Positions 1-40,656 of a DNA stretch of 40,656 nucleotides are shown piece after piece. The position numbers and the translations under genes were made by a program. The stretch is from Deltaproteobacteria bacterium (lineage in GTDB: Bacteria > Desulfobacterota > Syntrophorhabdia > Syntrophorhabdales > JANXAF01): NCBI GenBank assembly GCA_026417175.1, contig JAOADT010000001.1:107448-148103 (forward strand). Direction: 5' to 3'. Within the stretch, counting starts at the first letter, position 1, and every line of letters begins with the position of its first letter. The notes below the pieces were generated by a model. The model did no database searches and was not told the origin of the DNA. It worked only from the letters and a program-made list of their open reading frames with translations.

Positions 1-1
1 G

Positions 2-676
2 CATCTTATGAGGATGATAAAGGACCATCCCTCAATATTCTTCCAAGTTTATACGAATGGCACCTTGATGACCAAAGATATAGCCAAACAGTTTGCCGAT
101 CTCGGAAACGTAATGGTTGTGATCAGCATTGAAGGTTACGAAGAAGAAACAGATAGGTGGCGCGGCAAAGGAGTATTCAAAAAAATAATGTCTGCATTTG
201 AATATTTAAGGGAGGCAAGGGTTTTAATAGGCTCCTCTGCCACAGTTACGAGCCAGAACGCTGAAACTGTAGCGTCCGAAGAATTTGTAGACTTTATGAT
301 CGAATGTGGATCTTTTTTGCAAAATTACTTTCTTTATGTGCCGGTAAACGGTAGGGCAGATTTTTCACTTCTCGTAACTCCAGAACAGAGAAATCTTTTG
401 AGAAAAAACGTTTCTTACTTCAGACATACAAAGCCAATGTTTTTTCTTGACTTTTGGAACGATGGTCCCCATGTTGAGGGCTGTATTGCGGGAGGGCGAA
501 GATATTTCCACCTCAACGCTAAAGGAGATATTGAACCATGTGTATACACTCATATTGCAGTAGACAATATTATGAAAACCACACTAAAACAGGCTCTAAA
601 CAGTCGTCTTTTTCAAGCTATAAGGAAGAGACAGCCTCACAGATCCAAACCATCTAAGACCGTGTATGATTATTGA
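2..676 (+). CDS. Radical SAM protein, C-terminal part (left-truncated, frameshifted)
   Basis: The reading frame is open to the left edge, so the N-terminus with the CxxxCxxC cluster lies outside the window. What remains looks like the later part of a radical SAM TIM barrel: a YTNGT strand near the start and an ISIEG strand. It is followed by a SPASM-like cysteine region (EGCIAGG then IEPCVYTH). This frame ends in a basic tail after RKRQP that looks out of register. The next frame supplies a plausible continuation, so the true protein probably runs to 872 with a one-base frameshift near 647-649. The substrate is unknown; members of this broad class modify peptides or small molecules. The fold call is fairly safe, the function is not. 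Confidence 0.7.
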   Translation, partial: HLMRMIKDHPSIFFQVYTNGTLMTKDIAKQFADLGNVMVVISIEGYEEETDRWRGKGVFKKIMSAFEYLREARVLIGSSATVTSQNAETVASEEFVDFMIECGSFLQNYFLYVPVNGRADFSLLVTPEQRNLLRKNVSYFRHTKPMFFLDFWNDGPHVEGCIAGGRRYFHLNAKGDIEPCVYTHIAVDNIMKTTLKQALNSRLFQAIRKRQPHRSKPSKTVYDY

Positions 677-872
677 TAATCCGCCTGTCATGAGAGAAAT
701 AATCGAAGAGGTTAAACCCTATTTCACCCATCCTGGGGCTGAAGAGATATATACGGTAAAAAGCAGAGAGATGGACGAGTATGCGGAGAGATACGCCGCG
801 TTTGCCGATAAAATATGGGAAGAGGAATATCTCAAAAGACCCTTAACATGTATAGAGGCAATGAGAAATTAA
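666..872 (+). CDS. C-terminal fragment of the same radical SAM gene
   Basis: This is a 68-residue open frame beginning MIIDNPPVMREI and ending IEAMRN. Its coding register extends upstream of the ATG: in this frame the codons from 645 read PNHLRPC before the methionine. LRPC gives the third cysteine expected for a SPASM-like cluster. Removing one A from the AAA run at 647-649 joins the two frames smoothly as QPHRSNHLRPCMIIDNP. I therefore read it not as a separate gene but as the tail of the upstream one, split by a real frameshift or an assembly error. No ribosome binding site precedes the ATG at 666, which supports this. Confidence 0.65.
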   Translation: MIIDNPPVMREIIEEVKPYFTHPGAEEIYTVKSREMDEYAERYAAFADKIWEEEYLKRPLTCIEAMRN

Positions 873-879
873 AATTATT

Positions 880-1596
880 TTACCTTTTTGAAACCTCTCC
901 TATCATAGGAACAAAAAGGACATGGCCGAGTTCTTTCACTCTAAATGTATCCTTATCTTTATGGACTAGCGTCAAATTCTGATAAAATACAGTACTTCCT
1001 AGTGGTATTATAAGTCTTCCCCCGTTTTTTAGCTGTTTAAGTAGCGGGGGAGGTATATGGTTTGCAGAAGCGGTAACTATGATTGCGTCAAACGGTGAAT
1101 GCCTTTCCCAGCCATAATATCCATCCCCATACTTGACGAAAATATTGCTATATCCTAAGTTTTTTAGCCTTTCTTTAGCTTTCTCATACAATCCCTTTCT
1201 TATTTCGACTGTGTACACCTCCTTTACGATCTCTCCTAAAATTGCTGCCTGATATCCGGAACCCGTGCCTATTTCTAGTACTCTCTCATCGCCTTTAAGA
1301 GACAGCGCTTCTGTCATAAGAGCTACAACATACGGCTGGGAAATTGTCTGTCCTTCGCCAATTGGAAGGGGATGATCTTCATATGCCTTATCAAGATATT
1401 TTTTATCAACAAAAAGATGTCTTTTGACTTTAAGCATGGCATTTATAACTTTTTCATCTTTTATTCCCCTCGCCTTTAAGTCTTTCTCTACCATCTCTCT
1501 TCTTTTTTGATCATAAAAGTTTTCCCCTGAAAAAGCAGAACCAGTAAGAACGTTAAAAATAGATGCTATTAATAACAAGAGGAAAATTATTCTCAA
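880..1596 (-). CDS. pcm: Protein-L-isoaspartate O-methyltransferase, exported form
   Basis: Transfers methyl from S-adenosylmethionine to isoaspartyl residues, starting repair of aged proteins. The SAM motif VLEIGTGSG lies at residues 106-114, and the family signature [12 protein letters not shown] is at about 83-94. Length is 238 residues, against roughly 210 for the cytoplasmic enzyme; the excess is an N-terminal hydrophobic stretch (residues 2-20) ending TGSAFS that looks like a Sec signal peptide. The enzyme is therefore probably periplasmic or membrane-anchored, where SAM supply would be a puzzle. It runs convergent to the radical SAM gene and divergent from cysM. Family call is very secure; export is inferred from the N-terminus. 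Confidence 0.92.
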
Positions 1597-1690
1597 ACTT
1601 TCACCGAACGAGAATATTCCTATTAAATGTTACCATTTGCGATTTTTCTTGACAATAAAATCACAAATCCACATTTTTATTGAGTCATAA

Positions 1691-2608
1691 ATGGATTTAC
1701 TCCAAGCTATAGGTAATACCCCACTTGTTGAGCTGAGAAACTTACGACCCAATCCGAGGGTAAGAATACTATGCAAAATCGAAGGATGCAATCCTGGTGG
1801 ATCTGTAAAGGATAGACCTGCTCTTTATATGGTAAAAAGGGCTGAAGAAAGGGGGGAACTCACAAAGGAGAAAACGATATTGGAACCAACCTCTGGAAAT
1901 ACAGGTATCGCTCTTGGAATGATTGCTGCTCATCTCGGGTACAGAGTCGAACTATGCATGCCTGAATGCGTGAGTGTTGAGAGACGTTTGATTCTTGAGG
2001 CACTAGGATGCAAAATTTTTCTAACACCGGCTGAAGAGAATATAGATGGTGCCATAAGGAAAGCTTTTGAACTTAAAGAAAAATTTCCACACAAATATTA
2101 TCTACCAAACCAGTACGATAACCCTGATAACGTGAGTGCTCACTATTTAACAACTGGCCCAGAAATAATGATGCAGACAGCTGGAGACATTGATTTCTTT
2201 GTTGCAGGGATGGGAACAACCGGTACTTTGATGGGTACGGGACGGTACCTTAAAGAAAAAAATCCTCAGATCAAAATTATAGGGATCGAGCCTGTAAAAG
2301 GACATACAATTCAGGGACTCAAAAACATGGGAGAATCTATTGTGCCGAAGATTTATGATCGCTCTTTAATTGATGACCTAAGGTCTGTAAACGATAATGA
2401 AGCCTTTGAAACAACAAAGATTCTAGCAAGGTGTGAAGGCATATTCGCTGGTACATCAAGTGGTGCAGCCCTTTATGTTGCAATGAAAATTGCAAAGGAA
2501 ATAAAAAATGGTACCATCGTCGTAATCCTTCCAGACAGAGGAGAGCGGTACTTGAGTCTTATGAATTTAAAATCCATCAGCGCTAAGTATCCGCCTCAAA
2601 ACTCCTAG
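1691..2608 (+). CDS. cysM: Cysteine synthase, CysM type
   Basis: PLP-dependent O-acetylserine (or O-phosphoserine) sulfhydrylase making cysteine. The PLP lysine is K40 in GGSVKDR, the phosphate or substrate loop TSGNTG is at 67-72, and the glycine-rich GMGTTGT loop is near 178. The 305-residue length and segments such as NQYDNPDN...HYLTTGPEI and LPDRGERYLS resemble CysM (isozyme B) more than CysK. No good Shine-Dalgarno precedes the ATG; a TTGACA lies at 1649-1654 without a well-spaced -10. The next feature downstream is tRNA-His, so it appears monocistronic. The CysK/CysM distinction is from memory of the families. Confidence 0.85.
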   Translation: MDLLQAIGNTPLVELRNLRPNPRVRILCKIEGCNPGGSVKDRPALYMVKRAEERGELTKEKTILEPTSGNTGIALGMIAAHLGYRVELCMPECVSVERRLILEALGCKIFLTPAEENIDGAIRKAFELKEKFPHKYYLPNQYDNPDNVSAHYLTTGPEIMMQTAGDIDFFVAGMGTTGTLMGTGRYLKEKNPQIKIIGIEPVKGHTIQGLKNMGESIVPKIYDRSLIDDLRSVNDNEAFETTKILARCEGIFAGTSSGAALYVAMKIAKEIKNGTIVVILPDRGERYLSLMNLKSISAKYPPQNS

Positions 2609-2612
2609 TAGT

Positions 2613-2641
2613 TTGACTAGTTGTGACGATGTGTGTTACAT
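2613..2641 (+). promoter_or_regulatory. Promoter of tRNA-His
   Basis: TTGACT at 2613-2618, a 17-base spacer, then TTACAT at 2636-2641. The predicted transcript start near 2648 lies about five bases before the mature tRNA 5' end. Confidence 0.45.
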
Positions 2642-2652
2642 AAGAGGGTAAC

Positions 2653-2730
2653 GGTGGGTGTAGCTCAATCGGATAGAGCATCAGGCTGTGGCCCTGAGGG
2701 CTGGGGGTTCGAAGCCCCTCACCCACCCCA
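2653..2730 (+). tRNA. tRNA-His (GTG), CCA encoded
   Basis: Cloverleaf folds cleanly. The acceptor stem GTGGGTG (2654-2660) pairs with CACCCAC (2720-2726). The extra G at 2653 opposite C at 2727 is the G-1:C73 pair that identifies tRNA-His. The anticodon stem TCAGG/CCTGA holds loop CTGTGGC with anticodon GTG. The T loop is TTCGAAG. CCA is encoded at 2728-2730. Confidence 0.97.
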
Positions 2731-3430
2731 ACAGGTGTAACTTAACTATAATTCGATTTTGATCCAGTGTTTGATTTGTAACTGGCAAATGTCTTGGGTT
2801 TCAAACGATATCTTATATGGGAATTCCAGAAATATTAACTTTTTTTAAATGAAACCAGCTTAAATCGCGCATGGAAATATCTTTAGCGACTCTTGTAGTT
2901 ACTTTTTCACTTTCTATTAATTACTGATAAGACAACTCGAACTGGAGGGGAACGCTGTTCTCTAAAAAGTTATTCTTTACGCAAATCGAATGTAATGAAG
3001 ATCATTGGTGATAACGTTTATTGTGAGATCTGGGTGTCACAGGTACAAGGTCTTGTTCGAATATAATTCAACGTTTGATAGTCACAACCCTAACTAGTAA
3101 ACTTCCTTGGGTACATACTGCACCAATAACATTCGAGATTAAGCTGAAAGTCTAAGATTTACCAATAAGTAAATGATGATTATGAACCTCATGGATAAAA
3201 AAGAGAAAATTTGCAAACTTTAAGCTTAACTTGCATATTTGTCCTTCTACAGAATGATTCATATGGGGAAAGACCATTAGTCAAATGATAGCTTTTAGGG
3301 AAAATTTAAGACTGAACATTTTGACAAAATTTCTTGGATTTTTTTCTCGGATCCGTTAAATAAACTTTTAGTTCTATAAGTTCCGAATTAAGTACAAGAA
3401 TTTTAGGGCTAAAAAGCTTTTTATGAAAGC
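2731..3430. other. Gene-free stretch of about 700 bases
   Basis: No long open frame on either strand has recognisable protein character, and I see no repeat of the tRNA-His 3' end that would mark an integrated element. The DNA is AT-rich with scattered short palindromes such as TTAAGCTTAA. I could not identify a structured RNA by eye. It may be decayed sequence or hold an unrecognised small RNA. Confidence 0.4.
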
Positions 3431-3458
3431 TTGAAAATACGTGGAATTTCATTATAAT
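3431..3458 (+). promoter_or_regulatory. Promoter of nudC
   Basis: TTGAAA at 3431-3436, a 16-base spacer and a perfect TATAAT at 3453-3458. The predicted start near 3465 is downstream of the upstream GTG codon at 3441, so that GTG cannot start the protein. It leaves a leader of only about nine bases before the ATG at 3474. Confidence 0.65.
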
Positions 3459-3473
3459 TTGAGAGCCTTTTGC

Positions 3474-4268
3474 ATGAAAGAAGATTATCCTCCCCATGAA
3501 GATCTATTTTTTATAATATCTGAGAAAAAGGTGACTGTAAAATTGACAGAAGTTGGAATTGAGATTCCAAATCGTAAGGATTTAGAAGAAGGGGGTTTAA
3601 AATTAAAGGAATCCTATCCCATAGGTAATATAGGCGATCTTAAGTGTTACTGTGCCGAAATAGCCAAAGACAAAATCCTACCAAAAGGTTTCTGTTTTTT
3701 AGGAATCTGGCGTATGTTCAATTATTTAGACTTGGAAAAATTTAGGATGCTTCTTAAAGGACTTCATTTTATAACATGGATGAATACTGAAAGACATTGC
3801 AGAATGTGTGGAGCTCTGCTTCTTTTGGCAAATGACGTAAAGTCTAAATTCTGCCCTTCCTGTGGTATGATAGTGTTTCCACGCATCTCTCCTGCTGTAA
3901 TTGTCCTGATTTACAGGGAAAAAGAAATTCTTCTTGCCCGCTCAAAGATGTTTAAAGACGAACTTTTTAGTTGTATTGCCGGATTTGTCGAACCTGGAGA
4001 AACTTTAGAGGACGCGGTAACGAGAGAAGTCAAAGAAGAATTAGGCATAGAAGTGCATGATATAAAATATTTTGGAAGTCAGCCTTGGCCGTTTCCTGAT
4101 TCATTAATGATAGCTTTTACAGCAAGATTTAAGTCTGGTGAGCTTCGTGTAGATACTAAAGAGCTTGTGGAGGCTAAGTGGTTTAAAAGGGGGAATCTCC
4201 CAAAGATACCCGGACCGATAAGTATAGCAAGACAAATGATCGACAGTTTTTTCTCACATTTAAGCTAG
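3474..4268 (+). CDS. nudC: NADH pyrophosphatase (Nudix hydrolase)
   Basis: Splits NAD(H) to NMN(H) and AMP, and can remove NAD caps from RNA. A zinc ribbon uses C109, C112, C127 and C130 (numbering from this ATG). The Nudix box follows at 170-192, containing GFVEPGET and REVKEELG. The NudC-specific signature SQPWPFP is at 202-208, which separates it from other Nudix enzymes. The length of 264 residues fits the family. An upstream in-frame GTG at 3441 gives 11 more residues but lies inside the promoter; GAGAG at 3461-3465 is a weak ribosome binding site for the chosen ATG. It is monocistronic, followed by tRNA-Val. Confidence 0.93.
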   Translation: MKEDYPPHEDLFFIISEKKVTVKLTEVGIEIPNRKDLEEGGLKLKESYPIGNIGDLKCYCAEIAKDKILPKGFCFLGIWRMFNYLDLEKFRMLLKGLHFITWMNTERHCRMCGALLLLANDVKSKFCPSCGMIVFPRISPAVIVLIYREKEILLARSKMFKDELFSCIAGFVEPGETLEDAVTREVKEELGIEVHDIKYFGSQPWPFPDSLMIAFTARFKSGELRVDTKELVEAKWFKRGNLPKIPGPISIARQMIDSFFSHLS

Positions 4269-4379
4269 AAACTAGGAGATCTGGAAAATTTTCTCGATTC
4301 AATAAAAACCGTTAGTTTGAAAAGACCTAGAACGAATAGACGATCATTGCTTTCACAAGGTAACCTCATTGGCTAAAAA

Positions 4380-4408
4380 TTGATTTACGTTCTTTAATAT
4401 TGTATGTT
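4380..4408 (+). promoter_or_regulatory. Promoter of tRNA-Val (and possibly yebC)
   Basis: TTGATT at 4380-4385, a 17-base spacer, TATGTT at 4403-4408. The predicted start is around 4415, next to the tRNA 5' end at 4417. The yebC start codon is only 26 bases after the tRNA, so one transcript may carry both. Confidence 0.4.
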
Positions 4409-4416
4409 ATTTATGT

Positions 4417-4493
4417 GGGCGGTTAGCTCAGGTGGTTAGAGCGCTGGTCTCACATACCAGAGGTCACAGGTTCGAATCCTGTACTGCCCACCA
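4417..4493 (+). tRNA. tRNA-Val (CAC), CCA encoded
   Basis: The acceptor GGGCGGT pairs with ACTGCCC (one G-U). D arm is TTAGCTCAGGTGGTTAGAGC. The anticodon stem CTGGT/ACCAG holds loop CTCACAT with anticodon CAC reading GTG valine codons. The T arm contains GGTTCGAATCC. The discriminator A is at 4490 and CCA at 4491-4493. Confidence 0.96.
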
Positions 4494-4519
4494 TATATTG
4501 GCGATAATCAGGAGGAATG

Positions 4520-5287
4520 ATGTCAGGCCATAGTAAATGGAGTTCCATAAAGCATAAAAAAGGCCTAATGGACGCAAAAAGGGGAAAGATATTCACTAAG
4601 CTAATAAGAGAAATTATGACTGCAGCAAGACTTGGAGGTGGGAATCCTGAAACTAATGCAAGATTGAGGCTTGCCATTCAGCATGCAAAGGCCGAAAATA
4701 TGCCTAAAGATAATATAGAAAGGGCTATAAAAAAAGGATTAGGTGCAATAGAAGGTGGAGAGAATTATGAGGAGTGTATATATGAGGGATATGGCCCCGG
4801 CGGAGTCGCCATCTTAATAGAAACATTAACTGACAACAAAAAAAGAACCACAGCTGAAATAAGACATATACTTTCCCGTCTAAACGGAAGTCTAGGCGAG
4901 GCAGGTTGTGTTTCTTGGCTTTTTCAAAAAAAGGGGTTTATTTCTTTCGATAAAAGTGTGGTTGACGAAGACAAAATAATGGAGCTTGCTTTAGAGGGAG
5001 GAGCTGAGGATGTAAGGATTGATGAAAATGAGATAGAAGTTTATACAGACGTGTCAAGCTTTGAGAAGGTAAAAAAGCTTTTCGACGATAACAAAATACC
5101 TTACATGGTAGCTGAAATAAGCATGATCCCTCAGACCTCTGTGAAACTTCAGGGTAAAGACGCGGAAAATATGTTAAAGTTGATGGAAGCGCTTGAAGAT
5201 TCCGATGACGTACAAAAGGTTTATGCGAATTTTGACATATCTACGGAAGAGATGGAAAGAATAAGTCAAGGAAAGATAAGCTCGTAA
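4520..5287 (+). CDS. yebC: YebC/TACO1-family protein
   Basis: Begins with the family hallmark [14 protein letters not shown] and continues with [11 protein letters not shown] and EGYGPGGVA. At 255 residues it is of normal length. YebC proteins were long called transcription regulators; recent work on the family shows roles in relieving ribosome stalling at proline stretches, like the mitochondrial activator TACO1. Two ATGs are adjacent (4517 and 4520); the second gives the standard N-terminus and is better spaced (four bases) from AGGAGG at 4510-4515. It sits directly after tRNA-Val and may be cotranscribed. In many bacteria it neighbours ruvC, but not here. Confidence 0.95.
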
Positions 5288-5296
5288 AATTCCAGG

Positions 5297-5986
5297 TCAA
5301 TAAAGCTTTAGCCTTTTTACTTCTCCACTTTTGCCGGAAAAAGAAAGATCTTTACCATTTAGTACAAGTCGTACCCCACCAGCATTCCCAATTAGAAGAT
5401 CAAAGCCTTCTTTTGCGTTCAAAACTACAACGTCTTTTGGATTGAGCATGAATTCTTTCTTCTCCTTCCCATCAACTACGACACTTATCCATGTTCTTTC
5501 ATGACAGGTTATAATAAGTTTTTTCTCTAAAAGCGAAGTAATCTCAGGAACCGAGGTGGCTTCAACGCGGCTTTCTTCAATTTTCGTTTCCATCCTGGTT
5601 GAGGGTTTCTTTTCTCCCATCTTTTTCTCTACAATCCAAAACCCAGCAAACACCGCCAGAATTAGAAAATAGATGAACAAACGGCGAGGATTTAAATTAA
5701 TACCAACCGTTCCCTTTCTGGTTTCCCGAGACTCTTCGTTTTTGTTTCTCCTTTTTAGCTCAGAAATTATTTTTACAACTTCTTCTTCACATTGTAAAAG
5801 ACGAGCATACTGTTTTATGTATCCTGAAAGATACACAGCGGGTATCTTTTGATCCGCTGTCCCGGCCTCTATCTCTTCAATTATCCCACATCTTAGACAG
5901 AGTCTTTCGCTTACATCCTGAAGCGAGAGACTCAGCTTTTCTCTTTTGTTTCGTAAGAACCCCCCTAGCTCTTTCAAATCATTCAT
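5297..5986 (-). CDS. rodZ: RodZ-like cell-shape protein (HTH, one TM, C-terminal DUF4115)
   Basis: RodZ links the MreB cytoskeleton to the membrane. The order is typical: a Cro/C1-type helix-turn-helix at about residues 5-65 (LGGFLRNKREKLSLSLQDVS), a charged linker, one transmembrane helix at about 102-120 (LFIYFLILAVFAGFWIV), and a C-terminal beta domain from about 150 with WISVVVDG. The length of 229 residues is short but within range. mreB itself lies 25 kb away at 30982. It is convergent with yebC, with nine bases between them. The C-terminal domain also fits generic DUF4115 proteins, so a shape role is inferred. Confidence 0.85.
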   Translation of the reverse strand: MNDLKELGGFLRNKREKLSLSLQDVSERLCLRCGIIEEIEAGTADQKIPAVYLSGYIKQYARLLQCEEEVVKIISELKRRNKNEESRETRKGTVGINLNPRRLFIYFLILAVFAGFWIVEKKMGEKKPSTRMETKIEESRVEATSVPEITSLLEKKLIITCHERTWISVVVDGKEKKEFMLNPKDVVVLNAKEGFDLLIGNAGGVRLVLNGKDLSFSGKSGEVKRLKLY

Positions 5987-6020
5987 TAAATATTAAAATA
6001 CACTACAATTGCCTTCTTTA

Positions 6021-6956
6021 TCAAGCTTTCGTAATTTCGCAAAGTTTAGTTAGTCTTTCCCAATCCTTGTTCACCCTGTCTTGAATCTCGGATATCTCTT
6101 TGTCAGTAAGATGTCTGAATCTTCCCTGTCCTTTTATGTAATCCTTAACAGGTATAAGACTTTCTGGCTTAAAAGTAATTCTGTAAACCCCATTTTCTAC
6201 TTCGTAAAGAGGAAATACTCCTGACCTAACAGCCAGCCTTCCATATTCTATAGCCATTTCAGACGGTATCCTCCATCCAGTCGGACACACGCTTAATATG
6301 TGCAGATAAGCTGGACCATTTACTTCTTTTGCCTTCTTCACCTTGTTAAAAAGATCGTAAGGGTAAGAAGGACATGCAGTTGCTACGTAAGGAATGTTAT
6401 GAGCAGCTGCTATTTTAGGCATGTCTTTTTTCCATGTTGACTGGCCTATACTTTTTTTTCCCGGTGGACTTGTCGTAGTGAATGCTCCATAAGGAGTGGA
6501 CGATGATCTCTGGATTCCAGTGTTCATGTATGCCTCGTTGTCCAAACATATATAGATCAATCTGTGCCCTCTCTCTAGCGCACCGGAGAGTGCCTGAAAC
6601 CCGATATCGCTTGTTCCACCGTCTCCCGCTATACCCACAATGTTTATCTTTTTGTTTTCGAGCTTTCCTTTCTGAGTCAGTATTCTAATCGCGCTTTCGA
6701 TTCCAGAGGCAACCGCGGCTGTGTTTTCAAATGCAATGTGTATCCACGGTAGCCTCCAACACGTAAGGGGCAATGGTGTGGAGATTATCTCCATACACCC
6801 CGTTGCCATAGCGAGTATAGTATCTTTTCCTAAGACCTTAAATGCCAAACGGAGAGCTAATACTTCTGCACATCCTTGACAAGCTCGATGCCCAGACGCG
6901 ATATATTCCGCGTCGGGTTTTTCCATATACCTTTCTAAGGTCTTAAAAATCTTCAT
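6021..6956 (-). CDS. porB: 2-oxoacid:ferredoxin oxidoreductase, beta subunit
   Basis: The beta subunit carries thiamine diphosphate and one 4Fe-4S cluster in the enzyme that oxidatively decarboxylates pyruvate (or another 2-oxoacid) to acyl-CoA, reducing ferredoxin. Cluster cysteines C26, C29 (CQGC) and C54 are present. The TPP/Mg motif GDGGTSDIG is at 111-119, completed by DNEAYMNTG at 139-147. The length of 311 residues is standard. The start overlaps the alpha stop by four bases (ATGA), so translation is coupled. Substrate cannot be decided from sequence; pyruvate is most likely. A paralogue lies at 36189. Confidence 0.9.
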   Translation of the reverse strand: MKIFKTLERYMEKPDAEYIASGHRACQGCAEVLALRLAFKVLGKDTILAMATGCMEIISTPLPLTCWRLPWIHIAFENTAAVASGIESAIRILTQKGKLENKKINIVGIAGDGGTSDIGFQALSGALERGHRLIYICLDNEAYMNTGIQRSSSTPYGAFTTTSPPGKKSIGQSTWKKDMPKIAAAHNIPYVATACPSYPYDLFNKVKKAKEVNGPAYLHILSVCPTGWRIPSEMAIEYGRLAVRSGVFPLYEVENGVYRITFKPESLIPVKDYIKGQGRFRHLTDKEISEIQDRVNKDWERLTKLCEITKA

Positions 6957-8116
6957 TCCCTCACCCCTATGATCTTATAGTTTAATTTTCCATCTTTCTT
7001 AAATGGGTTTAAAGCGATATTCACAAATTCCTGAGGATCCACATCCCTTCCTCCAAGACCTGCTATATAGTTCTCCATAATGATATTCAAACCGTTATGA
7101 AATGCAAATGCAGAAAGCTCATTGAAAAGTGGACTATTTGTCGCACCTTGGGGCATTGCCCTCTCAACAACCATAAGCCTTTTTACGTTTTTTAAAACTT
7201 CCAACAATTCTTCAGATGGAAAAGGTCTGTATAGCCTGAGGCTTATGAGCCCAACGTTGGTACCTTTCGCCTTTAATATATCAATCGCCGTCTTGATGTT
7301 TTCATTTATGGAACCAAGAGCAAGGAAAGCTAGTTCCGAATTTTCCAAATTATACGTCTCTACAACTCGGTAGTTTCTCTTGAAAACTTTCCCAAATTCT
7401 TCCATTACCTCCTTTATCACTGCCTTCGAATTCAGGATAGCCATCTCCTGAGCATACTTTGCCTCTGTGTAAATTTCCGGCATCCCGTATGCACCCATAG
7501 TTACGGGTCTTTCAGGATTTAGAGTAAAAAGGGGCTTATAGGGAGGTAAAAAACTGTCAACCAGTTCCTGATCGGGAAATTCGACAGGTTCAATAACATG
7601 GCTCAGGGTGAAACCATCTATGTTAACAGCCACAGGAAGAAGTACCCTCCTATCCTCCCCAATTCTATAAGCCATTATCACAGAGTCAACGGCTTCCTGA
7701 CCGTTCTCACAGAAAAGCATAATCCAGCCACAGTCTCTCGCTGCCATAACATCGGAGTGATCGCCCCATATGGAAAGTGGTGCAGAGAGCGCCCTGTTAA
7801 CTAATACCATAACTATGGGGAGTCTTAGGCTGGAGGCTATAAATAGTATCTCGTGCATAAGTTCGAGTCCCTGTGCAGAAGTTGATGTAAAGGTTCTTGC
7901 ACCTGCAGCTGCTGCACCAACACACGCAGAAAGAGCCGAGTGTTCTGACTCCACGTTCAAATATGCCGCTTCAAGCTCTCCGTCAGCTACGAGTTCAGCC
8001 AGATGCTCCACTATGTGAGTCTGCGGTGTGATAGGGTAAGCAGATACTACCTCAACTCTTGCAAGTTTTGCTGCTTCAGCAATGGCCAATGATACTTCAA
8101 TCCCTACCTTTTTCAT
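6953..8116 (-). CDS. porA: 2-oxoacid:ferredoxin oxidoreductase, alpha subunit
   Basis: Substrate- and TPP-binding alpha subunit of the same complex, 387 residues. It opens with a conserved core around AYPITPQTHIVEHLAEL and NVESEHSALSACVGAAAAG, then FTSTSAQGLELMHE. These are standard for the pyrimidine-binding domain, with the transketolase C-terminal domain at about 255-345. It overlaps porD and porB by four bases each, forming porD-porA-porB in transcription order. No gamma gene is attached, unlike most four-subunit enzymes. The paralogue at 37037 shares the same motif order. Confidence 0.9.
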   Translation of the reverse strand: MKKVGIEVSLAIAEAAKLARVEVVSAYPITPQTHIVEHLAELVADGELEAAYLNVESEHSALSACVGAAAAGARTFTSTSAQGLELMHEILFIASSLRLPIVMVLVNRALSAPLSIWGDHSDVMAARDCGWIMLFCENGQEAVDSVIMAYRIGEDRRVLLPVAVNIDGFTLSHVIEPVEFPDQELVDSFLPPYKPLFTLNPERPVTMGAYGMPEIYTEAKYAQEMAILNSKAVIKEVMEEFGKVFKRNYRVVETYNLENSELAFLALGSINENIKTAIDILKAKGTNVGLISLRLYRPFPSEELLEVLKNVKRLMVVERAMPQGATNSPLFNELSAFAFHNGLNIIMENYIAGLGGRDVDPQEFVNIALNPFKKDGKLNYKIIGVRE

Positions 8117-8406
8117 TTTTTATCCTCCACCATCTGTATAGCTGCAAATTTGCATTCCTGAGCACATATTCCGCATCCCTTACAGTAATCCAAATCAGGC
8201 CCAAAAAAACCGTCATCTTTAGGTTTCATAGCATTGTCAGGACAAAAAAGCCAACACAGACCACACTTTGTGCACTTTGAATAATCTGTGACTGGTAAAA
8301 GATTTCGCCAGTCACCAGTTTTGTACTCCAGTGAACTTCCTGGTTCATCTATAACACAACCCACATTTAGATCCCGCCACGTATATTTTTCCATAGGCTT
8401 TGCCAT
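8113..8406 (-). CDS. porD: 2-oxoacid:ferredoxin oxidoreductase, delta subunit (2x 4Fe-4S)
   Basis: A 97-residue ferredoxin-like subunit passing electrons from the catalytic subunits to soluble ferredoxin. Two cluster motifs are visible: CTKCGLCWLFCP and, after a linker, CKGCGICAQEC. It is the first gene of its operon, with AGGAGG six bases before the ATG on the minus strand. A gamma gene would normally sit here upstream, but the divergent purM takes that place. Confidence 0.92.
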   Translation of the reverse strand: MAKPMEKYTWRDLNVGCVIDEPGSSLEYKTGDWRNLLPVTDYSKCTKCGLCWLFCPDNAMKPKDDGFFGPDLDYCKGCGICAQECKFAAIQMVEDKK

Positions 8407-8437
8407 GTTCTCCTCCTAATTATACTTGAGGGTCTTA

Positions 8438-8470
8438 TTTATAATACGAACGCACAAAAAATTGCAACAA
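8438..8470 (-). promoter_or_regulatory. Candidate promoter of porDAB
   Basis: On the minus strand either TTGTTG (8470-8465) with an 18-base spacer to TATTAT (8446-8441), or TTGCAA (8467-8462) with 18 bases to TATAAA (8443-8438). The two readings overlap and I cannot choose. It gives a leader of about 25 bases containing AGGAGG. Confidence 0.35.
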
Positions 8471-8478
8471 AATTTTGT

Positions 8479-8507
8479 TTGACTTTATTTGTTCGGCCGG
8501 GTAAAAA
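8479..8507 (+). promoter_or_regulatory. Promoter of purM
   Basis: TTGACT at 8479-8484, a 17-base spacer, TAAAAA at 8502-8507. The expected transcript start is 8514-8515, the A of the purM ATG, so the message would be leaderless. The TTG of the -35 box is also an in-frame potential start codon, which may mislead gene callers. Confidence 0.5.
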
Positions 8508-8514
8508 ACAAACT

Positions 8515-9552
8515 ATGATTACTTACAAAGATGCTGGAGTCGATATTGAAAAAGCAGACAGACTAATCGATGAGGTGAAAAAGAAAATAAAAAGCACTTT
8601 TAACCCCTTTGTTCTTAACCCTGTCGGGGGATTTGCCTCTTTACTTGCTATTCCTAAAGAATACGTGGATCCCATTATAGTCACATCTACCGACGGAGTG
8701 GGAACAAAGTTAAAGATCGCCCAGAGACTTAATAAGCATGATACTGTTGGAATAGATTTAGTAGCAATGTGTGCTAACGATATTCTCACTTATGGATCAA
8801 AACCTCTTTTTTTTCTGGATTATTTTGCATGTGGAAGTCTTGACGAAACGATTTATCAAGAAGTTGTATCTGGTATATGTGAGGGATGTAAGATAGCGGA
8901 GTGTGCTCTCGTTGGAGGAGAAACAGCTGAGATGCCGTCATTTTATAAAAAAGGTGAGTACGACTTGGCTGGCTTTATAATAGGCGTCGTCGAAAGAGAA
9001 AAAATAGTCGATGGAACCTCAATTAAAAAAGGCGACGCTGTGATAGGAATTGCTTCTAGTGGCTTGCACAGTAATGGATATTCTCTTGTGAGGAAGTTAC
9101 TATTCGGCTTAAAAAAAATGCGCATAAACCAGAAGATCAACGGACTCCGTGGCACGCTTGGAGAAGAACTTCTAACACCTACAAAGATCTACGTAAAACC
9201 CGTTCTCGAGATTCATGGAAAATTTAAGATAAAAGGCATGGCTCATATAACAGGTGGTGGTATTTACGGGAACTTAAAAAGGATTATACCTCAAGGTCTT
9301 CTTGCAGATATAAGTGTCCCAGAAGATAATATTCCGTACATATTTAAGTTACTCCAAGAAATTGGAAAACTTTCCATAAGTGAAATGTTCAGAACCTTCA
9401 ACATGGGTGTAGGTTTCATTTTAGTCGTAGAAAATGAAGACGAAAAAGAAATAATTGAGATACTTAAAGATCAAGGAGAAAAGGCATTTCATTTAGGTCA
9501 CATTGTCGAGGCAAAATCTCCAGAAAAAGTAAGGATTTCTATCCTTCCATGA
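8515..9552 (+). CDS. purM: Phosphoribosylformylglycinamidine cyclo-ligase (AIR synthetase)
   Basis: Catalyses the ATP-dependent closure of FGAM to aminoimidazole ribonucleotide in purine synthesis. It starts MITYKDAGVDIEKAD, the usual PurM N-terminus. It contains the ATP/Mg motif STDGVGTK, then GIDLVAMCANDI and GGETAEMPSFY, with GIASSGLHSNGYSLVR and AHITGGGIYGN later. The length from this start is 345 residues. An in-frame TTG at 8479 would add 12 residues but is part of the promoter and has no family support. There is no Shine-Dalgarno sequence, in keeping with a leaderless message. It is convergent with the pncB-like gene. Confidence 0.96.
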   Translation: MITYKDAGVDIEKADRLIDEVKKKIKSTFNPFVLNPVGGFASLLAIPKEYVDPIIVTSTDGVGTKLKIAQRLNKHDTVGIDLVAMCANDILTYGSKPLFFLDYFACGSLDETIYQEVVSGICEGCKIAECALVGGETAEMPSFYKKGEYDLAGFIIGVVEREKIVDGTSIKKGDAVIGIASSGLHSNGYSLVRKLLFGLKKMRINQKINGLRGTLGEELLTPTKIYVKPVLEIHGKFKIKGMAHITGGGIYGNLKRIIPQGLLADISVPEDNIPYIFKLLQEIGKLSISEMFRTFNMGVGFILVVENEDEKEIIEILKDQGEKAFHLGHIVEAKSPEKVRISILP

Positions 9553-9553
9553 C

Positions 9554-10714
9554 TTAAAGATCAAAATGTGAAAGTTGCTCTAAAACGTAATTTCTTATTT
9601 TTTGAGGGGGGTCACTTTCAAAAAGGAAATGCTTTCCATCATAGAAAGGAAGAAGAATATCTTCCATGTTGGCGCCACATACACATTTCTCTAAATCTGG
9701 TTTTGAGAAAGGGATAACTTTGTCTTCATAACATACGGGGCATCGTATTACCCTTTTGGAACCTGACAGCTTACCTCTTTTTGCATAAGGCTTTCCTTCT
9801 ATCTCCACTATATCCATCGCAAAATCTATCACCCTTGCATTGGTTATGGAAGTGCCGACTCCATAAGCGTCCACAAATTTGTTCAGTTCCAAAATCTTGT
9901 ACTCGTCTATACCACCGCTTACATATATTTTAACGTGTTTGAATCCTCGTATATCCAGTTCCCACCGTACCTCTTCGAGTATTTTCAGAAAATCGCCTCT
10001 TCTTGATGAAGGGGTATCAAGTCTAATCCCAAAAAGCTTGTCCCCAAGTGCATTAGCAACTCTTATGGCTTCTATTTTTTCATCCACGAAAGTGTCTATA
10101 AGAGCAATTCTTTTAATCTTCTTATCTATAACCTCATCGAAAGCCAATATTGCTTCAACGGTGTCGCCAAATATAAGTATTAGAGCGTGCGGCATTGTAC
10201 CCATCGGCTCTTCCCCAATCATCTCTGCATCGAACACCACTGAGACTCCGTCACAGCCCCCAATGAAGGCGCTTCTTTCTACCATAGGTGCTATCACAGG
10301 ATGTATCCGTCTGGCACCAAAGCTTATAATAGGCTTCTGACCGGCAGCTTTCTTACATCTTGCGGCTTTTGTTGCCACGCCCGAGGATTGACATAGGAGA
10401 CCCAAAATTGCAGTTTCATATATACCGAATTCGGTATACATACCTTCTATTTCCATTACAGGCTGAAAGGGCTTGAATATTGTCCCTTCTTTCATCGACC
10501 TTACCTTTATGTTTAGCCCTTCTATAAGCCTTCTTACTTCCTCCACTCCCGAGAGAACCCCCCATTTTGCTCCATCCGGAAGACGTTTAACCATAATTTC
10601 AGCTTTCACGTACTTATCAAGATTCTTTTTCTTAATGATCTGCAAAGTGTTCACAAAATACAGGTCAGTAATTTTTCCATTTCGAATATCTTCAAAGCTT
10701 GCAGTGAAGAACAT
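9554..10714 (-). CDS. pncB: Nicotinate phosphoribosyltransferase with C-terminal zinc-ribbon-like tail
   Basis: Converts nicotinate and PRPP to nicotinate mononucleotide for NAD salvage. Core elements include FQPVMEIEG, the segment ISFGARRIHP, the strand GGCDGVSVV, RLDTPSSRRGD for substrate binding, and KIYVSGGIDEYKI for phosphate. The tail at about residues 330-360 has CPVC and CVCG, a probable zinc site. An upstream in-frame start at 10816 would add 34 residues. The ATG at 10714 is preceded by GGAGGAAA at good distance and gives the expected N-terminus MFFTASFEDIRNG, so I chose it (386 residues). It ends one base after the purM stop. It might alternatively be called PncB2-like. Confidence 0.88.
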   Translation of the reverse strand: MFFTASFEDIRNGKITDLYFVNTLQIIKKKNLDKYVKAEIMVKRLPDGAKWGVLSGVEEVRRLIEGLNIKVRSMKEGTIFKPFQPVMEIEGMYTEFGIYETAILGLLCQSSGVATKAARCKKAAGQKPIISFGARRIHPVIAPMVERSAFIGGCDGVSVVFDAEMIGEEPMGTMPHALILIFGDTVEAILAFDEVIDKKIKRIALIDTFVDEKIEAIRVANALGDKLFGIRLDTPSSRRGDFLKILEEVRWELDIRGFKHVKIYVSGGIDEYKILELNKFVDAYGVGTSITNARVIDFAMDIVEIEGKPYAKRGKLSGSKRVIRCPVCYEDKVIPFSKPDLEKCVCGANMEDILLPFYDGKHFLFESDPPQKIRNYVLEQLSHFDL

Positions 10715-10750
10715 AAGAGATTTCCTCCATTGTACTTTAATAAAAATAAT

Positions 10751-10779
10751 AATAAATGCCGTATGACTTTGTAAATCAA
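10751..10779 (-). promoter_or_regulatory. Promoter of pncB-like gene
   Basis: On the minus strand TTGATT (10779-10774), a 17-base spacer, TTTATT (10756-10751). The start would be near 10744, giving a 30-base leader with a GGAGG site. Confidence 0.4.
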
Positions 10780-10880
10780 AAACTTTTGCCATTGAATTAA
10801 TCCGATTAACCTTCACCTAGCAGTCGATTTTCATTGGAAAGGAACCAAACTATAGAGTGTGCCTTATCCATAAATTATCG

Positions 10881-10909
10881 TTGACAAAGATATGTTTTTG
10901 GGATAAAAG
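10881..10909 (+). promoter_or_regulatory. Promoter of etfBA
   Basis: A consensus TTGACA at 10881-10886, a 17-base spacer and TAAAAG at 10904-10909. The start is near 10916, 33 bases before the etfB ATG, with AAGGAGG in the leader. Confidence 0.55.
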
Positions 10910-10948
10910 ATTGTGAAATTTTTAATTAATTGGCCAAGGAGGTAAAAA

Positions 10949-11746
10949 ATGAAGGTTGCTGTGTGTATCAAGCAGGTCCCGGACACAGAAGCAGAGATAA
11001 AATGGGATACACAAAAAGGCGTCTTAAAAAGGGACTCTATAGATCCTATAACGAACCCTTTTGACGAATTCGCGGTCGAGGAAGCATTACTAACAAAAGA
11101 AAAATATGACTGCGAAGTATACGCCATATCTATGGGACCTGAGAGAGCCCAGGACGTATTGAGAAATGCCCTTGCTTTAGGGGTAAATGGTGTATATCAC
11201 ATAATGGACGAGAGTCTTTCAGGATCTGACACATTTGGTACAGCATATGCGTTGGCAGCTGCAATAAAGAAGATTGGAGACGTAGATATCGTGCTTATGG
11301 GCAGACAGTCAACAGATGGGAACACGGGAGTGGTTCCAGGCGAACTCGCTGCCATACTTGGATATACTCCGCTAACGTACGTCGCAAAAATAAGGGAGAT
11401 TGATTTTCAGGGTAAGAAAATAGTCGTGGAAAGAGCAATAGAGGGCGGTTTCGAGGTAGTTGAGGGAAAACTCCCTGCTGTAGTCTCTGTCATAAAAGGG
11501 ATAAACGAGCCCAGATTGCCCAATCTTATGGGAATTAGAAAAGCTGCAAAGATGGAAATTCCAAAATGGACGTGCGATGATCTCGGAATTGAAAAAAACA
11601 AGGTCGGTCTTTCTGCTTCTGCAACAAAAGTGGTAGAAATATCGGTGCCACCTCCAAAAAGCCAAGGCGAAATTTTAAAAGGTGAACTAGATGAAATAGC
11701 CGAGGCTTTGGCATCTAAGCTTCTCGATCTCAAGATCATAAAATAA
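10949..11746 (+). CDS. etfB: Electron transfer flavoprotein, beta subunit
   Basis: Binds AMP (or a second FAD in bifurcating ETFs) and pairs with EtfA to carry electrons between dehydrogenases and the quinone pool or ferredoxin. The N-terminus MKVAVCIKQVPDTEAEI is the family signature, followed by NPFDEFAVEEAL and DVVLMGRQSTDG-like segments. Length is 265 residues. Strong AAGGAGG precedes the ATG, and etfA follows after ten bases. No acyl-CoA dehydrogenase or ETF:quinone oxidoreductase gene is adjacent, so the partner is elsewhere. Whether it bifurcates cannot be decided by eye. Confidence 0.95.
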   Translation: MKVAVCIKQVPDTEAEIKWDTQKGVLKRDSIDPITNPFDEFAVEEALLTKEKYDCEVYAISMGPERAQDVLRNALALGVNGVYHIMDESLSGSDTFGTAYALAAAIKKIGDVDIVLMGRQSTDGNTGVVPGELAAILGYTPLTYVAKIREIDFQGKKIVVERAIEGGFEVVEGKLPAVVSVIKGINEPRLPNLMGIRKAAKMEIPKWTCDDLGIEKNKVGLSASATKVVEISVPPPKSQGEILKGELDEIAEALASKLLDLKIIK

Positions 11747-11756
11747 GGAGGATAAA

Positions 11757-12740
11757 ATGGGAGATGTATGGGTATACATTGAACACAGAGAGGGTATCAC
11801 TTCCCCTCTATCCTTTGAACTTTTAGGCATCGGAAAAAAGCTAGCCCAAGAGAGGGGTGGTAAAGTCTGCGCCTTTGTTATAGGAGAAAACATAGATTCA
11901 ATAGTCAAAGATGCTTTTGCTTACGGAGCTGAAAAAGTTTATTCCGTTACAGACCCTACATTTAAAACGTTTAGGAGTGATTTATTCTCAAAGGCCGCGT
12001 GTGGACTTGTGGAGAAATATGGGCCCGATGTAATACTTTTTAGGTCCACAACGCAGGGGACAGACTTGTCTTCAAGCATGGCTGGAAAGCTCAATGTGGG
12101 ACTCTGTGCTGATGCTATTAACATCTATCATGAAAATAACGTTTTAAAGATGGTTAGGGCCGCATTTGGTGGAAGATTTAACGTGACTGTCGCAAATGAA
12201 AGAGCCGTCCCGAAGCTTGTAACAGTAAGACCTAAAGCATTTGAGATGCCAGAGAAAAAAGAAGGACAAGAAGGCGAGCTTGTAAAAGAAACTATCTCTG
12301 TTCCTGAGAGTGATGCATTGACAAAAATTTTGGATTTTGTAAAATCCGCTGTGACCGTTAATTTAGTCGAGGCTGATATAATTGTTTCAGGTGGTAGAGG
12401 TGTCGGCAAGCCTGAGGGATTTGCGCTTCTCAAAGAGCTTGCTGATCTTGTGGGAGGTGCGGTAGGAGCATCCAGAGCAGCTGTGGATTCAGGCTGGATA
12501 CCTTATGAACACCAGGTCGGTCAGACAGGAAAAACAGTAAAACCTAAGCTTTACATAGCATGCGGTATATCTGGTGCGATTCAACATTTGGCCGGTATGA
12601 GAACCTCGGACTGTATAGTAGCTATCAATAAAGATCCCGACGCTCCTATTTTTAAGATTGCCACTTTTGGTATAGTGGGTGACCTTTACCAGGTAATACC
12701 AAAATTGATAGAAAAGTTTAAAGCTAAACTAGGAAAGTAA
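11757..12740 (+). CDS. etfA: Electron transfer flavoprotein, alpha subunit
   Basis: FAD-carrying partner of EtfB. The C-terminal FAD domain (about 200-325) shows VSGGRGVGKPEGF, AVGASRAAVDSGW, the QVGQTGKTVKP loop and IACGISGAIQHLAGM, all hallmark elements. Its N-terminal domain begins VWVYIEHREG. At 327 residues it is of normal size and lacks the N-terminal ferredoxin domain found in some anaerobe ETFs. A Shine-Dalgarno sequence overlaps the end of etfB. The operon ends at a strong terminator just after the stop. Confidence 0.95.
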   Translation: MGDVWVYIEHREGITSPLSFELLGIGKKLAQERGGKVCAFVIGENIDSIVKDAFAYGAEKVYSVTDPTFKTFRSDLFSKAACGLVEKYGPDVILFRSTTQGTDLSSSMAGKLNVGLCADAINIYHENNVLKMVRAAFGGRFNVTVANERAVPKLVTVRPKAFEMPEKKEGQEGELVKETISVPESDALTKILDFVKSAVTVNLVEADIIVSGGRGVGKPEGFALLKELADLVGGAVGASRAAVDSGWIPYEHQVGQTGKTVKPKLYIACGISGAIQHLAGMRTSDCIVAINKDPDAPIFKIATFGIVGDLYQVIPKLIEKFKAKLGK

Positions 12741-12769
12741 ATGGGATTTGTGAAGTTGGGTTCATATCC

Positions 12770-12810
12770 AATTCCGAGCTCCTTTTCAGGGGTCTCGGAA
12801 TTTTTTTTTA
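12770..12810 (+). terminator. Intrinsic terminator of etfBA
   Basis: A nine-base-pair stem AATTCCGAG (12770-12778) with CTCGGAATT (12794-12802), followed directly by a run of T. It separates etfBA from fdhA. Confidence 0.88.
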
Positions 12811-12826
12811 TTTTCTCATGCAACTT

Positions 12827-12835
12827 TGCTACAAT
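12827..12835 (+). promoter_or_regulatory. Candidate extended -10 promoter of fdhA
   Basis: TGC followed by TACAAT (5 of 6 to consensus) at 12830-12835, forming an extended -10 element. The -35 region is poor. The preceding terminator makes a separate promoter here likely. Confidence 0.4.
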
Positions 12836-12876
12836 TAATAACATAAGTAAGGAAGTACCATTCTAAAGGAGGGGCG

Positions 12877-15546
12877 ATGAAGCTTCATATTGACGGAAGG
12901 GAAATAGAAGCCAAAGAGAATGAAACGATCCTTTCATGCGCAAAAAGGCAAGGTATACGTATCCCTACCCTGTGCTATATGGAGAAACTACTTCCAATAG
13001 GATCATGTCGCCTCTGTGTAGTCGAAATTGAAGGATATGAGAAACCAGTTCCCGCTTGTGAAACTTATGTGTCAGAGGGTATAAAAATTTGGACCAACAC
13101 GGAAAAATTGAAAGAAACTAGACGAGAAATTCTTCAATTCCTCCTTCTGAATCACCCTCTAGATTGCCCTATCTGTGATAAAGGCGGAGAGTGCGTTCTC
13201 CAAGATCTGGTTTACGAATACGGCATTGAAAAGGTAACATTACCTAAATTTAGGCCAAAGAAAATTGAGGTTACTTGGTCAACCCCTGCGATTAAATACC
13301 ATCCTTCTCGATGTGTTCTTTGTCAAAGATGTGTGAGGGTGTGTAGAGAGTTAGTAGGAAGGGATGTACTAGACATCGTCGAGCATGGCTATAATGCGAG
13401 AATAGAGCCTGTGCGTCCTGAAAACTGTATAAGTTGTGGAGAGTGTCTCTCAGTCTGTCCAGTGGGCGCATTAACTGAAAAAATAAGTCCTATTAAAGGA
13501 AGACTTTGGCAGATAAAAAGGGTTTCCACGGTATGCGGGTACTGTGGTGTAGGTTGCACATTACAGCTTAATGTCTTGAACAATACTATTATAAAAGTGA
13601 CAACAAATGGGATACCGGGTCCTAATAATGGTACTTTGTGCATAAAAGGCCGATTTGGATACGAGTTTGTGGGAAGCAAGGATAGATTAAGAAAACCCCT
13701 TATTCGGGTGCAAGAAGATTTTGTTGAGACAAGCTGGGAAGAGGCCCTATCCTATATAGCAAAAAGATTCTCTGAGATTAAGGAAAAACATGGTAGTGAT
13801 AGCATAGGAGGTCTTTGTTCTGCTCGATGTACCAATGAAGATAATTACCTTTTTCAAAAATTCATGCGCGCAGTGATTGGCACTAACAATGTGGACCACT
13901 GCGCAAGGCTTTGACACTCACCGACGGTGGCAGGTCTTGCCACAACTTTAGGTTCTGGAGCAATGACTAATAATATCGAAGACTTTAAAAATGCGGAAGT
14001 TATAATAGTACTTGGCAGTAATCCAACTGAAAACCATCCTGTTATTGGAATGTGGTTAAAATATCTTGCAAGGTATAAGGGGACTAAACTCATAGTAGTC
14101 GACCCCAGGGCAATAGACCTAGTAGAAGAGGCAACCATTTTCCTTAAAATAAGACCTGGAACAGATGTAGCTCTGATAAATGGTTTTTGTCACGTCATAC
14201 TAAAGGAAGCCTTGTATAATAAGGATTTTATAGAGGCACACACAGAAAACTTCGAAAAAGTTGCGCAGACAGTAGAAAAGTACAATCCCATATATGTGGA
14301 AGAGATAACTGGTGTCCCAGCAAAAGAAATTGAAAATGCAGCAAGAATGTACGCAAAGGCAGAGAGGGCATCTATAATTTACTGTATGGGATTAACGCAA
14401 CATTCCCATGGAACGGATAACGTGAAAGCTCTGTCTAATTTGGCTCTTCTTTGTGGCCATGTGGGCAAACCGGGATCAGGCATAAATCCGCTCAGAGGAC
14501 AAAATAATGTCCAAGGTGCATGTGATATGGGTGGACTACCAAACGTCTTTCCTGGGTATCAGAGAGTGGAAGTACCCGAAATAAGGGAAAAATTTGAGAA
14601 GGAATGGGGGAAAAGATTATCCGATCGACCTGGTATGACACTTACTGAAATGGTCGAGGCTGCTATAAATGGAAAACTTAAGGCAATGTACATAATGGGA
14701 GAGAATCCTTTAGTTACAGATCCTGACCTGAATCATGTAAAAAGGGCCTTAGAATCTCTTGAGTTTATCGTTGTACAGGACATATTTTTTACAGAAACAG
14801 CGAAATTAGCCCATGTAGTTCTTCCTGCCTGTTCCTTTGCAGAAAAGGATGGTACATTTACTAATACGGAAAGGAAGGTCCAACGGGTAAGAAAGGCTGT
14901 TCTTCCACCAAAAGAAGCAAAACCCGATTGGGAGATTATAATGATGCTAGCCAAGAATTGTGGATATTATATGGATTACAAATCCCCAAAAGAGGTTTTC
15001 GAAGAAATCCGAAAAGTTACCCCCCAGTATGCCGGTATAACTTACGAACGACTTGAAGCAGGCGGTATTCAATGGCCATGCCCAAGTGAAGATCATCCGG
15101 GTACCCCCATATTACATGTAGGTCGAATAGCTAGAGGGAAGGGTCTTTTTGTCCCTGTAGAGTATAGGCCTCCGGTCGATGAATTAAACCCTGACTTTCC
15201 GTACGTTCTTATTACTGGTCGTCATTATTATCACTATCATTCGGCGACGATGACGGGAAGATCGGAACTAATAAGTAGATTGGCGCCTGAACCATTTCTT
15301 GAGTTGAACCCTGCTGATGCAGAGCCTTTAGGAATAAAAGATGGGGAAAATGTAAAAGTGGAAAGCAGAAGGGGATCTGTTGTACTTAAAGTAAAAATTA
15401 CAGATCGGGTTCAAAAAGGTACAGTTTTTGCTACTTTTCATTATCCCGATTCTCCCATAAACTTGTTGACCAATACTGTTTTAGATCCAGAGTCAAGAAT
15501 AGCAGAACTTAAATTCGCTGCTGTAAGGCTGTCAAAAGTCGTGTGA
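12877..15546 (+). CDS. fdhA: Formate dehydrogenase alpha subunit, selenocysteine-containing (TGA at 13912)
   Basis: Interconverts formate and CO2 at a molybdenum or tungsten bis-pterin centre. Read through TGA at 13912-13914 as Sec346 it gives 889 residues. N-terminal 2Fe-2S ligands are C33, C44, C47 and C61. A NuoG-like site follows (H93, C97, C100, C106), then two 4Fe-4S clusters (C146, C149, C152, C156 and C184, C187, C190, C194). The catalytic domain begins with its own cluster (C220, C223, C227 and one near 254). The active site reads DHCARL-Sec-HSPTVAGLA, matching Sec formate dehydrogenases. AAAGGAGGGG precedes the ATG. No NuoE/F-like beta or gamma subunit is adjacent. A plain gene caller will split it at 13914. 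Confidence 0.95.
13912..13943 (+). promoter_or_regulatory. Bacterial SECIS element with Sec UGA codon
   Basis: After UGA (13912-13914) a hairpin forms with stem GTGGCA (13927-13932) and TGCCAC (13938-13943) and loop GGTCT (13933-13937). Eighteen bases separate the UGA from the GG of the loop, within the range used by SelB. A GGU-type apical loop is characteristic of bacterial SECIS elements. Confidence 0.88.
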
Positions 15547-15690
15547 ATTAATCAGTTTCACCTCCGGAGATTGTACTTTTTTTAATGACTTTTCGTATCT
15601 TAATAGATGTTCCGTCTCTGCGTGGGATTTTAAAATTTTTCTTCGGTTTATACCTTAAGAAGCCTTTTCCAACATTGCAATTAATGTAGA

Positions 15691-15785
15691 AACAACAACA
15701 AGTGTTGAATTAATATACACTTTTTGATCTCTATATTTTCTATGTTTTTCTTTTACTGGAGAATCTTACAACACTCGTGTCAATT
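15691..15785 (+). promoter_or_regulatory. Two candidate upstream activator sites
   Basis: CAACA-AG-TGTTG at 15696-15707 and CAACACTCGTGTC at 15769-15781 (core ACAC-TC-GTGT) have related half-sites. Their centres are about 74 bases apart, close to seven helical turns, and lie about 150 and 76 bases before the predicted sigma-54 start. This fits enhancer-binding-protein sites, but the arms are short. Confidence 0.35.
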
Positions 15786-15825
15786 CGAAATGTTTGTATT
15801 GCATTGAACTTGTAAGCTAGGAAAG

Positions 15826-15840
15826 TGGCACAACTGTTGC
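15826..15840 (+). promoter_or_regulatory. Sigma-54 promoter of the 57-residue protein gene
   Basis: TGGCAC-AACTG-TTGC followed by A matches the -24/-12 consensus exactly, with GG and GC twelve bases apart. The predicted start is near 15852, 20 bases before the ATG at 15872. Confidence 0.85.
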
Positions 15841-15871
15841 AAACCTTTAAAGGTAGAAAGGAGGTGTTACT

Positions 15872-16045
15872 ATGAACCATGCGATAATTGAGATAGCAAC
15901 CGTGGTCACCGGAATTGCATATGGTTTAGTTGTTTTCATTCCTCTTATTGGGATATTTGCTGGTATTTTTAAAACTGCCACCAAGGTAAAAAAGGAAGAT
16001 GTTTTAAAACTTACTTTAATAAAAAAGCCGGTCCCTGCTCTTTAA
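15872..16045 (+). CDS. Small single-span membrane protein (57 aa), unknown
   Basis: I do not recognise this protein. It begins MNHAIIEIATVV, has one long hydrophobic stretch (about residues 4-33) rich in Gly, Ile and Val, and ends in a basic tail (KTATKVKKEDVLKL). That suggests a single-span inner-membrane peptide with the C-terminus in the cytoplasm. Evidence that it is real: a perfect AAAGGAGG seven bases before the ATG, a consensus sigma-54 promoter placed so that the leader is 20 bases, and activator-like palindromes upstream. It is alone between fdhA and the lysE gene. It could act as a stress peptide or a small regulator of a membrane enzyme; neither is shown. Confidence 0.72.
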   Translation: MNHAIIEIATVVTGIAYGLVVFIPLIGIFAGIFKTATKVKKEDVLKLTLIKKPVPAL

Positions 16046-16187
16046 AAAAGTAAAAGGATCTTGTGAAATTGACTAGGGCACTTCTGCAGTTGCTGTTATT
16101 TGCATGAAAAGCGATTATCTCTCCACATGTAACTTCCAAACAATTATGGTCCCTTTAGTCAGTCCTCTCACCAGCCTATATGCAAGA

Positions 16188-16257
16188 AGTATCCTTAGTT
16201 ATTTCTCAATAGCCTATTTGTTGGGTTTGCTAAATCTTTTTCTGGACTAAGGATACT
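16188..16257. repeat. 12-base perfect inverted repeat
   Basis: AGTATCCTTAGT (16188-16199) and ACTAAGGATACT (16246-16257) are exact reverse complements separated by 46 bases. They end about 16 bases before the lysE start, so they may form a leader hairpin in the transcript or mark a small mobile remnant. Confidence 0.6.
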
Positions 16258-16273
16258 GATTTGCAGTAAAAGA

Positions 16274-16921
16274 TTGATCGTGAATCTATTTACACTCTTT
16301 TATATCGGATTTATCCTTGGCCTCACCGGAGCCATGGCACCAGGTCCTTTACTTACCGTTACTATCAGTGAATCATTAAAAAGAGGAGGAATAGTAGGTC
16401 CGCAGTTATCCTTGGGCCACAGTATTCTGGAATTTTTTCTTCTCGTTCTCATAGTTTTCGGATTTACGAAATGGCTAAATAACGATACAGTGTACGGTGT
16501 TATAGCCCTTTTGGGAGGGGCTCTGTTGATCCGAATGGGATATCTAATGATCAAAGCTATACCAACTTATACATTGGGTGGTAATCTAATAGACAAACGA
16601 GATGGACTGCATCCTTTAATCCTTGGAATCATAGTTACTCTCTCAAATCCTTATTGGTTCATATGGTGGTTAACAATTGGTGTGGGATATGTGATTTTCG
16701 CAAAAGATATGGGTTTTGCAGGACTTGCAATGTTTTTTTTGGGACACATATCATCGGACTTCGCCTGGTACAGTTTTGTTTCCTATGGTATCCGTTTTGG
16801 TGGTCGGGTCATAAAAATGCCCGTATTAAAAGGTATTCTACTTTTTTGCTCTATCTTCCTACTATTTTTTGGAGGATCTTTTCTCTATAAAGGCTTTAAA
16901 CTTCTATTCATTCTCCCGTAG
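16274..16921 (+). CDS. LysE/RhtB-family membrane transporter
   Basis: Predicted amino-acid or small-metabolite exporter of the inner membrane. The N-terminal motif GLTGAMAPGPLLTVTISESLKRGG is the family signature (G-x-x-x-PGP). About six hydrophobic helices fill the 215 residues, with LSNPYWFIWWLTIG in the fourth region, also typical. Start choice is uncertain: TTG at 16274 or GTG at 16280, neither with a good ribosome binding site. A 12-base inverted repeat lies just upstream. The TPR gene follows closely. The substrate is unknown. Confidence 0.85.
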   Translation: MIVNLFTLFYIGFILGLTGAMAPGPLLTVTISESLKRGGIVGPQLSLGHSILEFFLLVLIVFGFTKWLNNDTVYGVIALLGGALLIRMGYLMIKAIPTYTLGGNLIDKRDGLHPLILGIIVTLSNPYWFIWWLTIGVGYVIFAKDMGFAGLAMFFLGHISSDFAWYSFVSYGIRFGGRVIKMPVLKGILLFCSIFLLFFGGSFLYKGFKLLFILP

Positions 16922-16955
16922 ATTTTAAAGAATCCCTATGGTATCATCAGATTGT

Positions 16956-18623
16956 ATGAAGAAAATCATATCGGTTTTTCTGGTGATTTTACCTTTAATT
17001 GCTAATAGCGCTGAATTATCTTCTTCAATTTATCACTATTTAAAAGGCTTGGATCGCGCGGAGCGCGGACTTTACAGGGAGGCGATAGCCGAGATAGAGA
17101 ATGCGCTTAAGTTTGACCCTTCATCATCGGTTTTGCGAACAGAATTGGGAAATCTCTACATGAGGATAGGAGAATTGGCAAAAGCCGAAGAACTACTTAA
17201 AGATGCTTTGGCTATAAATCCCAAAAACAGGATGGCTCTTCTTCTTCTCGGTGGATTGTATTCGGTGAAAAGAGATAGCCAGAGTGCAAAAAAGATTTAC
17301 GAGCAATGTATCCAAACTTTCGAAGACGACACAGAGTGCTACGTGCATTTAGCATCCATACTTTTATCTGAAGGTAAATTTTTGGAAGCAAAAAGTATTT
17401 ACGAAAAAATAGCTCAATACGACCCTGACAATATTATAGCCCTTTACTATCTTGGCAGAATCTTAGCAGAAATGAAGGATTATAAGTCCGCTAAAAGTTA
17501 TTTCTTGCGCCTTTTGGAAATTCGTCCCAACTTCGAAATGGCGTTATTCGATCTTGCCACTTTATATGAGATTGAAGGGGAAACTTCAAAGGCAAAAGAA
17601 CTTTATGAGAGAATATTGCTGATCAACCCATCTAATAGGATAGTCAGGAATCGAATGGCCAATATTTATGTAAGGGAAAAGGAATATGAAAAGGCGATTT
17701 TTGAATATGAACAAATTTATCAGATTGATCGTAAGGACTTATCACTTCGGGTGAAAATAGGACTTTTATACATGGAGATGGGAAGGTTCGATGATGCCAT
17801 AAGAGAGTTTAATCTTTTTCTTGCTTCAAATCCAAAAAACCATACGGTCAGGATGTATCTCGGTCACGCTCTAAGAGAAAAGGGTCTTCTTAAGAACGCC
17901 ATAGACGAGTTCTCAAAAATTCCTCCAGATGCAGATGAATTTCTCATAGCACTCAGAAACTTAACCATCCTTTTCATCCGCGCGGAACTTCTGGATGAAG
18001 GAATAGAAAAACTGAAAACCTACCTGGAAAAAGCAAAGGAAAAGAAAGAAATTTACGTTTTACTTTCCTTACTGTACGAGGAAAAAACCGACTACAACTC
18101 AGGAATTAAGATGCTCCAAGAGGCTTTAAAACTAGATCCCAAGAGTTTAGATACACTTTACAGTTTAGGGATGCTTTACGAAAAGTCTGGAAATACGGAT
18201 GAAGCGCTAAATTGCATGCAAAAGATACTCTCTGAGGATCCTGAGCATCCAGACGCTTTGAACTTCATCGGTTACACGTTCGCTGAAAGGAATATAAACC
18301 TTGATGAAGCGGAAGCGATGATAAAAAAAGCTCTTTTAAAAAAACCAGATGCGGGATACATCATAGACAGTCTGGGATGGGTCTATTTTAAAAAAGGCTT
18401 ATTACAGGAGGCACTTGAGCAGATACTCAAAGCCCATGAGCTTCTCCCAGATGATCCAACAATCTGCGAGCACTTGGGAGATATTTACACAGCCATGGGT
18501 AAGTACGATAAGGCTATTGAATTTTTTGAGAAGTCTCTTAGCTTTGAAAAAAGGGAAGAAAAAAGAAAGGAGGTGGAAAGAAAGATTAAGGAAATAAAAA
18601 ATAAGATGGAAAAAGGAAGCTAA
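16956..18623 (+). CDS. Exported TPR-repeat protein
   Basis: A tetratricopeptide protein with an N-terminal signal peptide (MKKIISVFLVILPLIANSA). About fourteen TPR units fill residues 30-545, recognisable by recurring patterns such as A-x-x-x-L-G-x-x-Y and the P at the turn (for example PDNIIALYYLGRILAEMKDY). It should act as a periplasmic scaffold for protein complexes, perhaps in envelope assembly. An upstream ATG at 16938 would add six residues before the signal peptide; I chose 16956. It is followed after ten bases by a lipoprotein gene, suggesting a pair. No enzymatic domain is visible. Confidence 0.85.
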   Translation: MKKIISVFLVILPLIANSAELSSSIYHYLKGLDRAERGLYREAIAEIENALKFDPSSSVLRTELGNLYMRIGELAKAEELLKDALAINPKNRMALLLLGGLYSVKRDSQSAKKIYEQCIQTFEDDTECYVHLASILLSEGKFLEAKSIYEKIAQYDPDNIIALYYLGRILAEMKDYKSAKSYFLRLLEIRPNFEMALFDLATLYEIEGETSKAKELYERILLINPSNRIVRNRMANIYVREKEYEKAIFEYEQIYQIDRKDLSLRVKIGLLYMEMGRFDDAIREFNLFLASNPKNHTVRMYLGHALREKGLLKNAIDEFSKIPPDADEFLIALRNLTILFIRAELLDEGIEKLKTYLEKAKEKKEIYVLLSLLYEEKTDYNSGIKMLQEALKLDPKSLDTLYSLGMLYEKSGNTDEALNCMQKILSEDPEHPDALNFIGYTFAERNINLDEAEAMIKKALLKKPDAGYIIDSLGWVYFKKGLLQEALEQILKAHELLPDDPTICEHLGDIYTAMGKYDKAIEFFEKSLSFEKREEKRKEVERKIKEIKNKMEKGS

Positions 18624-18632
18624 TTTTTATCT

Positions 18633-19136
18633 ATGTGGAAGAAAAGAATTTCACGTATATCTATGTGGATTCTTGTTCTATACTTGTCCGTATCCTGTTC
18701 TTTAAAGACACAGCCAGTCTTCTGGCCAAAAGACGCAAAAAATCTTTTAGCTTATTGCGAGCTCGATACTTTTTTTCGGGGCTCATATTTCACAGGATTC
18801 GTTAACCTGAGGATATTTTACCCTGACTTCCATGCCCAGATTTCTGGACCATTGGGAAATACCATGATGATTATGAAAAAAGAAGGTTCTGTTTTGACTA
18901 TAATAAATGAAGAAGGACAGCCCTTACAGCAATTCGATATGGTTTTTCCATTCTCCTTGGATGAAGTTATCTATGATGTTTACGTAGCTTCTACTTATTT
19001 CAGTAAAGAGACAAAAGCGGTGGTAAGAAGGGGAGATTATACCGTTAAATACGAGATCTGGAAGAAAAAATACAAAATCTGCTGGGAAAATGAAAATGGG
19101 TACATGTGTCTTTTCTTCTTGGATGTAAAAGGTTAA
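18633..19136 (+). CDS. Predicted outer-membrane lipoprotein, unknown (possibly LolB-like)
   Basis: The N-terminus MWKKRISRISMWILVLYLSVSC gives a hydrophobic signal ending in the lipobox LSVS-C, so the mature protein would be lipidated at Cys22. The rest (about 145 residues) looks beta-rich, for example GSYFTGFVNLRIFYPDFHAQISG. The size and strand pattern recall LolB-type or DUF4292-type lipoproteins found next to TPR proteins in deltaproteobacteria, but this is a resemblance only. It is in an apparent operon with the TPR gene and ends four bases before the converging HDAC-like gene. Confidence 0.7.
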   Translation: MWKKRISRISMWILVLYLSVSCSLKTQPVFWPKDAKNLLAYCELDTFFRGSYFTGFVNLRIFYPDFHAQISGPLGNTMMIMKKEGSVLTIINEEGQPLQQFDMVFPFSLDEVIYDVYVASTYFSKETKAVVRRGDYTVKYEIWKKKYKICWENENGYMCLFFLDVKG

Positions 19137-19139
19137 TCG

Positions 19140-19985
19140 TCAGTAGTCGGGTTGTGAGAGAATCTTTATAATTTCCGGAAATATGTATTCTGCCACGTCT
19201 CTTCTTGAGCCCCCGTGGGTGATGATAATGTACCGCCCGTCGCATACCTCATATGAATAATCCCTTACCTGCTTTGCCAACCTTAAAAAGAAATCCCTCG
19301 ACAAGCCTCTATCCCCGTAATCTCCTTCACATGTATCATGACCAAAATTATGGAATATAGCATATGGCTTAAATGACTTGACTCGAGAGTGAAATTCTTT
19401 TTCCACGAGATATAGATATTCTTCATCGGTTGTTCTCCAACCTACGTCCACGTCAATCTTTTCTCCTTCCCCTTCTATTCTATCAAATGAACAGAAACAT
19501 ACATGGAGTACGTCTTTCTCTTTTTTAAATATTTCCCTTGTCCCATCGCCATGGTGACTATCTGTATCTATTATGGCAAACCGTTCATGACCATACCTTT
19601 GCCAATATGAATAAATAGCAGGTCCTATGCATGACAGGTATGTGCCACCCCAGCCTGAGTTCCTATTTGCGTGATGTCCAGCAGCACAAGAAAAAACAAG
19701 AGCACTTCTTATAACCCCTTCACGGATCATAGAAAGGGCCATGTGTGTCCCTGAAACTGAAAGACAAGCGGCTCTGAAATACCAAGCCTTCTTCAATGAT
19801 TCAACATAAGATTTGTCATGAACTAGAAGGATCAAATCCTCTTTGGGATCTTCAGGTTCCACCAAGAGGACGTTTTCCAAATTTGAAAACTGTTGAAGTA
19901 TCCTGGGAAAATTTACAAACTTGTTTCCAATTACTGGCCAGTCATTCTCTGCAAAATGGGGATGAAATAATACGCCGACCTTCAT
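19140..19985 (-). CDS. Histone deacetylase-family (acetylpolyamine/acetoin type) hydrolase
   Basis: Zinc hydrolase of the arginase/deacetylase fold. The catalytic His pair sits in AAGHHANRNSGWGGTYLS. Zinc ligands are in IDTDSHHGDGT, and the third ligand is probably the Asp of NFGHDTCEGDYGD. Bacterial members deacetylate polyamines, acetyl-CoA synthetase (AcuC) or other small acetyl compounds; histones are not implied. At 281 residues it is shorter than AcuC (about 380) and AphA-type enzymes (about 340). FGHDTCEGDYGDRGLS replaces the usual GxDxHxxDPL, so its specificity may differ. It diverges from the ZraP-like operon. Confidence 0.85.
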   Translation of the reverse strand: MKVGVLFHPHFAENDWPVIGNKFVNFPRILQQFSNLENVLLVEPEDPKEDLILLVHDKSYVESLKKAWYFRAACLSVSGTHMALSMIREGVIRSALVFSCAAGHHANRNSGWGGTYLSCIGPAIYSYWQRYGHERFAIIDTDSHHGDGTREIFKKEKDVLHVCFCSFDRIEGEGEKIDVDVGWRTTDEEYLYLVEKEFHSRVKSFKPYAIFHNFGHDTCEGDYGDRGLSRDFFLRLAKQVRDYSYEVCDGRYIIITHGGSRRDVAEYIFPEIIKILSQPDY

Positions 19986-20036
19986 AGTTTCAACCTATTA
20001 TTAAGTACCATAAGAAATCGCAAGAATAAAGTCTAA

Positions 20037-20052
20037 TCGACAAATTCGTCGA
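20037..20052 (+). promoter_or_regulatory. Candidate activator site upstream of the zra-like operon
   Basis: TCGACAAATTCGTCGA is a near-perfect palindrome (one mismatched pair) centred about 128 bases before the predicted sigma-54 start at 20172. A half-site-like TTCGACAAAATT occurs at 20067-20078. The position suits an NtrC-type activator such as the one encoded at 22998. Confidence 0.5.
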
Positions 20053-20145
20053 CTTAACTGTTAGATTTCGACAAAATTTTACTCTGCCTATCTAGATGTT
20101 GCCAAGAATATCTTTAATTTCAACATGTTACGGATGACGGATTCT

Positions 20146-20161
20146 TGGTACGGCCCTTGCA
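20146..20161 (+). promoter_or_regulatory. Sigma-54 promoter of the zra-like operon
   Basis: TGGTAC-GGCCC-TTGCA matches the -24/-12 consensus with one deviation (T for C) and correct GG-to-GC spacing. The start is predicted near 20172, 21 bases before the ATG, with AAGGAGG at 20181-20187. Confidence 0.78.
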
Positions 20162-20192
20162 ACATCTTCAGAAAAACTAAAAGGAGGTTCAG

Positions 20193-20624
20193 ATGAAGAA
20201 ACATTTAGTCGTCCCATTGATGGTAATCGGTTTAGTTTTTCTCGGAGCTTATGTGGCTCTCGCTCGGGGTCCAATGGCTGGTATTTTTGGTTGCGGTCCC
20301 GGGATTTACGCAGATCTTTCAAAGGAACAGGCGGAAAAGCTGTGGCAGATAAGGGAAAAATTCAGAAGTGACACGGAGACTTTGAGAAAGGAGATGTTTC
20401 ATAAGAGACTAGAGCTTAGAAAACTTTACGCGGATCCGAATGCAACTGAGGAACAGATTCGTGCAAAACACAGAGAACTAAATACTCTGCGAGAGAAGCT
20501 TTCCGAAAAAAGACTCGAACGGACACTCCAAGAAAGAAAAGTCTTCACACCTGAACAGCTAAAAAAAATTACTGAAGCTCCATTTGATAAGCACGGTTAC
20601 GGAAGATTCTGCAGGTACAGATAA
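20193..20624 (+). CDS. Periplasmic Spy/ZraP-like chaperone
   Basis: A 143-residue secreted protein. The signal peptide MKKHLVVPLMVIGLVFLGAYVALA is followed by a helical, highly charged domain with two LTxxQ-type motifs (DLSKEQ near residue 45 and VFTPEQ near 118). This is the CpxP/Spy/ZraP family of periplasmic stress chaperones, which bind unfolded proteins and, in ZraP, zinc. His and Cys residues near both ends (FGCGPG and DKHGYGRFC) could bind metal. It is the first gene of an operon ending in a kinase and an NtrC-type regulator, the same logic as zraP-zraSR although there zraP is divergent. Confidence 0.82.
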   Translation: MKKHLVVPLMVIGLVFLGAYVALARGPMAGIFGCGPGIYADLSKEQAEKLWQIREKFRSDTETLRKEMFHKRLELRKLYADPNATEEQIRAKHRELNTLREKLSEKRLERTLQERKVFTPEQLKKITEAPFDKHGYGRFCRYR

Positions 20625-20648
20625 ACCGAATTGACAAAGGAGGGCCCT

Positions 20649-21032
20649 ATGCGGGTTATAAATATCTTATTACTGGGATTAATAACCTCGTTTTTTCTTT
20701 CATCCTGTGTCTCGACAGGTTATAATACACAGAAAGGTGCAGCAATTGGAGCTGGGATTGGGGCGATTGCTGGACAGGCGATTGGAAGAAACACCCAGGC
20801 TACACTTATAGGAACCGCAACAGGAGCCCTCGTAGGTGCAATTATTGGAAATTCATTCGATCAAGAGTTGATTTGGAGCAAAATGGGTTCTAATCAGACA
20901 AAAGGTGGTTCGTCGTGCCCCGACACGAATTATGATGAGTGTCCACCCGGCAAGTGGATTCAAGTTCCTGGAAGGTGGAAAGACGGAAGATGGGTTCCAT
21001 CACACAGGGTATGGGTACCGCAGGATCCGTGA
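20649..21032 (+). CDS. Glycine-zipper lipoprotein
   Basis: Starts MRVINILLLGLITSFFLSSC, a lipoprotein signal with lipobox LSS-C at residue 20. Next come two glycine-zipper segments (AIGAGIGAIAGQAIG and GTATGALVGAIIGN) at about 31-70, as in 17-kDa surface antigen and SlyB-type outer-membrane lipoproteins. The C-terminus has two short aromatic repeats (GKWIQVPGRWKDGRWVPSH) resembling YXWV-type wall or surface motifs. The ATG at 20649 with AAAGGAGGG upstream is preferred to the in-frame TTG at 20631. Its stop overlaps the next start (TGATG). Likely an envelope-stress effector. Confidence 0.82.
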   Translation: MRVINILLLGLITSFFLSSCVSTGYNTQKGAAIGAGIGAIAGQAIGRNTQATLIGTATGALVGAIIGNSFDQELIWSKMGSNQTKGGSSCPDTNYDECPPGKWIQVPGRWKDGRWVPSHRVWVPQDP

Positions 21033-21430
21033 TGTGGGCGATTGTTGTTTGGTTTCTGGCCCTCTCTTTTGCCCTTCCTCTCCGGAGCCAGGAAACTTAT
21101 GAGGATCTGGAGAGGGAGCTTAATTTAGATGCTCAGCAAAAAATTAAAGTGGAACAAATAAGGCGTAGGTATTTAGACGAAATTTTGACTACCAGGGAAG
21201 AAATTCTCAAAAAAAGATTTGAACTACTTAACGAAACTAGAAGTAATAGACCTGATCACCAAAAGATATCAAAGATTAGGAAGGACTTGGAGGAATTAAG
21301 AGCGAGACGCGAGATACTTTTCGAAAAATACAGAGACGAGGTTCAGGCTATTCTTAACTCAGACCAAAGGAGAAAGTTTGATGATTTTTGCAAGAGAGAA
21401 AGAAGAAGGTTGAAGCGTCCTGTAGACTGA
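21032..21430 (+). CDS. Second Spy/CpxP-like periplasmic protein
   Basis: From the coupled ATG at 21032 (TGATG overlap) the product is 132 residues. It has a signal peptide MWAIVVWFLALSFALPLRSQ, then a long charged helical region with LNLDAQQKIKVEQIRRRY and ILNSDQRRKF. These are the two LTxxQ-type elements of the family. Longer in-frame starts at 20939 and 21011 put non-signal-like sequence in front, so I reject them. Two such chaperones in one operon suggest a pair acting with the sensor kinase, perhaps damping it as CpxP or ZraP do. Confidence 0.75.
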   Translation: MWAIVVWFLALSFALPLRSQETYEDLERELNLDAQQKIKVEQIRRRYLDEILTTREEILKKRFELLNETRSNRPDHQKISKIRKDLEELRARREILFEKYRDEVQAILNSDQRRKFDDFCKRERRRLKRPVD

Positions 21431-22996
21431 ATGATACATAGACAAAAGAAAAGGATTTATTACTTCCTTCTGTTTTTCGGAACATTTCTGATCTTTATCG
21501 GGGTCACCGGATATGTTCAAATATCCGGTCTTCAAAGAAACATGGAAGCCCTCCTAGAAAAAGAGGCGGAAATAATATACGGACACTTTTTAAGAGAGAT
21601 CAATATACAGTTTGAGTATCTCGAACTTGTTGACCGTTCTATTTTCATAATGACCCCAAGTTTTTTAGATGTGATGACATACGAAGAAACAGTCATAGAA
21701 AAACTCATCTTGGAGCTAATGGATGCTATCGAAAATGATCCGCTAAACATCCCAGTGCAAAATTACATACTTTTAGATAAGGAAGGTAAAACCATAAAAA
21801 AAAGAGGCAACACCTTATATTTAGAGAAATTGATTCCAACTCTCCTTTCAGGTAAGGAAAGAGTTTCATTGAGGACAAAGGCAGACGATGACAACTATTT
21901 AACCTTTGGACTAAGACTTAATGAGAATTTCTTGATTTTTTCCCTCTCAAAAAAAGAGACAGCAGAGATAAAAAGGAAGTACCTACTCAAAGATATAATA
22001 GAAACGGTATCTGAAAGACTTAATTTAGTGGGATTATCCATCTACGACGCAGACGGTAAACCATACTACACTTCTTATCCACAAGATGAAAGGTATTTCA
22101 AGTTCAGGAAATCCATAAACTCTAAGTATCTGCAAGGATATTCCGTGGAAATACTACTTTCCCGGGATCTCATTGACGAAACTTTGAAGAAAATGACAGT
22201 TCATTTGTTGATCACGCTTCTATTTCTTGTAGCATTAAGTGGGGTTACAGGTTACGCTATTTTTGTTGTGGAGCGGAGACTTGAAAAAAAAATAGTTGAA
22301 TTTGAGAGGGATATGGCAAGAAAGGAAAGGCTCTTGTCACTTGGTATGCTTTCTTCCACAATGGCTCATGAGATAAGAAATCCGCTCAATGCCATATCGC
22401 TTTCGCTGCAAAGGCTAAAACGGGAATTCCTACCGTCAGATTCAAGAAGGGATGAATTTGTAAGATTTCTGGATGTAGTAGGCGGGGAGGTTTCCAGGAT
22501 CAACAGGATAGTTGAGGATTTCCTTTTACTTTCCAAACCTAAAGGTAACCTTGAACATGTGAACCTTAGGGTCTTAACAGATGAGGTTTTCCTTTTGTTA
22601 AAGGAAAAGGTTGAACCTAAAGGAATAGAGTTAAAAAATCTTTTGCCTAACGAAGCCACAGTCAAAGGACAGAGAGAGAGGTTAAAACAGCTCTTTTTCA
22701 ACTTGATCCTTAACGCTGTTGAAGCCGTAGAAGAGCGAGGATACGTTAAAGTAAGTGCAGAGAAACATCCTGGGGGTATATGGATTAAAATCGAGGATAA
22801 CGGATCGGGAATAGAAAAGGAAAAACTAGAAAAGATATTTGAGTACCACTACACTACCAAAGACAAAGGGATAGGGTTAGGACTCCCGATTGCTTATACG
22901 ATAATAAAGGATCTTGGAGGCGAAATAAAAATGGAAAGTGAAAAAGGTAGAGGAACGACTGTAAAGATCTTATTTCCTAGAAACATTAATAGTTAG
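21431..22996 (+). CDS. Sensor histidine kinase (ZraS/NtrB-like)
   Basis: A membrane kinase of 521 residues. TM1 is at about 10-29, a periplasmic sensing region at about 30-255, and TM2 at about 256-280. The H-box MAHEIRNPLN has phospho-acceptor H313. The HATPase elements are NLILNAVEAV, DNGSGI, and GIGLGLPIA. The periplasmic part looks like a double-Cache fold (NYILLDKEGK, LSIYDADGKPYYTS). It begins directly after the Spy-like gene stop and is followed by its regulator after one base. Together with the ZraP-like proteins it probably senses envelope damage or metal. Confidence 0.92.
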   Translation: MIHRQKKRIYYFLLFFGTFLIFIGVTGYVQISGLQRNMEALLEKEAEIIYGHFLREINIQFEYLELVDRSIFIMTPSFLDVMTYEETVIEKLILELMDAIENDPLNIPVQNYILLDKEGKTIKKRGNTLYLEKLIPTLLSGKERVSLRTKADDDNYLTFGLRLNENFLIFSLSKKETAEIKRKYLLKDIIETVSERLNLVGLSIYDADGKPYYTSYPQDERYFKFRKSINSKYLQGYSVEILLSRDLIDETLKKMTVHLLITLLFLVALSGVTGYAIFVVERRLEKKIVEFERDMARKERLLSLGMLSSTMAHEIRNPLNAISLSLQRLKREFLPSDSRRDEFVRFLDVVGGEVSRINRIVEDFLLLSKPKGNLEHVNLRVLTDEVFLLLKEKVEPKGIELKNLLPNEATVKGQRERLKQLFFNLILNAVEAVEERGYVKVSAEKHPGGIWIKIEDNGSGIEKEKLEKIFEYHYTTKDKGIGLGLPIAYTIIKDLGGEIKMESEKGRGTTVKILFPRNINS

Positions 22997-22997
22997 T

Positions 22998-24353
22998 ATG
23001 AGCGAACTAAATATCCTTGTGGTTGAAGACGAGAAACTTCAAAGGGAGATTCTTTCTGGCCTCCTAAGAAAGGAGGGGTATTCCCTATACGAAGCAGAAA
23101 CAGGTGAACAGGCCTTGAACATACTTGATAGGTATCCGATCGATGTATCTTTGGTAGACCTTAAACTACCTGACACAGATGGCGTAAGTCTAATAAAAGA
23201 GATGAGAAAAAAGGACCCTGAAATCGACATTATTATGATCACCGCTTTCGGAACCATAGAAACAGCCATAGAGGCTCTAAAAGCAGGGGCTGGAGACTAT
23301 CTTACAAAACCTGTTAATTTTGATGACCTTCTAATAAAGCTAAAAAAGATAAAGGAAAAGAGGAGTCTAATTTCGGAGAATAAAGTCTTAAAGGAAACAT
23401 TAAAAGAAAAACTGAAGGCTGAGGACTTCGTATTTGCAAGCGATAAAATGAAGGAAGTAGCAAGCCTCATAGTAAGGGTGGCTAAAACAGATTCTACGTG
23501 TGTGATTGAAGGAGAAAGCGGTGTTGGAAAAGAAATTGTAGCGAATCTCATTCACAGACTAAGCGAAAGAGCAGAATATCCACTAGTAAAAGTTAATTGC
23601 GCTGCTATACCGGAGACTCTGCTCGAGAGTGAGCTTTTTGGGTATGAAAAAGGAGCGTTTACAGGTGCCTATCATCGAAAATTAGGAAAGTTTGAAATAG
23701 CGGATAAGGGGACTATATTTTTGGACGAGATTGGAGAGATACCTCTTTCTATTCAGCCAAAGCTTTTGCGCGTTCTTCAAGAGAAGGAATTTGAACGGCT
23801 GGGAGGATTAAAACCGTTAAGGGTGGATATAAGAATTTTAGCAGCAACAAATAGAAAACTGGAAGAGCTGGTAAAAAAAGGACTTTTTCGTGAAGATCTA
23901 TACTACAGGTTGAACGTCGTTAGGATTTATGTGCCTCCCTTAAGGGAGAGAAAAGAGGATATACCGTTTCTTATAGAACACTTCATAAAAAAGTATAGTT
24001 TTAGACATAAAAAGGAAATAAAGGGGATATCAAAAGAAGCTAGGGATTTACTCATTAAGTACGACTACCCGGGCAACGTAAGGGAGCTTGAAAATATGAT
24101 CGAGCGTGCAATAGTATTAACGAGAGGGGAATACATCACTAAGGAAGATCTTGCTGGCATTTCTGACGAAGAAAAAGTGGAGAAAAAAATCACTATGAAG
24201 AGCGTTATTGAGTCTATAGAGAAAAGTATGATAGTAGAGGCTTTACAGAAATCTAACTGGGTACAGACTAAGGCAGCTTCCCTTCTTGGTTTAAGTGAGA
24301 GAATGCTAAGATATAAACTTAAAAAATACGGAATCGATAGAGAAAGTTCTTAA
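22998..24353 (+). CDS. Sigma-54-dependent response regulator (NtrC/ZraR family)
   Basis: A 451-residue activator. Receiver domain has D54 as phosphorylation site and K104 in LTKP. The AAA+ domain has Walker A GESGVGKE at 172-179 and GAFTGA at 219-224, the loop that contacts sigma-54. The Fis-type DNA-binding helix-turn-helix is at about 425-446 (QTKAASLLGLSERMLRYKLKK). It is the last gene of the five-gene operon, whose own promoter is sigma-54 type, so positive autoregulation through the palindrome at 20037-20052 is likely. The 57-residue gene at 15872 may be a second target, though its upstream palindromes differ. Confidence 0.95.
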   Translation: MSELNILVVEDEKLQREILSGLLRKEGYSLYEAETGEQALNILDRYPIDVSLVDLKLPDTDGVSLIKEMRKKDPEIDIIMITAFGTIETAIEALKAGAGDYLTKPVNFDDLLIKLKKIKEKRSLISENKVLKETLKEKLKAEDFVFASDKMKEVASLIVRVAKTDSTCVIEGESGVGKEIVANLIHRLSERAEYPLVKVNCAAIPETLLESELFGYEKGAFTGAYHRKLGKFEIADKGTIFLDEIGEIPLSIQPKLLRVLQEKEFERLGGLKPLRVDIRILAATNRKLEELVKKGLFREDLYYRLNVVRIYVPPLRERKEDIPFLIEHFIKKYSFRHKKEIKGISKEARDLLIKYDYPGNVRELENMIERAIVLTRGEYITKEDLAGISDEEKVEKKITMKSVIESIEKSMIVEALQKSNWVQTKAASLLGLSERMLRYKLKKYGIDRESS

Positions 24354-24354
24354 A

Positions 24355-24684
24355 TTAGGTGTTAACTATCGTCTTCTTTTTGTCAGGAGAATCTATTTTG
24401 AACTGGACAACCATACCCTTATGTCCTACCGCGTCCCTTGCATCATCACCGTTTGCATAAACCCCCTCTAACGTGAAAGAATCGTAAAGCTCATGATATA
24501 TGTATGCTACATATACCAAATCATCATCCACCTCTTCTCCGATCAAGTTTAGCCTTTTTATTTCCCACTGACAAAATACATTCTCCAATTTTGCTGCGTA
24601 CTCAAGTGCAAGGGTTTCACTAGTAAAAATTCCAAAAACACCCCTACCAAAAAATGCTGAATCCATGAGTGCAAAAATTATCAT
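24355..24684 (-). CDS. Hypothetical protein, 109 aa
   Basis: I do not recognise this protein. It is mixed alpha/beta without a signal peptide, with a tyrosine- and acid-rich middle (DDDLVYVAYIYHELYDSF) and the segment VFGIFTSETLALEYAAKLE, which looks like a helix after two strands. An alternative start is ATG at 24666 (MDSAFFGRG), which may be the true one since neither has a strong ribosome binding site. It ends one base from the convergent regulator stop. The compact placement and absence of overlap with another gene support it being real. Confidence 0.55.
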   Translation of the reverse strand: MIIFALMDSAFFGRGVFGIFTSETLALEYAAKLENVFCQWEIKRLNLIGEEVDDDLVYVAYIYHELYDSFTLEGVYANGDDARDAVGHKGMVVQFKIDSPDKKKTIVNT

Positions 24685-24785
24685 TTTAAAAATTTATAAC
24701 ATAAAATTCCTATCTACCTTAATAATTTGGAGCAAAAGATGCATATTGACAAACGAGCAAAGATTGTAAGAACATATTACTTGCA

Positions 24786-25529
24786 GTGCCGAAAAAAGAG
24801 ATCCTTCATGATTTACTAGTTCATGATCTGGGAGGACCGCTTTCTATCCTAACTACAGATATAGGTAACCTACTTGCAAAGCAAGAAAAGTATGGGCATC
24901 TTACAGAGGAGCAGAAGAGGGTACTTGAGAGGGCACTCAGAAATGCAAAGAAGGCACAAACATTACTTTCTGAGATGATTGAAGCTTTAAAGTCGGAGGA
25001 AGGCAGATTTGATGGTTCATACTTTTCTGTGGCCGAGACACTGAAAGAGACTTTGAAGGAAGTCCTGGATGTTTATGCACCCGATGTTTCAGACAAACTA
25101 ATAAAATGCGAAACAGACGAAGACTTTAAAAAACGATTGGAGGAAGCTTTCATATACGTTAACATTAACGGAAGATACGCAAAGGAAGATTTTTTTCACG
25201 ACAGAGCTAAGGTAATTCACATAATGCGAAATCTTTTTAGTAATGCTTTAAAATACAGGAAGAAAAGGGTGGATATATCAGTTTTTGGTAACGACGAACT
25301 TATCATTTCTGTAGAGGATGATGGACCTGGCATACCACCCGAAAAAAAAGAAAACATATTTAAGCGGTTTATGCACATAGGTACAAAGAAAGCTCAAGGT
25401 GTTGAAGGATTGGGATTTGGTCTAAGTTGTGTGAAGGCAATTCTAGATAGGATCAGGGGCGAAATAAAAATTCAAAGCGAAGAAGGAAGGGGAACAAGGT
25501 TCATAGTCCGCATCCCCCCCCTAAAGTAA
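24786..25529 (+). CDS. Soluble histidine kinase without sensor domain
   Basis: A 247-residue cytoplasmic kinase starting with GTG. It has only the catalytic core: an H-box at the very N-terminus (LLVHDLGGPLSIL, His about 13) and the HATPase with LFSNALKYR, DDGPGIPPE and GLGFGLSCVKAI. No transmembrane or PAS/GAF segment is present, so the input probably comes from a partner protein. The H-box has HDLGGPL rather than the common HELRNPL, as in HDLRSPL-type kinases. No response regulator is adjacent. The start is uncertain because no Shine-Dalgarno is seen. Confidence 0.82.
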   Translation: MPKKEILHDLLVHDLGGPLSILTTDIGNLLAKQEKYGHLTEEQKRVLERALRNAKKAQTLLSEMIEALKSEEGRFDGSYFSVAETLKETLKEVLDVYAPDVSDKLIKCETDEDFKKRLEEAFIYVNINGRYAKEDFFHDRAKVIHIMRNLFSNALKYRKKRVDISVFGNDELIISVEDDGPGIPPEKKENIFKRFMHIGTKKAQGVEGLGFGLSCVKAILDRIRGEIKIQSEEGRGTRFIVRIPPLK

Positions 25530-25547
25530 AGATTAGCCAAGACAAAA

Positions 25548-26504
25548 ATGCCAGGGATTTTATTTAAATCGGTAAAAAGGAATTCGCTCGCCTCAGACAT
25601 TGAGAAAACCGCCCATGAGCTCCATAGATTTCCAAAGATAATTACGCTGGAAGGAGACCAAATAAGAAAGGGTGTGACTCATCTCTTTTCGTCACTATTT
25701 CTAGATGAAAATATTGTACTTTTTTTAATTGATCCAGATAAGAAACTACTGAACAGCCTAAAGACCCAGATTGAAAATCTAGAAAAGAAAATCTGGATCG
25801 TCATTTATGACACAAAAGCAAAAGATAGGACAGAATTACATACCTCAGTTGAAAAGGACAAAGAAAAGACTTTAAAAAGAACCGTTTTATCCTTCCTGAG
25901 ACGCTACGGTAAAACCATGACTGATAAGGCATACAATCTTTTCATAGAGAGGATAAAAGATGATAGTTTTATAGAAAACGAACTCATAAAGCTTGTTAAT
26001 TATGTGGGAGAAAGGGAAGAAATTAGATCAAAAGACGTTGATCTTGTGGTAAGTAGATATGAAGAAGAAAATCTAATATCGCTTTTTGAGGCGATTAAAG
26101 ATGGAAATAAGATAGAATTGATCCGCGTATTGGATAACCTAATGTCTTTAGGCATGGCGCCTCTTATGATACACGCATATCTTTGTAGAATCATACGATT
26201 ACTCATACAAGTTAAAGAAATGACTGATCTACTAGATCCCTATAATTCGGACACAATCTTTTTCAAGAAGTTTTCAGGCCTCAGAAACCTTTTTTCTTTC
26301 GCCCCTGAGGATAAGAAAAACTACTTCCCATATCTTAATCATAGGTATGCCCTAACTCTCGCAACATTTGCAAATAAAATTTCTCTTAACCGTTTAAAAG
26401 AATTATACAATTCTCTTGTTATGTATGATCTAAGTGTAAAAAAGGGCACCAAATTCGAATTTAGTAGATTGGAAATGATCCTTTTGAGGAGCTTCGATGT
26501 TTAA
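25548..26504 (+). CDS. holA: DNA polymerase III delta subunit
   Basis: The clamp-loader wrench subunit that opens the sliding clamp. At 318 residues it has the family layout: a weak N-terminal AAA-like domain (ITLEGDQIRKGVTHLF), the middle lid and the C-terminal collar. The most recognisable part is YEEENLISLFEAIKDGNK followed by LMSLGMAPLMIHAYLCRIIRLL, characteristic of HolA. HolA diverges quickly and the N-terminal DNA-binding part here is poorly conserved, so confidence rests on the middle and C-terminal pattern. It overlaps the next gene by eight bases and likely starts the long operon running to mreB. Confidence 0.8.
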   Translation: MPGILFKSVKRNSLASDIEKTAHELHRFPKIITLEGDQIRKGVTHLFSSLFLDENIVLFLIDPDKKLLNSLKTQIENLEKKIWIVIYDTKAKDRTELHTSVEKDKEKTLKRTVLSFLRRYGKTMTDKAYNLFIERIKDDSFIENELIKLVNYVGEREEIRSKDVDLVVSRYEEENLISLFEAIKDGNKIELIRVLDNLMSLGMAPLMIHAYLCRIIRLLIQVKEMTDLLDPYNSDTIFFKKFSGLRNLFSFAPEDKKNYFPYLNHRYALTLATFANKISLNRLKELYNSLVMYDLSVKKGTKFEFSRLEMILLRSFDV

Positions 26505-27297
26505 GTTCATTCTTTTCGTTCTTACCATAATTTCCACTACCCTTGTCGGTGGTCCTCAGTATAGTTTTGCGATCATGACGATTCTTCTCGCCCATGAAAT
26601 GGGCCACTACTTTATGAGTCGAAGATACGGGATCCCAGCAAGTCTACCCTATTTTATTCCGTTTCCTCTTTCCCCCTTTGGTACGTTTGGGGCAATAATA
26701 AAGATGAGAGGAATAATAATAAATAAAAAAGCTCTTTTTGATATTGGTGTCGCCGGACCTATTATGAGCTTTTTCGTCTCCCTTCCATTCATAATAATCG
26801 GGATGAAGCTCTCTAAAGTACAGAGGATGATGGAAGACCAAGGTTTTATAAGGCTTGGTGACCCATATCTTTTTAAAATTGTGCAGAAATTTATTTATGG
26901 GGAGTTACCTCCTAACTATGATATCGTACTTCACCCTTTTGGTTATGCAGGATGGGTTGGACTCTTTGTGACTGCACTCAATCTTTTACCAGTAGGACAG
27001 CTCGATGGAGGCCACGTGGTTTACGCCATTTTCGGTCCAAAGAGTAGAATAGTCTATCTAGCAACAACAATTTTCATGCTTTTCCTCTCCATATTTTACA
27101 ACCCGGGCTGGATTGCCCTGGTCATTCTCCTTATCATTTTCGGGATGAGACATCCCGAGCCTTATGACATGGAAACTGAAATAGACGGCAAACGAAAGTT
27201 ACTAGCTTTACTTATTCTTTTCATCTTCATTCTTTCATTTACACCATCACCCTTTCCTGAATTCAACGTACTTAGGGAATTAAAAAAGAGTCTATGA
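26497..27297 (+). CDS. Site-2 protease family (M50) membrane metallopeptidase
   Basis: An intramembrane zinc protease of 266 residues. The HEXXH site is HEMGH at 33-37 in the second hydrophobic segment, and the third ligand lies in NLLPVGQLDGGH at 162-173. About six membrane helices are visible. No PDZ domain is present, unlike RseP; the architecture is closer to EGY1-like or SpoIVFB-like short forms. Sequence PYFIPFPLSPFGTFGAIIKM matches the conserved strand after the first helix pair. It overlaps both neighbours and may process membrane-bound regulators; no substrate is suggested by the context. Confidence 0.9.
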   Translation: MFKFILFVLTIISTTLVGGPQYSFAIMTILLAHEMGHYFMSRRYGIPASLPYFIPFPLSPFGTFGAIIKMRGIIINKKALFDIGVAGPIMSFFVSLPFIIIGMKLSKVQRMMEDQGFIRLGDPYLFKIVQKFIYGELPPNYDIVLHPFGYAGWVGLFVTALNLLPVGQLDGGHVVYAIFGPKSRIVYLATTIFMLFLSIFYNPGWIALVILLIIFGMRHPEPYDMETEIDGKRKLLALLILFIFILSFTPSPFPEFNVLRELKKSL

Positions 27298-28439
27298 AAA
27301 AGAAAGGTGGGAACCCAAAGGTCGTTCCCAAGTTTGTTCTGACGGGTGGTCCATGTAGCGGAAAGACGAGTTCTATGGCGTATCTAGCGCAAAAACTTTC
27401 CGAATATGGGTTCATGGTTTTTGTAATACCGGAGACAGCCACATTAATAACAAATTGTGGGATAGACAGACGGCGAATGGAAAATCCAATCCAAGTTATA
27501 GGCTATGAAGAAGCTATTCTCGACCTTCAACTGTTTCTCGAAGACAAAATTGAGAGATCCATAAATGCAATCTTTTCAAGAGTAGATCCGGTAATACTTC
27601 TCGACAGGGGAATAATGGATGTTAAAGCATTTATTCCAGAAGGATATGAGAGAGAATTTGAAAAGATGCTCAAAAAGAGAAATATGGATCTTGAAAGTGC
27701 CAGAGACAGATATACCGGGGTCATCCACCTCGTAACGTGCGCCGAAGGAAATGAAGAGTATTACACACTCGAAGGAAATAGTGCCCGCATCGAAACCCCT
27801 GAAGAGGCTAGGAAATTGGACTACAAAATCCGACAAGCATGGCTTGGACATCCCAATTTGAGTATAATCGGAAACGAGGCAGATTTTAACAAAAAGATCA
27901 AAAAAGCATTCGCCTCCATTTCAAAGATGTTAGGCATACCAGTTCCCAAGGAAATGACAAGGAAGTATCTCGTGGATTTGGTGGAGTCGCGGAATATTCC
28001 TAAACACGAAAAAATAGAGATAGAAGAATTTTACCTTCAGGTCCGAAAGAGGAGCGAAGAGATAAAGCTGAAAAGGAGAAGACAAAGAGGATCATTCATG
28101 TATTTCGTGAGCAGACGCTATCCGGTTCAGTCTCACGGTACATGGGTAGAAATTGAACAGATGATCGACGAGCAGGAATATCAAAGACTTCTAAAAATGA
28201 GGGATAGATCGAGGATACCAATAAAGAAATTAAGACATTGCCTAATTTGGGAAAACCAGTATTTAAAACTCGACTTCTACTCTGAACCATTTAGTGGTCT
28301 TAAAATCTTAAACATTGATCTCACAGAAGAAAATCAGACGATAAGTCTTCCAAATTTTATAAAGGTTCGCGAGGATATCACTTTTAATGAGATGTACGAA
28401 GAGAGAAACCTTTCACTGAAAAGGCAAAGACTTTTTTAA
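27294..28439 (+). CDS. P-loop NTPase with C-terminal CYTH-like domain (Ttd14-like)
   Basis: A 381-residue protein with two parts. Residues 12-220 form an AAA_28/NadR-like kinase-type NTPase: Walker A GGPCSGKTS at 18-26 and VILLDRGIMD as Walker B-like strand. Residues about 255-380 look like a CYTH (triphosphate tunnel) domain: RRQRGSFMYFVSRRYP, WVEIEQMIDEQEY, HCLIWENQYLKLDFY and the LPNFIKVREDIT tail. This combination and order resemble eukaryotic Ttd14 proteins, which bind GTP and phosphatidic acid. The bacterial role is unknown. It overlaps the M50 gene by four bases (ATGA) and is followed by ttuB. Confidence 0.72.
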   Translation: MKKKGGNPKVVPKFVLTGGPCSGKTSSMAYLAQKLSEYGFMVFVIPETATLITNCGIDRRRMENPIQVIGYEEAILDLQLFLEDKIERSINAIFSRVDPVILLDRGIMDVKAFIPEGYEREFEKMLKKRNMDLESARDRYTGVIHLVTCAEGNEEYYTLEGNSARIETPEEARKLDYKIRQAWLGHPNLSIIGNEADFNKKIKKAFASISKMLGIPVPKEMTRKYLVDLVESRNIPKHEKIEIEEFYLQVRKRSEEIKLKRRRQRGSFMYFVSRRYPVQSHGTWVEIEQMIDEQEYQRLLKMRDRSRIPIKKLRHCLIWENQYLKLDFYSEPFSGLKILNIDLTEENQTISLPNFIKVREDITFNEMYEERNLSLKRQRLF

Positions 28440-28472
28440 AAACCGTCTGTCCTTGAAAATTTACAATCGTAT

Positions 28473-28676
28473 ATGATATCAATTCTCATGCCTTTAGAAT
28501 TTGATGGAAAGAAAATGGATATAGAGAAACCCTTAAGGATCAGACAGTTGTTAAAGAAACTTTCGTTAAACCCTGAAGATTATATAGTTGTTGTAAATGA
28601 CACATTGGTTACAGACGACGAAATTGTGAAGAATGAGGACAACGTAAAAATAATAAGGGTGGTTTCGGGCGGTTGA
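28473..28676 (+). CDS. ttuB: Ubiquitin-like sulfur carrier (TtuB/ThiS/MoaD family)
   Basis: A 67-residue beta-grasp protein ending in the obligatory Gly-Gly (VVSGG), which is adenylated and thiocarboxylated to deliver sulfur. The body has IRQLLKKLSLNPEDYIVVVNDTLVTDDE, matching ThiS/MoaD-type cores. The gene overlaps ttuA at TTGA, so it most likely serves tRNA thiolation rather than thiamine or molybdopterin synthesis; no thiG or moaE is nearby. The start may be ATG 28473 or ATG 28488. Confidence 0.8.
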   Translation: MISILMPLEFDGKKMDIEKPLRIRQLLKKLSLNPEDYIVVVNDTLVTDDEIVKNEDNVKIIRVVSGG

Positions 28677-29608
28677 AATGCAAGCTTTGCAATAATAAGG
28701 CTGCAATTAATTTAAGAGCTTACAACACATCTCTCTGCAAAGCTCATTTTCTGTCCTTTGTAGAAAAAAGAGTAACAGAGACGATTAGGAAGTATAAATT
28801 GCTAAACAAGGGCGATTCAGTTCTGGTTGCAGTCTCTGGCGGGAAGGACAGTCTTTCCCTTTGGCACATTCTCACAAAATTTGGCTACGCACCAGAAGGT
28901 CTTTACATAGATCTTGGAATAAACGGTTATTCAGATAGATCCCTTAAGAAGGTACTCTCTTTTGCAAAAGAAGTAAAGGCACGATTATGGGTAGTTTCTC
29001 TTAAGGAGATCTTTGGCTTAGGAATAAAGGAACTGGCCCGTGTTCTAAAAAGACCATACTGTTCTGCGTGCGGAACATTTAAAAGGTATCTTATGAATAG
29101 GATCTCAATGGAAAGAAATTTGCGTGTGCTTGCCACGGGACATAATCTTGACGATGAGGTTTCGTCTCTTCTTGGAAATCTTCTTTATTGGAAAGAAGAA
29201 TATCTTTGGAAAAAGAACGTAGTGCTAGAGGAATATGAAGGTCATCTTGCAAAAAAGATAAAACCTTTTTTCCTAATCTCTGAAAGGGAGATTGCTGCTT
29301 ACGCCTTTCTGTCCGGAATAGACTACATTTATGAGGAATGTCCGTACTCAGTAGGAGCAAAAACCCTTCTTTATAAAGAGATTCTAAGCCGTATTGAAGA
29401 TCAATCTCCAGGTACTAAGCTTATGTTCCTGAAAGGATACCTAAAAAGACTTAAAGCTGAGAAGGAAGGGAGAGAACAAGGACCAGTCTCGTACTGTACT
29501 ATCTGTAACTATCCTTCATGGGGACAGAAATGCGTTTTCTGTTCTCTCACAGAGAGATTAGATATACCCTACAAATTTGAGTACAAGGAGTACGATTTTA
29601 GCAAATGA
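28673..29608 (+). CDS. ttuA: tRNA-5-methyluridine(54) 2-sulfurtransferase
   Basis: Converts T54 of tRNA to 2-thioribothymidine, a heat-stabilising modification in thermophiles. The PP-loop ATP site SGGKDS is at 55-60. The Fe-S ligands correspond to C130, C133 (PYCSACGT) and C223 (EECPYS). An N-terminal zinc site (C3, C6, C22, H25) and a C-terminal one (CTIC and CVFC) frame the enzyme, distinguishing TtuA from TtcA. It starts with TTG overlapping the ttuB stop, and ends with ATGA overlap into the next gene. Confidence 0.9.
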   Translation: MKCKLCNNKAAINLRAYNTSLCKAHFLSFVEKRVTETIRKYKLLNKGDSVLVAVSGGKDSLSLWHILTKFGYAPEGLYIDLGINGYSDRSLKKVLSFAKEVKARLWVVSLKEIFGLGIKELARVLKRPYCSACGTFKRYLMNRISMERNLRVLATGHNLDDEVSSLLGNLLYWKEEYLWKKNVVLEEYEGHLAKKIKPFFLISEREIAAYAFLSGIDYIYEECPYSVGAKTLLYKEILSRIEDQSPGTKLMFLKGYLKRLKAEKEGREQGPVSYCTICNYPSWGQKCVFCSLTERLDIPYKFEYKEYDFSK

Positions 29609-30972
29609 AAAGATTGGACATTATCTGTCAGCTCATATTCAACATTTACGAAGCTTATACAGTAGCTATCTACAAATTGGAAGGCAAATTTTTAAGATGC
29701 CTTTCATTTTTTACTATGTCCAAAACCTTTTTAAGAGACAAATACCTGTCTGTGGAAATGACACTTCCCGGATGGGTTATGAAGCACCGAGAACCTTTGA
29801 TTATCCCTAATTTTGATAGAGAAATAGAGACTCTGGGCTACTATGAAAAGAACGAGGAGATCAAATCATTTATGGGATTCCCTCTCGGAGAGAGTGGAGT
29901 ACTATGTATTGACAGTAAAAAGAAGTACTCTTTCACAGATAAAGAAAAGAGAAACTTAAGCGGCTTTGTGCCCCTAATAATTCAGGAAATTAGCGTGGAC
30001 GATTATGGAGTAGAGCTAGAGGAAAGATTAACCGAATTAAACACTAAAAGGCTCATATTTTCTCTTTTTGGAAACCTACTCCAAAAAAAAATAAAAATAA
30101 ACGATGTATTGGAGGAAGCGCTCAGAATATCAGGTGGTGATCTGTGTTTTATAGGTATGGAAAAGGGGGAAAAGCTTGAGATCAAGGATGCGGCTGGCAT
30201 TGGATTAGATCAGTGTTTAAAAAAGACGTGTTCTATTGGAGAAAGCATAGCCTATAGTGTTATAGAAGGCGGAGCAGAACTCTTACTTCCCTTTGATACA
30301 GGCTATTTGAGGGAGAAGCCGTTGATATATGAAGGCGAGCCTTTTAAAGCTAAACAGTTTTTTGGATTTCCCCTTGTGGTGGATGACATCGTTTTTGGGG
30401 TTGTTGGTTTTGCAACCCGAACCGAAAAACCTCTTCTAGAAACGTCAATAGGGACTTTAAGAGACATGGCTGTCATGTTCTCTATGTACTATTCAGCAGT
30501 ATGGACAAAAGAGTATCTTGAAAAATTAAAAGATATTGACCCTGTTACAGGAGCATTACAGTTTAACTATTTTTTAAGAATAGCAGAAGAATTCATAAAG
30601 AAAAACATCAAATTCGGTCTTATAAAAATAAGCCTTTTGAAACTTAGCGCTTTCAACCGCGAAAAAGGCGTGGATTTCACCGAGCAGATGTTGAAAAAAG
30701 CCTGTTACTTAATAAGACACTCTTCAGGAGAAACTTCCTTCGTGAGTAGAAAAGCAGGAGGTAAATTCTACGTCCTCATTCCTAGGAGAGATCCTCCAAG
30801 CGTTAAAAATACTGCAAAGATGATTGATTACACAATATTTAAAGGTATCTACGAACCTTATGAAGGAAAAACAAAATTTCAAAAAAAGGAGGAAAGCGTA
30901 TACTCAAAAGTGGTTTTTTTTCCGGAAGATGGTGTACAATTATGTACCCTTCTCGATAAAATTGATGGCTAA
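29605..30972 (+). CDS. GAF-GAF-degenerate GGDEF signalling protein
   Basis: A 455-residue cytoplasmic protein. The first half has two GAF-like domains (about 5-130 and 160-300) with patterns such as SFMGFPLGESGVLCID and FFGFPLVVDDIVFGVVGF. The last 150 residues resemble a GGDEF domain: the DPVTGALQFNYFL entry motif is clear, but the active loop reads AGGKFYV instead of GGDEF. It should therefore lack diguanylate cyclase activity. It could be a c-di-GMP or nucleotide effector or a purely structural sensor. It is coupled to ttuA by a four-base overlap and leads into mreB. Confidence 0.8.
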   Translation: MKRLDIICQLIFNIYEAYTVAIYKLEGKFLRCLSFFTMSKTFLRDKYLSVEMTLPGWVMKHREPLIIPNFDREIETLGYYEKNEEIKSFMGFPLGESGVLCIDSKKKYSFTDKEKRNLSGFVPLIIQEISVDDYGVELEERLTELNTKRLIFSLFGNLLQKKIKINDVLEEALRISGGDLCFIGMEKGEKLEIKDAAGIGLDQCLKKTCSIGESIAYSVIEGGAELLLPFDTGYLREKPLIYEGEPFKAKQFFGFPLVVDDIVFGVVGFATRTEKPLLETSIGTLRDMAVMFSMYYSAVWTKEYLEKLKDIDPVTGALQFNYFLRIAEEFIKKNIKFGLIKISLLKLSAFNREKGVDFTEQMLKKACYLIRHSSGETSFVSRKAGGKFYVLIPRRDPPSVKNTAKMIDYTIFKGIYEPYEGKTKFQKKEESVYSKVVFFPEDGVQLCTLLDKIDG

Positions 30973-30981
30973 GGGGGAATC

Positions 30982-32007
30982 ATGGGCATACTGGAGAAAA
31001 TCGCCAGTTTTTTTACTTCGAATATGGCTATGGATCTGGGGACAGCAAATACTCTCATTTACATGAAAGGAGAAGGTATAGTTCTTAACGAGCCGTCGGT
31101 AGTAGCAATAGATAACAACGCAGGTCGGGTAATAGCTGTTGGAAGACAGGCAAAAGAATATATAGGTAGAACTCCACCTAACATCAGTGCCATCAGACCT
31201 TTAAAAGATGGTGTCATAGCAGATTTTGATGTAGCCAGAGCTATGATAAAATACTTTCTCGAACGGGTCAGAAAAGAAAAAAAGGTATCAAGACCAAAAA
31301 TGGTCGTAGGTGTCCCGTCAGGTATAACCCAAGTCGAAAAGAAGGCAGTCATAGACGCGTGCTTACAAGTTGGAATAAAGAGTATCTACTTGATAGAAGA
31401 GCCTATGGCTGCCGCAATAGGATCTGACATGCCCATTGATCTCCCTAGAGGAAATATGGTTGTAGACATAGGCGGGGGAACCACAGAGGTCGCAATAATA
31501 AGCCTTTCAGCTGTAGCTTACAGTGAGTCATTAAGGGTCGCTGGAGACGAACTAGATGATTCTATTGTAAGGTATCTACAAAAAAAGCATCAGCTCTCTA
31601 TAGGGTTAATCGCAGCTGAAAAAATCAAAATAGAACACGCATCTTTATACCCCTCATCTGACGAGCATATAAATGTGGTCGGGAAGGACATACTTACCGG
31701 TACGCCAAAAAGCGTAAAAATATCGAAAGCAGAGATCGCTGAGGCTATTGAAGAACCGGTTTCAGCAATAATAGATGCTATAAGGAGGGCTTTAGAGAAA
31801 CTTCCTCCTGATTTTGTCTCTGATCTTAACGAGTCCGGTATGGTATTGACCGGTGGAGGGGCTCTACTTAAAGGCTTACGTGAAAGAATCGAGATTGAGA
31901 CTGGTATAACCGTTCATGTGGCGGAAGATCCTCTAATCTCGGTTGTAATGGGCGCAGGTCGCGCCCTAGAGGAAATGGACAGGTATAAAAAAGTGTTCAT
32001 AAACTAG
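30982..32007 (+). CDS. mreB: Rod-shape actin MreB
   Basis: Bacterial actin that guides cell-wall synthesis along the side wall. It has 341 residues. N-terminal MAMDLGTANTLIYMKGEGIVLNEPS is the phosphate-1 loop, VVDIGGGTTEVAIIS is phosphate-2, and TGGGALLKGL the adenosine motif. An amphipathic start (MGILEKIASFF) can bind membrane. Preceded by AAGGGGG. mreC, mreD and pbp2 do not follow, since the next gene runs the other way; rodZ is at 5297. The promoter may lie far upstream in the operon. Confidence 0.96.
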   Translation: MGILEKIASFFTSNMAMDLGTANTLIYMKGEGIVLNEPSVVAIDNNAGRVIAVGRQAKEYIGRTPPNISAIRPLKDGVIADFDVARAMIKYFLERVRKEKKVSRPKMVVGVPSGITQVEKKAVIDACLQVGIKSIYLIEEPMAAAIGSDMPIDLPRGNMVVDIGGGTTEVAIISLSAVAYSESLRVAGDELDDSIVRYLQKKHQLSIGLIAAEKIKIEHASLYPSSDEHINVVGKDILTGTPKSVKISKAEIAEAIEEPVSAIIDAIRRALEKLPPDFVSDLNESGMVLTGGGALLKGLRERIEIETGITVHVAEDPLISVVMGAGRALEEMDRYKKVFIN

Positions 32008-32041
32008 CCTGAAATTCGAATTCATATAACGTACACAAGCC

Positions 32042-33610
32042 CTAATTGATTCTAAATTTCTCCATTGATTTCTTAAGTTCTTCTGCAAGCCGAGCAAGCT
32101 CGAAAGTCGCGCCTGCAATTTGATCTGTTGTGGTACTGTTTTCTTTAGCTACTACAGCTATTTCCTCAACGTCTATTTTTGTACTCTCCGCAGCAGCTGA
32201 TATTTCTTCGACCGCTGATGCTATATTCTGAATCATATTTTTCAATCCAGAGAAGTTTCCAACTATTGTACTGAAGGTCTCGCTTGCTTTCTTGAATGAT
32301 TCAGTGCCGACTTGAACACTTTCCGTTACTTTATCCATTTTATTTTTTACATTTTCAATCTCCCATCTTATGTCGGTTATAGTCTTTTCTATTTCCATGG
32401 TGGCTTCCTGAGTTCTGGTAGCAAGTTTGCGCACTTCATCAGCCACAACTGCGAAACCTTTACCGTGCTCTCCTGCTCTTGCTGCCTCTATAGCTGCATT
32501 AAGCGCAAGAAGATTAGTCTGATCTGCAATCTCATTTATCACTTCTATAATTTGACCTATCTGTCCAGATTTTTCTTTTAGTCTCATAACCGAGCTCGAA
32601 GAGTCTTCGACCATTTTTTCGATTTTATCCATTTCCATGACTGATTCTTGGATCACTTTTTGACCCTCATTAGCAGCTTTTGAAGTGTCTTCCGCATTTT
32701 TGTCTATAGAAAATGCGTTTTTGGCGATTTCTGCAACAGATGAAGAAAGTTGTCCGGACATGACCGCAACCTGACTTACCTTCTGTGTCTGGTCAGATAC
32801 CCTTTTACTCATGTGGGTTGCAGCGGAACTTAGTTCTTCCGCCGATGAGGCTAAATTTTCAGTTGCAGATTTAACACTTACTAAAAGCTCTTTTAAATTA
32901 TTTCCCGTATTTACAAGAGCCTTTATAAGCCTACCGATCTCGTCAGAAGAAAACTTCGTGATCCGTATTTTTAAGTCACCTTCAGAGAGGCTTTCAGCTA
33001 TTCTAAGACCATTCTCTATAGAGAGGGTTACCCCTCTCGTTATGGAAGTTGCGAAAATCATCATAAATACGATAGCCACTGCCCCTATTCCAATAGCTAA
33101 TATTCGCATGTAGTTAACTGCTGACGATGCGTTCTTTAAATAAGCTTCCACAAGCTTTTCACAGACCGAAAAGAGTTTCTCCTGCTTAGTTCTGATAGAC
33201 AAAAAGGTGTTTGTGGCTATATCAAAGGTCTCGGAATCACAGAGTTGTATAATTTCGTTGTAACCTTTGGTCAGATCATCCAATAGCGTTTTTATCTCGT
33301 TTATTTCAGATGCATTTCTTCCGCTTTTTTTCAGATGTTCAACCATTTTTGCTACAGTAGAGATCGAATCATCTATTATCTTTTTGCTTTCCTTTCTCAA
33401 AGTGGGATCATTTATAAGAAGGACAGATGTAATTGTGATGTTCAGTTTCTGAATCTGGTTCTCCACGTTCCTCGCCATCTCACTACTCGAATATGCTTTG
33501 GTTATATACCTTATCTGGTAAATGCCTATAAGTGAGATGACAATTATCGAGGCACAAACAACTCCTGTCAAAAACCGGAATTTGCTCTTTATGGTGCCGA
33601 TTCCAAGCAT
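32042..33610 (-). CDS. Methyl-accepting chemotaxis protein
   Basis: A 522-residue chemoreceptor. TM1 is at about 10-31, a short four-helix-bundle-like periplasmic domain at about 32-165, TM2 at about 167-188, HAMP at about 189-245, then the cytoplasmic coiled coil. The tip shows the invariant [24 protein letters not shown] followed by [13 protein letters not shown]. The C-terminus lacks a CheR/CheB pentapeptide tether. The gene follows the Cache protein after nine bases, with GAGGTGATGT ahead of its ATG. The periplasmic part is too small for a Cache, which suggests the upstream protein may supply ligand sensing. Confidence 0.94.
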
Positions 33611-33619
33611 TACATCACC

Positions 33620-34081
33620 TCACTTTTTCGGATAAGCTCCACAGCCTATTATCATGTCTTCGTAGCGTTCCACGTAGGCTTTTTTCTGCTCTATCTTCTT
33701 TGTGACCGGGTTCATGAATTTATATTCTTGCCAACCGCTTCCCTTCGCTTTGATAAGTTCTATCCTTTCCTTCACATACTCTTTGCCATCCGCGTCCTTC
33801 ACGTTGTAAAGGTTTTTCCCGACGAGCTTTGGGTTCTGTCCGTGCGCAAGGACTACGCCGTTCATGTCATAAACGAATATGTATAGATCCCGGTCTATGA
33901 ACTTACCTTTGGTGTTACTGAATTCAGCCAAGGCCTTTTCTTTTCCCACTTCCTTCACGTAAGCTATAGCTTTTTTCACCATTGCCTTTGCTTCTTCCTC
34001 TGTTCCGAACTCACTCGCGAAAGCACCAATTATCCACCCGATTACAGCCAAAATTGTGGCTAGGAAAAATACCTTTTTCAT
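33620..34081 (-). CDS. Secreted solitary single-Cache protein
   Basis: A 153-residue protein with a signal peptide (MKKVFFLATILAVIGWIIGAFAS) and a single Cache (sCache/Cache_2) domain: DLYIFVYDMNGVVLAHGQNPKLVGKN, then WQEYKFMNPVTKKIEQKKAYVE and the closing IIGCGAYPKK. Such domains bind small carboxylates or amines. No second membrane helix exists, so it is a free or N-anchored periplasmic sensor. The next gene is a chemoreceptor without its own Cache, so I infer that it presents a ligand to that receptor. AGGAGG is six bases before the ATG. Confidence 0.85.
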   Translation of the reverse strand: MKKVFFLATILAVIGWIIGAFASEFGTEEEAKAMVKKAIAYVKEVGKEKALAEFSNTKGKFIDRDLYIFVYDMNGVVLAHGQNPKLVGKNLYNVKDADGKEYVKERIELIKAKGSGWQEYKFMNPVTKKIEQKKAYVERYEDMIIGCGAYPKK

Positions 34082-34118
34082 TCTTAACCTCCTTTAAGGT
34101 TTTTTATACTTGTGTTCT

Positions 34119-34126
34119 TTATCGTA
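34119..34126 (-). promoter_or_regulatory. Possible sigma-28 type -10 element
   Basis: On the minus strand TACGATAA resembles the flagellar sigma-28 -10 box GCCGATAA (6 of 8). Fifteen bases upstream lies TTAA, a poor match to TAAA. Weak, but suited to chemotaxis genes. Confidence 0.25.
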
Positions 34127-34136
34127 TAACTTTGGT

Positions 34137-34173
34137 AAAACTTAAGTTTAAGACTAAAACTTAAGTTTAAGAC
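34137..34173. repeat. Tandem palindromic operator-like sites
   Basis: An 18-base unit, AAAACTTAAGTTTAAGAC, occurs twice with a one-base gap (period 19). Each contains the perfect palindrome AAACTTAAGTTT. A one-mismatch relative, AAACTCAAGTTT, is at 34221-34232 over the end of the larA-like gene. They sit 56-92 bases upstream of the Cache gene and could be repressor or activator sites. Confidence 0.6.
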
Positions 34174-34225
34174 ATAGAATAAGGCTATATCTTTAAGAGC
34201 TCTGCGTTTAAGGTCTTTTTAAAAC

Positions 34226-35518
34226 TCAAGTTTGGGGATATTTAGGTAGGATATTTCCCCCAGATGGTAAGATATAGGCCTTCCCCCGGGGTATTAGTTC
34301 TTTGGCTATAAGTATAGCGTCATCAAGTGTTTCCGCGTAGACGAATCCCATCTTTTTTACATCTTCTTCGTTTAACCCTTCTGTAACATGAATGATCCTA
34401 TACCTCTCACTAATCTCTTTAAAATGGACAATCTGCATGACATAGGACACACCAAGATTTCTCAAATGGTCAGGTATGCCTTTATCCAAAAAAATCCTAT
34501 GATACTCTCCAGCAGAAATGGGCTTACTCATCTCTTCCAATAGAGGCCCTATGGAGCCCGCCTTTTTATGGGGAGCAACCCATATTATTGTTCCCCCTTT
34601 TTTTGTCACGTACTGAGCAAGAAGAAGAGCCTTCGTTGCTTGGACCCCTATTTCAAGAGGATGCGCTGAAGTAATGGTTATATCAGCCAGACTACTTACC
34701 GTCACCTCATGCACAGATCCTGAATACCTTGACGCCTCTTGATGTTCGTAGTAAGGATGGCCTGCAAAGGCCTTGATAAGATTTCCTTTTTCATCCATTA
34801 CAACATCCACTTTAAAAGACAGTCCAGCCATCTCACCTATCTCTTTTATCTCCTCATAAAAAGGGTTTCCTTCAAGCACGTTTACCCTGCTACGTCTATT
34901 TCTTATGAATGCCATATGATGTCTTTCTGTAGTCTTATAGGATGTAACACCGGGCATTACGATTTTATACCCTCCTCCATAGCCAGAAGTTGGATGAGGC
35001 ATGCAAGTCCCGATACCTACTATGAGATCAGATTCATGTACAATTTTATTTATTTCCACTGGTATACCTCTTTTTGTAAGACCTATGAAAACATGCTCAC
35101 CAAAAGGATCGTGTGAGAAAATCCTTCCTTTAAATCTCACGTATATCTCTTCTCCCAGCTTTCTTATCATATCTTCTTCAGTCGCCAAAGGGTGGGTTCC
35201 CACTGCACATACAAGCCTTATCCTCTCATCCGGGATACCCCCTTTATTTAGCCTCTCAATTAAGTAAGGCATAATAAGCTTACACGGGGTCAACCTTTGC
35301 GGATCATCAAACAGGATGACCGCTTCTGAAGCGTATCTTGCTAGCTCTTCTAATTTCTTTGATTTAATTGGATTATCTAGGGCTTTTAATACTTCTTGGT
35401 CAGGATTTTTGCATACGTTGAAATCCCTCTTCTCTTCTATTTCCTCAGAATCCCAGCCCTCGGGAAGACTAAAATGTATCTTTCCTTCTCCGTAATTTAA
35501 ATAAAACTCTCTTTTCAC
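34226..35518 (-). CDS. LarA-like (nickel-pincer lactate racemase family) protein
   Basis: A 430-residue member of the DUF2088/LarA family, whose founding enzyme interconverts D- and L-lactate using a nickel pincer nucleotide. Seen here: FDDPQRLTP near residue 75, AVGTHP near 107, and the catalytic/cofactor region HPTSGYGGGYKIVMPGV with its His and Lys, followed by ERHHMAF. It is last in an operon with a 2-oxoacid oxidoreductase and a GntR regulator, which suggests the substrate is a 2-hydroxyacid fed to the oxidoreductase. larB, larC and larE are not in the window. The exact substrate is unknown, since the family includes other racemases. Confidence 0.82.
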   Translation of the reverse strand: MKREFYLNYGEGKIHFSLPEGWDSEEIEEKRDFNVCKNPDQEVLKALDNPIKSKKLEELARYASEAVILFDDPQRLTPCKLIMPYLIERLNKGGIPDERIRLVCAVGTHPLATEEDMIRKLGEEIYVRFKGRIFSHDPFGEHVFIGLTKRGIPVEINKIVHESDLIVGIGTCMPHPTSGYGGGYKIVMPGVTSYKTTERHHMAFIRNRRSRVNVLEGNPFYEEIKEIGEMAGLSFKVDVVMDEKGNLIKAFAGHPYYEHQEASRYSGSVHEVTVSSLADITITSAHPLEIGVQATKALLLAQYVTKKGGTIIWVAPHKKAGSIGPLLEEMSKPISAGEYHRIFLDKGIPDHLRNLGVSYVMQIVHFKEISERYRIIHVTEGLNEEDVKKMGFVYAETLDDAILIAKELIPRGKAYILPSGGNILPKYPQT

Positions 35519-35545
35519 GACTTATCCCCCTTTTTAGATTTGATT

Positions 35546-36202
35546 CTAAAAACCGTATCTCAGAATATCTTCCATTGCTCTGTCTATATGCTCTTTCAAA
35601 GCCTCTTCTATTTTCCTTTCCGAACCATTTTCTATAGCTAAAAGAATTGCCCTGTGTCCCTCAATTGCCCTCTCTACATTGTCCTTTGTGTATATACTTT
35701 GGATTCTGTATCTCAGCATATGTCTTCTTAAAGTTCTTGAAAGCTCCAAAAGCCTCTCACTGCCGCTTAGGGTTGCTATTGTCTCGTGAAATTTTCCATC
35801 TAGCTCTACAAACGATTTGATGTCATTATCTTTCAGCTTCTTTTCGCAAAGCTCTATGTTTTTTTGAAGTTCTCTTATGAGCTTTTTTTTGTCCCTTTTT
35901 AAAGCCCAATTCAAAGCAAGTACTTCTATAACCTTTCTAATTTCACATATCTCGTAAACTTCTTCCTTGCTTAAGGGTTTAACACTATAACCGCTTCGTG
36001 GACGGGAAATAACTAATCCTTCATGTTCCAGGGCATGAAGAGCTTCTCTCACTGGTGTTCTTGATACCCCTATTTCTTTTGCAAGCCTTCCTTCGTATAT
36101 CCTTTCTCCCTGTGAAAGCTCTCCTTTGAGTATCTTTTCCCTTATGTAATTGTAGACTTTTTTTCTTATGGATTCTGTAGATGCCAGGTTAAGCTTTTTC
36201 AT
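35546..36202 (-). CDS. GntR/FadR-family regulator (FCD domain)
   Basis: A 218-residue repressor-type regulator. The winged helix at residues 10-75 has GRLAKEIGVSRTPVREALHALEHEG, the GntR signature. The FCD ligand domain (about 85-212) retains a metal-site pattern: D and H in ELDGKFHETIA, and later His residues in EGHRAIL and EHIDRAM. Regulators of this subgroup answer to carboxylates such as lactate or glycolate. It overlaps the beta subunit gene by 14 bases and is followed by the LarA-like gene, so it probably controls this operon. Confidence 0.92.
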   Translation of the reverse strand: MKKLNLASTESIRKKVYNYIREKILKGELSQGERIYEGRLAKEIGVSRTPVREALHALEHEGLVISRPRSGYSVKPLSKEEVYEICEIRKVIEVLALNWALKRDKKKLIRELQKNIELCEKKLKDNDIKSFVELDGKFHETIATLSGSERLLELSRTLRRHMLRYRIQSIYTKDNVERAIEGHRAILLAIENGSERKIEEALKEHIDRAMEDILRYGF

Positions 36203-37061
36203 TCCTTTTAACGAGGTACATTAGCCTTTCCCACTCTCTGTCTACGTTTCTTTGAATCTCTTCGATATCTTCGTCTTTAAGATGCGAAAATCTTCCTTGG
36301 ATGGAGAGGTAATCTCTGACTGGCAACCCTTTTGGCATTTTAGTTATCTTATATATCTCCCCATCGTAAACTTCATATAAAGGAAATACTTTTGTCTCAG
36401 AGGCAAGAATTGATACTATACCTGTCAAATCTTCCTTCATCCTCCATCCAGTAGGGCAAGGAGCAAGAATATGAATGAATCTTGTGCCTCTAAGCGCCTT
36501 AGCTTTTTTCACTTTCTCCATGAGATCTTCAGGATATCCTATCGTTGCAGTTGCAGCATAGGGCACAGAGTGGGCAACGATTATGTCCATGAGTTTCTTT
36601 TTTTTCTCTCTTTTTCCCTTGGGTGTTGTTATTGTCCAGGAACAGTAAGGTGTAGATGAGCTTGCCTGTATCCCGGTATTCATATAAGCTTCGTTGTCGA
36701 GACAAACATATATAAAGTCTTCGTTTCTTTCTGCTGCTCCCGAAAGAGACTGTAAACCTATATCGTACGTCCCACCGTCACCTGCAAATGCAAGAACAGT
36801 TATGTCATCTTCTCCCCTTATTTTTAATGCTCGCGAGATGCCAGATGCGGTTGCGCCTGCAATAACGAAAGCGGAATGAAATGCCGGCACCTTAAGTGCC
36901 GAAAGAGGATAAGTGGCACTTATTACTGCTTCACACGAGGGTATAATTACAACTATTGTTTTCTGACCAAGCACGCTAAGTACGAGTCTCATAGCTACAG
37001 CAAGTCCACATCCTGGACACGCTAAATGTCCTTGTCTTAAAAGTTCGTCCCGTGTATCCAT
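36189..37061 (-). CDS. 2-oxoacid:ferredoxin oxidoreductase, beta subunit (second copy)
   Basis: A paralogue of the beta subunit at 6021, 290 residues from the chosen start. Cluster ligands C15, C18 (CPGC) and C43 are kept; the TPP motif GDGGTYDIG lies at 94-102 with DNEAYMNTG following. An upstream in-frame start at 37145 would add 28 residues overlapping the alpha gene, with no family-like sequence. The ATG at 37061 is preceded by GGAG and gives MDTRDELLRQGHLACPGC. It overlaps the alpha gene by 25 bases. Substrate specificity is unknown and likely differs from the first copy, given the LarA/GntR context. Confidence 0.9.
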   Translation of the reverse strand: MDTRDELLRQGHLACPGCGLAVAMRLVLSVLGQKTIVVIIPSCEAVISATYPLSALKVPAFHSAFVIAGATASGISRALKIRGEDDITVLAFAGDGGTYDIGLQSLSGAAERNEDFIYVCLDNEAYMNTGIQASSSTPYCSWTITTPKGKREKKKKLMDIIVAHSVPYAATATIGYPEDLMEKVKKAKALRGTRFIHILAPCPTGWRMKEDLTGIVSILASETKVFPLYEVYDGEIYKITKMPKGLPVRDYLSIQGRFSHLKDEDIEEIQRNVDREWERLMYLVKRNEKA

Positions 37062-38194
37062 ATGGGCATCTCCGGCGGTTTTTCTTCTCTCAAAACGTAT
37101 AGGGTAATCTTTTCTATCAATTCTGGGGGAAGGTCCTCTCCACAAAGTCCGCCTATAAAACCGTAAATTTGAGGCCTATTTTCCAAATTACACATTGAAG
37201 CCTTTAGTTCATCGCAGAATATACCTCCCTTTCCCACAGAAACGTTCCTGTCTATTACTACGACCTTTTTCAAATGTGAAAGATATCTTACTACTTCCTC
37301 ATACGGGAAAGGTCGGAAAAGTTTTATCTTCAAAAGACCAGCTTTTATTCCTTTTTCCCTTAAGTTTCTCACCGAAAGTCTTGCACAGGAAGTAATTGCA
37401 CCTGAAGTTACTATACCGATCTCGGCATCATCCAGGTGTACCGCTTCAACTATTCCATAAGATCTCCCAAACGTATCTCCAAAAATCCGATCTGCCTCAA
37501 CTATTACGTCCTTGGCTCTTAGTGTGTCTTCAAACTGCCTTTTTTTGAATTCTGAGTAATAGAAAGCATCTACAACGTTCTGAAGAAATGCGGGGTTTCT
37601 GTGATCGAATCTATTGGGAAGGTTTTTTGGAGGAAGGTATCGGTCCACATTTTCTTTCTCAGGTATATCCACTGGTTCTATAAAATGGGACGTGTAAAAA
37701 CCATCTATTATTACCATTACAGGAAGAAAGACAGTTTCTGCTACCCTATAGGCCATGATGACGGTATCAAGTGCTTCCTGACCGTTTTCGCAGTAAAGCT
37801 GTAACCATCCAGTGTCCCTCTGGGAAAGAGTGTCAGTCTGATCACTTCCAAATGCCCACGGAGACGAGACAACTCTATTCACACAACCCATTACGATTGG
37901 AACCCTGTTTCCGGAAGCAAAATGGAGCATCTCATGCATGAAGGCTATTCCCTGGGAAGAACTTGCGGTAAAAACACGCACACCCGTAAGCGAGGCGGAT
38001 ATGCATGCAGCCATAGCAGAATGCTCAGATTCTGCCCTCATCATCTGACCCCGGATTTTTCCATCTGAGACCATCTCAGAGATTTTCTCATATATGGGGG
38101 TCTGGGGTGTAATCGGGTAAGCCGCTATGAAGTCTACATCACAAAGCCTAACCGCTTCCGCTATTGCGTAATTACCTGATAATAGCTCCACCAT
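37037..38194 (-). CDS. 2-oxoacid:ferredoxin oxidoreductase, alpha subunit (second copy)
   Basis: A 385-residue paralogue of the alpha subunit at 6953. AYPITPQTPIYEKISEM, RAESEHSAMAACISASL and FTASSSQGIAFMHEMLHFA match it closely in order and position. The C-terminal domain ends in an unusual proline-rich tail (EEKPPEMPIWIHGTNF). The start overlaps the upstream flavoprotein gene by 23 bases, so all four subunits appear translationally coupled. Confidence 0.9.
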   Translation of the reverse strand: MVELLSGNYAIAEAVRLCDVDFIAAYPITPQTPIYEKISEMVSDGKIRGQMMRAESEHSAMAACISASLTGVRVFTASSSQGIAFMHEMLHFASGNRVPIVMGCVNRVVSSPWAFGSDQTDTLSQRDTGWLQLYCENGQEALDTVIMAYRVAETVFLPVMVIIDGFYTSHFIEPVDIPEKENVDRYLPPKNLPNRFDHRNPAFLQNVVDAFYYSEFKKRQFEDTLRAKDVIVEADRIFGDTFGRSYGIVEAVHLDDAEIGIVTSGAITSCARLSVRNLREKGIKAGLLKIKLFRPFPYEEVVRYLSHLKKVVVIDRNVSVGKGGIFCDELKASMCNLENRPQIYGFIGGLCGEDLPPELIEKITLYVLREEKPPEMPIWIHGTNF

Positions 38195-39890
38195 CTTTTT
38201 CCACCATTTCTATAATGTGAGAAGGGCATGTACGAGCGCATATCCCACAGGATTTACAGTATGTTTCGTTTACTTCGTAGAGTCCTATTTCCCTTCGTAT
38301 AACTGAGACATCAGGGCACAGATAGTAACAAAGATCGCACTTCTTGCACTGACCACAAGATAAACACCGGTTAACTTCTTTAGTTATTTCTTTTTCATCT
38401 AGAGTCTGTGTAACTTCCCGAAAGTCCTTTAGCCTCTCTTCGGGCGCAACTTTTTTTACCTTTGCCTCCGGTTCTTTTTCTATAACCAAAGTATTAAGTT
38501 GCGAGAAGCTTATCACCTTCTTTATGTTCTTTTTCTCGAGATTAAGGTATTTAGCGAAAGATACGGAATTTTTCTCGCCTAAAGTTAGATCCTCAAGCGG
38601 TATCTCAAGACCTTTTGACTCCATATCAATAAATATGGCCGCCTTTTTTCCTGATGCGAGAGCATCAGAAACAGAAGCTTTTTGTCCTATAATATCTCCT
38701 CCTGCGAAAAACTTATCCAGTTTTGTTTTTCCTTTTCCATCAACCACAACAAATCCTCTCGCATCAAAAATCTCGCCTTTTACTATATCCGAATGAGCCT
38801 TCTGTCCAACACATATTACAACTGTATCTGCTATCTCTTCCCTTTTTTCATCTTTCGGGATAAACGTTAACTCGCCTGTATGGAGGTCCTTTTTCACATC
38901 TGTGGCTTGAAAGCTTATACCCTCAAGTCTTTCTTTCCCTTCGAAAGATGTAGGCAAAAATCCGCCCACAATTTCTATACCTTCCTCAAGAGTCTCTTCC
39001 ACATTCTCTCTAAGAGCTGGAAGTGAATCGACCTTTTCAGGGGCAAAAATCCGTATTTCTGCGTGTGGCCTTAGTCTTTTTAAAGTTCTTGCCGCATCCA
39101 TTGCCACGTCTCCACCACCAATAACAATTGCTTTTCTTATTTCACCATTTATCGAGTTTGTATTTCTTAAAAATTCTAATCCGTAATATATTCCCTTTTT
39201 TTCACTGCCCCTAAGTCCGATCTTTTTAGCTTCCCATAAACCCGGAGCCAAAAACACATAGTCAAAGGATCGAGATAGAGAATAAATGCTGTCTCCTTTT
39301 AACTCCTTCTCTTTGATAATCTCGGGGTTCAGAGCTAAAACTCTCTGTATCTCCCTCTCCACCACATCCTTAGGCAATCTATATGACGGAATCCCGTATC
39401 TTAAAAGTCCTCCAATCTCCCTTTCCCTCTCGTATATTGTTACTTTATGGCCGAGTCTCAAAAGAAAGTACGCGCATGAAAGCCCAGCCGGCCCCGAACC
39501 AACAATCGCAACTTTCTTTGGATTCTTATTTTCGGAGATCGGTATGTGATATGATCCATAATCTCCCAGATAACGTTCAATACTCCTTATTAGGATTCCT
39601 GAATCGTACTCCTTTCTATTACAACTTTCCTGACAAGGGTGATAGCAGACTCTTCCACATATTCCTGGGAAGGGATTCTCAATTAGAATAGTCTCCTTTG
39701 CTCGAATGAGATCTCCCTGTTTCATATAGAAGATAAAAAGTGGGATGTCAGTACCCATTGGACAAGCTTCTCTGCATGGGCCAACACCTTCTTCATAAAG
39801 AGGCTTAAGCTTTCCCCAAAGACCCGTCTTCTGGATCTCTGTAGAGACCCTTGATACGGGCATTATCTCTTCAAGGAGACCTTGTTTCAT
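38172..39890 (-). CDS. GltD-like flavoprotein fused to a PorD-type 2x 4Fe-4S domain
   Basis: A 572-residue fusion. An N-terminal Fe-S helical domain comes first, with CREACPMGTDIP and GICGRVCYHPCQESC, like glutamate synthase small subunit. FAD binding follows (VAIVGSGPAGLSCAYFL), then NAD(P) binding (AIVIGGGDVAMDAARTL). The C-terminus has extra cysteines (CLSCGQCKKCDLCYYLC) and a ferredoxin motif (YCKSCGICARTCPSHI). The last part takes the place of the delta subunit in this operon. It may pass electrons between ferredoxin clusters and NAD(P). The ATG at 39890 with AGGAGG upstream is preferred to 39926. It overlaps porG by 20 bases. Confidence 0.87.
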   Translation of the reverse strand: MKQGLLEEIMPVSRVSTEIQKTGLWGKLKPLYEEGVGPCREACPMGTDIPLFIFYMKQGDLIRAKETILIENPFPGICGRVCYHPCQESCNRKEYDSGILIRSIERYLGDYGSYHIPISENKNPKKVAIVGSGPAGLSCAYFLLRLGHKVTIYEREREIGGLLRYGIPSYRLPKDVVEREIQRVLALNPEIIKEKELKGDSIYSLSRSFDYVFLAPGLWEAKKIGLRGSEKKGIYYGLEFLRNTNSINGEIRKAIVIGGGDVAMDAARTLKRLRPHAEIRIFAPEKVDSLPALRENVEETLEEGIEIVGGFLPTSFEGKERLEGISFQATDVKKDLHTGELTFIPKDEKREEIADTVVICVGQKAHSDIVKGEIFDARGFVVVDGKGKTKLDKFFAGGDIIGQKASVSDALASGKKAAIFIDMESKGLEIPLEDLTLGEKNSVSFAKYLNLEKKNIKKVISFSQLNTLVIEKEPEAKVKKVAPEERLKDFREVTQTLDEKEITKEVNRCLSCGQCKKCDLCYYLCPDVSVIRREIGLYEVNETYCKSCGICARTCPSHIIEMVEKDGGAIIR

Positions 39891-40401
39891 TATAGGCCCT
39901 CCTAAGGGCGGCCAAATTTTCCTCAACCTTTGCGGGAACGTATTCTCTTACAGCCTTTTCCAAGAATTCCATAGGGAGATCTTGATTGATTCTCGCATAG
40001 GCTCCAAGCATCGCAGTGTTTATAATGTTTCCAAGTCCACATTCGCTGGCTATCTTCTGCGCATCCACATAAGCCAGATTCACATTTTCCTTTAATTCTA
40101 AAGGTTCGTCAGAATTTATAAGGACAATGCCTCCCTGCTTTACGTGGTTCATAATCGGCTCTTCCAGGATAAGGTCCTTTGCCATTACAATCAAGTGATC
40201 TGCCCTTTTTATTTCGCATTTAAGAAGAATTTTTTCTGAGTCAACCCGCAAGAAACTTTTTACAGGTGCGCCTCTTCTTTCCCCCCCAAATAACGAATAA
40301 CACTGTGGATAAAATCCGCGAAGAAAGAATGCCTTTGCAAGTATTTGGGCAGCAACAACCGCTCCGTGTCCGCCCCTGCCAATGAATTTAACCTCAGTCA
40401 C
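39871..40401 (-). CDS. 2-oxoacid:ferredoxin oxidoreductase, gamma subunit
   Basis: A 176-residue gamma subunit, with signature VKFIGRGGHGAVVAAQILAKA at the start and the CoA-related SLFGGERRGAPVKSF. It is the first gene of the operon. I take GTG at 40401 as start, giving VTEVKFIGRGG as in the family; the longer frame to 40461 would read through the promoter. There is no Shine-Dalgarno. The predicted transcript start coincides with this GTG, so it may be leaderless. This is the only gamma subunit in the window, while the first POR cluster lacks one. Confidence 0.85.
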   Translation of the reverse strand: MTEVKFIGRGGHGAVVAAQILAKAFFLRGFYPQCYSLFGGERRGAPVKSFLRVDSEKILLKCEIKRADHLIVMAKDLILEEPIMNHVKQGGIVLINSDEPLELKENVNLAYVDAQKIASECGLGNIINTAMLGAYARINQDLPMEFLEKAVREYVPAKVEENLAALRRAYNETRSP

Positions 40402-40407
40402 TTGTAT

Positions 40408-40437
40408 ACTGTACCCCAGTTGGATTTTGTGTGTCAA
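40408..40437 (-). promoter_or_regulatory. Promoter of the second POR operon
   Basis: On the minus strand a consensus TTGACA (40437-40432), an 18-base spacer, and TACAGT (40413-40408). The predicted start is at 40401-40402, which is the first base of the GTG start codon. Confidence 0.5.
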
Positions 40438-40504
40438 GGAAAATTTCTTGCCTACTGACAACCAAAGAAAACTTTTAAAAGCAGACGTAGATTAATTTCT
40501 TTTT

Positions 40505-40656
40505 GTCGTAACCCTTCCAGATCTGGAAGCCATTTCAAGGTCACATTCCCTACCACGATATCGTAGCTGTTTTCAGTCGTAACCCTTCCAGATCTGGAAG
40601 CCATTTCAAGCCAAAGCACCACACAGTTTCTCTGAAACAGGGCTCGAGTCGTAACC
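40505..40656. CRISPR. Left end of a CRISPR array (two full repeats, one partial)
   Basis: Two identical 35-base repeats at 40505-40539 and 40576-40610; a third starts at 40648 and is cut at the window edge. The repeat begins GTCGTAACC, contains the perfect 16-base palindrome CTTCCAGATCTGGAAG, and ends CCATTTCAAG. Spacers are 36 and 37 bases and unrelated to each other. The 100 bases to the left are AT-rich and hold the POR promoter, so the array either begins or ends here. No cas gene is in the window; type and transcription direction cannot be set. Confidence 0.95.

Follow-up and report, generated by a model that had tools for sequence, protein, structure and literature searches.

Sequence evidence for a stand-alone, tail-less relative of the small membrane peptide of an Hmc-like operon, preceded by a consensus sigma-54 promoter

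The ohc operon of Desulfovibrio encodes a cytochrome/Fe-S/membrane redox complex that is under the control of the sigma-54 activator DVU3142, and in D. alaskensis a lone ohcB gene is left that is still under the same sigma-54 control (PMC4641369). The Hmc complex of Desulfovibrio (HmcABCDEF) has HmcD as its small membrane subunit. In Pelobacter carbinolicus, the gene for LarG, a GcvH-like protein, lies near act (PMC3543383). Here, we analyzed a stretch of 40,656 nucleotides (the window; C11:107448-148103) from a 2.15-Mb genome of the order Syntrophorhabdales (G000), in which an earlier note had singled out an ORF of 57 codons as a small membrane protein gene of the sigma-54 type with its own control sites. 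We consider it probable, on the sequence comparisons given below, that the 57-residue peptide is a tail-less version of the small single-span membrane subunit found in an Hmc-like quinone/cytochrome c oxidoreductase and that its gene stands alone, under the switch of that complex.

The ORF occupies positions 15872 to 16045 of the forward strand and starts with the ATG at position 15872. A -24/-12 sequence upstream of it on the same strand, TGGCACAACTGTTGCA (15826 to 15841), matches the sigma-54 consensus TGGCAC-N5-TTGCW exactly, with GG and GC 10 bp apart, and rpoN was found in the genome. In a pattern search, no other exact match was found in the window, and the 2.15-Mb genome had four in all. 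Upon reading, two of these four were found to be intergenic with a gene start just downstream, namely, TGGCACAACTGTTGCA and a site at C6:17708. The latter (L024 3709-3760) closely follows an ORF with a Fis-like C terminus and closely precedes the gene of an ABC-type substrate-binding protein. At sigma-54 promoters, transcription starts 11 to 12 nt past the -12 element, which would leave the ORF a leader of about 20 nt. This leader contains the Shine-Dalgarno sequence AAAGGAGGTG (15857 to 15866, forward strand). The codon score of the ORF, calculated against the codon use of the window's own genes, was 0.34 bits/codon (5 to 95% range of real genes, 0.10 to 0.43), and those of the remaining two forward frames were -1.3 and -0.5 bits/codon. 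The ORF thus looks coding and has the codon composition of a real gene. Together with candidate activator sites upstream, recognized from their sequence only, these data bear out the earlier view of a small membrane protein gene that has a consensus promoter, a 20-base leader, a strong Shine-Dalgarno sequence, and control sites of its own.

The earlier note did not recognize the product. Neither Pfam nor NCBIfam has a model for its family: searches of both collections with the peptide and its paralogs gave no real match, and the HmcD model (NF045712, NCBIfam) matched none of them. A protein search returned a single weak paralog from G000 itself and another from a genome of the same family, and an alignment search returned three family copies in G000 and more in its same-family relative G001. 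A hidden Markov model (HMM) built without the window peptide scored it at 29.6 bits, a value reached by none of 2,000 region-wise shuffles, all of which stayed at or below 18.4 bits; a second window-free profile recovered the peptide genome-wide with an E value of 3.6e-7. The resemblance therefore exceeds mere helix composition, and the peptide has, as judged from these profiles, two homologous paralogs in G000, both encoded inside an Hmc-like operon on contig 44. At the phylum level, a three-sequence model found almost nothing beyond the family, whereas a seven-sequence window-free model did. The 57-residue peptide has the single N-terminal hydrophobic helix of its relatives with the pattern AY..VV..PL.G. 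Hydropathy indicated one span at approximately residues 5 to 33 with lysines after it, suggesting an N-out/C-in orientation under the positive-inside rule. A single-sequence AlphaFold model gave one long helix (residues 3 to 51), which was expected and adds little. Given that the ORF looks coding and that its peptide has homologs in a protein family, a small RNA is disfavored as the product of the promoter.

The genes of the paralogs are parts of a large cluster. In G000, the order of the contig-44 cluster is GcvH-like protein, peptide, GcvH-like protein, kinase, sigma-54 regulator, c3-type cytochrome, peptide, HmcB-like protein, HmcC-like protein, and GcvH-like protein. Much the same cluster was found in G001 as far as the second peptide, and a different contig of this genome carries an additional HmcB-like gene. 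Similar operons were present in other Desulfobacterota, one Syntrophorhabdaceae MAG, and two Acidobacteriota MAGs. The proteins encoded were closest to HmcB (E value of 1e-88), HmcC (E value of 7e-114), and the TmcA/HmcA-type cytochrome, with all three types of match below the NCBIfam equivalog cutoffs. The three GcvH-like proteins are encoded at L036 13479-14102, 14262-15182, and 6165-6878; the 207-aa member has Asp at the position of the lipoyl lysine of the H protein and is therefore probably not a lipoate carrier. The kinase carries two heme-type motifs, CxxCH and CxxxxCH, and matched the chemoreceptor sensor domain PF21563 weakly, below the cutoff. A search of the available literature found no account of the peptide, of its TMADGGE tail, or of this type of Hmc-like operon.

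The upstream sequences link the window peptide to this operon. Reading of the paralog promoters revealed a 19-bp palindrome that recurs upstream of their sigma-54 sites, and we trained a position weight matrix (PWM) solely on the four Hmc-like operon promoter sites of G000 and G001, leaving the window out. The best score in the 40-kb window, 19.7 bits, was that of GTGTTGAATTAATATACAC (15702 to 15720, forward strand), a primary enhancer-like site or upstream activating sequence upstream of the peptide gene; the runner-up scored 10.7 bits, and the best score over 20 Markov-simulated 40-kb sequences was 15.0 bits. The third best score in the window, 10.6 bits, was that of a secondary, weaker enhancer-like site, CTGGAGAATCTTACAACAC (15756 to 15774, forward strand). 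The two sites are 54 bp apart, about five helical turns. The two upstream palindromes described earlier thus exist, but their boundaries had to be redrawn, and the proposed spacing of seven turns does not hold.

Several further observations on these sites can be made. (i) Only three places in G000 are within one mismatch of the enhancer consensus, namely, both contig-44 operon promoters and the promoter of the 57-residue peptide; in G001, such places are both operon promoters and a third one that lies upstream of the additional HmcB-like gene. As we estimate that about one such match per genome is expected by chance from base composition, the positions of these matches carry more weight than their count. 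(ii) Matches with two mismatches elsewhere in the genome were about as numerous as those to a reversed control pattern and were discarded; among those inspected, a good sigma-54 site was never found where the spacing would require one. (iii) A paired second site was present 53 to 55 bp downstream in all five promoters considered (two operon promoters each in G000 and G001, plus the peptide promoter), and in these the sigma-54 site starts 70 to 82 bp past the second site; the second sites are the weaker members of the pairs, and some were picked by eye. (iv) In another seven genomes, the sigma-54 promoters of the operons are preceded by motifs similar to the enhancer (for each genome, 0 or 1 of 200 shuffles). 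The peptide promoter thus has the arrangement of the putative contig-44 regulon, that is, a consensus enhancer, a second site 53 to 55 bp downstream, and then the sigma-54 site.

We are highly confident in the joint statement that the ORF appears to be coding and homologous to the contig-44 peptides, that it is preceded by a consensus sigma-54 site, and that its upstream sites match the contig-44 enhancers, the order and the 53- to 55-bp spacing being the same in both. The earlier suggestion of a self-contained, undescribed unit thus gives way to that of a paralog of a conserved Hmc-like operon peptide, with an enhancer common to both. Since the two operon promoters and the peptide promoter are the only places in G000 that depart from the consensus by no more than one mismatch, membership of the peptide in the regulon of the contig-44 kinase/regulator pair is most likely, and, because the same DNA switch is found on both, it is probably made when the Hmc-like complex is made. 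The C-terminal recognition region of the operon regulator is conserved among the genomes in which it was checked, and the other sigma-54 regulator encoded in the window has a different one. We regard it as likely that the kinase with its two c-type heme motifs would sense a periplasmic redox or ligand signal and phosphorylate the adjacent NtrC-type regulator, which would bind the enhancers and activate sigma-54 RNA polymerase at all three promoters together. Somewhat less firmly, but still on the side of likelihood, the peptide would insert N-out/C-in as one helix and associate with the NrfD/HmcC-like membrane subunit.

The window peptide differs from its relatives at the C terminus. The tail LG(F/L)TMADGGE is invariant in all seven aligned family members, and the 57-residue peptide lacks it, ending instead in LKLTLIKKPVPAL; for this reason we filed it as a paralog and not as a full member. 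A second tail-less member is the in-operon copy in another genome, G055. A tail of the form LG(x)TMA(D/N)GG also ends several MFS transporters and NrfD/HmcC-like subunits (L131, L132, L134, L135, L138; L144, L146, L147), two of the transporters (L132 and L134) scoring above the cutoff of the L-lactate transporter model SfMCT. No description of a tail common to the peptides, NrfD subunits, and MFS transporters was found in the literature search. As the same tail is found on some NrfD/HmcC-like subunits and lactate-type MFS transporters, it hints at a module and at NrfD as the partner of the small peptide. For the biochemical role of the 57-residue peptide, we favor an alternative or modulating small subunit that would be co-induced with the complex. 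We can say only tentatively that it acts in this manner or as an assembly factor; because the conserved cytoplasmic tail is missing, it would not be a full substitute. In a bolder and quite unlikely version, the tail would serve small peptides, NrfD subunits, and lactate-type MFS transporters alike as a modular docking tag on the cytoplasmic side, possibly for GcvH-like proteins. The tag-less peptide would then be a co-induced competitor that fills the membrane site but recruits no cytoplasmic partner and in this way acts as a built-in brake of the respiratory complex.

The missing tail also speaks against our explanation, as the peptide may not be doing the usual job of its family. The main rival is a duplicate in decay: the gene would once have encoded a small subunit and have lost the part for the tail, with its promoter and enhancer not eroded so far. 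The locus history can be read in this way: among three same-family genomes, the locus is present in one only, and it has no conserved neighbors. The ORF is flanked by fdhA and lysE and not by GcvH-like, HmcB, or HmcC genes, and no gene of the Hmc-like complex adjoins it. In both family relatives (G001 and G002), the gene for a TPR protein follows within approximately 100 bp of the fdhA ortholog (79% and 54% identity, respectively), and none of peptide, promoter, and lysE was found between the two genes. The peptide-lysE block (approximately 15547 to 16937, from fdhA to the TPR gene) is therefore specific to G000 among the genomes compared and was either inserted in this lineage or lost in the others; with the ORF absent at the locus in both relatives, there are no orthologs to show selection on it. 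A repeat or mobile origin of the block was discarded after a DNA search of the three genomes, in which it was single copy. Against a duplicate in decay, however, stand a clean ORF of gene-like codon composition, its strong Shine-Dalgarno sequence, an exact sigma-54 promoter that has the top consensus score among the promoters compared, and a tail-less member that resides inside an operon in G055. We consider this rival unlikely. The upstream fdhA-like gene (12877 to 15546) contains an in-frame TGA at approximately 13912 to 13914 within CARL-U-H and a SECIS_3 element (13909 to 13967; 48.3 bits, below the gathering score of 63 bits; E value of 3e-9), the only hit in an Rfam scan of positions 12800 to 17000, and is a predicted selenocysteine formate dehydrogenase gene read as two ORFs.

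Alternatively, the promoter may chiefly serve the downstream lysE, the peptide ORF being a passenger or leader. No intrinsic-terminator-like site was found between the peptide gene and lysE, and the transcript may therefore run on into lysE, which belongs to the same block missing from both relatives. However, the 10-nt Shine-Dalgarno sequence stands in front of the peptide gene, and lysE, which has no comparable one, starts only beyond an inverted repeat and at a distance of more than 220 bp. Orthologs of lysE (55 to 62% identity) occur elsewhere in the order, none with the peptide upstream, so lysE was also dismissed as a conserved partner of the peptide. Furthermore, a mere leader would not be the homolog of a conserved family whose operons bear the same enhancer. 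We consider this reading very unlikely. The inverted repeat (AGTATCCTTAGT / ACTAAGGATACT, 16188 to 16257) is perfect over 12 nt with a 46-nt spacer and is not followed by a T run; the stability of the hairpin is not unusual (z score of -1.4), and it is not terminator-like. The earlier note had named, as its own refutation, an ORF that is not conserved and a promoter that drives a small RNA or lysE; ORF, promoter, and lysE are indeed all absent at the locus in both relatives, yet the family of the peptide is conserved at other places, and the ORF looks coding.

Control of the peptide by the ZraSR-like kinase and regulator (21431 to 24353) within a regulon for envelope or metal stress is hardly credible: this sigma-54 regulator is only 7 kb away and has a sigma-54-like site of its own at 20146, but its putative target region (19986 to 20938) lacks an enhancer match (best score of 5.4 versus 19.7 bits), and its C-terminal DNA-binding sequence is unlike that of the operon regulator. 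The ZraPSR-like set (20146 to 24353 of the window) comprises two Spy/ZraP-like small proteins, a histidine kinase, and the sigma-54 regulator; its sigma-54-like site is TGGTACGGCCCTTGCA.

With the 57-residue peptide placed in the contig-44 regulon, what was an orphan micro-ORF would belong to a defined regulon in which its membership can be tested, and both a likely regulator and a likely physical partner could be named. The reconstructed candidate binding motif recurs across several families of one phylum. The analysis also outlines a family of small membrane peptides in Hmc-like quinone/cytochrome complexes that lacks a Pfam or NCBIfam model, as well as a C-terminal tag that these peptides have in common with NrfD subunits and with some MFS transporters. 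Should the tail-less copy modulate the complex, anaerobic respiration would have a small protein among its regulators.

The operon and the peptide compare with the described systems as follows. (i) As in Hmc, the paralog operon encodes HmcB-, HmcC-, and cytochrome-like proteins and a small single-span peptide. In contrast to Hmc, it includes GcvH-like proteins, no HmcEF-like proteins were identified in it, and the HmcD model matches, weakly, only the N-terminal helix of one GcvH-like protein and not the peptides. (ii) Like the act and alternative complex III-like operons, it encodes a GcvH-like protein beside an NrfD-type menaquinol complex (PMC3543383); no sigma-54 small peptide is described in the accessible part of that source, and the 207-aa GcvH-like protein here has Asp in place of the lipoyl lysine. 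(iii) With Ohc, it has in common a sigma-54 enhancer-binding protein, whose activator role is predicted here, a cytochrome/Fe-S/membrane complex, and a lone target gene. DVU3142 is encoded divergently from ohc, whereas here the regulator gene is inside the operon beside that of the heme-motif kinase, and the lone target is an Fe-S subunit there and a small membrane peptide here.
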